The notes beneath the pieces were generated by a model, which ran no database searches, was not told the DNA's origin, and worked only from the letters and a program-made list of their open reading frames with translations. Positions 1 to 49,031 of a stretch of DNA of 49,031 nucleotides are shown piece after piece. The position numbers and the translations under genes were made by a program. The DNA comes from Gammaproteobacteria bacterium (GTDB taxonomy: Bacteria; Pseudomonadota; Gammaproteobacteria; Xanthomonadales; SZUA-5): positions 1-49,031 of the forward strand of contig JAUIFV010000011.1 of assembly GCA_030430155.1 (NCBI GenBank), given 5' to 3'. How positions within the stretch are numbered: position 1 is the first letter of the stretch; each line of letters opens with the position of its first letter.

Positions 1-745
1 TCGCCGCGACTATGGCGGCAAAGGCATCGCCACGTAGCGATGCGCCACCAACCAGCGCTCCGTCGATATCGGGGCAGGCCAGCAATCCGGCCGCGGACTC
101 GGGAGTGACGCTCCCTCCGTAGAGGATGCGTACCAAGCCGGCAATTCTAGCATCAACTTTATGCAGTATTCCACGGATATGCGCGTGCACCGCTTGCGCC
201 TGATCCGGGGTGGCGGTAAGGCCAGTACCGATCGCCCAAACCGGCTCGTAGGCGATGATGATCTCGCTGAGCTGATTTTTGAAATCGGCGCCTTTGAGCA
301 GCGTCAGTTGTGAACTGATCACCGCTTCGGTGCGCTGCTCCTCGCGCTGCTGCAGGCTCTCGCCCACGCAGTAGATCGGAGTCAGCCCCTCGGCCAGTGC
401 GCGCTTGAGTTTCTCGGCCAGTAGTTCCGGGCTTTCCTGATGCCACTGGCGCCGCTCGGAGTGACCGATCAGCACCATGCTGGCGCCGGCGCCCTTGAGC
501 ATCGCGGCACTGACCTCGCCAGTGAAAGCGCCCTTTTCATGCGCCGACAGATCCTGAGCCCCGATCGCGACCCGCCCCGTGCCGCGGCATTCCACCGCCA
601 TCGGCAGCAAGGGGTAGGGCGGGAACACGGCTACGTCGGCATCCGGGTACTGCGCGGCAGCGCCGATGCAGTCCCCTATAAGACTCTGGGTCAACGTACG
701 GTCGCCGTTCATTTTCCAATTGCCGGCGATCAGTGGTCGTCGCAT
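1..745 (-). CDS. tpiA: Triosephosphate isomerase, 3' end cut by window edge
   Basis: Interconverts dihydroxyacetone phosphate and glyceraldehyde 3-phosphate in glycolysis and gluconeogenesis; cytosolic dimer. The minus-strand frame starts MRRPLIAGNWKMNG, which holds the family's N-terminal substrate-binding Asn and Lys. It continues with IGHSERR (catalytic His), YEPVWAIGTG (catalytic Glu), the flexible-loop region, and ILYGGSV and GALVGGASL near the C terminus. About 248 codons are visible against a usual length near 250, so only the last few residues and the stop are missing. The ATG at 745 has an AAGGGAGA ribosome-binding site about six bases upstream. It is divergent from rpsO. In many relatives secG lies just downstream, but that would be outside this window. 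Confidence 0.97.
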   Translation of the reverse strand, partial: MRRPLIAGNWKMNGDRTLTQSLIGDCIGAAAQYPDADVAVFPPYPLLPMAVECRGTGRVAIGAQDLSAHEKGAFTGEVSAAMLKGAGASMVLIGHSERRQWHQESPELLAEKLKRALAEGLTPIYCVGESLQQREEQRTEAVISSQLTLLKGADFKNQLSEIIIAYEPVWAIGTGLTATPDQAQAVHAHIRGILHKVDARIAGLVRILYGGSVTPESAAGLLACPDIDGALVGGASLRGDAFAAIVAA

Positions 746-861
746 CGCGAGATCTCCCTTGAAAGTCGCGCAGCGGGCCCTGCGCCAGAGCGGCTAAGGG
801 TAACTTGTCGCGCGTCGGCGTGGGCGCGGCGGCGCCTGTTTGCAGATCCGTCTTGGATTGG

Positions 862-891
862 TTGCCGGATTCGTCCCGACCCAACTACAAT
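862..891 (+). promoter_or_regulatory. Probable sigma-70 promoter of rpsO-pnp
   Basis: TTGCCG at 862-867 and TACAAT at 886-891 are separated by 18 bases. They lie about 160 bases upstream of the rpsO ATG, in the gap shared with the divergent tpiA. This leaves a long leader for rpsO, as expected for an autoregulated ribosomal-protein mRNA. Assigned by eye. Confidence 0.6.
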
Positions 892-941
892 AGCGGGCTG
901 TTGACGCCCGGCGAACGCTTGCTGGGCGGCAACGCACCCAA

Positions 942-958
942 GCTCCCCGACGGGGAGC
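942..958 (+). promoter_or_regulatory. Hairpin in the rpsO leader
   Basis: GCTCCCC-GAC-GGGGAGC forms a perfect 7-bp stem with a 3-base loop in the proposed rpsO 5' leader, about 90 bases before the start codon. No T run follows, so it does not look like a terminator. S15 represses its own translation by binding leader RNA structure in several bacteria; whether this hairpin is part of such a site is a guess. Confidence 0.4.
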
Positions 959-1049
959 ACCACACGAACTACTCGGTTGGACGCGTCGCGGCACGAACGT
1001 CCCACTGGGGGTTTCGCACGTTCCCATGCACCATCAAGAGGATACAACC

Positions 1050-1319
1050 ATGCCGTTGACTGCTACCCAGTCTGCAGAAGTCATTTCCCAATACGCCCGC
1101 AACCCGGGCGACACCGGTTCTCCGGAAGTCCAGGTGGCGCTGCTCACCGCGCGTATTGAGGGCCTGCAATCGCATTTCGCCGACCACGCCAAGGATCATC
1201 ATTCCCGCCGTGGTCTGCTCAAGTTGGTCAACCAGCGGCGCAAGCTGCTGGACTATTTGAAGCGTAAAGACGTTTCCCGCTATCAGGATCTGATTGGTCG
1301 CCTTGGCCTGCGTCGTTGA
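1050..1319 (+). CDS. rpsO: 30S ribosomal protein S15
   Basis: The 89-residue product is a full-length S15. It binds 16S rRNA helices h20-h22 and nucleates the 30S platform. Visible family hallmarks are the conserved [14 protein letters not shown] segment (residues ~21-35), the H[10 protein letters not shown] stretch and the C-terminal [13 protein letters not shown]. The ATG at 1050 is preceded by AGAGGAT. pnp follows after 39 bases on the same strand, the classical rpsO-pnp arrangement. Expression is probably from the promoter at 862-891. Confidence 0.98.
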
Positions 1320-1358
1320 TCCAGTTCCTCATTCGTACGAAAAAAGGGGCACAACACT

Positions 1359-3464
1359 GTGGCTAAAGTGACAAAGCAGTTCCAGTACGGTGACCACCTG
1401 GTCACCCTCGAAACCGGCGAGATCGCTCGCCAAGCCAACGCCGCCGTCATGGTCACCATGGGTGATACGGTGGTGCTGGTGACCGTGGTTGCCGCACGCG
1501 AGGCCAAGGAAGGTCGTGACTTCCTGCCGCTGACCGTCAACTATCAAGAGAAGTTCTACGCCGGTGGCCGCATTCCCGGTGGCTTCTTCAAGCGTGAAGG
1601 TCGCCCGACCGAGCGCGAAACCCTGACCTCGCGTCTGATCGACCGTCCGGTGCGGCCGCTGTTCGCAGACGGTTTCCGCAACGACTGCCAGATCATGGCC
1701 ACGGTCATGTCGGTGAATCCGGAAGTCGATGGCGACATCCCGTCGCTGATCGGCGCCTCGGCGGCCCTGGCGCTGGCCGGATTGCCCTTCAACGGTCCCA
1801 TCGCGGCGGCCAAGGTCGGCTACAAGGACGGTCAGTACCTGCTCAATCCGCCGAACTCGGTGCTCAAGGAGTCCGACCTGGAATTGGTCGTGGCCGGAAC
1901 CGAGAACGCGGTGCTGATGGTGGAATCCGAAGCCAAGCTGCTCAGCGAAGACGTGATGCTGGGCGCGGTGATGTTCGGGCATCGCGAGATGCAGGCCGTC
2001 ATCAATGCGGTCAAGGAACTGGCCGCCGAAGTCGGCGTCACCCCGTTCGAGTGGCAGGCGCCGGAAACCGTTAGCGGTCTGGCCGAGGCGGTCGCCGCCC
2101 AGGCCGGCCCCGGTTTGGCTCAGGCCTTCACGCTGGTCGACAAGATGGAGCGCAAGGCTGCGGTTTCCGAAGCCCGTCGCGCCACCGTCGAAGCGCTCGC
2201 CGAGCAGGCCGCGGAGAAGGGCTGGAGCGACGCTGACATCGCCAGCGCCTTCCACGATCTGGAGTACAGCACCATGCGCGGCCGCGTCCTCGACGGCAAC
2301 CCGCGTCTGGACGGTCGCGACACTCGCACCGTACGCCCGATCGCGGTGCAGACCGGCTTGCTGCCGCGCACCCACGGTTCGGCGCTTTTCACCCGCGGTG
2401 AGACCCAGGCCATCTGCACGGTGACCCTGGGCACCACCAAGGACTCTCAGATCATCGACTCGGTGGAAGGGGAGAGCCGCGAACACTTCATGATGCACTA
2501 CAACTTCCCGCCGTTCTGCGTCGGCGAAATCAGCTTCATGCTGGCGCCCAAGCGGCGCGAAATCGGCCATGGCCGGCTGGCCAAGCGCGGCGTGCAGGCG
2601 GTGATGCCGGACTCGGAAGACTTCCCCTACGTGGTTCGCGTTGTTTCGGAGATCACCGAATCCAACGGCTCCAGTTCGATGGCCTCGGTCTGCGGTGCCT
2701 CGCTGGCGATGATGGATGCCGGCGTGCCGCTAGCCGCCCCGGTCGCCGGTATTGCCATGGGCTTGATCAAGGAAGGAAACCGATTCGCCGTGCTGTCGGA
2801 CATCCTCGGTGACGAAGATCACCTCGGCGACATGGACTTCAAGGTGGCCGGTAGCGCCGAAGGCATCAGCGCGCTGCAGATGGACATCAAGATCGACGGC
2901 ATCACCGAAGAGATCATGAAGGTGGCGCTGAGTCAGGCTCGCGAAGGCCGCCTGCACATCCTCGGCGAAATGGCCAAGGTGATTGATGCCCCGCGTCAGG
3001 AAATGAGCACCTACGCCCCGCGTCTGTTCACCATGAAGATCCACCCGGACAAGATCCGCGACGTGATCGGCAAGGGTGGTGTGACCATCCGCGCGATCAC
3101 CGAGGAAACCGGCGCGATCATCGATATCCGCGACGACGGCACCATCGTCATCGCCTCCAGCAACCAGAGTGCCGCCGACGACGCGCGCAAGCGCATCGAG
3201 CAGATCACCGCCGACGTGGAGCCGGGCCGGGTCTACGAAGGCAAGGTGGTCAAGCTGATGGACTTCGGCGCCTTCGTCAACATCCTGCCGGGCCGCGACG
3301 GTCTGGTGCACGTCTCGCAGATCTCCCACGAGCGCGTCGAGAACGTCTCCGACAAGCTCAAGGAAGGCGACGTGGTGCGGGTCAAGGTGCTGGAAGTCGA
3401 CAAGCAGGGCCGCATCCGCCTGAGTATGAAGGCGCTGGAGGAAGAGGCCAAGGCCGAATCCTGA
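1359..3464 (+). CDS. pnp: Polyribonucleotide nucleotidyltransferase (PNPase)
   Basis: Phosphorolytic 3'-to-5' exoribonuclease and RNA polymerase-like enzyme, a core degradosome component that works as a trimer. The 701-residue product has the family's normal length and order: RNase PH-like domain 1 (about 10-140), helical linker, RNase PH-like domain 2 (about 310-540, including [10 protein letters not shown] and the [12 protein letters not shown] segment), a KH domain (about 555-615, with [13 protein letters not shown]) and an S1 domain (about 620-690, with [20 protein letters not shown]). Translation starts at a GTG at 1359, with AAAAAGGGG about nine bases upstream. It is co-transcribed with rpsO; an intrinsic terminator follows. 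Confidence 0.98.
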
Positions 3465-3497
3465 TCACCTTTGTGAATAGCGGCAGGTAACACGAAG

Positions 3498-3522
3498 AAG
3501 GCGGCTCACGGGCCGCCTTTTT
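3498..3522 (+). terminator. Intrinsic terminator after pnp
   Basis: AAGGCGGC pairs with GCCGCCTT across a 6-base loop and is followed by a T run (3518-3522). It lies 34 bases after the pnp stop. Confidence 0.85.
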
Positions 3523-3613
3523 CGTTGCTGAACGGCGAGTGCTCAGTTTGTTGCGGTGCAGCAAATGTGCCTGTTAGCATTTCGCGGTTGACTTGATTCG
3601 AATGGGGGAGGAC

Positions 3614-4792
3614 ATGGCTGGATCTGGCAAGGGCTTCGGTGCGGATGTCGATTGGCAGGGCATGGCGGAGCAGTACTGGAAGAATTTCGGTGAGCTCACC
3701 GAGCAGGCCATGGCGGCGATGAAGATGGAGCCGGCGGCGGTGCCGCAGTGGGCGGACGGGCTGGAGCAGTGGCGGCGTCTGTTCGAGGGCAGCATGAACA
3801 GCTCCGATGTGCAGAGCGGTCTGGATCAGCTACTCGACCACGGTCGCGGCTATCTGCGCTTCATGCAGGAACTGGCGCAGAACGGCGGCCAGTTCGACCC
3901 CACCGATCTGCGTGCGGCGGCTGAACGAATGGTGGCGGAATTCCGTAGTGCCAACCCGCTGCTGCAGGCATTCCCCGGTCAAGACGAAAGCGGCGATCTG
4001 CTGCGGCAGCTGATGGGCTGGTGGCAGCAGGCCACCGCGCCAGGCAAGGAGGAAGCGCGTTCCTGGCTGCGCATGCCGGCGTTCGGCATGGCTCGTGAGT
4101 ATCAGGAGCAGGCCCAGGCCTACGCGGCCGCGCAGCTGGACTATCGCGAAGCAATGGCTGGCTACAACGCCTTGATCGCACAGGCTGTGGAATCGGGTAT
4201 CAGCGGGTTCCAGGCCAAGCTCGATGAGCGCGGCGAGCAGGGACGCGGAATTGAGAACCTGCGCGGGCTCTATGATTTGTTCGTCGATGCGCTGGAAGAG
4301 GCCTATGCCGAGGTCGCGCTGACCGAGGAATTCGGCCGCGCCTACGGCAAGCTGGTCGACTCGCAGTCGCGACTGCGTCTGGCCGGCAATCAGGTGGTGG
4401 AGCAGATCAGCCGCGCGCTGGGCATGCCGACCCGCACTGAAGTCGACACCCTGGAGCAGCGCGTTCACCAGCTGCGCCGCGAAGCCAAGAATCGCTCCGA
4501 GCATCCGGCACTGAACGAGTTGAAGAGCGAGGTCGATCAGCTGCGCGCGGAACTGGCTGCGCTGAAGGCCTCACGAGGTGTGGGTGAGCACGACGACGAC
4601 GATCCCCCAAAGCCCAAGACCAGCAAACCACGCAGCAGCAGCGCCCGAGCTGGACGCAAACCGGTAGTCGCGACCAAGCCGGCCGCCAAGGCCGCGGCTA
4701 CGGCCACGAGCAAGAAGGCCGCGCCCAAGCGCGCGACCCGTAGCAAATCCAAGCCGGCGACGCGCGCCGCCAAGCCGACCAAGGAGGGCTAA
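3614..4792 (+). CDS. phaE: Class III poly(3-hydroxyalkanoate) synthase subunit PhaE with a histone-like C-terminal tail
   Basis: PhaE is the non-catalytic partner of PhaC in class III PHA synthase. The two form the granule-associated complex that polymerises 3-hydroxyacyl-CoA. Support is the PhaE-type N terminus (W-x-x-M-A-E-Q-Y-W-K-N-F), the central segment around ALIAQAVESGI and EFGRAYGKLVDSQ, a coiled-coil near residues 270-315, and phaC four bases downstream. The ATG at 3614 was chosen because GGGGGAGGA precedes it by a few bases; a TTG at 3593 and an ATG at 3602 are in frame but poorly placed. Odd: after an acidic patch at about 320, the last ~65 residues are almost only Lys, Ala, Arg, Pro, Ser and Thr, resembling histone H1 or AlgP/PhaF-type tails. 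Such a tail could tether granules to the nucleoid, which is inference. Confidence 0.9.
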   Translation: MAGSGKGFGADVDWQGMAEQYWKNFGELTEQAMAAMKMEPAAVPQWADGLEQWRRLFEGSMNSSDVQSGLDQLLDHGRGYLRFMQELAQNGGQFDPTDLRAAAERMVAEFRSANPLLQAFPGQDESGDLLRQLMGWWQQATAPGKEEARSWLRMPAFGMAREYQEQAQAYAAAQLDYREAMAGYNALIAQAVESGISGFQAKLDERGEQGRGIENLRGLYDLFVDALEEAYAEVALTEEFGRAYGKLVDSQSRLRLAGNQVVEQISRALGMPTRTEVDTLEQRVHQLRREAKNRSEHPALNELKSEVDQLRAELAALKASRGVGEHDDDDPPKPKTSKPRSSSARAGRKPVVATKPAAKAAATATSKKAAPKRATRSKSKPATRAAKPTKEG

Positions 4793-4795
4793 GCC

Positions 4796-5863
4796 ATGCA
4801 GGCCATTCGCTTTACCCCGGAAACGCTTTCCAATGAAGCCATGCGCTTCACTTCCAAGATCAGCGCCGGCATGGAGACCTTGAAGCAGGTCGATGACGTG
4901 CACTTCGGTGTCACCGACAAGGAAGAGATCTACGCCGAGGACAAGCTGGTTCTCTATCGTTACCAGGGCGACAAGAAGCCGAGCGCCAAAGTCCCGACAC
5001 TGATCGTCTACGCGCTGGTCAATCGGCCGTACATGGTTGATCTGCAGGAAGACCGTTCGCTGGTGCGCAACCTGCTGGCGCAGGGTGAGGATCTGTATCT
5101 GATCGACTGGGGCTACCCGGATCGTGCCGATCGATTCACCTCGCTGGATGACTACATCAACGGCTACATCCGACGCTGCGTGGAGGTGATCTGCAAGCGC
5201 CACGGGCTGAACAAGATCAATATCCTAGGCATCTGCCAGGGCGGTGCATTCAGCCTCTGCTACGCCTCGATTTATCCCGAGACGGTGCAGAATCTGATCA
5301 CCATGGTCACCCCGGTGGATTTCCACACCGACGACAACATGCTCAGCCGCTGGACGCGCAGCATGGATGTGGATGCCTTCATCAACGCCAACGGCAACGT
5401 GTCGGCGGACATGATGAATTTCTGCTATCTGACCCTGAAGCCGTACCGGCTGTTCCATCAGAAATACGTGGGTCTGGCCGAAATTCTCGACGACCAGCGC
5501 GAGCTGGAGAACTTCCTGCGCATGGAGAAGTGGATCTTCGACTCGCCCGATCAGGCCGGCGAGGCCTTCCGGCAGTTCGTCAAGGACTTCTACCAGGGCA
5601 ACAAGCTGGTGAACGGCGGCCTGGTGATCGGCGACAAGGCAGTTGATCTGGCCAGGGTCAGCATGCCGGTGCTGAACATCTACGCCGAGCAGGATCATCT
5701 GGTCCCGCCCAGCGCTTCCAAGCCGCTGGAAGGTCTGGTTGGCACCAAGGACTATTCGGTGCTGGCTTTCCGTGGCGGCCACATCGGCATCTATGTCTCC
5801 GGGCGCGCTCAGCGTGAGGTGCCCTCCGCGGTGCATCAGTGGCTGGCCAAGCGGAGTAGCTAG
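4796..5863 (+). CDS. phaC: Class III poly(3-hydroxyalkanoate) synthase subunit PhaC
   Basis: Catalytic PHA synthase subunit. It transfers 3-hydroxyacyl groups from CoA to the growing polyester through a cysteine thioester. At 355 residues it has the short class III length; class I and II enzymes are near 560-600. The alpha/beta-hydrolase core has the Cys lipase-box variant G-I-C-Q-G-G with nucleophile Cys147, Asp300 in EQDHLVPP and His329 in GGHIG. Each is shifted by two from the well-studied Allochromatium triad, supporting an active enzyme. It starts at ATG 4796, four bases after the phaE stop, with AAGGAGG just upstream inside the phaE end, so the two are translationally coupled. A strong hairpin follows. 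Confidence 0.96.
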   Translation: MQAIRFTPETLSNEAMRFTSKISAGMETLKQVDDVHFGVTDKEEIYAEDKLVLYRYQGDKKPSAKVPTLIVYALVNRPYMVDLQEDRSLVRNLLAQGEDLYLIDWGYPDRADRFTSLDDYINGYIRRCVEVICKRHGLNKINILGICQGGAFSLCYASIYPETVQNLITMVTPVDFHTDDNMLSRWTRSMDVDAFINANGNVSADMMNFCYLTLKPYRLFHQKYVGLAEILDDQRELENFLRMEKWIFDSPDQAGEAFRQFVKDFYQGNKLVNGGLVIGDKAVDLARVSMPVLNIYAEQDHLVPPSASKPLEGLVGTKDYSVLAFRGGHIGIYVSGRAQREVPSAVHQWLAKRSS

Positions 5864-5871
5864 GGGCAGGG

Positions 5872-5902
5872 AAGGGCCCAGGGATTAGGGCCCAGGGCCC
5901 AG
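5872..5902. repeat. GGGCCCAG-type intergenic repeat, copy 1
   Basis: A 31-base unit of two GGGCCCAGGG blocks around a TTAGGG core. It matches the unit at 6558-6588 at 30 of 31 positions. It lies between the phaC stop and the terminator hairpin. Related but less regular copies are at 6656-6690 and 9213-9296. Confidence 0.8.
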
Positions 5903-5910
5903 TTCAACAG

Positions 5911-5938
5911 CAAGACGGCGCCACATGGCGCCGTCTTG
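5911..5938. terminator. Probable bidirectional terminator between phaC and efpL
   Basis: A perfect 12-bp inverted repeat (CAAGACGGCGCC, loop ACAT, GGCGCCGTCTTG) lies between the convergent phaC and efpL stops. There is only a short T tract on either strand, so termination is likely but not certain. Confidence 0.65.
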
Positions 5939-5961
5939 CATTGCGGGGTGACGGAAGCTGG

Positions 5962-6522
5962 CTATGCGCGGCCCATGTACTCATGGGTATCGGTATTGAC
6001 GCGCAGTCTCTCGCCGACGGCGATGAACTCGGGTACCGGGATCTCCAGTCCGGTGCTGAAACGGGCCGGCTTGGCTCGGCCGCTGGCGCTGGCGCCCTTC
6101 ATGAACGGCGCGGTCTCGGTCACGGTGAGTTCCACCGACTGTGGTAGCTGCACCGCCAGCTCATCGATGATCACGATGTACAGCCCTTCCAGGCCGTCCT
6201 CGGTCAAGAACAGCGGCAGATCGCCGACCTGCTCCGGGCCCAGGATGTACTGGGTGTAGTCCTCGTTGTCCATGAACACGTAGGACTCCCCATCCATATA
6301 GGAGTAGGCACAGGCACGCCGCGACATCTCGGCGGTCTCGACCTCGTCTTCGCCCTTCAGGGTCAAGTCCGAGCGGGATCCCGGCGGCACGCTGTCCAGT
6401 TTGAGGCGAAAGGTCCAGACCGCGCTGCGCGAGGTGGGTGCACTCTTGTCGATATCACGCACGGTCCAGGTGCGACCGTCGTGGACGATGACGGAGCCGC
6501 GTTTTAGTTCGTTGGCTTTCAT
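5962..6522 (-). CDS. efpL: Elongation factor P-like protein EfpL (YeiP)
   Basis: Paralogue of EF-P that relieves ribosome stalling on proline-rich and related sequences. The 186-residue product has the three-domain EF-P layout: an N-terminal KOW-like domain (1-65), an OB domain (about 70-130, with SYMDGESYVFMDNEDYTQY) and a C-terminal OB domain (about 130-186, with ETAPFMKGASASGRAKPA and the GRA end). The tip of the domain I loop reads APTSRSA with Arg32. Canonical EF-P has a modified Lys (or a rhamnosylated Arg in a different loop context) there, and the remaining sequence follows YeiP, so I call EfpL rather than Efp. Start ATG at 6522. Convergent with phaC. Confidence 0.92.
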   Translation of the reverse strand: MKANELKRGSVIVHDGRTWTVRDIDKSAPTSRSAVWTFRLKLDSVPPGSRSDLTLKGEDEVETAEMSRRACAYSYMDGESYVFMDNEDYTQYILGPEQVGDLPLFLTEDGLEGLYIVIIDELAVQLPQSVELTVTETAPFMKGASASGRAKPARFSTGLEIPVPEFIAVGERLRVNTDTHEYMGRA

Positions 6523-6557
6523 GGTGTGGGGTTCAGTAGTGGTTGTTGGTAGAGGAG

Positions 6558-6588
6558 AAGGGCCCAGGGCTTAGGGCCCAGGGCCCAG
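6558..6588. repeat. GGGCCCAG-type intergenic repeat, copy 2
   Basis: A 31-base unit identical to copy 1 (5872-5902) except for one A/C difference. It lies just upstream of the efpL start on the minus strand, in the gap between efpL and the dehydrogenase gene. Confidence 0.8.
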
Positions 6589-6655
6589 AGTTGCAGTCTC
6601 GTAGCTGGCCCGTTTTTCATCTAGGGGGTCAGTGGAGGTCAGAGGGTTGCGGACA

Positions 6656-6690
6656 AAGGGCCCAGCTGTGCGGCGCAATTCTGGGCCCTT
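6656..6690. repeat. GGGCCCAG-type inverted repeat, copy 3
   Basis: AAGGGCCCAG and CTGGGCCCTT form a perfect 10-bp inverted repeat around a 15-base loop. It lies four bases past the stop of the dehydrogenase gene. It could act as a stabilising or terminating hairpin, but no T run follows it. Confidence 0.7.
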
Positions 6691-6694
6691 GGAG

Positions 6695-7462
6695 CTATTT
6701 GGCCTGTAATCGCACCGCCCCATCCAGGCGCAGGCATTCGCCGTTCATGTAGCGGTTGCCGAGGATGAAAGCGACGGCGTCGGCGAACTCGGCGGGTTTG
6801 CCGAGACGGGAAGGGAAGGGAATCTGTTCGGAGAGTGATTTCTGCACCTCCTCGGGCATCCCTTCGGCCATCGGAGTGAGGAAGATGCCGGGGGCAATGG
6901 TCATCACCCGGATGCCGAATCGGCACAGCTCGCGCGCCATTGGCAGGGTCATGCCGACCAGGCCGGCCTTGGATGCCGAATAGGCGGCCTGCCCGATCTG
7001 GCCTTCAAATGCGGCGACCGACGCGGTGTTGATGATCACGCCGCGCTCGCCGTCGCTGCCGGGAGCGCCGTGCTGCATCAGATTGGCTGCGGACTTGGCC
7101 AAGTTGAAGCTGCCGACCAGATTGATCTTGATGGCGCTCTCAAACTTCGACAGGGCCATCGGCCCGCCCTTGCCCAGCACCCGGCCGGCGCCGAGCACGC
7201 CGGCGCAGCTCAAGGCCACATTCAGCCCGCCCATGTCGCGCATCGCGTTGGCCAGGGCCTCGACCACGCTGCCCTCGCTGGTGACGTCGGCGTGGAAGTA
7301 GCGGGCGTTGCGGCCCAGCTCGCGGGCCGCCTCGGCGCCCTGTTCGTCGTTGATGTCGAGCAGGGCCACCTGTGCGCCACCATCGACCAGGCGCTGCGCC
7401 GTGGCGAAACCCAGTCCGGAGGCACCGCCGCTGATAACCGCACGTACTTCTGACAGTTGCAT
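6695..7462 (-). CDS. SDR-family 3-hydroxyacyl-CoA dehydrogenase, HSD10-like
   Basis: Classical short-chain dehydrogenase of 255 residues, cytosolic. The cofactor glycine motif reads SGGASGLG (11-18). Asp36 at the end of the second strand favours NAD(H). SCAG replaces NNAG, and the catalytic set is Ser148, Tyr161 and Lys165 (YSASK). The pattern of inserts (GAGRVLGKGGPMAL, IINTASVAAFEGQIGQAAYSASK, PGIFLTPM) fits the 3-hydroxyacyl-CoA dehydrogenase type 2 / 17-beta-HSD10 group, which oxidises short- and branched-chain 3-hydroxyacyl-CoA. Near the PHA synthase it might exchange intermediates with the polymer pool, but no operon link is seen. ATG at 7462. Confidence 0.88.
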   Translation of the reverse strand: MQLSEVRAVISGGASGLGFATAQRLVDGGAQVALLDINDEQGAEAARELGRNARYFHADVTSEGSVVEALANAMRDMGGLNVALSCAGVLGAGRVLGKGGPMALSKFESAIKINLVGSFNLAKSAANLMQHGAPGSDGERGVIINTASVAAFEGQIGQAAYSASKAGLVGMTLPMARELCRFGIRVMTIAPGIFLTPMAEGMPEEVQKSLSEQIPFPSRLGKPAEFADAVAFILGNRYMNGECLRLDGAVRLQAK

Positions 7463-7500
7463 AGCAAAACCTTGTTGTAGGAAGGGGAAGAGGGACGGCG

Positions 7501-9198
7501 CTAGCGCGCCAGCTCACTCAGCTCGGCGCTGATCCGGTCGATGTCGCTGTGTACGAACAGTATCGCCAAGTCTCCGGGCCGCAGCCAATCCAGGCAATGC
7601 TTGAGCGCCTCATCCTCGGAGTCGACCTGAGTCAGCTGCTCCGGCTGCAGACCGCCGAGCAGCAGCTGTTCGCGCAGCAGGGCGGGTATTTCGCCGGCAC
7701 CGCGGCCGCGATGATACTTGTTCATCTCCTTGATAATCACCCTGTCCGGGCTCTGATCGGCAAGCGCATCGGCCAGATCGCGCAGCGCCTCATCGGTACG
7801 GTCGCCAGCCTGACCGAAGCTGATCAGCAGGCGCTGCCGCGGCAGTTTGGCAGTGATCTCGAAGATCGCCCGTACCCCTTCCGGGTTGTGGCCGAAGTCC
7901 ATCATCACGCTGGCGCCGTTGATCCGGAACAGGCTGGCCCGCCCGGGGTTGTCTTCCGGGCTGGCGCCGAAGCAGGAAAGGGCGCTGCGGATCGCGTGCA
8001 GCGGCACCTTCATTGCCATTGCCGCAGCTGCAGCGGCCAGCGCGTTGGCCACATTGTGTCTGGCGCTGCCGCCGTGGGCTGCGGGTATGGCCGCAACTGG
8101 CAACAGCTTGGTTCGGCGCTGACCGCGCAGATAGACCAGCTGATCGGCCTCGACCGTCATTACGCCAGCCAGACGCTGCGTACCGCTAAGCACGCTGGGG
8201 CGCGGCGGGCGCAGGGCAAACCAGATCACCGGCCGGCTCATGCGGCGGGCGTGGCGGCGGCAATGGACATCCTCGGCATTGACCACCATCGGCGCTCGCG
8301 CGCCCAGGCCATGCTGGATCAGAAATTTCACCTCAGCCAGCTGCTCGATGCTGTTGATGCCCAGATCGCCCAGATGATCCTCGCCGATATTGGTGACCAC
8401 GCCGACGTCGGCTCAGCGCACCTGCAGGCCGCGCCTGAGCAGCCCCCCACGCGCGGTCTCCAAGACGGCAGCGGTGGTCTTCGGGTGACGCAGGACGGCC
8501 CGCGCGCCGCCGGGCCCGGAATAGTCATCGCGGCCCAGCACTTCGTCGCCGATCTGCACCAGATCGGTAGAGCAGAAGCCGGGCGTGTGGCCGGCCGCTT
8601 CCAGTATTCGCACCAGCATCCGCGTGGTCGTGGTCTTGCCGTTGGTGCCGGTGACGATCGCTGTCGGCACCCAATGCCGGTAGCGCGCCCAGTCCAACTC
8701 GCTCGGAGCCGGGACCTCATCGGTGTTCCAGGTCTGACATCGTTCGCCCTCACCCAGGCTGATGTCGCCGTCGCCCAGCTGCAGCTGCACCTTGCGCCGC
8801 ATCGCAGCGTTGTAGAGCCGCCGATAGGGCAGGTTGAGTCGGCGCTCGACGCGCCGGTTGTAGCGTTCACCCGCCTCCGGCAGCGACTCGAAGCGATCGC
8901 CGTCGAAACGGGCAATGGCGGCGTCCCAACACCATTCATTGAGGTAGGTGGCCAGGGCCAACATGTCCACCGGCGCGCCGGCTGCCAGCATCGCGTTGCT
9001 GCCCAGACGGCGGGTGGCGATAGGCATGCCCTGCCAGCCCAATCTGCGGCGCATTTCGCGCATGAAATAGCGCCAATGCGCGATCAGCTTGCTCGCCTCG
9101 TCCTCAGGCGGCGCGACTTCGATGATGGCGCCCGGGCCGGGCAACAGCAGACTGGGCCCGGTGAGGCGTCTTGAATCAATGAGATAGGGAAGCCCCAC
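7501..9198 (-). pseudogene. Mur-ligase-family protein paired with cphA, interrupted by one in-frame TGA
   Basis: A ~565-codon Mur-ligase-type amide ligase read from a GTG at 9198. It has an N-terminal region (SRRLTGPSLLL), a P-loop VTGTNGKTTTTRM, the RGGLLRRGL segment, and then NIGEDHLGDLGI and the C-terminal Mur domain (MMDFGHNPEGV). All domains resemble the C-terminal half of the neighbouring CphA; there is no ATP-grasp domain. The frame is intact except for TGA at 8413-8415. Aligned with CphA (RRGMAVQRVDV against RRGLQVR-stop-ADV), the stop sits where CphA has Arg, so one C-to-T change in a CGA codon explains it. A downstream GTG at 8400 could restart translation of the rest. True mutation, sequencing error or two-piece expression cannot be told apart here. 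The start codon lacks a clear ribosome-binding site. Confidence 0.8.
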
Positions 9199-9212
9199 GC
9201 GGCCGCTCGGCG

Positions 9213-9296
9213 TTAGGGCCCAGGGCCCAGGGCAGAGGACCCAGGAAAACGGCGAAGGCCCAGCGAACGTGCTCCTGGGCCCTGGGCCCTGAGCCC
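9213..9296. repeat. GGGCCCAG-type repeat cluster with inverted arms, copy 4
   Basis: TTAGGGCCCAGGGCCCAG (9213-9230) faces an inverted copy CTGGGCCCTGGGCCCTGAG (9275-9293), with partial units between. It fills the gap between cphA and the Mur-ligase gene and could form a long hairpin in a read-through mRNA. Confidence 0.75.
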
Positions 9297-9364
9297 TGTG
9301 CCCTTGTGCCTGATATGAAGCGGAAGGTCACACCTAGCGATCATGATCAGTAGCCCGACCCAAC

Positions 9365-12160
9365 CTAATCGCTTTGCTCCGGCGCGATGTACACCCCGCG
9401 TTCGTCGCTGCGAATCTCATACTGCTCGTTTTCAAAGGCTTCTTCGCCGCCGGACAGGTCGGGGACAAAGGCGTCGGGCTCGGTGGACAGATCGGGTTTG
9501 CTGGCCGCGACCCCGGCTGCTGGCTTGAAATAGATGATCTGCTTCCAGGTGCGCGCGATGCGGTCGCAGAAGACCATCACCAGATCGCCGGCTCGGGCCG
9601 ATTCCAGCGCCGTTTGCACTGCCTCCTGTTCGTCGTCGATCAGATGGATCTGCTCGTCCCGAACCCCGCCGTCCTTGAGCCCCTTGCGCATCAGTTCGGG
9701 GACCTCGCCACGACTGCGGCCGCGGGTCTGGTCGTCGGTCTTGCAGTAGTACTCGTCATAGTGCCCGGCCGAGGCGCGGGCCAGATCGACCACATCCTGG
9801 TCGCGTCTGTCTCCTGGCGCGGCCAGGACCACGATGCGTTTGCCGCTGACCGGCAGCTGATCGGTGAGTTTGGTCATCGCCTGCACGCCGTGGGCATTGT
9901 GGGCGTAGTCCATGATTACCTTGAAAGGATGCTCATCGAAGACATTCATCCGCCCTGGAGCCTGGAAGAAGCTGGTGGCGAAGGTGCGCAGGCCGTGTTC
10001 GATGTTCTCCCGGCTGACCCCCATGCCGTGCGCCAGGGCGGTGGCGAACATCGCATTCTGCACGTTGTGCATAGCCCGTCCCTCCAGCGTCGAGGGGATC
10101 AGATGGGTCCAGATCAATGGGGTATGCGAGCCCTTGTCGTAGACCGCCACCATGTGTCCGTTCATGCCCTGCTCAAGCACCACTGCTCGGCCGCCGGCGC
10201 GGATGTGCTGACGGACCAGCGGGTGATTGGGGTTCATGGTCACGTAGCACAGATGTCGAGCCTGGGTGTGCGCGGCCATGCGCAGCACTCGGGGGTCGTC
10301 GGCGTTGAGTACCGCGGTGTCGGTGGCGATTTCCACAACCGTGCGCTTGACCTCGGCCAACTCGTCCAGCGTGTCGATGCCGCGCAGGCCCAGGTGGTCA
10401 CTCTGCACATTCAGACAGGCGGCCACGTCGACCCTCTGCACCGCCATGCCGCGCCGCAGCAGCCCGCCACGTGCGGTTTCCAGCACCGCCGCATCGACGG
10501 TGGGATCGCGCAGCACCATGTTCGCTGCCACCGGTCCGGTCATGTCGCCGGCGACCGTCAGCTTTCCGTCGATGTAGACGCCGTCGGTGCTGGTGAAACC
10601 CACCGTGTGGCCGGCCAGCTTGAGGATGTGCGAGAGCATCCGGCTGGTGGTGGTCTTGCCGTTGGTGCCGGTGATCGCGGCGGTGGGAATGCTGCTGGGC
10701 GATCCGGGCGGAAAGAGCATGTCGATGACCGCGCCACCGACGTCTCTGGGCGTGCCTTCGGACGGCTGCACATGCATGCGGAATCCTGGCGCGGCGTTGA
10801 TCTCGCAGATGCCGCCGCCGTGTGTGCGATAGGACTGGGAGATGTCTTCAGTGAGGAAATCCACTCCGCAGACGTCCAATCCAATGGCGCTGGCGGCACG
10901 CACGGCCATGGTGCGAATGTCCGGGTGAACGATATCGGTCACGTCGACTGCGGTGCCGCCGGTAGACAGGTTGGCGGTCTTGCGCAGGTACAGAATCTGA
11001 TCGGGCGCCAGGACGCTGTCGCGATTCAGTCCGGCCTTCTTCAGCGCCTCCTCGGCCTGCACGTCCCACTCCAGCCGGGTCAGCACCTTCTCATGGCCGA
11101 CACCGCGGCGCGGGTCGCTGTTGACGATGTCGACCAGTTCGGCGACCGAGTGCTTGCCGTCGCCGATCACATGCCCCGGGACCCGTTTGGCCGCCGCCAC
11201 CAGCTTGCCGTTGACCACCAGCAGGCGGTGATCGAAGCCCTTGATGTAGTTCTCCACCACCACCGTGCGGCTGATCTTGCTGGCGATCTCGAAGGCCTCG
11301 GAAACCTCATCGGGTGAGCCCAGATTGATGCACACGCCGCGGCCGTGATTGCCGTCGTAGGGCTTGACGACCACCGGATAGCCGATCTTGTCGGCTACCC
11401 GCAGCGCTTCGCGTTCTGAACGTGCGGTGCGTTGGCGCGGCACCGGCAGCCCAAGATCTTCGAAGATGCCGTGGGCCATCTCTTTGTCGCAGGACAGCTC
11501 GACCGCGATGTGCCGGGTTTCCGAAGTGATGGTCGCCTGGATGCGGCGCTGATATTTGCCGTAGCCCAGTTGCACCAGCGACTGGTTGTTCAGCCTGATC
11601 CACGGAATCCCACGCTTCTCTGCCGCGGCAACCAGGCTGCCGGTGCTGGGTCCCAACTCGCGCTTCTGCGCGTAGCGGATGTAGTCGTCGCGGTCACGCT
11701 TCCAGTCGAAATCCGGATCGGCATAACGCTCGCGCAATCGATCCGGCAGCAGGGAATGGATAAGGCGCTGCGCCAGGCGGCTGGCCTCCAGGCCAATGTC
11801 CTGATCGCGGGTTTCGAAGACGACGTTGTAGACCCCGTTCTTGCCGGTGCCGCGAGTCTTGCCGAATCCGACGTCCTGACCGGCAATGTTCTGGATCTCC
11901 AGCACGACGTGCTCAAAGACGTGGCCCAGCCAGGTGCCGTCGTCTTCGCGCATGCGCCGCACCAAGCCACCGGGCTCGCCGTATGAGCAGCCGTGTTCGG
12001 CCAGCGAGGGGACCGCTTGCAGCAGGCCGTCGATGAAGGCATTGCCCAGTTTGGCGGTCGGCCAGCGCTCCAGTTCTTCCAGGTCGATCTGATGCAGGAT
12101 GCAGGGGAACAGCGCATATCGATTTGGGCCCACGTAGACGTCGGTGCTCAAGATGCGCAT
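9365..12160 (-). CDS. cphA: Cyanophycin synthetase
   Basis: Makes cyanophycin (multi-L-arginyl-poly-L-aspartate), a nitrogen and carbon store, adding Asp and Arg in turn with ATP. The 931-residue product has the CphA1 architecture: N-terminal domain (about 1-160), ATP-grasp domain (about 220-480, with VVVKPYDGNHGRGVC and the catalytic-loop segment CEINAAPGFRMH) and a Mur-ligase-like domain from about 495 (ITGTNGKTTTSRM, then MDYAHNAHGV and a C-terminal lobe). ATG at 12160 with GGGG a few bases upstream. It is followed by a Mur-ligase paralogue on the same strand, and a two-component system lies immediately upstream in the same direction. No cyanophycinase (cphB) is visible in the window. Confidence 0.96.
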   Translation of the reverse strand: MRILSTDVYVGPNRYALFPCILHQIDLEELERWPTAKLGNAFIDGLLQAVPSLAEHGCSYGEPGGLVRRMREDDGTWLGHVFEHVVLEIQNIAGQDVGFGKTRGTGKNGVYNVVFETRDQDIGLEASRLAQRLIHSLLPDRLRERYADPDFDWKRDRDDYIRYAQKRELGPSTGSLVAAAEKRGIPWIRLNNQSLVQLGYGKYQRRIQATITSETRHIAVELSCDKEMAHGIFEDLGLPVPRQRTARSEREALRVADKIGYPVVVKPYDGNHGRGVCINLGSPDEVSEAFEIASKISRTVVVENYIKGFDHRLLVVNGKLVAAAKRVPGHVIGDGKHSVAELVDIVNSDPRRGVGHEKVLTRLEWDVQAEEALKKAGLNRDSVLAPDQILYLRKTANLSTGGTAVDVTDIVHPDIRTMAVRAASAIGLDVCGVDFLTEDISQSYRTHGGGICEINAAPGFRMHVQPSEGTPRDVGGAVIDMLFPPGSPSSIPTAAITGTNGKTTTSRMLSHILKLAGHTVGFTSTDGVYIDGKLTVAGDMTGPVAANMVLRDPTVDAAVLETARGGLLRRGMAVQRVDVAACLNVQSDHLGLRGIDTLDELAEVKRTVVEIATDTAVLNADDPRVLRMAAHTQARHLCYVTMNPNHPLVRQHIRAGGRAVVLEQGMNGHMVAVYDKGSHTPLIWTHLIPSTLEGRAMHNVQNAMFATALAHGMGVSRENIEHGLRTFATSFFQAPGRMNVFDEHPFKVIMDYAHNAHGVQAMTKLTDQLPVSGKRIVVLAAPGDRRDQDVVDLARASAGHYDEYYCKTDDQTRGRSRGEVPELMRKGLKDGGVRDEQIHLIDDEQEAVQTALESARAGDLVMVFCDRIARTWKQIIYFKPAAGVAASKPDLSTEPDAFVPDLSGGEEAFENEQYEIRSDERGVYIAPEQSD

Positions 12161-12248
12161 TGTTTTCCCCCCAATGACTTGCCGTTCCGTCGAGTGTGCC
12201 TCAAGCGCTGCAGGCTTGGTAGGGTGGGGTAGAAAGTCCCGAAGTTGC

Positions 12249-12890
12249 CTAGCTTTGTGGGCTGATCAAGCCGTTTCGCCACGCGAAGACCGCGACCTGG
12301 GTGCGGTCATTCAGGGCCAGCTTGGCGAGCAGATTTCCGACATGGGTTTTGACGGTGGTTTCGCCTATGCCGAGGGCCTGGGCGATGTCGGCGTTGCTGC
12401 GGCCTTCGGCGATCAGCTGCAGTACGTCGCGTTCCCGCAGGCTGAGTTCGGCAATCGGATCGGCCTCGCCGGACTGTCGACGCAGGGCTGCAGCCAGCGT
12501 GGGCGCCAGCACCAACTCGCCACGCGCCGCCGCGCGCAGCGCAGCGATCAGGTAATCCGCACTGGCATCCTTAAGCAGATAGCCTTGCGCCCCAGCGTCC
12601 AAGGCGGCGCGCGCGCGCTGCACATCGGCCACGCTGGTCAGCAACAGCACTCGCAGTTCCGGCCATCGCTGGCGTAGTAGGACGGTTAGCTGAATGCCGT
12701 CCATATCCGGGAGCAGCAGATCGACCAGCGCCAGCTGAGGGGCGGACGACTCGCATGCTGCCAGCGCCTGAGCCGCATCGCTGGCGCTGGCGACGACGTT
12801 GAAACCCGGTTCGGTTTGGATGATCGCGGCGAGTCCGTCTCGCACTACGGGATGGTCGTCTACCAACAGCACACGCAGTGGCGTGCTCAT
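12249..12890 (-). CDS. NarL/FixJ-type response regulator
   Basis: DNA-binding response regulator of 213 residues. The receiver domain (1-125) has the acidic pair at 11-12, phosphoacceptor Asp57 in VDLLLPDMDG, the Thr/Ser switch in LLLTSV and Lys in YLLKDA. A LuxR-type helix-turn-helix follows at about 148-205 (LSLRERDVLQLIAEGRSNADIAQ and the recognition helix TTVKTHVGNLL; positions only approximate). Its ATG overlaps the kinase stop by ATGA, so it is translationally coupled to the kinase. cphA begins 88 bases downstream on the same strand, so control of, or co-transcription with, cyanophycin synthesis is plausible but unproven. Confidence 0.93.
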   Translation of the reverse strand: MSTPLRVLLVDDHPVVRDGLAAIIQTEPGFNVVASASDAAQALAACESSAPQLALVDLLLPDMDGIQLTVLLRQRWPELRVLLLTSVADVQRARAALDAGAQGYLLKDASADYLIAALRAAARGELVLAPTLAAALRRQSGEADPIAELSLRERDVLQLIAEGRSNADIAQALGIGETTVKTHVGNLLAKLALNDRTQVAVFAWRNGLISPQS

Positions 12891-14356
12891 GGCCCGGCAT
12901 TCTGCGGTCTGGAAAGGCTCTGCGCAGCTTCAGTCTGGCGCGCGTTCGCCTGCTCCGAAATCGAGAAGTGCAGGCTGATCGCCGTGCCGCGCCCGGGCTG
13001 CGACTGCACATCCAGTCGCCCCTGAGGTAGACAGGCGGCGCGCTCGGCGAGGTGCACCAGACCATTGCCGGACTGCTGGCGTGGTTCAAAGCCGACACCG
13101 CCATCGCTGACCTGCAGCTGCCATTGGCCTTGTCCGCAGTCGATCAGCTGCACCTGCGCCTGATCGACCTGCGCGTGTCTGGCCACGTTGGCCAGGCACT
13201 CGTCTACCACGCGCAGCAGCTGCTCGGCGTCGGCCGCGGTGGGCTCGGAACCAGGATCCAGACGCAGCTTCAGGCGCAGGCCGGTGGACATCTGCCAGCG
13301 CCGGATGCGCGCGTCCAGGCGACCGCGAAAATCCTGTTTCGGTGTCGGCTCGTTGCGAAAGGCATCGACCAGTTCAGCCAGTTCGGTGCGCAGCTCGGCA
13401 CACAGGCGTTCGGCTTCGTCCAAAGCCGATGGGGTAGGGGAGTGCTGCAGGCCGCGACGCAGGGTGGCCAGCTGCAATCCGAGCGCGAAAGCCTTTTGCT
13501 TGGCCGTATCGTGGAGATCGCGGGCCACGCGCTGGCGTTCCTGCAGCGCGCCCAGGCGAGCACGGTCGTCCAAAAGCTGGCTCAGATCGGCGGCCATGCC
13601 GTCCAGGTCGTTGGCCAGTCTTCCAAGCTCATCGCGACGCGACTCGCCGATGCGGTGCTCAAGGTCACCGCGTCGCCACGCTTTGAGGGCCGCGCCCATG
13701 CCGTTGAGGCGGCCAACCAGATAAAGGCTCATCAGTGCGCTGCTCAACAGAGCCAATAGCACCCCGGCTGAGAGCAGGACTTGCCACTCGAAGCTTCCGG
13801 AGTAGAAAAGGCTGAAGCTGGGGCGGGGCACCTGTAGGAGCAGCTGCAGACGCAATTGCTGTCCATCGTCGGCAAACACGGACACTTCGGACTCTTCGGT
13901 CAGCAGTTCATCCGAGTTGCTTGCCCGCGCCCCACTTTGCGCCAGTTCCCGTCCATCGGCGTCGAGCAGGCGCAGTCCCAGAGGCGTTTCGGACAGTTCC
14001 AAGAGCACATGCCCCGTTCCCGGCGCCAGACCACCGCGCGAACGTTCCAACAGCAGCCGCTGGCGTTCCAAACTAAGCTCCAGCGCGCGCTGATCGGGCC
14101 AGTCAGCCAGCACTTCGCTAGCGATACGCTCACTGGCTTTGGTCAATGCACCGCCAGCAACCGCTCTTTCCAGCGCTGCGGTCTCACGGGCCAGCACCCA
14201 GTAGTCGGCGATGGCCAGGGCAGGGACGATCCAGAGCAGGTGCAGGAACACCAGCTTGACTGACAATCCGCGCAAAAATTGGTTGAGAACGCTCAAAAGT
14301 GCTTGCTCGTCCGGTGCGATGAAAGAGTGGCGCGCCGATAGTACAGACCTCGTCAA
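12887..14356 (-). CDS. Sensor histidine kinase, NarX/DegS (HisKA_3) type
   Basis: Membrane sensor kinase of up to 489 residues. It has an N-terminal membrane segment near 30-55, a periplasmic region, a second membrane segment near 170-195, a HAMP-like linker and a HisKA_3 domain with the H-box ERQRVARDLHDTAKQ (His282). The C-terminal HATPase_c has N (ECLANVARHAQ), G1 (DGGVGF) and G2 (GNGLVHL) boxes. Partner of the overlapping response regulator. The start is uncertain: the frame opens at a TTG (14356) with no good ribosome-binding site, no ATG is available near the N terminus, and in-frame TTG codons downstream are alternatives. A miniature inverted-repeat element ends 34 bases upstream of that TTG. 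Confidence 0.9.
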   Translation of the reverse strand: MTRSVLSARHSFIAPDEQALLSVLNQFLRGLSVKLVFLHLLWIVPALAIADYWVLARETAALERAVAGGALTKASERIASEVLADWPDQRALELSLERQRLLLERSRGGLAPGTGHVLLELSETPLGLRLLDADGRELAQSGARASNSDELLTEESEVSVFADDGQQLRLQLLLQVPRPSFSLFYSGSFEWQVLLSAGVLLALLSSALMSLYLVGRLNGMGAALKAWRRGDLEHRIGESRRDELGRLANDLDGMAADLSQLLDDRARLGALQERQRVARDLHDTAKQKAFALGLQLATLRRGLQHSPTPSALDEAERLCAELRTELAELVDAFRNEPTPKQDFRGRLDARIRRWQMSTGLRLKLRLDPGSEPTAADAEQLLRVVDECLANVARHAQVDQAQVQLIDCGQGQWQLQVSDGGVGFEPRQQSGNGLVHLAERAACLPQGRLDVQSQPGRGTAISLHFSISEQANARQTEAAQSLSRPQNAGP

Positions 14357-14389
14357 GGCTCACAAGAGCACAAGGTCACGTCGATTGTT

Positions 14390-14567
14390 GCCCGCACTAT
14401 TCATGAATCTTCTACTGCGGCTTCCGCAGACGCGCTGTGGCGCGGCTTGCTCCCTCCGATCGACTCGACGTACTGCAAAGTACGCCTTCATCGATCCCAA
14501 GGTCCGCGATCCGCACCACAACACGCCTGCGAAACCCTCGCTACGAACATTCATGAATAATGCGGGC
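14390..14567. mobile_element. 178-bp miniature inverted-repeat element (MITE-like)
   Basis: Imperfect terminal inverted repeats of 19 bases bound it: GCCCGCACTATTCATGAAT (14390-14408) and ATTCATGAATAATGCGGGC (14549-14567), 18 of 19 complementary. The interior contains further short hairpins (CTGCGG-CTT-CCGCAG near 14412, and CGTACT-GCAA-AGTACG near 14490) and no credible gene. No clear target-site duplication is seen. It lies between the divergent kinase and yajC promoters. The size, termini and lack of coding fit a non-autonomous element or a palindromic repeat family. Confidence 0.65.
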
Positions 14568-14705
14568 CAGACGCTTGAGTTGGCGCCAACCGGGCCCATC
14601 TGAATAGCCTGGAGGTCACGGGTTGAGATGCAAAGGGCATCTCCGCTTATGGCATAATTATCGGCTTGCTGACGACAGCGTCTGTCGTCCTAACTGGAAA
14701 CAACC

Positions 14706-15035
14706 ATGGATTTCTTTATTTCTGCTGCGCACGCGCAGGCGGCTGGGGGACAGCAGCCGAGCATCTGGCCCTCGCTGATCATGCTCGGATTGTTCTTTGC
14801 CATCTTCTATTTCATGCTGATCCGGCCCCAGCAGAAGCGCGCGGCCGAGCACAAGAATCTGGTTGCCGCATTGAAGAAGGGTGATGAGGTCGTCACCAAC
14901 GGCGGTGTGGCCGGAAAAGTCGAAGATGTCGGCGAGTCCTTCCTCAGCGTCGAGGTCGCCCAGGGCGTCTCGGTGAAGGTTCAAAAGCACGCGGTGTCCG
15001 TCGTCCTGCCCAAGGGCACTTTGAAAAACGCATAG
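14706..15035 (+). CDS. yajC: Sec translocon accessory protein YajC
   Basis: Small inner-membrane subunit that joins SecDF in the SecDF-YajC complex. The 109-residue product has one hydrophobic helix (about 20-40) followed by the family signature RPQQKRAAEHK and GDEVVTNGGVAGKV. It stands 28 bases upstream of secD. The queA and tgt genes that commonly precede yajC in gammaproteobacteria are absent here; the upstream neighbour is the MITE-like element. Confidence 0.96.
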   Translation: MDFFISAAHAQAAGGQQPSIWPSLIMLGLFFAIFYFMLIRPQQKRAAEHKNLVAALKKGDEVVTNGGVAGKVEDVGESFLSVEVAQGVSVKVQKHAVSVVLPKGTLKNA

Positions 15036-15063
15036 ACGGCTGCCAGGCCGCAGGTAAATACTC

Positions 15064-16929
15064 ATGATCGATTACCCCAAGTGGAAGCTGGGGATGCTGG
15101 CGGCGCTGCTGCTGCTGGCCATCCTCTACGCCCTGCCCAACATGTTCCCGCAAGAGCCCGCTGTGCAAATCAGCCCCGGGCGCGGCGTCACCATCGACAC
15201 CGTACTGGAGCAAACAGTCGCCGGCAGCCTGCAGGGACGCGAGATACCCTTCAAGAGCACCGAACTCGTCGACGGTCGATTGCTGGTCCGTTTCGCCGAT
15301 ACCGAAACCCAACTTCAGGCTGCAGACGCCATCAAGGCGGACTTCCTCAAGGACGGCAAGCAGAACGACTACATCGTCGCCTTGAATCTGGCCTCCACGG
15401 TTCCCGATTGGCTCGGCTCCTTCGGCGCCAAGTCCATGCCATTGGGATTGGATCTGCAGGGCGGCGTGCACTTCCTGATGGAAGTCGATCAGCGCGGCAC
15501 CATCGATCGCGAATACAACCGTTACGTCGATGACCTGCGCGCGGCGCTGCGTGAAGCCAAGATCGATTTCAACTCGGTGGACCGGGTTGGCGATGAGATC
15601 GCTGTGGAGCTGGCCGACGAAGAAGCTCAAAGCGCCGCCGAACTGCTGATTCGGCAACAGAACCCCGAGCTGCGCGTGGCGCCTGAGTCCGATCTGTCGC
15701 TGAGTGTGGAAGTGCCGTCGGAAGTAATCATCAAGGTGATGAACGACGCCATCGGCCAGAATTTGGCTACATTGCGCAATCGAATCAACGAGTTGGGCGT
15801 TGCCGAACCCATAGTGCAGCAGCAGGGTGCGGAGCGTATCCTGATCCAGCTTCCCGGTGTGCAGGATCCCGGTCGTGCCAAGCTCATCCTCGGCGCCACC
15901 GCGACCTTGGAATACCACGCCGTTGATGAAGGTGTGGACGCGCTGGAAGCCGACCGCACCAAGAAGGTGCCGTTTGATTCCAAGCTCTACTATCGCCGTG
16001 ACGGCTCACCGGTGGTGCTGAAGAAGCGAGTGATCGTCTCCGGCGAGCACATGGTCAACGCGCAGAGTGATTTGGATCCGCAGGGCACCGGGCCGATGGT
16101 ATCGGTCAGCCTGAGCAGTTCCGGCGCCCAGCGCATGCTGGAGTTCACCGAGGACAACGTCGGCCGCGGCATGGCGGTGGTGTTCATCGAAACCCGTCCG
16201 GAGACCCGTATCGTCAATGGTGAAGAGGTCAAGAGCACTCGCACCACCGAAGAGGTGGTCAGCGTGGCCACCATTCGCGGCGTGTTCGGCAAGAACTTCC
16301 AGACGACCGGGTTGGACAGCAAGGCCGAGGCCGATGAGCTGGCCCTGCTGCTGCGCGCCGGCTCGCTGGCGACCCCGGTGGAGATTGTCGAAGAGCGCGT
16401 GGTTGGTCCCAGCCTGGGCCGGGACAACATCAAGCGCGGTGTGACCGCGGTGATCATCGGTTTGATCGCGGTGATGGTGTTCTCGGCGATCTACTACAAG
16501 GTCTTCGGCGTGGTCGCCAATATCGGCCTGATGCTCAATCTAGTCTGCCTGATGTCCATCCTGTCGATACTGGGTGCGACGTTGACCATGCCCGGCATCG
16601 CGGCAATTTTGCTCACCATGGGTATGGCGATTGACGCCAACGTGCTGATCTGCGAACGCATCCGCGAGGAGCTACGCAACGGCAACACACCCATGGCCAG
16701 CTTGAAATCCGGCTATGAAAAGGCCTGGTCGACCATTCTCGACGCTAACGTCACCACCCTGATCGCGACGATCGCGCTGATCGCCTTCGCCTCAGGTCCG
16801 GTGCGCGGCTTCGCAATCACGTTGTCGGTTGGTCTGGTGACCACGATGTTCACCGCCGTGATGGTGACCCGAGCCATCTTCGCGATGATGTATCGCAACC
16901 CCAAGAAGCTCAAAGCGCTTTCGATCTAG
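15064..16929 (+). CDS. secD: Protein translocase subunit SecD
   Basis: RND-family inner-membrane protein that uses the proton gradient to help pull preproteins through SecYEG. The 621-residue product has an N-terminal transmembrane helix (7-25), a large periplasmic region with LGLDLQGGVHFLMEV (P1 head/base) and NQLG-type conserved NRINELGVAEPIVQQQG, and five C-terminal helices from about 455 with GMAIDANVLICERIREE, which holds the functionally important Asp of helix 4. It lies between yajC and secF, with 22 bases to secF. Confidence 0.97.
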   Translation: MIDYPKWKLGMLAALLLLAILYALPNMFPQEPAVQISPGRGVTIDTVLEQTVAGSLQGREIPFKSTELVDGRLLVRFADTETQLQAADAIKADFLKDGKQNDYIVALNLASTVPDWLGSFGAKSMPLGLDLQGGVHFLMEVDQRGTIDREYNRYVDDLRAALREAKIDFNSVDRVGDEIAVELADEEAQSAAELLIRQQNPELRVAPESDLSLSVEVPSEVIIKVMNDAIGQNLATLRNRINELGVAEPIVQQQGAERILIQLPGVQDPGRAKLILGATATLEYHAVDEGVDALEADRTKKVPFDSKLYYRRDGSPVVLKKRVIVSGEHMVNAQSDLDPQGTGPMVSVSLSSSGAQRMLEFTEDNVGRGMAVVFIETRPETRIVNGEEVKSTRTTEEVVSVATIRGVFGKNFQTTGLDSKAEADELALLLRAGSLATPVEIVEERVVGPSLGRDNIKRGVTAVIIGLIAVMVFSAIYYKVFGVVANIGLMLNLVCLMSILSILGATLTMPGIAAILLTMGMAIDANVLICERIREELRNGNTPMASLKSGYEKAWSTILDANVTTLIATIALIAFASGPVRGFAITLSVGLVTTMFTAVMVTRAIFAMMYRNPKKLKALSI

Positions 16930-16951
16930 GCGCGGAAGGAGCGCAGATACC

Positions 16952-17887
16952 ATGGAACTATTCAATCCCAAATCAAATATTCCGTTCCTGTCCTGGCGCA
17001 AAATCAGCATGACCTTGAGCATCATTGCGATGGTCCTGTCGATTGCGCTGCTGGCCACCCGCGGACTCAACTTCAGCCTGGACTTCACCGGTGGCACGCT
17101 GCTCAACGTGAAGTTCGCCGAGGCGGTGGTTGCAGCCGACGTCCGTGAGCCGATGGAGGAGGCCGGTTACAGCAACTTCGTCATTCAGAGTCTGGGCGGC
17201 ACCACCGAGTGGGCGATACGCATCGGCCCGCAAGCCGGCGAGATCTCCGATACGCTGTCCAATGACGTGTTGGCGGCATTGCAGAAACGCCATGCGGATG
17301 CACAGCTGGTCAGCAGCGACTTCGTCGGTCCGCAAATCGGTGAAGAGCTGGCCAACGATGGCGTTCTGGCCGGCACCTTCGTACTGATCGGCATCATGAT
17401 CTACATCGCGATCCGCTTTCAGTGGAAGTTCGGTCTGGCGGCGATTGCCGGTGAAGTGCACGACATCCTCATCGTGCTCGGCCTGCTCAGCCTGCTGCGC
17501 ACCGAGTTCGATCTGACCGTGATGGCTGCAGTGCTCACCGTTGCCGGTTACTCGATCAACGACAAGGTGGTGGTCTTCGACCGCGTACGTGAGGTGTTCA
17601 GAGCCACCCGCAAGCAGAACCCGGAAGAGGTACTGGACCGCGCTATCAACAACACCATGTCGCGTACCGTGATCACCGGTATCACTACCGCCATCGCACT
17701 GTTCTCGCTGTTCTTCCTCGGCGGCCCGGCTGTGGAAGGCTTCGCCGAGACCGTGCTGTTCGGCATTCTGATCGGCACCTTCTCGACCATATTCTTCTGC
17801 GCGCCCATCCTGCTGTATCTGGGCACCGACAAGCAGGACCTGCTGGTGCAAACGGCAGAGGATCCGGAGTTGGCGGCCAGGCCGTAG
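16952..17887 (+). CDS. secF: Protein translocase subunit SecF
   Basis: Partner of SecD. The 311-residue product has an N-terminal helix (about 18-38), the periplasmic LDFTGGTLL motif at about 48-57, and five C-terminal helices with VAGYSINDKVVVFDRVRE, including the conserved Asp and Arg, and the NTMSRTV segment. The ATG at 16952 is preceded by AAGGAG. It is the last gene of the yajC-secD-secF operon and is followed by an intrinsic terminator. Confidence 0.97.
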   Translation: MELFNPKSNIPFLSWRKISMTLSIIAMVLSIALLATRGLNFSLDFTGGTLLNVKFAEAVVAADVREPMEEAGYSNFVIQSLGGTTEWAIRIGPQAGEISDTLSNDVLAALQKRHADAQLVSSDFVGPQIGEELANDGVLAGTFVLIGIMIYIAIRFQWKFGLAAIAGEVHDILIVLGLLSLLRTEFDLTVMAAVLTVAGYSINDKVVVFDRVREVFRATRKQNPEEVLDRAINNTMSRTVITGITTAIALFSLFFLGGPAVEGFAETVLFGILIGTFSTIFFCAPILLYLGTDKQDLLVQTAEDPELAARP

Positions 17888-17910
17888 GCGCACTCCGCAG
17901 TAGTACGACA

Positions 17911-17937
17911 AACGCCCGGCTAGTCCGGGCGTTTTGT
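17911..17937 (+). terminator. Intrinsic terminator after secF
   Basis: AACGCCCGG and CCGGGCGTT form a 9-bp stem with loop CTAGT, followed by TTTTGTT. It lies 23 bases after the secF stop. Confidence 0.88.
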
Positions 17938-18070
17938 TATTTGGGGCTTGAAATTTCGGTATGGCGATACCGTGATGCTGGCCATTGTGGTCTCGTGTCC
18001 CGGTTCAGGCCGGCAGCTTCCTGTGGGCCAACGCCAGGCGCAATCTAGGGCGTCGACCGCGACGCCGTAC

Positions 18071-18739
18071 TCAAGCACGCGATGAGTCAGCCGAGCACAT
18101 CAGGCGTCTTGGCCTCGGCGCTGTACACACCAAGCTTCTTTCACCGTCATGCACTTCGCAACGAGAAGCGACCGGATTGATGCTTTGCAGCCGCCGATTT
18201 AGCAGCGCTTTGGGCATCGGCTCGCCGGTCAAATCTGCCTTGGTCAGCAGCAGGGCATCGGCCACCGCGGCCTGCTTGAGCGCCTCAGGGTGGCTATCCA
18301 GGGTCTGCATGCCGGCGGCCAGATCCACGATCGTGACGATGCCTTCCAGCCGGTACCGGGATGCGACTTCGGAATCGGTCATCAGGGTCTGGATGATTGG
18401 CGCGGGGTCGGCCAGTCCGGTGGTCTCGATCAGCACTCGCCCGAACTGGCGCTGACCTTGACGGGCGAAGCGCCAGTGGATATCGCACAGCGTCTGTACC
18501 AGGTCACGGCGGATGGTGCAGCAGACGCAGCCGCTGCTCATCTCCATCACCAGATTCTCGGTGCTGTGCGCGACCAGCTGGTGATCCAGCGCCATCTCGC
18601 CGAACTCGTTGATGATCACCAGCGCATCGGCCATCGCCGGCTGGCGCACCAGATGATTGAGCACGGTGGTCTTGCCGCTGCCGAGAAAGCCGGTCAGCAG
18701 GGTGACCGGAATCCGCTCATCGGGCGTGGGCTGGGTCAT
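18071..18739 (-). pseudogene. CobW/G3E-family GTPase lacking its C-terminal domain
   Basis: The 222-residue product covers only the GTPase half of a CobW-type metal chaperone. It has P-loop GFLGSGKTT (18-26), INEFGE, the metal motif C-V-C-C at 71-74 and TKAD in place of NKxD. The family's usual CobW_C domain (about 100 further residues) is missing. The last ~22 residues are Arg/Pro/Ser-rich and do not look like the family, suggesting a truncation or frameshift near residue 200. I found no recognisable C-terminal remnant in the 130 bases before the secF terminator. GGAGGTG precedes the ATG, but it is buried in a palindrome. A short functional form cannot be excluded. Confidence 0.7.
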
Positions 18740-18744
18740 CGAGC

Positions 18745-18772
18745 CACCTCCGCCGCAGCTGCGGCGGAGGTG
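18745..18772 (-). promoter_or_regulatory. 28-bp perfect palindrome covering the cobW-like ribosome-binding site
   Basis: CACCTCCGCCGCAG and CTGCGGCGGAGGTG are exact reverse complements. On the minus transcript the 3' arm ends in GGAGGTG, the ribosome-binding site of the gene at 18739, so a folded leader would hide it. The hairpin also sits 35 bases after the M3 peptidase stop and could simply terminate that gene, though no T run follows. Confidence 0.5.
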
Positions 18773-18807
18773 ATACTCCGTCGTCCCTGACGATGCTTCA
18801 CCGCGAA

Positions 18808-20994
18808 CTAGGGCGTCGAGGTGTCCAGCCCGCGGCGCACCAGCACGTGCTTGACGTCCGGCTTCTGGCCACGCCATTCGGTGTACAGCGCCATCGGATC
18901 TTCGCTGTTGCCCCGAGACAGAATCTGCTCGCGGTAGCGGTCACCGATCTCGCGCTTCAAGCCGCCCAGTTCCTGCACGTGGGCGTAGGCGTCGGCGGCG
19001 AGGACTTCGCTCCACAGGTAGGCGTAGTAGCCGGAGGAATAGCCGCCGGGGAAGACGTGGGCGAAATAGGTGCTGCGGTAGCGCGGCGGCACCGGGGCGA
19101 AGTCGACGCCGTGCTTGGCCAACGTGGCCTTTTCAAAGGACGCGACGTCATCGACCTCGGCGTCGGCAGGCAGGCTGTGCCAGGCCAGGTCGACGAAGGA
19201 GGCGGCCAGATATTCCAGGGTGTCGAAGCCCTGGTTGAAGCTGCTCGCGGCGAGCATCTTTTGCAGCAGCTCGGCGGGAATGGGCTCACCGGTTTCGTAG
19301 TGCTTGGCGTAGTTGGCAATGATCTCCGGGTGCTTGGCCCAGTCCTCCTCGAACTGCGAGGGGAACTCAACGTAGTCGCGCGGTACGGCGGTCCCGGCCA
19401 GCGACGGATAGCGCACCTGGGAAAGCAACCCGTGCAGACCGTGACCGGCCTCGTGGTACATGGTCACTACGTGGTCGAAGCTCATCAGCGCCGGCGCGCC
19501 GTCAACCGGCTTGGGGATGTTCATCACGTTGATGACCACCGGCTTGCGGTCGTTCAAACCGTCCTGACTGACGAAGGTGGACATCCAGGCGCCGCCACGC
19601 TTGCTCGGGCGGGCGAAGAAGTCGGCGTAGAACAAACCGATCTGCTCGCCGTCGCTGTCGATGACGTCGAAGACGCGCACATCCGGGTGGTAGACGGGCA
19701 GGTCGTCTCGCTCGGCAAAGCTCAGCCCGTAGAATCGCTCAAAGGTGTAGAAGACGCCGTCCTTGAGTACCCGATCCAGTTCGAAATAGTCCTTGACCTG
19801 GTCGTTGTTGAAGGCGTACTTCTGCGCGCGCACCTGCTCGGCATAGAATTCCCAATCCCAGGGCTGCAGTTCAAAGTCGCCGCCCTGTTCGTTGATCAAC
19901 GCCTGGATCTCTGCTGCTTCGCGATTGGCGTTGGCCACCGCGGTGGGCGCCAGACCGGTGAGCATCTCCAGCACCGCTTCCGGCGACCCGGCCATCTGGC
20001 TTTGCAGCTGGAAGGCGGCGTGGTTGGCATAGCCGAGCAGCTCGGCGCGTTCGGCGCGCAGCTCGGCCAGGCGCTTCACCGTGTCGCGGGTGTCGCCGTC
20101 GCCATCGCTGAATCCGCGGCTGGCAGAGGCTTCCCAGACCCGCTGACGCAGTTCGCGATTGGTCAGCGCGGTCAGCACCGGCTGGCGGGTGGTGTTGGTG
20201 ATACGCAGCAGCCACTTGCCCTGGTGACCGGCGTCAGCGGCGGCCTTGGCTGCGGCGGCGATGTTGTCGGCATCCATGCCGTCCAGCTCTGCTTCGCTGT
20301 CGACGATCACCGATGCCGCTTCGGTCTGCTTCAGCAGCGCCTGCTGGAAGGCGGTGCGCAGGCTGGCCTCCTCCTCGTTCAGCGCGCGCAGGGTGGCCTT
20401 GGCATCCTCGGCCAGCTCGGCGCCGGCACGCACGAACTGCCGATAGGATTCCTCGATCAGTCGTCGATCGACGGGGTCGGTGGCGATGGATTCACGCTGC
20501 TCATAGAGTGCCTTGACCCGCTCGTACAGCTTTGGATTGAGCATGACGGTGTCCCCATGGGCGGCCAGCTTCGGGGCGATCTCGGACTGGATTTTGCGCA
20601 AGCCTTCGGTACTGTCGGTGCCGGTGAGGTTGAAGAACACCGACTGCACCCGGCTCAACACCTGGCCGCTACGCTCCATTGCCTCCAGGGTGTTGGCGAT
20701 GCTCGGCGGCTCGGGATTGTTGGCGATCGCCTCGACTTCCTTGAGATGCTCAGCCATACCCTGCTCAAAAGCCGGCAGGTAGTGGTCTTCGCTGATCAAC
20801 CGAAAGTCGGGCGCCTCGAAGGGCAGGGTGCTGGCGCTGAAGAAGGGATTCTCCGTTGCCGCGCGCGCCGCGTCGGCGGTTTCAGTCTTGGTCTCGGTGG
20901 CGCTCGGCCGATCGGCCGGCGCGCAGGCGGCCAGCGCCAGAAGGATGCTCAAGGAAAGCGCGACCGGTTTGGTCGACAGCATGGAAAGGCTCAT
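18808..20994 (-). CDS. M3-family zinc metallopeptidase, Dcp-like lipoprotein
   Basis: The 728-residue product is a thimet-oligopeptidase-family enzyme closest in look to peptidyl-dipeptidase Dcp. Zinc motif HEAGH (His514, His518), with the third ligand expected at the Glu of YVEFPSQFEE about 25 residues on. The C-terminal substrate-binding Tyr-rich segment GGYSSGYYAYLWSE is also family-typical. It begins with a lipoprotein signal peptide ending in LALAAC (Cys about 24), so it is probably tethered in the periplasm, unlike cytosolic E. coli Dcp. The ATG at 20994 was chosen because the signal peptide starts there and GGAG lies about six bases upstream. It follows zigA by 82 bases on the same strand and may share its transcript, although a short hairpin (21014-21028) lies between. 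Confidence 0.92.
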   Translation of the reverse strand: MSLSMLSTKPVALSLSILLALAACAPADRPSATETKTETADAARAATENPFFSASTLPFEAPDFRLISEDHYLPAFEQGMAEHLKEVEAIANNPEPPSIANTLEAMERSGQVLSRVQSVFFNLTGTDSTEGLRKIQSEIAPKLAAHGDTVMLNPKLYERVKALYEQRESIATDPVDRRLIEESYRQFVRAGAELAEDAKATLRALNEEEASLRTAFQQALLKQTEAASVIVDSEAELDGMDADNIAAAAKAAADAGHQGKWLLRITNTTRQPVLTALTNRELRQRVWEASASRGFSDGDGDTRDTVKRLAELRAERAELLGYANHAAFQLQSQMAGSPEAVLEMLTGLAPTAVANANREAAEIQALINEQGGDFELQPWDWEFYAEQVRAQKYAFNNDQVKDYFELDRVLKDGVFYTFERFYGLSFAERDDLPVYHPDVRVFDVIDSDGEQIGLFYADFFARPSKRGGAWMSTFVSQDGLNDRKPVVINVMNIPKPVDGAPALMSFDHVVTMYHEAGHGLHGLLSQVRYPSLAGTAVPRDYVEFPSQFEEDWAKHPEIIANYAKHYETGEPIPAELLQKMLAASSFNQGFDTLEYLAASFVDLAWHSLPADAEVDDVASFEKATLAKHGVDFAPVPPRYRSTYFAHVFPGGYSSGYYAYLWSEVLAADAYAHVQELGGLKREIGDRYREQILSRGNSEDPMALYTEWRGQKPDVKHVLVRRGLDTSTP

Positions 20995-21076
20995 TGCTGC
21001 TCCGTGGTTGTGACCCCGCGTTGCGGGGCAAGTCGGCTCCGGCGGGATGCCGACGCGATTGCAGGTGAGGGAGTCC

Positions 21077-22339
21077 CTAGCCGAGACGCCAGCGCGGGAA
21101 CGGATCGGCATAGCGCTGCCACATCGCCGGGCCCTCGCGCATCTCGCGTTCGGTCAGCAGGCAGCCGTCCAGGTCGGCGCGCAAACCGGCCTCGTCCAGG
21201 CCAATGCCGATCAGCGCCAGCTCCTGGCGGCGGTCGCCCCAGGCCGGGTCCCAGAGTCGGCTCATCGCCGCGTACTCGGCCGGGTCGCTGACCTCCTCGG
21301 CGCTGGGCAGCGCAGCAGTCAGGCGATCACCGGTGTGGATCGGCTGATCGACCAGCTTCTGGTCCACTCGGTCACGGGAAGCGAACCAGAATCCGGCCGC
21401 CTGATGCTGGGTTGCCGCGCCAACGGTGGCCAGTTCGCCCACCCAATCCATTCTTGAGGCGAGCCAAAAGAAGCCCTTGCTGCGGATCACCCCGCCCAAT
21501 CCCTCGTTGATCAGCCGGAAGAAGCGCTGCGGGTGAAAGGGTCTGCGGGCCTTGTAGACGAAGCTGGTGATGCCGTAGGCCTCGGTCTCCGGCGTGTGTT
21601 CACCGCGCAGCTCCTTCATCCAGCCCGGCGCCAGCTGGGCGCGGACGAAATCGAAACGGCCGGTGCCCAGCACGCTGCCCAGCTCGACCTCTGCGTGCTT
21701 GGCCTCGATCAGCTGCGCATCGCGATTGAGGGCCTTGATTACCTGCTTGACCCGATGCAGGCCGTCGGCGTCTACCCGGTCGGTCTTGTTGAGAACGATG
21801 ACGTCGGCGAACTCGATCTGTTCGCTAAGCAGATTGACCAGGCCGCGCTTGTCGTCCGGTCCGGCCGCTTCGCCGCGGTTCTGCAGGCGGTCGCTGGAGC
21901 AGAAGTCGGCAACAAAGCTCTCGCAGTCGACCACCGTCACCATGGTGTCCAGACGAGCCACATCGGAAAGCGAAAAACCGTCCTCATCGCGCACCGCGAA
22001 AGTGGCGGCGACCGGCATCGGTTCGGAAATGCCGGTGGACTCGATCAATAGGTAATCGAAGCGCTGCTCGTCGGCGAGGCGCCGGACCTCCTTATGCAGA
22101 TCGTCGCGCAGCGTGCAGCAGATGCAGCCGTTGCTGAACTCGACCAGGGTCTCCTCCGTTCGCGACAGCGCGCCGCCGCCGTCGCGGATCAGCTGCGCGT
22201 CGATATTGACCTCGCTCATGTCGTTGACGATTACCGCAACGCGCTTGCCTTCGCGGTTGCGCAGGACGTGATTGAGCAGGGTGGTCTTGCCGGCGCCGAG
22301 GAAGCCGGAAAGCACGGTCACGGGGAGTGTGGCGGGCAT
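21077..22339 (-). CDS. zigA: Zinc metallochaperone GTPase ZigA (COG0523)
   Basis: G3E GTPase of the Zur-controlled ZigA/YciC type, thought to deliver zinc to client enzymes under zinc starvation. The 420-residue product has P-loop GFLGAGKTT (12-20), the C-I-C-C metal motif (72-75), an ESTG switch segment, NKTD for guanine recognition, and a full CobW_C domain (about 280-410). The ATG at 22339 was chosen because it begins the conserved [11 protein letters not shown]; a longer frame to 22402 would run into the operator. The ribosome-binding site is poor. A promoter overlapped by a Zur-like box lies directly upstream, and a second box serves the divergent genes. Confidence 0.93.
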
Positions 22340-22368
22340 GGTGGAGGGGCGCGAATGAAAACCGAGAC

Positions 22369-22402
22369 GTGATAACATAACGTTTCGTTGTACCCGTGCC
22401 AA
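22369..22402 (-). promoter_or_regulatory. zigA promoter overlapped by a Zur-like operator
   Basis: Read on the minus strand, TTGGCA (22402-22397) and TATGTT (22379-22374) are 17 bases apart. The -10 lies inside GTGATAACATAAC (22369-22381), which matches GTTATAACATAAC at 12 of 13 positions. Repressor binding here would block the promoter. The operator ends 29 bases before the zigA ATG. Confidence 0.75.
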
Positions 22403-22443
22403 AGGTTGGGCGATCCGGCGCCGACGGCGAGTTATGTTGGCAT

Positions 22444-22456
22444 GTTATAACATTGC
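22444..22456 (+). promoter_or_regulatory. Zur-like operator upstream of the small gene and DUF1826 gene
   Basis: GTTATAACATTGC matches GTTATAACATAAC at 11 of 13 positions, including the palindromic GTTATAAC core. It lies 28 bases before the GTG start of the divergent gene pair. A further GTTATG is just upstream at 22431. Confidence 0.7.
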
Positions 22457-22484
22457 GTTTGCCAATCTGGACGAAGGACAGTTC

Positions 22485-22703
22485 GTGATTCCGACCACCT
22501 ACGACGCCTGGCGCCACTGCATCGAAGAGCACTGCCAGATCCCGCTGACCGCCGACTTCGTTGCCAGGCGCCTGCAGGAGCTGGAAGACCGGCAGGTCTA
22601 CTCGACTGAGCAGCTGCACCGCCGCTACGGCGCCGATCATGTGAAGCAGCTGCAGCAGTGGTTTCAACGCGCAGCCGATGAACTAGCCCATGGACATCGC
22701 TGA
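22485..22703 (+). CDS. Small conserved-looking protein in the Zur-type cluster
   Basis: A 72-residue cytosolic protein with no signal peptide or membrane segment. It is helical and charged, with one Cys pair region (W-R-H-C-I-E-E-H-C) near the N terminus that could bind a metal. The GTG at 22485 was chosen because AAGGA lies about nine bases upstream, and because the operator (22444-22456) rules out the longer frame starting at 22434. Its end overlaps the DUF1826 gene by 14 bases. I do not recognise the family; the location implies a role under zinc limitation. Confidence 0.7.
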   Translation: MIPTTYDAWRHCIEEHCQIPLTADFVARRLQELEDRQVYSTEQLHRRYGADHVKQLQQWFQRAADELAHGHR

Positions 22704-23313
22704 GGCGCTGGCGGGCGGGACTGAGGGCGCATTCGCTTACTCTCACGGTGCCAAGCCTCAAGGTGCGCATCCTCACTGGGCCCAGCCGCTGCGCGACGGC
22801 GCGCTGCTGGCGGAGTATCCGAGCCGCTTGTCGGACCCGGTCCTGCACTGCGCCAAGCGTCTCGCCGCGCTGCCTGCGCGCAGCCTGTTCCTGCAGGTCA
22901 ACGGCGACAATCTGTCCGCTCGGATGCGCGCGGTGTGGATGGAGCTGGGCGCCACCGAGCACGAGGCCGACGCGATGACTGCCGCCTTGGCCGGCCCTGT
23001 GGTCGACGGACTCGCCGATCTCGGCGCCGAGGGCGGAAAGCTGCGGATGGAGATCGTGCACGCCCGCACCTGCCCGAAGCTGCACGTCGACCGACTGCGC
23101 TGGCGCCTGTGCTGCACGCTGATTGGCGCAGGAACCGAGTATCTGCCCAGCGGCCGCCCCGCCGAAAACGATCCCGACCCGCCGGTGATGCAGATGCCCA
23201 GCGGCATCCTGATCGGCATGGCGGGTTTGCTGTCCGGAACCGGGCTGTGGCATCGATCACCGCACGCCTGCGCGGCGCATCCACGGGTGTTTGTGAGTTT
23301 GGATATTGCCTAA
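22690..23313 (+). CDS. DUF1826 domain-containing protein
   Basis: The 207-residue product matches the DUF1826 pattern: MRMEIVHARTCPKLHVDR with conserved Cys and His, a LIGAGTEYLP segment, and a C-terminal I-L-I-G-M-A-G with H-R-S-P. The conserved Cys and His residues suggest a metal-binding or metal-dependent protein. DUF1826 genes are often found beside zinc-starvation genes. Here it overlaps the small Zur-type gene and is divergent from zigA, so it is probably derepressed when zinc is scarce. Its enzymatic activity, if any, is unknown to me. Confidence 0.85.
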   Translation: MDIAEALAGGTEGAFAYSHGAKPQGAHPHWAQPLRDGALLAEYPSRLSDPVLHCAKRLAALPARSLFLQVNGDNLSARMRAVWMELGATEHEADAMTAALAGPVVDGLADLGAEGGKLRMEIVHARTCPKLHVDRLRWRLCCTLIGAGTEYLPSGRPAENDPDPPVMQMPSGILIGMAGLLSGTGLWHRSPHACAAHPRVFVSLDIA

Positions 23314-23439
23314 CGGGGGCTGCTGCGTTGGGGCGGCGTACAACGCTGCGTCTTGCGGAACGATGCCTTATTGCGGACGATCTGGGTGACAACTCGGCAA
23401 ATGTGAGTTCTTTAGGCGGATTCCTCGCCATTGGCGGAC

Positions 23440-24057
23440 ATGGCAAACACGCCCCCGACCCGACTCAAACAGATTCTCGGCGATGTTGTTCGTGCGCTCG
23501 CGCGCGCCAAAGTTCGTCACGCGCTTGCGGGCGGCATGGCGCTGGCTGCGCACGGTGTACCCCGCGCCACGAAAGATATCGACTTTCTGATCGACGCCGA
23601 CGATGAACAAGCGGCAGACCACGCGCTAGGCGAACTTGGCTTCACACGCGAGGTTCCGGGACAGGGATTCGCTCGTTACGTGCGCCACCCGTTGCCGGAG
23701 CTTCCAGGGATCACCGAGTGGGTAGACTTGCTCTACGCCCGTCGTGAGCTGGGTCGGCGGCTGCTGCAGGACGCGCAAAGTGATCCCATCGCATGGGATT
23801 CGGGCTCATCGCTCACCGTTGTTCCGGTCAACGGGCTGATCCTGATGAAACTGATGGCAATGGTTAGTGACCCACGACGCGTTCAGGACCGCCAGGATAT
23901 TCTCGACCTGTTGCGACAGCATTCCACTGATCTACAGCACAGCTGGATCTCCACCGAAGCGGCCAAACTGGGCGAAGCCTATGAACAAGCGTGGCGACAA
24001 CTCCTCGACGCCCATCAATCTGGAGCAGGAAGCCCCGTCCCAATCGTCGGCTTGTGA
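23440..24057 (+). CDS. Nucleotidyltransferase-fold protein (AbiEii/MenT-like or DUF6036-like)
   Basis: The 205-residue product has a nucleotidyltransferase core: A-G-G-M-A-L-A-A-H-G (30-39), then the metal-binding pair Asp46 and Asp48 in ATKDIDFLI. A segment E-W-V-D-L-L carries the likely third carboxylate. Proteins of this type include the toxin halves of type IV toxin-antitoxin systems and stand-alone enzymes of unknown role. No cognate antitoxin of the AbiEi type is seen next to it. The ATG at 23440 is preferred over a TTG at 23431. Its 3' end is overlapped by a possible small gene. Confidence 0.7.
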   Translation: MANTPPTRLKQILGDVVRALARAKVRHALAGGMALAAHGVPRATKDIDFLIDADDEQAADHALGELGFTREVPGQGFARYVRHPLPELPGITEWVDLLYARRELGRRLLQDAQSDPIAWDSGSSLTVVPVNGLILMKLMAMVSDPRRVQDRQDILDLLRQHSTDLQHSWISTEAAKLGEAYEQAWRQLLDAHQSGAGSPVPIVGL

Positions 24058-24190
24058 CCCACGCCTGCTGGCGCTGAATGAATGGGAGGCAGTGCAGCAT
24101 CTGTGCGAAGCGCTTGCCGAGGCCGGCTCCGCGCGCGGGCGTTCGCTGTTGCCGCTGGCGCGCAGGCCGGTGGGCGATATTCTGCTCTGA
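23981..24190 (+). CDS. Possible small protein overlapping the nucleotidyltransferase end
   Basis: A 69-codon frame from ATG 23981 overlaps the preceding gene by 77 bases and ends 27 bases before the convergent receptor gene. Its second half has GC-rich third positions and a helix-like segment (NEWEAVQHLCEALAEAG), which gives some sign of coding. There is no recognised family and no clear ribosome-binding site. It could also be the remnant of a longer gene. Confidence 0.3.
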   Translation: MNKRGDNSSTPINLEQEAPSQSSACDPRLLALNEWEAVQHLCEALAEAGSARGRSLLPLARRPVGDILL

Positions 24191-24217
24191 CCGAGTCAGC
24201 CTTCACGCAATGGACGC

Positions 24218-26365
24218 TTAAAACGACCCGCTGAAGGTCAAAGTCACGAAGATCGGATTGACCTGCCGGCGATCCTCGGTGCGCAGCAGCGGGCCGCCGC
24301 GGTCGCCGTCGAAAAAGCGCCGGTCGCGAAAGCTGATCTTGTCACCGGCATTGCGCACCGCCAGTCGGGTTCTGAATAAACCTAGAGCGCTGCCCTCCAC
24401 AAAGGCCCCATAGGCATCGCCGGTGCGCAGCCGGTCGATCTCAGCAACTCGGTAGACGTCGCCGTCGTTGGCGGCGCTCCAGGTCAAGCCCCAGCTTAAC
24501 CGTTTGGACTCGATGTCATGGCGGAACTCGGCGTTGATCAGCGGCGAGTAGACTCGGGAAAGCGAGCGCGTGGCCGCGATGAGGGGATCGTCGAACTCAC
24601 TCTTCAGCCACTGCGCGTCCACCGTCAGGCGCGCGCCCTTCAGGGCTTTTTCCAGCGGCAGCGTGAGCTGACTCTTGATGCCGCGATAGCTGGCGTCGCC
24701 GGCGTTGGCCAATCCAGGCGCGCCGGACGGCAGCAGCACCTCTTCCAGCACGTCCTTGCGGGCTTCGTAGAAGGCCTCCAAGTTCAGCGCCAGGCCGTCG
24801 GGGCGACGGAAATCCATCGACAAGAAATAGCGGGTCGCTTGATCCGGACCGAGGTCGGGGTTGCCGGCCGCGGAGGTGCCGTCGTTGAGTGAGGCCGAGG
24901 CCGCAAAATCGCCGAAATCCAGCTGGCCGACGCGGTGGCGTGCGCCCAGCTGCCAGCTGAGCTGCTCGGAGCTGCGCCAGGTCAGCGCCAGCGCCGGCTT
25001 GATGAAGTTGAAGGACTGGCTCTGATTGGTTTCGCCAGAAACCGAGATGGTCGAGTTCTCGATCGCCAGCTCGCCGTCCACGGTGATCGCATCGCTCAGC
25101 CGCCAGCTGGCCCGGGCAAAGGCCTCCAGGCGCTTTTCCTCGACCTGCACATCGGCGCCGGGCAGGGCAATGGCCACCGGTCCCGTGCCATCGTCGACCG
25201 CCAGCGCAAAATCGCTGTCGCGGCGGTTGTAGGCCAGCTCCACGCCGAATTCCGGACGTATGGCGCTCTCGGTGGCGCGCGCCGCGGTGAGTCTGGCAAC
25301 CAGCTCCAGCGGTCGCGCCGAGGCGTCGACCAGGGTGTTGGACAGCAGGTTGCCGTCGGCATCGCGCAGCGGGTCGCTTTGCGCTTCGTTGCCGTCTTTG
25401 AAGGTCAACAGACCCAGCGTCTTCCAGTTCCAGTCGCCGCGCTGCACGCTGTAGTCGGCGCCCAGCTCCAGGTCCCAGCGGCTGTTGCTGAAGCGGGTCA
25501 GCGCGGTGCGGTCGGGCTGCCCGTCCGGGAATCGACCCAGGTAGATCTCACCCGGCTGGGCGAAGTAGTAGCGATAGCGGCCCAGCCGCGCTGACAGCTT
25601 GAGTATTCCGCCGGCGACCGGCCCTTTGGTCTCGCCGGACAAGTACGCATTGACCAGCGTCGACGGCAGATCCGTGACCACCGTGGACTGCAGTTCGCCG
25701 TCGGCGTCGCGCAGCACCCGGTTGGTGTAGAAGGGGAACTCCTCCCAGAAGGCGTTGGCGCGCAGCGAGCTTTCCCAGCCCCCGCTGGCGCGGCTGAAGC
25801 TCAAATCCACTCGCGGATAGAGCTTGCCGTTACCGTTGCGCTCCAGTTCGGCCGACCAGGTGCCGGACGTCGCTTCCCGCGCCAAAACCACGTTGAGGAT
25901 CAGCGACTGACCCTGGGCCTCGGCGGTCGAAGCGCTGCGGATCAGCTCGATGCGCTCGACCTGGCTGGCCGCGATCCGAGACAGCGCATCGACCACCCCG
26001 GTCTTGGATACCGGCCGGGCGCCGTCGACCAGCACGTTGCCGCCGGCGGCCCCGTAGCCGCGCAGATCGGAGTCGCCCTCATCGAGGACGAATCCTGGCG
26101 TGCGCCGAACCATGTCCAGCGCGGTCTGCGGGCCGGAGACGGCGTAGTCTGCGGCGGGGTAGACAATGGTGTTGCCGTCAGCGGCCGAGGTCGAAGTGTC
26201 CTCGGCCTGCACTTGCAGGCTCAGAACGATTCCTGCGAGCAGCGCGGTCAGCCGGCAGCTTGGCCAACTGACGCGCTGATACAGTCGGCAAAATGTCAGT
26301 GCCACGGGCTTGAGCGTCCGATCACAGATCGGACCCACAACGGCGACGACGGGATCCGGGAGCAT
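24218..26365 (-). CDS. TonB-dependent outer-membrane receptor
   Basis: The 715-residue product has a signal peptide ending near residue 54 (LLAGIVLSLQVQA), a plug domain (about 75-165, with MVRRTPGF, RGYGAAGGNVLVDG and VERIELIRSAST) and a C-terminal beta barrel of alternating strands ending in FVTLTFSGSF with a terminal Phe. It uses the proton motive force relayed by TonB to import a scarce ligand. It is the last gene of the proposed minus-strand ABC operon that begins at the operator at 32312-32324; the 15-base spacing to the permease upstream supports co-transcription. A zinc or zinc-chelate substrate is inferred from that operator only. ATG at 26365 has AGGA about nine bases upstream; the long N terminus leaves a downstream GTG as an alternative start. 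Confidence 0.88.
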   Translation of the reverse strand: MLPDPVVAVVGPICDRTLKPVALTFCRLYQRVSWPSCRLTALLAGIVLSLQVQAEDTSTSAADGNTIVYPAADYAVSGPQTALDMVRRTPGFVLDEGDSDLRGYGAAGGNVLVDGARPVSKTGVVDALSRIAASQVERIELIRSASTAEAQGQSLILNVVLAREATSGTWSAELERNGNGKLYPRVDLSFSRASGGWESSLRANAFWEEFPFYTNRVLRDADGELQSTVVTDLPSTLVNAYLSGETKGPVAGGILKLSARLGRYRYYFAQPGEIYLGRFPDGQPDRTALTRFSNSRWDLELGADYSVQRGDWNWKTLGLLTFKDGNEAQSDPLRDADGNLLSNTLVDASARPLELVARLTAARATESAIRPEFGVELAYNRRDSDFALAVDDGTGPVAIALPGADVQVEEKRLEAFARASWRLSDAITVDGELAIENSTISVSGETNQSQSFNFIKPALALTWRSSEQLSWQLGARHRVGQLDFGDFAASASLNDGTSAAGNPDLGPDQATRYFLSMDFRRPDGLALNLEAFYEARKDVLEEVLLPSGAPGLANAGDASYRGIKSQLTLPLEKALKGARLTVDAQWLKSEFDDPLIAATRSLSRVYSPLINAEFRHDIESKRLSWGLTWSAANDGDVYRVAEIDRLRTGDAYGAFVEGSALGLFRTRLAVRNAGDKISFRDRRFFDGDRGGPLLRTEDRRQVNPIFVTLTFSGSF

Positions 26366-26380
26366 TGCCGATCGTCCTGG

Positions 26381-27760
26381 TTAACCGGCCAACACCCGCC
26401 ACCGCGCCCCGTACCAGAGCAGGCCGGCCAGCAGGCTGAGCTGGATCAGTAGCCCCAGCGCATTCATCGCGTCCCCCTTAGGGTCCGGTGCGGAGTAGGC
26501 CGGCAGACGGTCGAACTCGGCCACGCTGAGTCCCTGGCCTGCCAGCAAGGACCGAAAGAGCGCCTCGTCCCAGCGCTGCTTGTGCGCCTCGGCGGACTGT
26601 AGGAACTGATCCAGCGCGGTCTGATCACTGCCGGCCATGCCTTCGGAATTCGCGCTCAAAGCCTGGGTCGGTGACAGCCAGCTCAAGCGCTGCCGCCAGC
26701 GCTGCTGGGCCTGCCGCTGCGCCGCCGCCGCGATTCGCGGCTGCTCCATCGCATCGGCAATGAAGCGCTGCTGGACGTAGTAGCTGCGGGTCCAGGCCAG
26801 CGCGTCGGCCTCGGTATTGATGCTCAGCTCCGGGTGATCGCTGACGTAGTTGCCGAACAGCTCTGTGCGGCGCACCTGAGCTTCCTGTGCCGCACGCCGT
26901 TCGCTGCTCAGTAGCGCCAGCGCCGATGGCGTCGGCGCAATGCGCTCGACCGCGCTGTCCAGCACCGCCGGGATCACCCACAGCAGCGCCACCCACAGCG
27001 CCACCAGCCAGGCCAGCGCCCCGCCGGCCGAGCCGGTACGACTGACCAGCCAGGCGCAGGCGCCGCTCCACAGTGCCGCCCAGGCCAGCAGCGGCAGCAG
27101 CCACAGCAGCCAGCTCAGCCAGTCCGTCGAGCCGTCCACCGCAGCCACGGTAACCGCGCTGACCACGATCAGCGGCAGCAGCAGCGCGAGCAGGCGCAGA
27201 GCGTGGCGACGCCGGTAGACCTCGGGCAGCGCGCGCTGCGCCGCCAGCAGCGGGAAGCGGCCGGCCTCACGGTCGGCGCCGGGCTGCGCATAGAGCAGCG
27301 CCATCAGCGCCAGAGGCAACAGCACGATGGCCACGAAGCCCAGATCGAATCGTCCCGCCGTCAGCAGCAGCGGGCTCTGCAGCTCGCGGCCCTTGCCAGC
27401 CTGCGCCGGTCCGCTGAACAGCGAGATGCGCAGCATGGTGTTGCTGCGGTCGAAGATGCCCACATCCAGCGCCGCCAGCGTCGGAATGCCCATGTTGACC
27501 GGGCTGCGTTGCATCGAGGGGAAGCCGACGTAGGGATCGGCTTCCGCAGTGCCGGCCTCAATTGCTTGGATGCGGCCGCGTCCACGCTCGCTCCGGGCTG
27601 ACTCCGATTTCACAAACTGAGCCTGGTCGGCGCGCAGCGCCTGCACTGAGCTGAAGCCGATGGCGCCGGCGTAGATCAGCAGCAGACACCAGGCCAGCAG
27701 CACCACCACTGCGCCCCTGTCGCGGATCAACAAATACCATTCCTGACGCCAAGTGCTCAT
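26381..27760 (-). CDS. ABC transporter permease, DUF3526 type (intact)
   Basis: The 459-residue integral membrane protein has an N-terminal helix (about 17-38), a long periplasmic or soluble loop, a group of helices from about 135 to 290 (Leu/Ala/Trp-rich), a second soluble part and a final helix near 430-455. This matches ABC-2-like permeases carrying DUF3526, which usually occur as a pair with one ATPase. The ATG at 27760 overlaps the end of the upstream permease (stop 27757-27759), so the two were translated in tandem. The upstream partner is broken by the inversion at 28882-30069, so this gene may now lack its promoter and partners. Confidence 0.85.
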   Translation of the reverse strand: MSTWRQEWYLLIRDRGAVVVLLAWCLLLIYAGAIGFSSVQALRADQAQFVKSESARSERGRGRIQAIEAGTAEADPYVGFPSMQRSPVNMGIPTLAALDVGIFDRSNTMLRISLFSGPAQAGKGRELQSPLLLTAGRFDLGFVAIVLLPLALMALLYAQPGADREAGRFPLLAAQRALPEVYRRRHALRLLALLLPLIVVSAVTVAAVDGSTDWLSWLLWLLPLLAWAALWSGACAWLVSRTGSAGGALAWLVALWVALLWVIPAVLDSAVERIAPTPSALALLSSERRAAQEAQVRRTELFGNYVSDHPELSINTEADALAWTRSYYVQQRFIADAMEQPRIAAAAQRQAQQRWRQRLSWLSPTQALSANSEGMAGSDQTALDQFLQSAEAHKQRWDEALFRSLLAGQGLSVAEFDRLPAYSAPDPKGDAMNALGLLIQLSLLAGLLWYGARWRVLAG

Positions 27761-28884
27761 GGCAGCACCTCGTGCTGGGCGCGCTGGTAGGCAAAGCCAA
27801 GCATGATCGCGGCGGCACCCAGCCATCCCAGCAACACCGCCAAGGCCCCTCCCGGGCGCGATAGATCGCCGGCCGCGGCGGGCTGGTAGTCCCACCGTGG
27901 CGCCTTCGCCCAGAGTGCCGGCTCGGCCTGATAGGCGAAATCCTGGCCCTTGGCATTCTCAGTAAAGTCGGCATTCAAGAAGCGCTGCAGCTCGCGACGG
28001 TGCGCCTCGGCCCGGTCGGTGAAGTGGCGGTGATTGCGCCAATCGCTGCCCGCCGCCCACTGCGACAGCTGATCCACCGCCAGCAACGGCGAGATCGGCG
28101 CCCAGGCCAGTCGCCAGCCATCCTGCGCGGCGATCTGCACCCAGTACTCGCCGTAATGGTGGTCGTAAACCGTGTTGGCGTGCTCTTCGCCAGCCTGCAT
28201 GGCGATACCGGCGAAGCTGATCGGCAGATCCTCCTCCTTGCTCACCCCGTACTCGGCCAGGGTGCGCTGCAGCAGCTCGGTGCGGCGCTGATCGCCGCTG
28301 GAGTGGCCATCGATCCCCTGCGACTGCGAGACCCGCACCTCGGCCCAGAAGGCCTCCGGACTGGGCAGCGGCGCCAGCTGCACCGCGGCGTTGGTAGCCA
28401 GCCGCGGTCCGATGATGGTCGCCAACAGCCACAGTCCAAGCAGGCCGGCCAGGGCGGTGCGCGCGTTGCGCGACAGCAGCGACAGCGTCAGGGTCAGCGC
28501 GATCCAGATCAGCGCGTACAGCCCGTAGGTCAGCGCCAGCCAGGCGGCGCGGGCGGGATCGGCCATCGCGGCCAGCAGGGTCAAAGGCAGGATCAGCAGC
28601 ACCGCCAAGAGCACCAGCATCAGCGCCTTGCCCAGCAGCAGCGCGCCAGCGCTGGCCCCCTGCACCCACTGCAGCGGCAAGCGCTGGCTCTCGCGTTCTG
28701 CGGCCCACAGCCCGGCGCCGGCGACGATCAGCAGCAGCGGCAGACCCCACTGCAGCAGCGCGGCGGCGGACTGCGGCAGCACTTCCCCGGCCGCCGACTC
28801 GATCGGCCGCAGCGCGGCGGGATTCTGGTAGTGGGCTTCCATCCATACGCCCACGCCCAGCGCCTGACTGACTCCGGGATCGAA
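27757..28884 (-). pseudogene. DUF3526 ABC permease, C-terminal fragment (first permease)
   Basis: The frame can be read on the minus strand from the breakpoint at 28884 (F-D-P-G-V-S-Q) to the stop at 27757, 374 residues after the junction Phe. It contains the conserved VWMEAHYQN segment, transmembrane groups and a final helix. It lacks the usual first transmembrane helix and the loop ending in YAFKP. That missing part lies on the plus strand at 29788-30069. Joined, the two give about 468 residues, close to the 459 of the neighbouring permease. A GTG/ATG within the fragment could still start a truncated protein, which would not be expected to assemble. Confidence 0.85.
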
Positions 28885-29043
28885 CTGCGCTGGCTGAGCA
28901 CGCAGATGCTGGTCCTGCCGCAGCTGAACAGCCTGCTGCTACTGCCGCTGCTGGTGCTGGCACTGCTGTTGGCGCTGCTGCTGGTCAGCCTGCCGGCGGC
29001 GCGGCAAGTGGCCGCCAGTCAGCCGGCCGAAGCGCTGCGTTGA
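28882..29043 (+). pseudogene. FtsX-type permease, C-terminal fragment inside the inverted segment
   Basis: The frame E-L-R-W-L-S-T-Q-M-L leads into a Leu-rich transmembrane helix and ends in L-P-A-A-R-Q-V-A-A-S-Q-P-A-E-A-L-R, the standard end of MacB/FtsX-type ABC permeases (P-A-R-x-A-x-x-x-x-P-x-E-A-L-R). It has no start of its own. The matching N-terminal part is on the opposite strand at 30069-32272. Confidence 0.85.
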
Positions 29044-29078
29044 TCTCAAGCAAGTACTTACCACTGGAGCTGTAGTCC

Positions 29079-29786
29079 ATGTCCACGATTGCCCTGCACG
29101 GCGTAAGCAAGCGCTTCGGCAGCACCCAGGCGCTGAATCAACTCGAACTTGAGGTGGCGGCGGGTGAGGTCTATGCCCTGCTCGGCGCCAACGGTGCCGG
29201 CAAGTCCACCACCCTCAATCTGCTGCTGGGCTTTTTGCGTGCCGACGGCGGCGAGGTCCGGGTCAACGGCATCGATCCGGCGGTGGACGCCAATGCGGTG
29301 CGCGCCAGCATCGCCTATCTGCCCGAGCAGGTCGCGCTGTATCCGAACCTGAGCGGGATCGAGAATCTGCAGTATTTCGCCGCGCTGGCCGGGCGCCAGC
29401 TGGGCACCAACGAGTCGATGGAGCTGTTACGCAGCGCCGGGCTGGCGATGGCCGCGCACGGGCGCCGCCTGGGCGAGTACTCCAAGGGCATGCGGCAGAA
29501 GGTCGGCGTCGCTATCGCCCTGGCCAAACGGGCCAAGGTGGTGCTGCTGGATGAACCGCTGTCCGGCCTGGATCCGTCCGCGGCCAATGAGGTGACCAAG
29601 CTGCTGCGCGAGCTGGCCGACGGCGGCGCCGCGGTGCTTCTGGCCACCCACGATTTGTTTCGAGCGCGTCAGGTGGCCGATCGTATCGGCATTCTCAAGC
29701 AGGGTGAGAAACGCGCCGAACTGCAGGCCGCCGATATCGATGCGGCGCAGCTTGAGGCCCTCTATCTGCAGCACATGGAGGCCTGA
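29079..29786 (+). CDS. ABC transporter ATP-binding protein
   Basis: The 235-residue ATPase is complete, with Walker A GANGAGKST (36-44), Q-loop region, signature YSKGMRQKVG, Walker B KVVLLDEPLSGLD and the H-loop in ATHDLF. It resembles ATPases that drive ABC-2 or DUF3526 permeases. It lies on the inverted segment: it is 35 bases downstream of the FtsX C-terminal fragment and one base upstream of the DUF3526 N-terminal fragment, in the same reading order as the proposed ancestral operon. In its present orientation it faces away from the operator at 32312 and has no obvious promoter, so it may be silent. GGAG lies about ten bases before the ATG. Confidence 0.93.
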   Translation: MSTIALHGVSKRFGSTQALNQLELEVAAGEVYALLGANGAGKSTTLNLLLGFLRADGGEVRVNGIDPAVDANAVRASIAYLPEQVALYPNLSGIENLQYFAALAGRQLGTNESMELLRSAGLAMAAHGRRLGEYSKGMRQKVGVAIALAKRAKVVLLDEPLSGLDPSAANEVTKLLRELADGGAAVLLATHDLFRARQVADRIGILKQGEKRAELQAADIDAAQLEALYLQHMEA

Positions 29787-29787
29787 G

Positions 29788-30069
29788 ATGAGCACCTCGA
29801 TGCTGGCCACCGCCGGCCTGGAAGCCGCCCACACCTGGCGACTTTGGCATCGCGACGGCCGTTTGCTGGCGATGCTCGGCCTGGTCATCGCCTGCGTGCT
29901 GGCCGCAGCGCTGATCGGCAGCAACGCCATGCAGCAGTGGCAGCGCGAAGCCGATGCCGCGGCGCAGATCGATCGCGAGGTCTGGCTGGGTCAGGGCGAA
30001 GGCAACCCGCACAGCGTGGCGCACTTCGGCCAGTACGCCTTCAAGCCGGCCGCCCCGCTGCACTGGTTC
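29788..30069 (+). pseudogene. DUF3526 ABC permease, N-terminal fragment inside the inverted segment
   Basis: 94 codons from an ATG that follows the ATPase stop by one base. It has an N-terminal soluble stretch, one transmembrane helix (about 28-46) and the family segment HFGQYAFKPAAPL, and stops matching at Trp-Phe at 30069. The frame continues to 30408 through sequence that is antisense to the FtsX gene and has no meaning there. The rest of the protein is on the minus strand at 27757-28884. Confidence 0.85.
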
Positions 30070-32272
30070 AGCAGCGGCAGGCCGATGGCGATGCCCCAGC
30101 CCAGCACCCGCAGCACTTCGCCCAGCGAATCGCGATACAGGCGGCTGGCGCTGGCGCCCAGGGCGGCACGCACTGCCATGTCGCGGCGCCGCTGCACCGC
30201 CCACAGCCGCGACAGCCCGGCCAGTCCGATGGCGACCAGGATCCAGGCGCAGACCGCCAGTGCGCTGAGCAGCTGGGCGAGCAGGCTGGACTGCCACAGC
30301 TGCCGGTCACGCAGCGCAGCCATACTGGTCAGCTCATACAGCGACTGCTCCGGATCAACCTTGGCCATCGCCGAGCGCAGCTGCGCATCGGTCGGCGGCG
30401 GGCCCTGATGGCTGACCACCACGTAGAGATTGGCATTGGGCCGCTGCCGCACCGGTCGATACAGCGTGGGCGCGGTCTGCGCTTGGGACAGGTCGTAGCG
30501 CACGTCATCGGCAATGCCGATCACGGTCACCGTCTCGCCGGCACCCTCCAGCGCTTCGGGCAGCAGCAGCTGCGCGCCGATGGGGTCGCGGTCTGGCCAC
30601 AGGCGCAGCGCCAGCTCGTGGCTGACGATCGCCACTTGCGGCGTTTCCAGCTTGTCTTCAGGGGTGAAATCGCGACCGGCCACCAGGGTGATGCCCAGCG
30701 CCTCGAAATAGCCTTCGCTGACCCGATTGGTGCGCGGCCGCCAGGGCAGGGGGCGTTCGGGCTCATCCGGCAGACGCAGGTCGACCCCGGCGCCGCTGCC
30801 GGCGGCGGCACGCTCATCGGTGGCCGGCACTCGTTCGCCCCAGGCGGCGTGCTGCACGCCGGGCAGGGCGCTCAGTTCGGATCCGAGCTGATCGTAGAAG
30901 CGCGAGGTGGCGTCGGTGCGGCTGTCGTATTTGGCCCAGGGCAGGGCGACCCTGAAGCTGAGTCTGGATTCGCTGGCGAATCCGCTGGGGTGAGTGTGCG
31001 CGCGCAGCGCGTCCAGGGCGAACTGCGCACCGACGCCGACCAGCACCAGCGCCAGCGCCACCTGCACCGCCAGCATCGCACGCTGCTGGCGACGCTCGCG
31101 CGGCGAACCCATGCTGCGCTGACCGCCATCCTGCAGGCAGGTCGCCGGATCCACCTCGGCCAGCCGCCGCATCGGCAGCGCGCTGGCCAGGGCCGAGGCC
31201 AGCACCGCCAGCGCCAGGATGGCTAGCACCGGACCGGTGGCCAGTTCGATCTGCATCCACTCCGGCAGCGTATCGCCCAGCCCGCGCCAGAGCAGATCCA
31301 CGCTCGCCGCAGCGATCGCCAGCCCCAGCGCCGCGCCAAGCAGCGACAGCAGCAGCGAGCGCCCAAACAGTCCCGCCATCAGCCGCCCCGGCGGCGCGCC
31401 CAGCGCCAGCTGCAGAGCGATGCGACCCTGCCGCGCATGCATGCGTGCGGCGAAGGTGTGCGCGCTGTTGACGATCGCCAGCAGCAGCAGCAGCGCGACG
31501 GCGCCGCACAGCAGCAGCATCGCCGGGCGCAGCTGGCCGACGTAGAGATCGCTCAGCGACCGCACCCGGTACTGCAGTCCGCCGTGGGCGTTGGGAAACT
31601 CCGCCTGCAGCTGCTGCGAGACCCGATCCAGACCCTGCTGCACCTGCGCCAGGGTGGCCCCGTCATCCGCGCCACGCCGTGGGCAACCCGGAAGTCGATG
31701 GCGTCGATGCGGTCGGGAAAAATGCCGCTGGAGCGATACATCCAGCGGTCGGCCGGAAACTCAAAGCCCGGCGCGGTCACCCCAAAGACCCGATAGCCCG
31801 GATAGGCGTCCAGGGTGATGGTCTTGCCGACGATGGACGGATCACCGCCGAAACGGGTGCGGAACAGCCGATCAGAGAGAATCACCCCGAAGTCGCGCTG
31901 CCGGTCAAAGGATTCCGGCCACACCTCGCCGAACTGCATGGGCACGTCCAGCACCTCGAACAGCACGCGGGTGGTGATCACCGTCGGCACCTCTTCCGGC
32001 TGATCACCGCTGCTCATGTTGTAAGCGGCACCGGCGCCATAGGAAGCGACCGCACTCAGCAGCGGCAGCCGCTCTGCTATCTCACGCAGCTCCCGCCCCG
32101 ACAGCGTCCCGCCGTCCATCGAGTCGATGTGAACCAGCCGATCTGGGTCGGTGAAAGGCAGCGGCTGCACCAGCAGCGACCAAACCGCCGAAAGGATCGC
32201 CGCAGCCAGTCCCAGACCGGCCGCCATGGCCAGCACGACCATGGCGTCTTCGCGCCAGATTTTTGCTCGCAT
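30069..32272 (-). pseudogene. FtsX/MacB-type ABC permease, N-terminal part, with a frameshift
   Basis: Read from ATG 32272, the protein has an N-terminal helix (LGLAAAILSAVWSLLV), a MacB-type periplasmic domain, two helices with a conserved R-I-A-L-Q-L-A-L-G-A-P segment, a second periplasmic domain and a penultimate helix ending at the breakpoint (IAIGLPLL). It is broken twice. A one-base loss in the G run at 31658-31661 shifts the frame (M-T-G-P-P-W should continue as M-T-G-A-T-L-A-Q-V). The last ~53 residues lie at 28882-29043 on the other strand. Restored, it would be about 788 residues, a normal length for the large FtsX-type permeases with two periplasmic domains. It is the first gene after the operator at 32312. 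Confidence 0.85.
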
Positions 32273-32311
32273 ATGGGGCTCTGGGGGTGGGGGTTGGTTT
32301 GGAATTGGGAC

Positions 32312-32324
32312 GTTATAACATAGC
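32312..32324 (-). promoter_or_regulatory. Zur-like operator of the ABC/TonB-receptor operon
   Basis: GTTATAACATAGC matches GTTATAACATAAC at 12 of 13 positions and shares the motif found twice around zigA. It ends 39 bases upstream of the FtsX-type permease ATG at 32272. I could not place a convincing -35/-10 pair around it. Confidence 0.7.
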
Positions 32325-32664
32325 GCTTTTGGGGGTGGGGGGTGCCGTTTGGCATGGGGTCGGACACTGACTGGGGCGGCAATTGGGTAAGCGTTGGATC
32401 GGCCGCCTGATGTCGGTGAGAGGATTGGGGCGGTAGGCGCAGTGTGGAGTTGCGGGAGGAACTGGATTGAGGAAGGCGAAGCCTGGACTTGGATGCATCA
32501 ATGCTAGACCTGACCCCGTTGGTTTCCTTAACTGCCGTGAGAACTGTGGCCTGAGGTGCATTGCATGTATTGGGCGGGGGTCGGTCTATATTCCTGACGC
32601 CTCGATTCTAGACCGCCCAATTTGGTTCCGATCTATGAACGAACGTCGAGGGGTATAAGTACTC
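32325..32664. other. Non-coding gap between the ABC operon and the AT-rich island
   Basis: Just past the Zur-like site is a G-rich stretch (32330-32360), then mixed sequence whose composition falls toward the island. The phrase CTAGACC occurs twice (near 32503 and 32607, as CTAGACCTGACCCC and CTAGACCGCCCA), flanking about 100 bases. It may be a short direct repeat or an end of the inserted DNA. A frame at 32467-32658 has no support. GAGGGG lies 13-14 bases before the island's first ATG. I see no convincing gene here. Confidence 0.4.
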
Positions 32665-34725
32665 ATGAGATGGCTAAAACCTTTGCTAACCGTTGTTGTG
32701 CTGGTTCTTATTTCAAGCGTCCTGGGTGTTTACAACGGTGTTGAGATACGCAAGCGTGTTTACCCGCAAAAGTTAAAGACATATTTGACCAGTTATTACC
32801 CGCATCATCTTGTCAGTCGGATTGTCGTCATGCAGCCCGGCTCACAACTTTACAACATTGAAGTCCTAGAGCGTTTAGATCGGTTATCAAGTTTTCACGA
32901 TAATGTTCTGAATAGGTATCTATATAAAAATCTGATTAGCAGCCTAACGGACGAGCAATTATCAGCAGTCGTCCTGAAAATTCCATTCGCCCAGAGAAAG
33001 ACATTCTTGCCGCTTTATTCAAGAGCGGCGAACTACCTCATGCGTTCTGTAGAGACGAAGGAGAATGCTTATAGCGAAAAACACCAACTGCAGAGCCTTA
33101 TCGAAATCATCTCAGGGGACGATGCACTCCAGCCGTTATACAACCATCTTATAAGTAGCAAACTAGAAGACATCATGTCGCCGTTCTATTTTGAATTGAT
33201 GATCGCCAGCATGGTTAAGAACGATCATCCAAAGTGGAACTTATTAACAGACCGATATATGTCCGCAAGTATTGATGCGAGCTCGAAAAAAGCGATCTAC
33301 CGAAAAGTATCCCGGTATGCCCGGCCAGATGCTTCATTGTTTGCCTTTATGAAGCGCCTTGCCGATGACGCTGGATTGCCTCCAGATGAGCGGCTTCTCT
33401 TCTTAATGCGTGTGATAGCGCTTCATCCACATGATAAGAAAATAATCTCTGAATTCAGGCGCGTAGTAACGGCGATACCTAGCACCAGCGACGAATACGA
33501 TTGGGAGCTGGGCGATAGCAGCTGGGCACAATCGTATTCAAGGCAACTGGATGAAAACATTGCTGAGGAGGTTTTTGAGCGAGTCATCTTCTTGTCAAGA
33601 GACATCAATCATGAAGTGACCGCTTCTGCGTTTCATTGGATTTTAGACAGAAACCCAGAGAAGGCCGTCAGTATTTATCGTCAAATTGTCGGTGATCAAG
33701 ATTCATCCCTGAGAAAAGCGATGATCGTTCTACTGGCTAGACACGACGTTTCCATACCGGTGGGTTCTATTGACTGGGCGTTTGTGGGCAGTCATCCGAG
33801 GCAAACTTTCTTTTGGCATAATTACGCTTATGTGTATGGTTCAGCGGCGACCGCGCTTTATGAGAAACTCTCAGGTCATGATTATCTCGGGACTGGGAAA
33901 AGGCTTCCACTCAAGAAAACGGCAAGTGTGCAGCAGTGGAAAGAATTTATTGACACTTATCCATGGCACCCCGGAACAGATGACGCTTACTTGCAACTTA
34001 TGAGTATCTATTTCCATGAGGCCAACTTTAGTGAATTCTGGTGGATTGTTAACCAATATGGCTCCCGGGTATTGGCTGATAGAGACAGCGACGAATATGT
34101 AGCCTTTATGGTTCGAGAGGCGCTCTTACTGGATAATGATTATGCTACACGATCGAGTTTTCATCGCTCCGCAGGTACATTGCTTCGAAACCCCATAGGA
34201 CAGATCATGCTGAATGGGCCAGATTCAAGGTTGCTGAGTTCATTGCGGTGGTTGCAACGAGAGAAAAATCGAAAATATCTGGCACTCATAAACGAAGATG
34301 CGAGAACAATCGAGGTCTACATCAATACCCTCAATGACTATTCCAATCTCGCTTCTTCGGCGAAATTTGAGTTCGTTGAAGACATTCAGCCTTCTCAGTT
34401 TTATTCGTTATTCTACGGCGTCAAGGCGCCACGGAATGTTGATGTCTCGCAATCCGAGAGTTTGCGCCGCGCACGCTTGCTAGCGAGAGCATCTCTGGCA
34501 GCCTGGGATCGCGAATGGCAGCAGGCTGATTTTTTTGGTCGCTCGCTATACAAACCCTTAGCTTATTGGATCGTAAAGCATGGACATTCATCAGAGATGG
34601 CGATTCTATTTAAGCCGGTTCTTGGTAGGCATTATAATCTGTTGGCGAATGTTGAATTAGAACGAATCAGTGATTGGCGCTACCGGCGGTTGGTGGAAAA
34701 TATCCACAGGACCCTGGGGAAATAG
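32665..34725 (+). CDS. Unrecognised 686-residue protein with an N-terminal membrane anchor (AT-rich island gene 1)
   Basis: I do not recognise the family. One hydrophobic segment (about 5-24) serves as signal anchor or uncleaved signal; the rest is soluble, helical and rich in aromatic and charged residues, with spacing reminiscent of TPR/HEAT-like helical repeats (for example the segments around 170-300 and 430-520). No catalytic motif is apparent. Codon use differs sharply from the neighbours, with about 40-45% GC and many A/T-ending codons, a sign of recent horizontal transfer. The ATG at 32665 begins MRWLKPLL. A second membrane protein starts one base after the stop, so the two very likely act together. 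The position next to transposase remnants fits an accessory, possibly defence-related, cassette; that is only inference. Confidence 0.75.
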   Translation: MRWLKPLLTVVVLVLISSVLGVYNGVEIRKRVYPQKLKTYLTSYYPHHLVSRIVVMQPGSQLYNIEVLERLDRLSSFHDNVLNRYLYKNLISSLTDEQLSAVVLKIPFAQRKTFLPLYSRAANYLMRSVETKENAYSEKHQLQSLIEIISGDDALQPLYNHLISSKLEDIMSPFYFELMIASMVKNDHPKWNLLTDRYMSASIDASSKKAIYRKVSRYARPDASLFAFMKRLADDAGLPPDERLLFLMRVIALHPHDKKIISEFRRVVTAIPSTSDEYDWELGDSSWAQSYSRQLDENIAEEVFERVIFLSRDINHEVTASAFHWILDRNPEKAVSIYRQIVGDQDSSLRKAMIVLLARHDVSIPVGSIDWAFVGSHPRQTFFWHNYAYVYGSAATALYEKLSGHDYLGTGKRLPLKKTASVQQWKEFIDTYPWHPGTDDAYLQLMSIYFHEANFSEFWWIVNQYGSRVLADRDSDEYVAFMVREALLLDNDYATRSSFHRSAGTLLRNPIGQIMLNGPDSRLLSSLRWLQREKNRKYLALINEDARTIEVYINTLNDYSNLASSAKFEFVEDIQPSQFYSLFYGVKAPRNVDVSQSESLRRARLLARASLAAWDREWQQADFFGRSLYKPLAYWIVKHGHSSEMAILFKPVLGRHYNLLANVELERISDWRYRRLVENIHRTLGK

Positions 34726-34726
34726 A

Positions 34727-35608
34727 ATGATCGTTTCTATAATCGCACTGGCGTTGTTCAGTCTGTTATGTTGTCTGATGATTTTTTACCTTTATGCGGC
34801 CGGCTCCAAAGGCAGAGACGGATCGATACGGAATGAGCTGAGAGTATTGATAGACGGTTTGGGTGATGCTGAAAAGAAAATCAATGCCCTGGTTGAACTA
34901 TCTAAGGTTTTAACGTCTCAAATTCCTTGGTGGGAAAGAAGTCTCTCGTCCATCGGCGTGATTGCGTTTGTTAGCATGACGCTTGCTACTACAGTGCAGA
35001 CTACCAAGTCTATTCTTACCGAGAGCAAACTTGTTGAAGTCAATACTGAAATGGACGAGCTGCAAAGTAAAATCGATAACGCCGAGAGTTTGATAAAGTC
35101 TATCGCAGATGTGACTCTCAAACAAAGGATTGCTCATGGTCTTCTTGACGAGGGCGGTGAGGAAATTTTGGAGCATCGTTTAGCGAGTCTGACTCAAAGA
35201 GAACGAATGACCGATACCGAGGCTTTGGAGGCCTACAGTATTGCAATGGCGCTAGGTCGGTATAAAAGTGCTGTCTCTATCATCGAAGGATATGAGACTT
35301 TGCTTACCTCTACTGGCCCCTCTGATCTCGTTTCGTTGGCAGAGTATTATTATTTGGTAGGGATTGAGGAGAAATCGTCAAATATGCTAGCGGATGTAAT
35401 GTTGAGGTCCGAACATTTGAGCCAAGGAGCGGAAATCAGAGCGATTATTCTAAGCGTTGGATTAAGAATGAATATTGAAAAGCCGGAGGCCATTCGTAAG
35501 GTTCAATCAATACTTAATGTCCCCGAGCCGAAGGCCAGGCAGGTTGTGGATGTGGGGCTTGCCGCGTTAGAAGAGGGCAGAGTGAAGCTGAGATCACAGA
35601 CAGAGTGA
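34727..35608 (+). CDS. Unrecognised two-helix membrane protein with coiled coil (AT-rich island gene 2)
   Basis: The 293-residue product has two hydrophobic helices, at about 3-24 and 73-90. Between them is a short charged helical stretch. After the second helix comes a predicted coiled coil (about 95-130, with heptad-like TEMDELQSKIDNAESLI) and then a helical C-terminal region from about 165 that reads like TPR-type repeats (EALEAYSIAMALGRY, SLAEYYYLVGIEE). The ATG at 34727 was chosen because GGGGA lies about eight bases upstream and it directly follows the stop of gene 1. Composition is AT-rich like gene 1. The two helices with a helical tail suggest a membrane scaffold or sensor for gene 1. 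No family name can be given. Confidence 0.75.
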   Translation: MIVSIIALALFSLLCCLMIFYLYAAGSKGRDGSIRNELRVLIDGLGDAEKKINALVELSKVLTSQIPWWERSLSSIGVIAFVSMTLATTVQTTKSILTESKLVEVNTEMDELQSKIDNAESLIKSIADVTLKQRIAHGLLDEGGEEILEHRLASLTQRERMTDTEALEAYSIAMALGRYKSAVSIIEGYETLLTSTGPSDLVSLAEYYYLVGIEEKSSNMLADVMLRSEHLSQGAEIRAIILSVGLRMNIEKPEAIRKVQSILNVPEPKARQVVDVGLAALEEGRVKLRSQTE

Positions 35609-35701
35609 AACGCGATCATGAAACGCCCCGACTTTCCCGGAGGCTCTTTCCCTTGAGAGGATGGGTAATCCCCCCATTTCTAACCACCACCAATAGTGGA
35701 G

Positions 35702-35800
35702 TCATGCAGCCATGGCGAGCTTTTGCCTTGGTGTGATGCCGCCGATGGCTGTGTTGGGTCGTTCGTTATTGTAGGTCCACTGCCATGCAGACGCTATTTG
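35702..35800 (-). pseudogene. IS3-family transposase (OrfB) C-terminal remnant
   Basis: On the minus strand the last ~32 codons before a TGA at 35702-35704 read W-Q-W-T-Y-N-N-E-R-P-N-T-A-I-G-G-I-T-P-R-Q-K-L-A-M-A-A in pieces. This is the typical end of IS3-family OrfB integrases, with the final catalytic-domain segment YNxxRPN. Nothing of the DDE core remains upstream; the sequence runs directly into another transposase remnant. Confidence 0.8.
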
Positions 35801-36133
35801 AGACACCCCGATTTGAGAGGGGCAGTCGCCCTCGGCGGCACCTGCGCTTCGATTCGCCCGCGCTTGCCGGGATGCAGCGCTCGGCCGGTCTGGTCGACCA
35901 GATCCAGATACTGGGCCTGGTTGATGGGTAGTAGCAGTTGCTGCGGATTGCCGAAGATGGGACCGAGCGGGTCAGCGACTTTGCGGCGATTGGCCTCGAT
36001 CGGCGCAATGCGCCGCTGCGCCGAGGTGTGATCACTGCCGGGCAGATCTTCGGCCATGCCGGCCCGTATCGGATTGAGGTCGACGTAGGTCATTGCCGAC
36101 AGGATCGCCGTCTCGTCTTCCAGTCGCTGGCAG
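35794..36133 (-). pseudogene. Second transposase remnant, C-terminal part
   Basis: About 110 codons on the minus strand contain CQRLEDETAILSAMTYVDLN followed by PIRAGMAE and SDHTSAQRRI, then QYLDLVDQTGRAL and HPGKRGRI. Those segments match the C-terminal portion of the large Y1/IS200-like transposase proteins common in gammaproteobacteria. The N-terminal catalytic half (HUH and Tyr motifs) is missing; upstream sequence in the same open frame (to 36624) does not look related. Confidence 0.7.
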
Positions 36134-36300
36134 TAGGGCAGGGTGCAACTGCGTAGCTGCAGGTAGCGGGTCGGTGGGCCAAGGCTGTGAGGTCGTTCGT
36201 TGCGTGTGTTCATGAGCAAATTCTTGTTCCTCGCCGGGAGCTGAGCAATTACGTTGGGAGGTAATTGCCGAGAGCTAGCCGTGTGGTGGAAGCTAGGCCC

Positions 36301-36666
36301 ATGACCAAACAGAGCAAGATGTTCGCCGCGCTCCTGAAGTTCTGGCGGGGCGAAGTGCTCACCCGGCTGCAGAGGGAGGTCTTGCAACGGCCCAATGATC
36401 AGCGGCTGGCGAAGGTCTTGGATGCGGCCCTGGACATGCCGGGCCTGCCAAAGGACTGGCGAGAGCCGGACCTCAATCAGGGCGCGCAGTCGGTTTTCCC
36501 TTTTCGCTTCAGGGTGGGCGAACACCGATTGGACTTCATCACGACCGTCACCAGTTTCAATACGCCGCGCAACGTGACGTTGGAGGAGTTGCGCATCGAA
36601 AGCTACTTCCCCGCCAATGCTCACACTGAGCAGCTGTGTTTGCAGTTGCTTTCGTCTCCGACCTGA
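36301..36666 (+). CDS. Fragment resembling the ligand-binding half of an MmyB-type XRE regulator
   Basis: The 121-codon product has a C-terminal stretch HRLDFITTVTSFNTPRNVTL followed by EELRIESYFPAN and H-T-E-Q-L-C-L-Q-L, which follows the pattern of the MmyB-like ligand-binding domain found after an XRE helix-turn-helix. No DNA-binding domain is present upstream, where the IS remnants lie, so this is probably a 5'-truncated gene. ATG at 36301 has no good ribosome-binding site. Assignment to the family is moderate. Confidence 0.5.
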   Translation: MTKQSKMFAALLKFWRGEVLTRLQREVLQRPNDQRLAKVLDAALDMPGLPKDWREPDLNQGAQSVFPFRFRVGEHRLDFITTVTSFNTPRNVTLEELRIESYFPANAHTEQLCLQLLSSPT

Positions 36667-36751
36667 TCCAATGGAGTCTAGCTCTATTGCATTCTGAACT
36701 CGCTCATCCCCCGAGGGCGAGTTTGCGGAGCCCTAGTTGCTACTCACCACA

Positions 36752-37962
36752 CTAGGCACCGGAAAGGCGTCGCCAGAGCCCTTCCAGTGAGCCCTGCTGA
36801 TAACGCGACAACCAAGAGCAGCTGAATCCGACCTGCAGTATCCAGACGCAAACGGTCATCAGCAGCAGTACGTCGTGGTCCAAGGAATCGAAGGGCGCGG
36901 CCTTGATTACATGGAAATACACAAAGAACAACAGCGAGTGCATGACGTAGTTGGTTAGCGCCATGCGGCCCACTGCCTCAATCGGCCGGCGCAATCGGTC
37001 GTTGCTGCGTCGGTAGAATAGTTGCGATGCAGCCAGGACGAATACGGACCCGATCGCACAGCCGCTGAGAAAGGTCACCCCGCGCAGACCCAGCTCCTTG
37101 GTGTAACCCAGGAACGGGCCGACCGTCTCATTGACTCCAATACGCGCGAGCGTTCCGTAGATCACCAACGGCGCGCTAATAGCGAGCGTCCACAACGCAA
37201 AGCGTCTGTAGAAGCGCGTGGAGCGCTCACCTTGGAGGATCCCCAGCCGAAAGATCGCCATACCGATCAGCATGAACCCAAACGCGTTCCAGATCCGGAA
37301 GTAGGGCAGGGCCGTCCATTGCAGGAACTGGTTGCGCCAAGCGTTGTACGCGAACAGATCTGCGTAGCTGCCAGCGTAGGCCTGGACGATGGTCGAAGGC
37401 GGTTCGCCGTAGTCCACCCACCACGAAAACAACAGTCTGAAGACCGTTGCGTCGTAAACCGCGGGCCACTGATTGAAGACCAGGTTGATTGCCTTCAGAA
37501 CGACGCCGAGGGCGATCAGACGCAGCGCTGAGACGTTTAGGAAGAACAGCAGAAAGGGCCCACAAACCGCGTAGGTGATCAGGATGTCGCCTGGCCAGAG
37601 CAGATAGCGTGTGCGATGCCGATGAGCAGCAGCGCCGCCATCCTTCGCAGATGGCGGACGCGGAAGGCTTGCGCAGACTCGCTGCGTTCGGCGATCAGCA
37701 ACACGCCAGCGCCGAACAGCATGCAGAAGATCGGCAGAAAACGCTGATCAAATAGCAAATATTGGATCAGCCAGGCCGCCACGCTCAGGGTGTCGGGGTC
37801 GTGCACCCGGGACATGGAATCGCCGGCGTGCCAGGGGATGTTCGCAACCAGCATGCCGAGTACGGCGACGCCGCGCAGAAAGTCCAGATAGCGAAGCCGC
37901 GTCGCGGGTTGGTCTGCTTCGAGCAGTCCAGACGCAGTTGTCTTGTTGTCGATGACGCTCAA
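36752..37962 (-). pseudogene. DUF418 membrane protein with a frameshift
   Basis: A ~400-codon multi-pass membrane protein. The N-terminal part carries R-L-R-Y-L-D-F-L-R-G-V-A-V-L-G and F-L-P-I-F-C-M-L-F-G-A-G; the middle has YLLWPGDILITYAV; the C-terminal half has the DUF418 domain with P-I-E-A-V-G-R-M-A-L-T-N-Y and later helices. Near 37601-37607 the frame changes: LLIGIAH continues as A-I-C-S-G-Q-A-T-S-stop, whereas YLLWPGDIL is in another frame. Adding one base restores H-R-Y-L-L-W. Start codon uncertain: TTG at 37962 gives the family's usual length, with no clear ribosome-binding site. Mutation or sequencing error are both possible. Confidence 0.75.
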
Positions 37963-38430
37963 CGATCTGGTGGAGCAGATTGGGGAACTGCTCCCAAATT
38001 GGCGTCGGAGCAACGAGGACGAAGAGAATGGGAGACCCCGATCAGCGAGAGGCGGTCAGTCCGGTGTAGTCAACGCAGGGGCAGGAACGTAGAGGACCAC
38101 CAACTTGCCGAGAAACAGCGAGCAGAACGTGGTTTATCCATTATTTGACATAATACACATTAGGCGTAGTAGTTAGGATCGCGGTATGTGGGCCGAGGCT
38201 TGCGCCCCGAGACGCTTCGTCATCCGTGAGCCCAGCCCTCAAGCGCCGCGGTAGCCACGCTTCGAGTCCTGTGCCGTGCCGAAACTCGAGGTTGTCGGTG
38301 ATACTGCCCCCAAGCCCCGTGAACCCACGTCCACACAATGATTTAGCGCATTTTGACTTTGGCTCTGCTGCAAAGCGGAGTACTCTGCATGACGCGTGAA
38401 AGAAAAGCAGTCGTATTCGCGGGAGGGGGA
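37963..38430. other. Intergenic region upstream of the c-di-GMP protein
   Basis: No convincing gene is seen in these ~470 bases. TTGACA at 38145-38150 followed after 16 bases by TAGTAG at 38167-38172 is a weak candidate plus-strand promoter for the gene at 38431. The rest shows no strong hairpin or repeat by eye. Confidence 0.35.
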
Positions 38431-41025
38431 ATGCCGCAAATTTTGCTGATCGAGGCATCGGCGACACGTCGTCGGGCGCTGTCGACCATGCTTTCCGGCA
38501 AGGGCTTCGAGCTGAGCGTAGTGTCCAGCTACGGGGCTGCGCTGGAACTGCTGGCCAATCCCCAGCAGGCGAATTGCGAAGCGATCGTGGTCAGCTGGCC
38601 GGAGTATTCCGATCATCGCGCCGACGATCTGTTTGCGATGCTGCGTGCGCGCTCCTGGCAGGCCATTCCGGTGCTGGTATTGGCCGACTCCACCGACGGC
38701 GGTGCGGTCAACTGGCTGATGAAGCGACCCGCCAGTGCCCTACTCCTTTGGAGCGACTATTCGGATGCGCCGCAGGCGCTTTCGAAGCTGCTCAATCCTA
38801 CCGAGGAGGTAGAGGAGGACAGCAGCGACAAGACGCAGACCCAATTGCGGGTGCTGTTCGTTGACGACTCGCCCACGGTTCGTGTGGCCTTCAAACGCTT
38901 GCTCACCAACGAGGGATTCAGAGCCGAAGTCGCCTCCAGCGCCGAGGAAGGCTATGAAAAGGCGCTCAGTCAGCCTTTTGATATCGCCATCGTCGATTAT
39001 TTCATGCCCGGCGACAACGGCGCCGTACTGGTACGCAAACTGCGTGACAACCCAACCACTTCGACCATCCTCAGCGCGATCATCACCGGCACCTATGCCG
39101 ACCGGGTGATCACCGAGTCGCTCAGCGCTGGCGCGGTCGAGTGCATGTTCAAATCCGAGGCCAGAGAGCTGTTCCTGGCCCGGTTGCGCTCCTTGTCTCG
39201 CACTGTCCTGGACCGAACCGCAATCGACAACGAGCGCCGTCGCCTGCACGGCATTCTCAACTCGGTTGGTGAAGGCGTCTACGGGGTCGATCCGCGCGGC
39301 AATATCCAGTTCATCAACCCGGCGGCATTGGATCTGCTCGGCTATCCGCTGGACATGGATCTGCAGAGCAAGAATGCCGCCACCCTGATTCACTATGCCT
39401 TCGAAGACGGCACCCGCATTCCGCGCCAAGCCTGCTTTCTGAGCCAGTGCTATCAAAACGGTAACCAGGTTTCGGCCTGGCAAACGGTGTTCTGGCACCA
39501 GAACGGCTATGCCATTCCTGTTGAATGCACGGTATATCCGCTGGATATCGACGGTCGCCGCGAAGGCGCGGTGGTCGCCTTCCGCGATGTGTCGCAACGG
39601 CGCATTCTTGAAGAAGAGCTGCGCTGGGCGGCCAGCCATGATTCGCTGACCAAGCTGCACAATCGCGGGCATTTCGAGCTGGCGCTGCAGCAGGAAGTAC
39701 AGCGTTTGCGCCGTTCCGATCAGCAGAGCCTGCTGCTGTTCGTGGACATCGACCGCTTCAAGTACATCAACGACACCGCCGGCCACGGTGCTGGCGATCA
39801 GCTGCTGGTGGAGTGCAGTCGGCGTTTGAAGAGCCGCTTGCGTCAATCCGACAGCCTGGCCCGAATGGGCGGTGATGAGTACGCATTGATCCTGCGCAAT
39901 GTCGGTGGCGGTGATGTTTCGGTGATCGCCGATGAGTTCCGCAAGTCACTGTGCAATGAGGTCTTCAGCTACGGCGAGAAGAGCTATCGGATCACGGCCA
40001 GCGTCGGCGTGGCGGTGATGGACCGCTCCGCCGTGTCGCCCAGCGACGTGATGGCCAACGCCGACATCGCCTGCCACATCGCCAAGAACCTGGGCCGCAA
40101 CCAGATCCACGTCTACAGCGCTGACAACGACGAGCGCGCCAGCATGGATGTGGAATTGAACTGGTCGGCGCGACTGGAAGAAGCACTTAATAATGATCTG
40201 TTCGTGCTTTGCTACCAGCCGATCATGCCGGCAGTGGCGGTCGAGTATGAACACTTGCCGGAGCAGGATGGCGCGCTATGGAATCGCTACCTGCGCAAAA
40301 ACGTCGGTAAGAAGATCTACTACGAAGTGCTGCTGCGGATGCGCAGCGCTGAAGGTGAGTTTGTTGCTCCAAATGCCTTCCTGCCAACCGCCGAACGCTA
40401 CAACATGATGCTGGATATCGATCGCTGGGTGATCGACCAGTCCTTCCGGGCGCTCAAGGAAGCCAATGCGGAGGGTCACCAGATCGGACTCTCGATCAAT
40501 CTGTCGGCGCAGTCCCTGGGTGCCAACGGCATCGGCGGCTACGTCACCGACAAGCTGATCGAGTACAACATCGAGCCGGCGATGGTGACTTTTGAAGTGA
40601 CCGAAACCAAGGCCGTCACCAATCTCAACGAGGCCCGCGAGCTGATCACCCAATTGCGCGCGCTGGGCTGTCGCTTCGCCCTGGATGATTTTGGCTGCGG
40701 TTTCTCATCCTTCACTCATTTGAAGCACCTGGACGTGGACTATCTGAAGGTCGACGGCAGCTTCACCCAGGGGTTGTTGGATGATCCGGTCGACAAGGCC
40801 GTGGTCAGCGCCATCAACAACATCGCCCACTCGGTCGGTAAGCGCACTGTAGCCGAGTACGTCGACAAGCCGGAGGTGCTCGACGCATTGCGCGAATGCG
40901 GCGTCGACTTCCTGCAGGGCTATTACATCGGACGGCCCCGCCCCACTCTGCTGCAGGCGCTGCCGCAGCTGGAAGTGGTGGGCGACGACAAGGCCGTTGA
41001 TGCGCCCATAGCCCAGGCTGGATGA
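38431..41025 (+). CDS. REC-REC-PAS-GGDEF-EAL cyclic-di-GMP signalling protein
   Basis: The 864-residue cytosolic protein has five domains. REC1 (1-125) lacks the phosphoacceptor Asp and is degenerate. REC2 (about 145-265) has FVDDS and phosphoacceptor Asp189 in IVDYFMPGDNG. A PAS domain follows (about 275-395). The GGDEF domain (about 400-560) has GGDEY at 480-484 and an RxxD inhibitory site five residues before it. The EAL domain (about 575-845) has E-V-L-L-R (632-636), QSLG, ETKA, DDFG and KVDG segments. Both c-di-GMP synthesis and hydrolysis motifs look usable, though EVL replaces EAL. The layout resembles FimX-type regulators. ATG 38431 follows GGGAGGGGGA closely and is preferred over TTG 38353 and ATG 38389, which are in frame. 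Domain boundaries are estimates. Confidence 0.93.
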   Translation: MPQILLIEASATRRRALSTMLSGKGFELSVVSSYGAALELLANPQQANCEAIVVSWPEYSDHRADDLFAMLRARSWQAIPVLVLADSTDGGAVNWLMKRPASALLLWSDYSDAPQALSKLLNPTEEVEEDSSDKTQTQLRVLFVDDSPTVRVAFKRLLTNEGFRAEVASSAEEGYEKALSQPFDIAIVDYFMPGDNGAVLVRKLRDNPTTSTILSAIITGTYADRVITESLSAGAVECMFKSEARELFLARLRSLSRTVLDRTAIDNERRRLHGILNSVGEGVYGVDPRGNIQFINPAALDLLGYPLDMDLQSKNAATLIHYAFEDGTRIPRQACFLSQCYQNGNQVSAWQTVFWHQNGYAIPVECTVYPLDIDGRREGAVVAFRDVSQRRILEEELRWAASHDSLTKLHNRGHFELALQQEVQRLRRSDQQSLLLFVDIDRFKYINDTAGHGAGDQLLVECSRRLKSRLRQSDSLARMGGDEYALILRNVGGGDVSVIADEFRKSLCNEVFSYGEKSYRITASVGVAVMDRSAVSPSDVMANADIACHIAKNLGRNQIHVYSADNDERASMDVELNWSARLEEALNNDLFVLCYQPIMPAVAVEYEHLPEQDGALWNRYLRKNVGKKIYYEVLLRMRSAEGEFVAPNAFLPTAERYNMMLDIDRWVIDQSFRALKEANAEGHQIGLSINLSAQSLGANGIGGYVTDKLIEYNIEPAMVTFEVTETKAVTNLNEARELITQLRALGCRFALDDFGCGFSSFTHLKHLDVDYLKVDGSFTQGLLDDPVDKAVVSAINNIAHSVGKRTVAEYVDKPEVLDALRECGVDFLQGYYIGRPRPTLLQALPQLEVVGDDKAVDAPIAQAG

Positions 41026-41056
41026 ACGAGGCCTTGTCTGCTGAACGGCGCTGTCC

Positions 41057-42526
41057 ATGCGCGCCGACGACGCCTTCGTGAGTGGCTCGCAGCCCTCACT
41101 GCTCTGGTACGACCTGGAGACTTTTGGTGGCGACCCGGCAGCCGATCCCATAGCGCAGGTGGCCTGGTGCCGCACCGATCCGTCCCTGCAGATCATCGAG
41201 CCGCCGCAATCGCTGTACTGCCGGCCGCCGTGGTATTGCCTGCCTGATCCCGAAGCCTGCCTGGTCACCGGTCTGACGCCGCAGCGCTGTCTGACCGAAG
41301 GGGTCAGCCAGCGCCATTTCGCCGAACAGCTGTTGGCTCAGCTGGCGCGGCCGGAGACCACCAGCGCCGGATACAACGTGATTCGCTTTGACGATGAGTT
41401 CGTCCGCCATCTGCTTTGGCGCGAACTGCTCGATCCCTACGCGCGCGAGTGGCAGAACGGCAATCAGCGTTTCGACCTGCTCGACGTGGTGCGGATGACC
41501 TACGCGCTGCGCCCTGACGGCATCGAGTGGCCGAGCCGGGAGGACGGCAGGCCGAGTTTCAAGCTTGAGCATCTGGTCGCCGCCAACGACTTGCCGCAGC
41601 CGCGCGCCCACGACGCGGTCAGCGATGTGGAGGCGACCATTGCCTTGGCCAGACTGCTGAACGAGCGCCAGCCGCGGCTGTTTGCCTGGGCGCGCAGGAT
41701 GGCGGACAAGAAGATCGTGCGCGAGCTGCTGCGCTGGTCGCCGGCGACACCGGTGGTCCATGTCTCCGGTCGCTATGCTCCGGAGCGCGGCTGCCTGACC
41801 TTGGCGCTGCCGCTGGGTCGCCACCCCGCTCAAGCCAACAAAGTCGCCGTGTATGACCTGGATCAGGATCCACAGCAGTGGATGGATCTGGATCAGGAGC
41901 AAATCAGCGCCCTGCTCTACGCACCGCGCGACGAGGTGGAGGTACGTCCTGGACTGAAGTTTGTGCATGTCGGTCGCTGCCCGATGCTGGCGCCGACATC
42001 GGTGCTGGCCGGCAGTGATTTGCAGCGCATCGGTTTGGACTTGGCTCGCTGCGAGCGACACGCCAAGCAGCTACAGGCGCAGCCGGACTTACTACAGAAG
42101 CTTTTGGCAGCCTTGGCCAAAGAGCGCGACTGGGACGACGCTACATCCGATCCGGAAGCCGAACTCTATTCCGGTTTCGTCACTGACGCCGATCGCAGTC
42201 GATTGAACGCCGTGCGGCTGGAGCCTGGCGCCGCCCTGCCCCGCTTCGACGATGGCCGACTGTCGGAACTGGCCTGGCGCTGGGCGTCCCGAGTGACAGC
42301 GGGCGAGGAGAGCGGCGATGCATCCCGATGGCAGGCGCTGGCGGCGCAGCGATTGCGCGAAGGCTACAGACGCCAGTCGCCCTACGCTCAGTGGCGCCAG
42401 CAGGTGCAACAATTGCAATCGACGCAAACCGATGCGGATGCAGCGGCGCTCCTTGCCGACCTGGAGCTATGGGGTAAGGCCGCAGCGGACCGCGCAGGAC
42501 TGATCGATGAGAAGGGACTGACATGA
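41057..42526 (+). CDS. sbcB: Exodeoxyribonuclease I
   Basis: Single-strand-specific 3'-to-5' DNA exonuclease used in recombination and mismatch repair. The 489-residue product has a DEDDh exonuclease domain: Asp19 and Glu21 in WYDLETFGGDP, GYNVIRFDDEF, and H-D-A-V-S-D-V-E-A-T, followed by the SH3-like and C-terminal domains typical of ExoI (for example KFVHVGRCPMLAP). Length is normal for the family. ATG at 41057. Its last bases overlap the start of the DUF2461 gene (ATGA), indicating translational coupling. Confidence 0.95.
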   Translation: MRADDAFVSGSQPSLLWYDLETFGGDPAADPIAQVAWCRTDPSLQIIEPPQSLYCRPPWYCLPDPEACLVTGLTPQRCLTEGVSQRHFAEQLLAQLARPETTSAGYNVIRFDDEFVRHLLWRELLDPYAREWQNGNQRFDLLDVVRMTYALRPDGIEWPSREDGRPSFKLEHLVAANDLPQPRAHDAVSDVEATIALARLLNERQPRLFAWARRMADKKIVRELLRWSPATPVVHVSGRYAPERGCLTLALPLGRHPAQANKVAVYDLDQDPQQWMDLDQEQISALLYAPRDEVEVRPGLKFVHVGRCPMLAPTSVLAGSDLQRIGLDLARCERHAKQLQAQPDLLQKLLAALAKERDWDDATSDPEAELYSGFVTDADRSRLNAVRLEPGAALPRFDDGRLSELAWRWASRVTAGEESGDASRWQALAAQRLREGYRRQSPYAQWRQQVQQLQSTQTDADAAALLADLELWGKAAADRAGLIDEKGLT

Positions 42527-43206
42527 ACGAAGGCTATTTCAGCAGCGCCTGCTTCGACTTCTTGACCGAACTCAAGGCCCATAACAGCCGGGATTGGTTT
42601 CAGGCCAACAAGAAGCGCTACGAAGCCGACGTCCGAGGCCCCTTTCAGCGCTTGCTCACCGATCTACAGCCCGCCCTGGCCAAGGTCAGCAACCAGTTCG
42701 TCGCCAGCCCCAAGACCGTCGGCGGATCGCTGTTCCGCATTCATCGTGATACCCGATTCAGCAAGGACAAGACGCCGTACAAGACCCATGCCGGCGCGCT
42801 GATTTTTCACCAGGACCGGTCCAAACCGGCGCCCTGTTTCTATCTGCACATTGATCCGGAGGGGTGCTTTTTCGGCGCCGGCATTTACCACCCCCCTGCC
42901 CCGGCGCTACGCGCCATTCGTGATTTTCTGGTCGACAACCCCAACGCCTGGGGGAAGGCCAAAGACAGCGTGCTCGGAGTCGGACTGGCCTTCGGCGGCG
43001 ACAGTCTGAGCCGACCGCCGCGCGGCTATGCTGCCGACCACCCACTGATTGATGATCTCAAGCGCAAGGACTTCGTGGTCTCAAAACCGCTCGACCAGGA
43101 TATGGCGATGTCTGCAGCGCTGCCGGACTGGTTCGCCCAGCGCGCAACCGAGGCCGCACCATTGGTCGACTACCTGTGCGCGGCACTAGACCTGCCCTTC
43201 GACTGA
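42523..43206 (+). CDS. DUF2461 family protein (TIGR02453-like)
   Basis: The 227-residue cytosolic protein is a full-length DUF2461 member, with N-terminal F-D-F-L-T-E-L-K-A-H-N-S-R-D-W-F, then RIHRDTRFSKDKTPYKTHAG, YLHIDPEGCFFGAGIYHP and a C-terminal P-L-V-D-Y-L. The conserved Arg, Asp, Lys and His residues suggest a nucleotide or nucleic-acid role, but no activity is established to my knowledge. Overlap with sbcB by ATGA suggests they are made together. Confidence 0.92.
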   Translation: MNEGYFSSACFDFLTELKAHNSRDWFQANKKRYEADVRGPFQRLLTDLQPALAKVSNQFVASPKTVGGSLFRIHRDTRFSKDKTPYKTHAGALIFHQDRSKPAPCFYLHIDPEGCFFGAGIYHPPAPALRAIRDFLVDNPNAWGKAKDSVLGVGLAFGGDSLSRPPRGYAADHPLIDDLKRKDFVVSKPLDQDMAMSAALPDWFAQRATEAAPLVDYLCAALDLPFD

Positions 43207-43362
43207 AATACGGGCTGGAACTGCCCAATTGGGTCACCGGTTGACCTGAATTGTCCGCTTCCACTTGCACCATACTCCTGCGTATGGCACGATCCGTTAC
43301 CGTTTGGCGCAAGGCTGAACGTCTGCGTAACGAGATCGCAACCATCTGGGGAGAGGAAGACG

Positions 43363-44226
43363 GTGATTCGAACGCTCATAGCAATGCTGTTGGGGCTTTA
43401 TCTGGGGATGGCCGGCAGCGCCGGCCTAGCGGCGACGGGGGTCGCCTTTGTGCACGGCACGGGCAAGCAAACCGATGCCTACAACGACTATTGGAAGCCG
43501 GCCTTTGTCAATTCGGTACGACAGGGCCTGTCCAATCAGTCCAACTACGTGGTGATCAACTGCGACTTCGAGCAGTACATGTGGAAGTCCCAGGCTGCCG
43601 GTTGTCTGGCTGGCCAGCTGACCAGCTTCATCAATGCGCGCGGCATCACCGATCTAGTGGTGATCACGCACTCCAACGGTGGCAACGTGATCCGCTGGAT
43701 CATGTCCAACCCCACCTACGACAGCCGCTACCCGAATATTGTCAGCAAGATTCGCTGGGTCAATGCGCTGGCACCGTCCAGCAAGGGCACCCCGCTGGCT
43801 GATGCGGTTACCGCCGGTAACGTCTTTGAACAGTCATTGGGCTGGCTGCTCGGCTACCAAAGCGATGCAGTGCGCATGCAGCAGGTCAGCTGGATGGCGT
43901 TCTACAACGCCAACTATCTTTACGGCACCTCGGGTCGCCCGGCCTTGCCCAAGGGCTTCTGGTCGGTAGTAGGCACCGACGTCGAAACGGCCATCTGGGA
44001 CGGCGACAGCTACTGCGGAGGCTACACGCTGAATCTGGGACTGGAAATCACTCAGGCCTGGCTGGATAGCTGCTCCGATGGGTTCCTCAACTGCTCCAGT
44101 CAGAACGGCGCAGGCCGAGTCTGGTTTTACGACACCAGCCGGATGGCCGGTGGCGAACCACTTAGCCACAACCAGTCGCGTCGGGCCTGCTTTGGCCTGG
44201 ACGTCATCCTGCGCAACGACATCTGA
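43363..44226 (+). CDS. Secreted alpha/beta-hydrolase, lipase-like
   Basis: The 287-residue protein has a signal peptide (about 1-23, ending in AGLAA). After it comes FVHGTG, an oxyanion-hole HG motif, and I-T-H-S-N-G-G with probable nucleophile Ser104 in place of the standard GxSxG. Several Cys pairs (for example around DSCSDGFLNCSS) suggest disulfides and export. Acid and His residues of a triad are not assigned with confidence; a His in EPLSHNQ near the end is a candidate. GTG at 43363 follows GAGAGGAAG. It is 15 bases upstream of the DUF4785 gene, likely one operon. Substrate unknown. Confidence 0.75.
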   Translation: MIRTLIAMLLGLYLGMAGSAGLAATGVAFVHGTGKQTDAYNDYWKPAFVNSVRQGLSNQSNYVVINCDFEQYMWKSQAAGCLAGQLTSFINARGITDLVVITHSNGGNVIRWIMSNPTYDSRYPNIVSKIRWVNALAPSSKGTPLADAVTAGNVFEQSLGWLLGYQSDAVRMQQVSWMAFYNANYLYGTSGRPALPKGFWSVVGTDVETAIWDGDSYCGGYTLNLGLEITQAWLDSCSDGFLNCSSQNGAGRVWFYDTSRMAGGEPLSHNQSRRACFGLDVILRNDI

Positions 44227-44241
44227 CCTGGGGAGAGGTTG

Positions 44242-45453
44242 ATGAATACCAAGCACAAGATCCTCATCGCTGCCCTCAGTGCAGCGCTGTACAGCGGCGT
44301 GTCCGGCGCCGGAATGCTGAACCCCGACACTGGTGATCTGGTGGCCACTGCAGTGGCCAAGGCTGCCATCGCCCCCGAACCCATCGTCGAGAATCCGGAG
44401 CTGCACTACGCCTGGCGCAGCAGTGAAACCAGCACGGAGCAGTCGCCTTTTGAAGCGGTCAGTCAAGAGTACTGGGCTGACTACAGCGCCGATCAGCTCA
44501 GCGCCGGCATCGATATCCACACCACGGCGCCCGGCGCGGTGGTGCGCATCAGTCCACTGCAAGGTACGCGCCATGCAGTGCAGCCGGCTGATCTGCAGGT
44601 GCAGCGCAACGGTCAGCTCTATGCCAATGCCAGCGGCATCAGCAGCGTAGCCAGCGCCGAGGACATCGCTGCCGGGCTGCCCGCCTTTCCCGACAACACC
44701 AGCGCCTTCAGGCTGCGCGCAGAACTCGGCAGTGGCGCCTTCCGACTCAGCGCGCCGGTGTCCGACGGCCGATATCTGATCCACGTCTACGAGCCCGACA
44801 GTGATCAGCAATTGAAGCTAAGCGCGGCCGCAGACAGCCATCTAAGTGGTCAGAACCTGAGCCTGCGGGCGAGTTTTGAGTCCGGCGGTCGAGTCAGCGC
44901 CGTGGACAACATCAACGGCGTGTTGACCGCGCCGGATGGACGCAGCTTCGAGTTGGATTACACCCTGCAGCGCGACGGCAGCTATGCCGCCAACCTGCCG
45001 GCTCCTGCCGCGGCTGCCAGCGATGGGCCGATACCGTGGGAAGTGCACACCTTCAGCAGCAGCGGTGAGGTACTCCGCGACGCCAAGACTGCAATCAGTA
45101 TCACCGCCCCGGTTGCGCGCCTGAGTGGCGCTGCTCATCAGCTGTCGTTGCGCGCTTATGGGACCAATGTCGTGGTCCAGTTCGGTATCGACAGCGGCGT
45201 GTCGGGACGCTTCCAGCTGACCGGTACGCTGTGGGGCACCAACGAGAAAGGTGCTCTGGTGCCAGTTGCCGTAGCACAAACGGCGAAGGACCTGAGTGGC
45301 GTTGAGGGCGACTATCTGGAACTGCGCTTTCTCACCGATGTGGTCGACCCGGCCAAGGTGCGCGCGCCCTTCGAGATCCGCGATCTGCGGCTGCAGAATC
45401 AGGCCGACATGGGCCTGCTGGAGCGGCGAGCACGCGCCTGGGTGTCTGACTGA
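44242..45453 (+). CDS. DUF4785-type exported protein
   Basis: The 403-residue protein has a signal peptide (about 1-23). After it come beta-rich segments in the style of stacked immunoglobulin-like domains: a first domain about 60-160, a second about 170-285 with V-F-like S-L-R-A-S-F-E and G-R-S-F-E-L-D-Y, and a third about 290-395 with Y-L-E-L-R-F. I assign it to DUF4785 from this pattern. ATG at 44242 with GGGGAGAG upstream, chosen over a TTG three bases earlier. It follows the lipase-like gene closely and may be its exported partner or chaperone; this is inference. A terminator follows. Confidence 0.7.
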   Translation: MNTKHKILIAALSAALYSGVSGAGMLNPDTGDLVATAVAKAAIAPEPIVENPELHYAWRSSETSTEQSPFEAVSQEYWADYSADQLSAGIDIHTTAPGAVVRISPLQGTRHAVQPADLQVQRNGQLYANASGISSVASAEDIAAGLPAFPDNTSAFRLRAELGSGAFRLSAPVSDGRYLIHVYEPDSDQQLKLSAAADSHLSGQNLSLRASFESGGRVSAVDNINGVLTAPDGRSFELDYTLQRDGSYAANLPAPAAAASDGPIPWEVHTFSSSGEVLRDAKTAISITAPVARLSGAAHQLSLRAYGTNVVVQFGIDSGVSGRFQLTGTLWGTNEKGALVPVAVAQTAKDLSGVEGDYLELRFLTDVVDPAKVRAPFEIRDLRLQNQADMGLLERRARAWVSD

Positions 45454-45477
45454 ACCAAAACGCAATATGCTGATTCA

Positions 45478-45508
45478 CCAACGCCCCACACCGGGGCGTT
45501 GGCGTTTT
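45478..45508 (+). terminator. Intrinsic terminator after the DUF4785 gene
   Basis: CCAACGCCCC and GGGGCGTTGG form a 10-bp stem with loop ACACC, followed by CGTTTTTG. It lies 25 bases after the stop and immediately before the next gene's start. Confidence 0.88.
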
Positions 45509-45519
45509 TGGGAATGGTG

Positions 45520-46347
45520 ATGGACAAGATACTTACCCTTTTGCGATGCGTTATGGCGGTGCTGGTTGGCGGCACTGCGTGTGCCGATGAGCTCAGAGTC
45601 GCTCCGTTGAGCATCGGCGAAAGCATCCAGATTCATTCTGAGGCATTGGGCGAGGAACGCCGGATCAATGTCTACTTTCCATATGACTACAGCCGTCAAA
45701 GCAAGACTTCGTTGCCTGTTCTGTACATGCCCGACGGCGGGCTGCAAGAGGATTTCGTGCACATTGCCGGGGTCCTTCAGGTTTCCATAGGCAACGGAAC
45801 CAGCCGTCCGTTCATTCTGGTAGGGATAGAGAACCCCCAACGTCGACGCGATCTGACCGGGCCGACCAACGTGACGGCAGACTTGGAGATTGCACCCGTT
45901 GTCGGCGGTTCCAAGGCATACCGGCAGTTTCTACGCAATGAATTGATCCCGTTGATTGAGAACCGTTATCCGGTGACATCGGAGCGGGCGATCATTGGCG
46001 AGTCCCTGGCGGGATTGTTTGTACTGGAGACCTTTCTCCTCGACCCCACTCTCTTCCAGCACTATTTCGCCATTGACCCCAGTCTTTGGTGGAACGCGGC
46101 GTACTACGTCGAGCACCTGGACCAGCACATTGGCACGGCGGCGCACGCCGCGCCTTCGGTTTTTCTCGCCAGTAGTTCGCAACCAGAGATAAACGTGTTG
46201 ACCGGCAAGTTTGCCGAGAAAGCGCGCCGGGCCCAGCCAGAACTGAAGCTGGTCCATGTCGAGTTGCCGGAGGAAAGCCACTCGACGATCTACCATCCCG
46301 CAGCGTTGGTCGGGTTGCGCCGCATGTTGGCGCCGCCCTCCCACTGA
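45520..46347 (+). CDS. Exported esterase of the esterase-D/IroE type
   Basis: The 275-residue protein has a short signal peptide (about 1-21, ending in GGTACA). The alpha/beta-hydrolase core follows: VYFPYDYSRQSKTSLPVLYM early, G-E-S-L-A-G with nucleophile Ser162, DPSLWW after it, and a late E-E-S-H-S-T with candidate His254. This order matches the PF00756 putative esterases, which include siderophore esterases such as IroE and Fes. No siderophore locus is visible here, so the substrate is open. The ATG at 45520 was chosen over one at 45514; both are in frame and the ribosome-binding site (GGGAA) is weak. Confidence 0.8.
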   Translation: MDKILTLLRCVMAVLVGGTACADELRVAPLSIGESIQIHSEALGEERRINVYFPYDYSRQSKTSLPVLYMPDGGLQEDFVHIAGVLQVSIGNGTSRPFILVGIENPQRRRDLTGPTNVTADLEIAPVVGGSKAYRQFLRNELIPLIENRYPVTSERAIIGESLAGLFVLETFLLDPTLFQHYFAIDPSLWWNAAYYVEHLDQHIGTAAHAAPSVFLASSSQPEINVLTGKFAEKARRAQPELKLVHVELPEESHSTIYHPAALVGLRRMLAPPSH

Positions 46348-46440
46348 GTTTGCTCTGGCGTCCGAGTACGATGTGCACGCTGTGGGGGTGAATGCCGAGC
46401 GCGGCTACAATCGCGCCTACTGATCGTCTGGCATTTCGCA

Positions 46441-47601
46441 TTGGGCACGCTCCCCTATCGTCGGCTTTCCGCCTTCTATCTGATTTATTTCGCCGCGCTG
46501 GGACTGTTCTCGCCCTATTGGGGCGCGTATCTGGAAACCCGCGGTCTGGCGCACTGGCAGATCGCGCTGGTGATGAGCATGTGGTTCGGCACACGTGCGC
46601 TGGCGCCGATGCCGTGGGCCTGGCTGAGCGAGCGCTATGGTCGCAACGAAGCCTGGCTGCGCATTGGGGCGGTGGGTACCCTGCTGAGTTTCGCCCTGTT
46701 CCTACTGCCGCTGAACTTCGCCGCCCTGCTGGTGGTGATGGCGGTGTTTGCCGCGCTCTACAACGCGATCATGCCGCAGTTCGAGGCGATGACCCTGGCC
46801 CATTTGGGAGCGCGTCGGTCGCTCTATGGGCGCATACGCGTTTGGGGTTCGGTGGGATTTGCGCTGACCGTGACCAGCGCCGGGGTTGTATTGGAACAGC
46901 TCGGCTATGCGGTGCTGCCGTGGGTGCTGCTGCCGCTGTTTGCCGCTCTGGCAGTGGCGGCATGGGTCAATCCTGACCCGGCCGGGTTGCGCGACAGTCC
47001 CCGCGTGCCATTTGCCCAGGTCAAGGCGCGGCTGGCCGACGGCTCGGTGAAGCGCTTGCTGCTGGTGGCCTTACTGATGCAGCTGGCGCACGGGCCCTAC
47101 TACGTCTACTTCGCCATCTATCTGGATCAGCAGGGTTTCGGGGCCAGCTGGGTCGGTGCCTATTGGGCGGTAGGCCTGGCGCTGGAGATCGCGATCTTCG
47201 TGATCATGCCGCAGATACTGGCGCGGTTTGACCCGCGCTGGCTACTGGCCTGCTGTCTGCTGAGCAGCGCCGCGCGCTGGGCGGTGGTGGCGTGGCTGCC
47301 CGAGCAGGTGCCGCTGATGCTGATTGCAGCGGCCAGCCATGCGCTGACCTTCGGCGTCTTCCATGCCACCACCATGCAGATCCTCAGCTCGCACTTTCCC
47401 GGCCGGCTGGCCGGGCACGGTCAAGGCCTGCTCTATGGCATCAGCTCCGGTTTGGGCGGCGTCGCCGGGGCAATAGTCGCTGGCGCGGCCTGGCGCTATA
47501 TCGGGCCCGCCGGGGCCTTCGTATGCGCAGCGGTGGTGTCACTGCTGGCCGTCGCGCTTTGTCCGTGGATACATACGCAGCCCGAGGCGGAAAGCGCTTA
47601 A
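46441..47601 (+). CDS. MFS transporter, HcaT-like (MFS_1_like)
   Basis: A 386-residue inner-membrane transporter with about twelve hydrophobic helices. The opening YRRLSAFYLIYFAALGLFSPYWG (split here by position: about residues 6-28) and the loop segment LSERYGR fit the HcaT (3-phenylpropionate permease) branch, with RVWGSVGFAL after helix 4. Translation starts at a TTG at 46441 with no strong ribosome-binding site; no ATG is in frame before the first helix. Substrate unknown. A 100-base remnant of another gene follows. Confidence 0.85.
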   Translation: MGTLPYRRLSAFYLIYFAALGLFSPYWGAYLETRGLAHWQIALVMSMWFGTRALAPMPWAWLSERYGRNEAWLRIGAVGTLLSFALFLLPLNFAALLVVMAVFAALYNAIMPQFEAMTLAHLGARRSLYGRIRVWGSVGFALTVTSAGVVLEQLGYAVLPWVLLPLFAALAVAAWVNPDPAGLRDSPRVPFAQVKARLADGSVKRLLLVALLMQLAHGPYYVYFAIYLDQQGFGASWVGAYWAVGLALEIAIFVIMPQILARFDPRWLLACCLLSSAARWAVVAWLPEQVPLMLIAAASHALTFGVFHATTMQILSSHFPGRLAGHGQGLLYGISSGLGGVAGAIVAGAAWRYIGPAGAFVCAAVVSLLAVALCPWIHTQPEAESA

Positions 47602-47609
47602 CGTCCGGC

Positions 47610-47705
47610 ATGTGGGTTTATCGCCTGGGCCTGGCCAAGGCCAAGTACTACGCCCTGACCGGCGAGTGGGTCAGCGGCAAGGAGGCCGCGCGCATCGATC
47701 TGAAC
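47610..47705 (+). pseudogene. Enoyl-CoA hydratase (crotonase) remnant
   Basis: About 30 codons read L-A-K-A-K-Y-Y-A-L-T-G-E-W-V-S-G-K-E-A-A-R-I-D-L-N, matching the crotonase segment after the catalytic region where family members have A-K-x-x-x-L-T-G-x-x-x-x-A-x-x-A-x-x-x-G-L. No flanking crotonase sequence remains. It is trapped between the MFS stop and the convergent end of the next gene. Confidence 0.6.
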
Positions 47706-47708
47706 TGC

Positions 47709-49031
47709 TTAGGACCGAGCCGGCGACACTCCAGAGCGCATTGCTCCCCAGCTCTGCTCCACTCGCCAGCCGGCGCGCAGCAGCTCGCGCAGGGCGCGTT
47801 CGCTGACCTTGCCACGTACCAGCAGCCGCGGCCGGTGAGCTAGCAGATCCTGACGTAAAGCAAAGCTCGCGGTGAGCTCAGTCCAGGGCACATAGTCCAC
47901 CGGCAGCACCACGCTAAGACTGCCGTCGCCGGCATCCAGTACCGGCGTCGGCCCGACCATACCGACCCGCGGCAGACCCGGTGAGCGCTCGGCCAGGATG
48001 CGCAGCTGCTGAAGAACGTCAATGAGATAGCGCGCCTCGCGCTCGGAGGCGGCGAAGGTGCCCATTTCCAGTAGCTGCGGACGGATGGTGGAAAAGCCGT
48101 GGTAGCCCAGCAGATCGACGAAGGCGGTCTGCTGTAGCGGATTGAAGGCGCCGTTGCGCAGAAAATCGCGGGCCGGCTTGCCGCGCAGGCTCAGGCCGCG
48201 CAGCTCCTTTTTGTTGCGTTTGCGTATGTCCTCGGGCTGCAACTCCCAGACCAGCTCATGAGCGTCGCCGGCCACGTCCAGCGCGGTGTCCAGCGGGCCG
48301 GATATCACCGAGCCCAGTCCCAAAGAAGCACCCTTGTCGCCCACCCAAGCGGCCCAGGCCAGATCGTCCAGGCGCTCAATCAGCAGCGGATTACTGCTGT
48401 AAGGGTCGACGCCGAGGTGCTTGGCCAGATCCCGGCGCACGCGCTGATAGCCGATCTCCCGCAGCGTCAGCCGCGCGAACAGCCGGCTGCTGCGCTGGCG
48501 CAGCGTTGGCCCTTGCTCGGCGTCGGATTCCTCGGCACTGCCGCGCTGATTCCAGCGATCGCGCGCCGCATCGGCCACGTCCAGCGCGGTTTCGCCCAGC
48601 CGCTCGGCACCGCGAACCAGATAGCGGCCTATGCCCGCCGGCATGCCGCGCACGGTTTCCTCCGGATTGGCAGCAACCTGACTGACCTGCTCCACCGGGC
48701 GGCGCAGCCGGCGGCCGCCGCTGTCCACCATCACCCGGCCCATGCTCATCTCCTCGAGTTGGTCGATAGCGTCAAGTTCGCGTATCCGCAGGGCCAGCAT
48801 ATCGGCACCATCGGCGACGATAATGCCGTGCTCGCTTTCGAGCATGTAGCGGCCGTAGTAGTCGACCACGCTGGCCTGCTCGCGGACCCGGTAGCCGTCG
48901 CCGCTCATCGCGACTTGCGGCGCAAGTTCGGCGGCAGGCAGCAGGCCTGGGTGCTCAAATTCGGCAGCTGACATGGTTGACGCCAGCGAAAGCGTCACAC
49001 CGACAATTAAGGATCGAGCAAGGAAACGGAG
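47709..49031 (-). CDS. Unrecognised exported protein, 5' end cut by window edge
   Basis: The minus-strand frame remains open to the window edge. The residues nearest the edge (L-R-F-L-A-R-S-L-I-V-G-V-T-L-S-L-A-S-T-M-S-A-A) look like the hydrophobic part of a signal peptide with cleavage near SAA. So the true start lies just outside, and the internal GTG at 48998 is unlikely to be it. About 440 residues are visible, with a charged helical middle (about 120-190), an N-K-K-E-L-R-G-L-S-L region and no catalytic motif I recognise. Probably periplasmic or surface exposed. The next genes upstream are unknown. Confidence 0.75.
   Translation of the reverse strand, partial: LRFLARSLIVGVTLSLASTMSAAEFEHPGLLPAAELAPQVAMSGDGYRVREQASVVDYYGRYMLESEHGIIVADGADMLALRIRELDAIDQLEEMSMGRVMVDSGGRRLRRPVEQVSQVAANPEETVRGMPAGIGRYLVRGAERLGETALDVADAARDRWNQRGSAEESDAEQGPTLRQRSSRLFARLTLREIGYQRVRRDLAKHLGVDPYSSNPLLIERLDDLAWAAWVGDKGASLGLGSVISGPLDTALDVAGDAHELVWELQPEDIRKRNKKELRGLSLRGKPARDFLRNGAFNPLQQTAFVDLLGYHGFSTIRPQLLEMGTFAASEREARYLIDVLQQLRILAERSPGLPRVGMVGPTPVLDAGDGSLSVVLPVDYVPWTELTASFALRQDLLAHRPRLLVRGKVSERALRELLRAGWRVEQSWGAMRSGVSPARS

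What the first reader, a model, noticed from the sequence alone, without database searches (positions are those of the whole stretch)
28882..30069. Internal 1.2-kb inversion scrambles a Zur-type ABC/TonB-receptor operon
Seen directly: the halves of a DUF3526 permease (29788-30069 plus; 27757-28884 minus) and of an FtsX-type permease (30069-32272 minus; 28882-29043 plus) lie on opposite strands with mutual breakpoints at 28882 and 30069. Re-inverting the segment makes the DUF3526 gene continuous in frame (W-F to D-P-G-V) and the FtsX gene continuous if one C is restored at 30069. The restored order FtsX, ATPase, DUF3526, DUF3526, TonB receptor is a tidy minus-strand operon behind an operator. 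It could be a phase switch that turns the transporter off, a one-off rearrangement, or a misassembly in a mixed population.
Basis: partly seen in the sequence, partly recalled or inferred. Interest (0 to 1): 0.85.

Follow-up and report, generated by a model that had tools for sequence, protein, structure and literature searches.

The report
Small inversion breaks zinc-type transporter operon
A 1.2-kb stretch of DNA has flipped inside a transporter operon that looks zinc-regulated, cutting two genes in half; the scars suggest a one-off break-and-rejoin accident, not a reversible on/off switch.

Summary
The inversion (28882-30069) is real relative to every informative homologue examined. The first DUF3526 permease is split inside a motif that lies in one uninterrupted frame in 33 of 33 informative loci (of 38). 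The displaced plus-strand fragment is the C-terminus of the broken ADOP/FtsX permease. FtsX has a second frameshift near 31667.

The breakpoints carry no inverted repeat beyond chance, and no serine recombinase was found in the genome; tyrosine recombinases were not searched. Re-inversion would not repair FtsX. A phase switch is unlikely; an illegitimate-recombination inversion that disabled the transporter fits best. Without reads an artefact cannot be excluded.

"Zur-type" is supported: the box core occurs at two places in the 5.06-Mb assembly, before this operon and before a ZigA-like gene. Such boxes also precede the homologous system in 8 fetched loci. The anatomy resembles Caulobacter znuGHI/znuK. 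No ZnuA was found, so the broken system may have mattered.

The parts
28882..30069 (.). inverted segment, about 1.19 kb, relative to the homologous operons examined
28878..28886 (.). left breakpoint: DUF3526 C-half meets the FtsX C-terminal fragment; a 4-base word is shared in inverted sense with the right breakpoint
   Evidence: sequence printed
30065..30073 (.). right breakpoint: DUF3526 N-half meets FtsX; about 7 bp of FtsX coding length missing at the join of the two FtsX pieces
29788..30069 (+). N-terminal 94 residues of the first DUF3526 (ABC-2 type) permease
   Evidence: no Pfam hit on its own
27757..28884 (-). C-terminal 375 residues of the same DUF3526 permease
   Evidence: PF12040, E 7.8e-28
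29079..29786 (+). intact ABC ATPase, now pointing against the rest of the operon
   Evidence: PF00005, E 3.3e-28
28882..29043 (+). C-terminal 53 residues of the ADOP/FtsX permease
   Evidence: no Pfam hit on its own
30070..32272 (-). rest of the ADOP/FtsX permease, with a second frameshift near 31667
   Evidence: PF02687, PF12704; TIGR03434 ADOP, 372.5 and 98.7 bits in the two pieces, cut-off 622.3
26381..27760 (-). second DUF3526 permease, intact frame
   Evidence: PF12040, E 5.3e-16
24218..26365 (-). TonB-dependent receptor, intact frame
   Evidence: PF00593, PF07715
32310..32321 (.). Zur-box-like palindrome upstream of the operon
22442..22453 (.). the only other copy of that box core in the assembly, 40 bases upstream of the ORF of the ZigA-like gene
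21077..22402 (-). ZigA-like COG0523/CobW GTPase (putative zinc metallochaperone)
   Evidence: PF02492, PF07683; NF038288, 582 bits, just under its cut-off of 600

Best explanation
A zinc-starvation transport operon, inferred to be under Zur, in the order ADOP/FtsX permease, ABC ATPase, two DUF3526 permeases, TonB receptor, suffered a small inversion. Two nearby breaks, one in FtsX and one in DUF3526-1, were rejoined with the middle piece flipped, with about 4 bases of shared sequence at most and a loss of about 7 bp on the FtsX side. Shown by sequence: the flip, the matching DUF3526 halves, the net loss in FtsX length, the second FtsX frameshift, and the lack of inverted repeats. Inferred: that it arose in the cell by illegitimate (alternative) end joining or template switching, that it is irreversible in practice, and that it disables the transporter, because the ATPase and the DUF3526-1 N-half now face away from the operator while DUF3526-1 and FtsX are truncated.
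For: The halves meet without a gap in homologues, and 33 of 33 informative loci, of 38 examined, are continuous across the break. The FtsX C-terminal fragment matches a homologue's C-terminus. Net loss of about 7 bp at the FtsX junction (of 35 homologues 34 have 38 residues and 1 has 37; window 35 residues plus 2 bases). Longest inverted match near the breakpoints is 5 bases, reached by 1461, 1794 and 1974 of 2000 random position pairs at flanks of 20, 30 and 50 bases. No serine recombinase found. Second FtsX frameshift. Besides the region itself the assembly holds only matches of up to about 90 bases.
Against: No reads were available. The displaced pieces are still open frames, which fits a recent event but also an artefact or a polymorphism. 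No Ku was found, so classical NHEJ is not the route. No ZnuA was found, so losing this system might be costly. The 7-bp estimate rests on distant homologues and paralogues, listed at 25-36% identity; the frame alone demands a loss of at least 1 bp. Tyrosine recombinases were not searched.
Confidence: 0.8

Rival explanations
1. Assembly or library artefact: the cells carry the uninverted operon and the contig is wrong, through chimeric molecules or a consensus error in a mixed population.
For: The genome is a 287-contig assembly, no reads were seen, the displaced frames are undecayed, and DUF3526-1 is one open frame after re-inversion. The FtsX frameshift near 31667 could be another error.
Against: Two reciprocal junctions lie in one contig with no repeat to mislead an assembler. 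A single chimeric molecule would make one junction, not a balanced pair (general knowledge). The neighbouring ATPase, DUF3526-2, TonB receptor, CobW-type and SecD genes are intact frames.
Confidence: 0.13
2. Reversible phase switch that turns the zinc-type transporter on and off.
For: Re-inversion gives an open DUF3526-1 frame. Loss of an important zinc system would be more tolerable if reversible (no ZnuA found).
Against: No flanking inverted repeats beyond chance, no serine recombinase found, about 7 bp lost at one junction, FtsX frameshifted elsewhere as well, no second copy of the region in the assembly. Tyrosine recombinases were not searched.
Confidence: 0.05
3. The pieces are separate, full genes and the arrangement is ancestral.
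For: Each piece is an open frame.
Against: 33 of 33 informative homologous loci are continuous across the break, which falls within a conserved motif. In one search the matching open frames are 483-840 aa in all 41 listed rows other than the window's own (393 aa).
Confidence: 0.01

Closest known systems
Caulobacter crescentus znuGHI (CC1518-1520) with TonB receptor znuK (CC1517), Zur-repressed (PMC4176598; abstract and passages seen)
   Same: ABC-2 ATPase plus two ABC-2 permeases beside a TonB-dependent receptor, with a Zur box. DUF3526 is found in Caulobacter vibrioides alone among the 14 control genomes, and Caulobacter is not among the 11 of 14 controls in which ZnuA is found, as in the window's genome.
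   Different: The window has an ADOP/FtsX permease as first gene and the receptor last, and is broken by the inversion. That the Caulobacter DUF3526 hits are znuH or znuI was not checked. The box has no GTTA-N5-TAAC form.
Spontaneous small inversions in bacterial populations (PMC3411829; abstract and passages seen)
   Same: Inversion joined at short shared sequence without a dedicated recombinase.
   Different: The deduced cut-off for true inversions there was 12 bp of junction homology; here about 4 bases at most, with a net loss at one junction. The study itself treats short-homology junctions as possible library chimeras.
Invertons (PMC11892184; passages seen)
   Same: A short DNA segment flipped within or across genes.
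   Different: Invertons are described there as flanked by 10-40 nt inverted repeats and flipped reversibly by an invertase; no such repeats here.

Membership tests
Inverton / phase-variable inversion | Flanking inverted repeats of about 10-40 nt | tested here: not met
   longest inverted match 5 bases, chance level; definition from passages
Inverton / phase-variable inversion | Site-specific invertase available | tested here: inconclusive
   no serine resolvase family match in the assembly (96.64% complete; 10 of 14 controls have one); tyrosine recombinases not searched
Inverton / phase-variable inversion | Precise, reversible exchange with both orientations in the population | tested here: inconclusive
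   about 7 bp net loss argues against precision; no second copy in the assembly; no reads to count orientations
Illegitimate-recombination inversion | Little or no homology, with small losses at the junctions | tested here: met
Illegitimate-recombination inversion | Ku-dependent end joining (one possible route) | tested here: not met
   no Ku match in the genome (1 of 14 controls, Bacillus subtilis, has one); that other routes need no Ku is recalled
znuGHI/znuK-like Zur-regulated system | ABC-2 type ATPase with two ABC-2 type permeases | tested here: met
   once the inversion is read through; here both permeases are DUF3526 proteins
znuGHI/znuK-like Zur-regulated system | TonB-dependent receptor beside it | tested here: met
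   receptor also next to the ATPase in 4 of 6 relatives scanned
znuGHI/znuK-like Zur-regulated system | Zur box upstream | tested here: inconclusive
   core of the E. coli motif (quoted in PMC6103462, passages) matches exactly, but the full 20-base motif has 3 mismatches and the GTTA-N5-TAAC form used for Caulobacter is absent from the window
znuGHI/znuK-like Zur-regulated system | Zur-dependent expression and zinc transport | not testable with these tools
   needs expression and growth assays; a zur gene was not searched for

The most novel reading that the evidence does not exclude
The inversion is a standing polymorphism, or a repeat-free switch, that toggles the zinc-type ABC/TonB system in the population: re-inversion reopens the DUF3526-1 frame and puts the ATPase back behind the operator, with the already frameshifted FtsX dispensable. 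Cells in the present orientation would live on zinc obtained in other ways.
Probability: 0.06. Interest if true: 0.75.

Novelty: new member of a known kind. Interest (0 to 1): 0.32.

Why it matters
Small balanced inversions are easily missed by ordinary annotation, which would list truncated fragments here. Both junctions lie in one contig, so this is a clean example of an inversion with loss and almost no shared sequence. It also adds sequence evidence that ATPase/DUF3526/TonB-receptor operons carry Zur-like boxes outside Caulobacter, in a genome where ZnuA was not detected; if the zinc reading is right, the inversion hits a zinc route that may have been important.

Tried and rejected
Phase switch: rejected as best explanation. 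Second copy or other orientation elsewhere in the assembly: none; apart from the region itself only matches of up to about 90 bases. Close uninverted relative: none found. The two genus-mates (84% and 80% complete) have no DUF3526 match; in the family G006 carries a distant homologue (33%), with 67% DNA identity over about 390 bases of the ATPase gene. The ZigA-like gene is 71-73% identical in G003 and G006. Among named genomes the best match is Steroidobacter gossypii at 44% (records very near the window's genome may be left out there). Ku-dependent joining: no Ku found. Papers naming DUF3526: none in the library. Promoter and terminator scan: 0 promoter-like sites and 2 terminator-like sites, not above shuffles. 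Paper searches: invertons, intragenic inversions, small inversions with microhomology, Zur with TonB receptors. A phase-variation review was seen in passages only (PMC11868660); the 2024 Nature paper on intragenic inversions was seen only as an entry in its reference list.

Weak spots: the longest-frame rule picked a wrong-strand frame for some homologues, so C-terminal matches there come from fewer than the 15 loci; one search repeated the test with frames chosen by the match. No chance estimate was made for the boxes in the homologous loci.

Full report
OBSERVATION. The region 28882-30069 reads as an inverted segment. Re-inverting it in a script gives a continuous DUF3526 frame. Homology makes this independent of frame arguments. 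In relatives the N-terminal piece (29788-30069 +) and the C-terminal piece (27760-28884 -) map to adjoining positions of one protein, ending and starting on the same codon in L021, L022 and L024-L028 among others. The N-piece is short and gives a hit above 35 bits in 18 of the 33 informative loci. I examined 38 related loci (L006-L043). Five (L015, L016, L018-L020) begin too late to judge. In all 33 others the break point lies in one open frame with at least 90 residues upstream, within a conserved motif; several of these loci come from one genome or genus. In the order-wide search 37 of 398 genomes, own included, match the C-half at E <= 1e-30, and all 41 listed rows other than the window's own lie in open frames of 483-840 aa, against 393 in the window.

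FtsX SIDE. Pfam and NCBIfam see the minus-strand pieces as MacB/FtsX and ADOP-type permease (each piece is below the ADOP cut-off). The 53-residue plus-strand piece 28882-29043 matches an ADOP homologue near its C-terminus (L048 787-836 of 838, E 4e-5; L054 E 0.007; others weaker), beyond where the middle piece stops. In an alignment with 35 homologues, 7 of them paralogues from the window's own genome, 34 have 38 residues between two anchors spanning the junction, 1 has 37, and the window has 35 residues plus 2 bases. The simplest reading is a net loss of 7 bp; the frame alone demands at least 1 bp. FtsX also has a second frameshift near 31667, in the linker between the periplasmic and FtsX domains.

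BREAKPOINTS. The two junctions share a 4-base word in inverted sense (sequence). The longest inverted match near them is 5 bases, no better than random position pairs: 1461, 1794 and 1974 of 2000 reached it at flanks of 20, 30 and 50 bases. No serine recombinase and no Ku were found in the assembly (5,057,966 bases, 287 contigs, completeness 96.64, contamination 0.25). Tyrosine recombinases were not searched. Apart from the region itself, the assembly holds only matches of up to about 90 bases.

OPERON AND REGULATION. The restored order is ADOP/FtsX, ATPase, DUF3526, DUF3526, TonB receptor. Of six relatives whose neighbours were scanned, four (L021, L022, L024, L025) have a TonB receptor just upstream of the ATPase; L026 has two peptidases there, and the one L028 neighbour scanned is a spermidine-synthase-type protein (L023 and L027 were not scanned). 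No FtsX match above 35 bits appeared in the fetched DUF3526 loci other than the window's own, so the FtsX gene at the head of the operon is not a shared feature. The core of the E. coli Zur box (motif quoted in PMC6103462, passages seen) occurs at two places in the window; 100 shuffles gave a mean of 0.02, and one shuffle reached 2. It occurs nowhere else in the assembly. One copy is upstream of this operon; the other is 40 bases upstream of the ORF of a ZigA-like COG0523 GTPase (582 bits against a cut-off of 600). Against this, the full 20-base motif matches only with 3 mismatches, and the GTTA-N5-TAAC form is absent from the window. Boxes of one or the other form lie upstream of the ATPase or its receptor in eight loci: L022, L024, L025, L028, L014, L017, L038 and L040. 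None was found in L021, L023, L026 or L027; among the short loci 5 of 30 had any hit, one of them (L018) not upstream of the ATPase, and many short loci hold little upstream DNA. No zur gene was searched for.

KNOWN SYSTEMS. In Caulobacter crescentus, Zur represses znuGHI, an ABC-2 ATPase with two permeases, and the TonB receptor znuK (PMC4176598, abstract and passages seen). DUF3526 is found in Caulobacter vibrioides alone among the 14 control genomes. ZnuA is found in 11 of the 14, Caulobacter not among them, and not in the window's genome. The window operon therefore works like, and may belong with, znuGHI/znuK; zinc transport itself is not shown.

MECHANISM AND VERDICT. An inversion with almost no shared sequence and a small loss is what illegitimate joining leaves, and not what site-specific inversion leaves: invertons carry 10-40 nt repeats and an invertase (PMC11892184, passages seen). 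For spontaneous inversions in Salmonella the deduced cut-off for true events was 12 bp of junction homology (PMC3411829, abstract and passages seen), so the present case lies below what that study accepted, which is also a reason to keep the artefact reading open. After the flip, transcripts from the operator would run antisense through the ATPase and the DUF3526 N-half (inferred), so the transporter should be off while DUF3526-2 and the receptor remain in sense. The undecayed frames mean that the event is recent, polymorphic, or an artefact; only reads can decide. I score it as a confirmed but essentially ordinary inversion in an interesting operon.

Noticed in passing
window 32665-35608: Two long ORFs (686 and 312 aa) of low GC (about 46-51% per kb against 59-70% on either side) with no Pfam match lie just beyond the operator, suggesting an acquired pair.
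   Followed up: partly
window 35832-36134: A roughly 300-bp element with full or partial copies at 74-88% identity on other contigs of the genome (C287, C96, C100, C102, C173) and more in genus-mates.
   Followed up: no
window 35658-35788: 131 bases 94% identical to a contig of genus-mate G001, far above other matches in the region.
   Followed up: no
window 23431-24057: AbiEii-like nucleotidyltransferase domain protein between the ZigA-like gene and the operon (36 bits).
   Followed up: no
G000 whole genome: No ZnuA family match although the assembly is rated 96.64% complete; the zinc supply route is unclear if the DUF3526 system is dead.
   Followed up: partly
G000 whole genome: At least 17 FtsX/ADOP-type permease matches at E <= 1e-20, an expanded family in this genome.
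   Followed up: no
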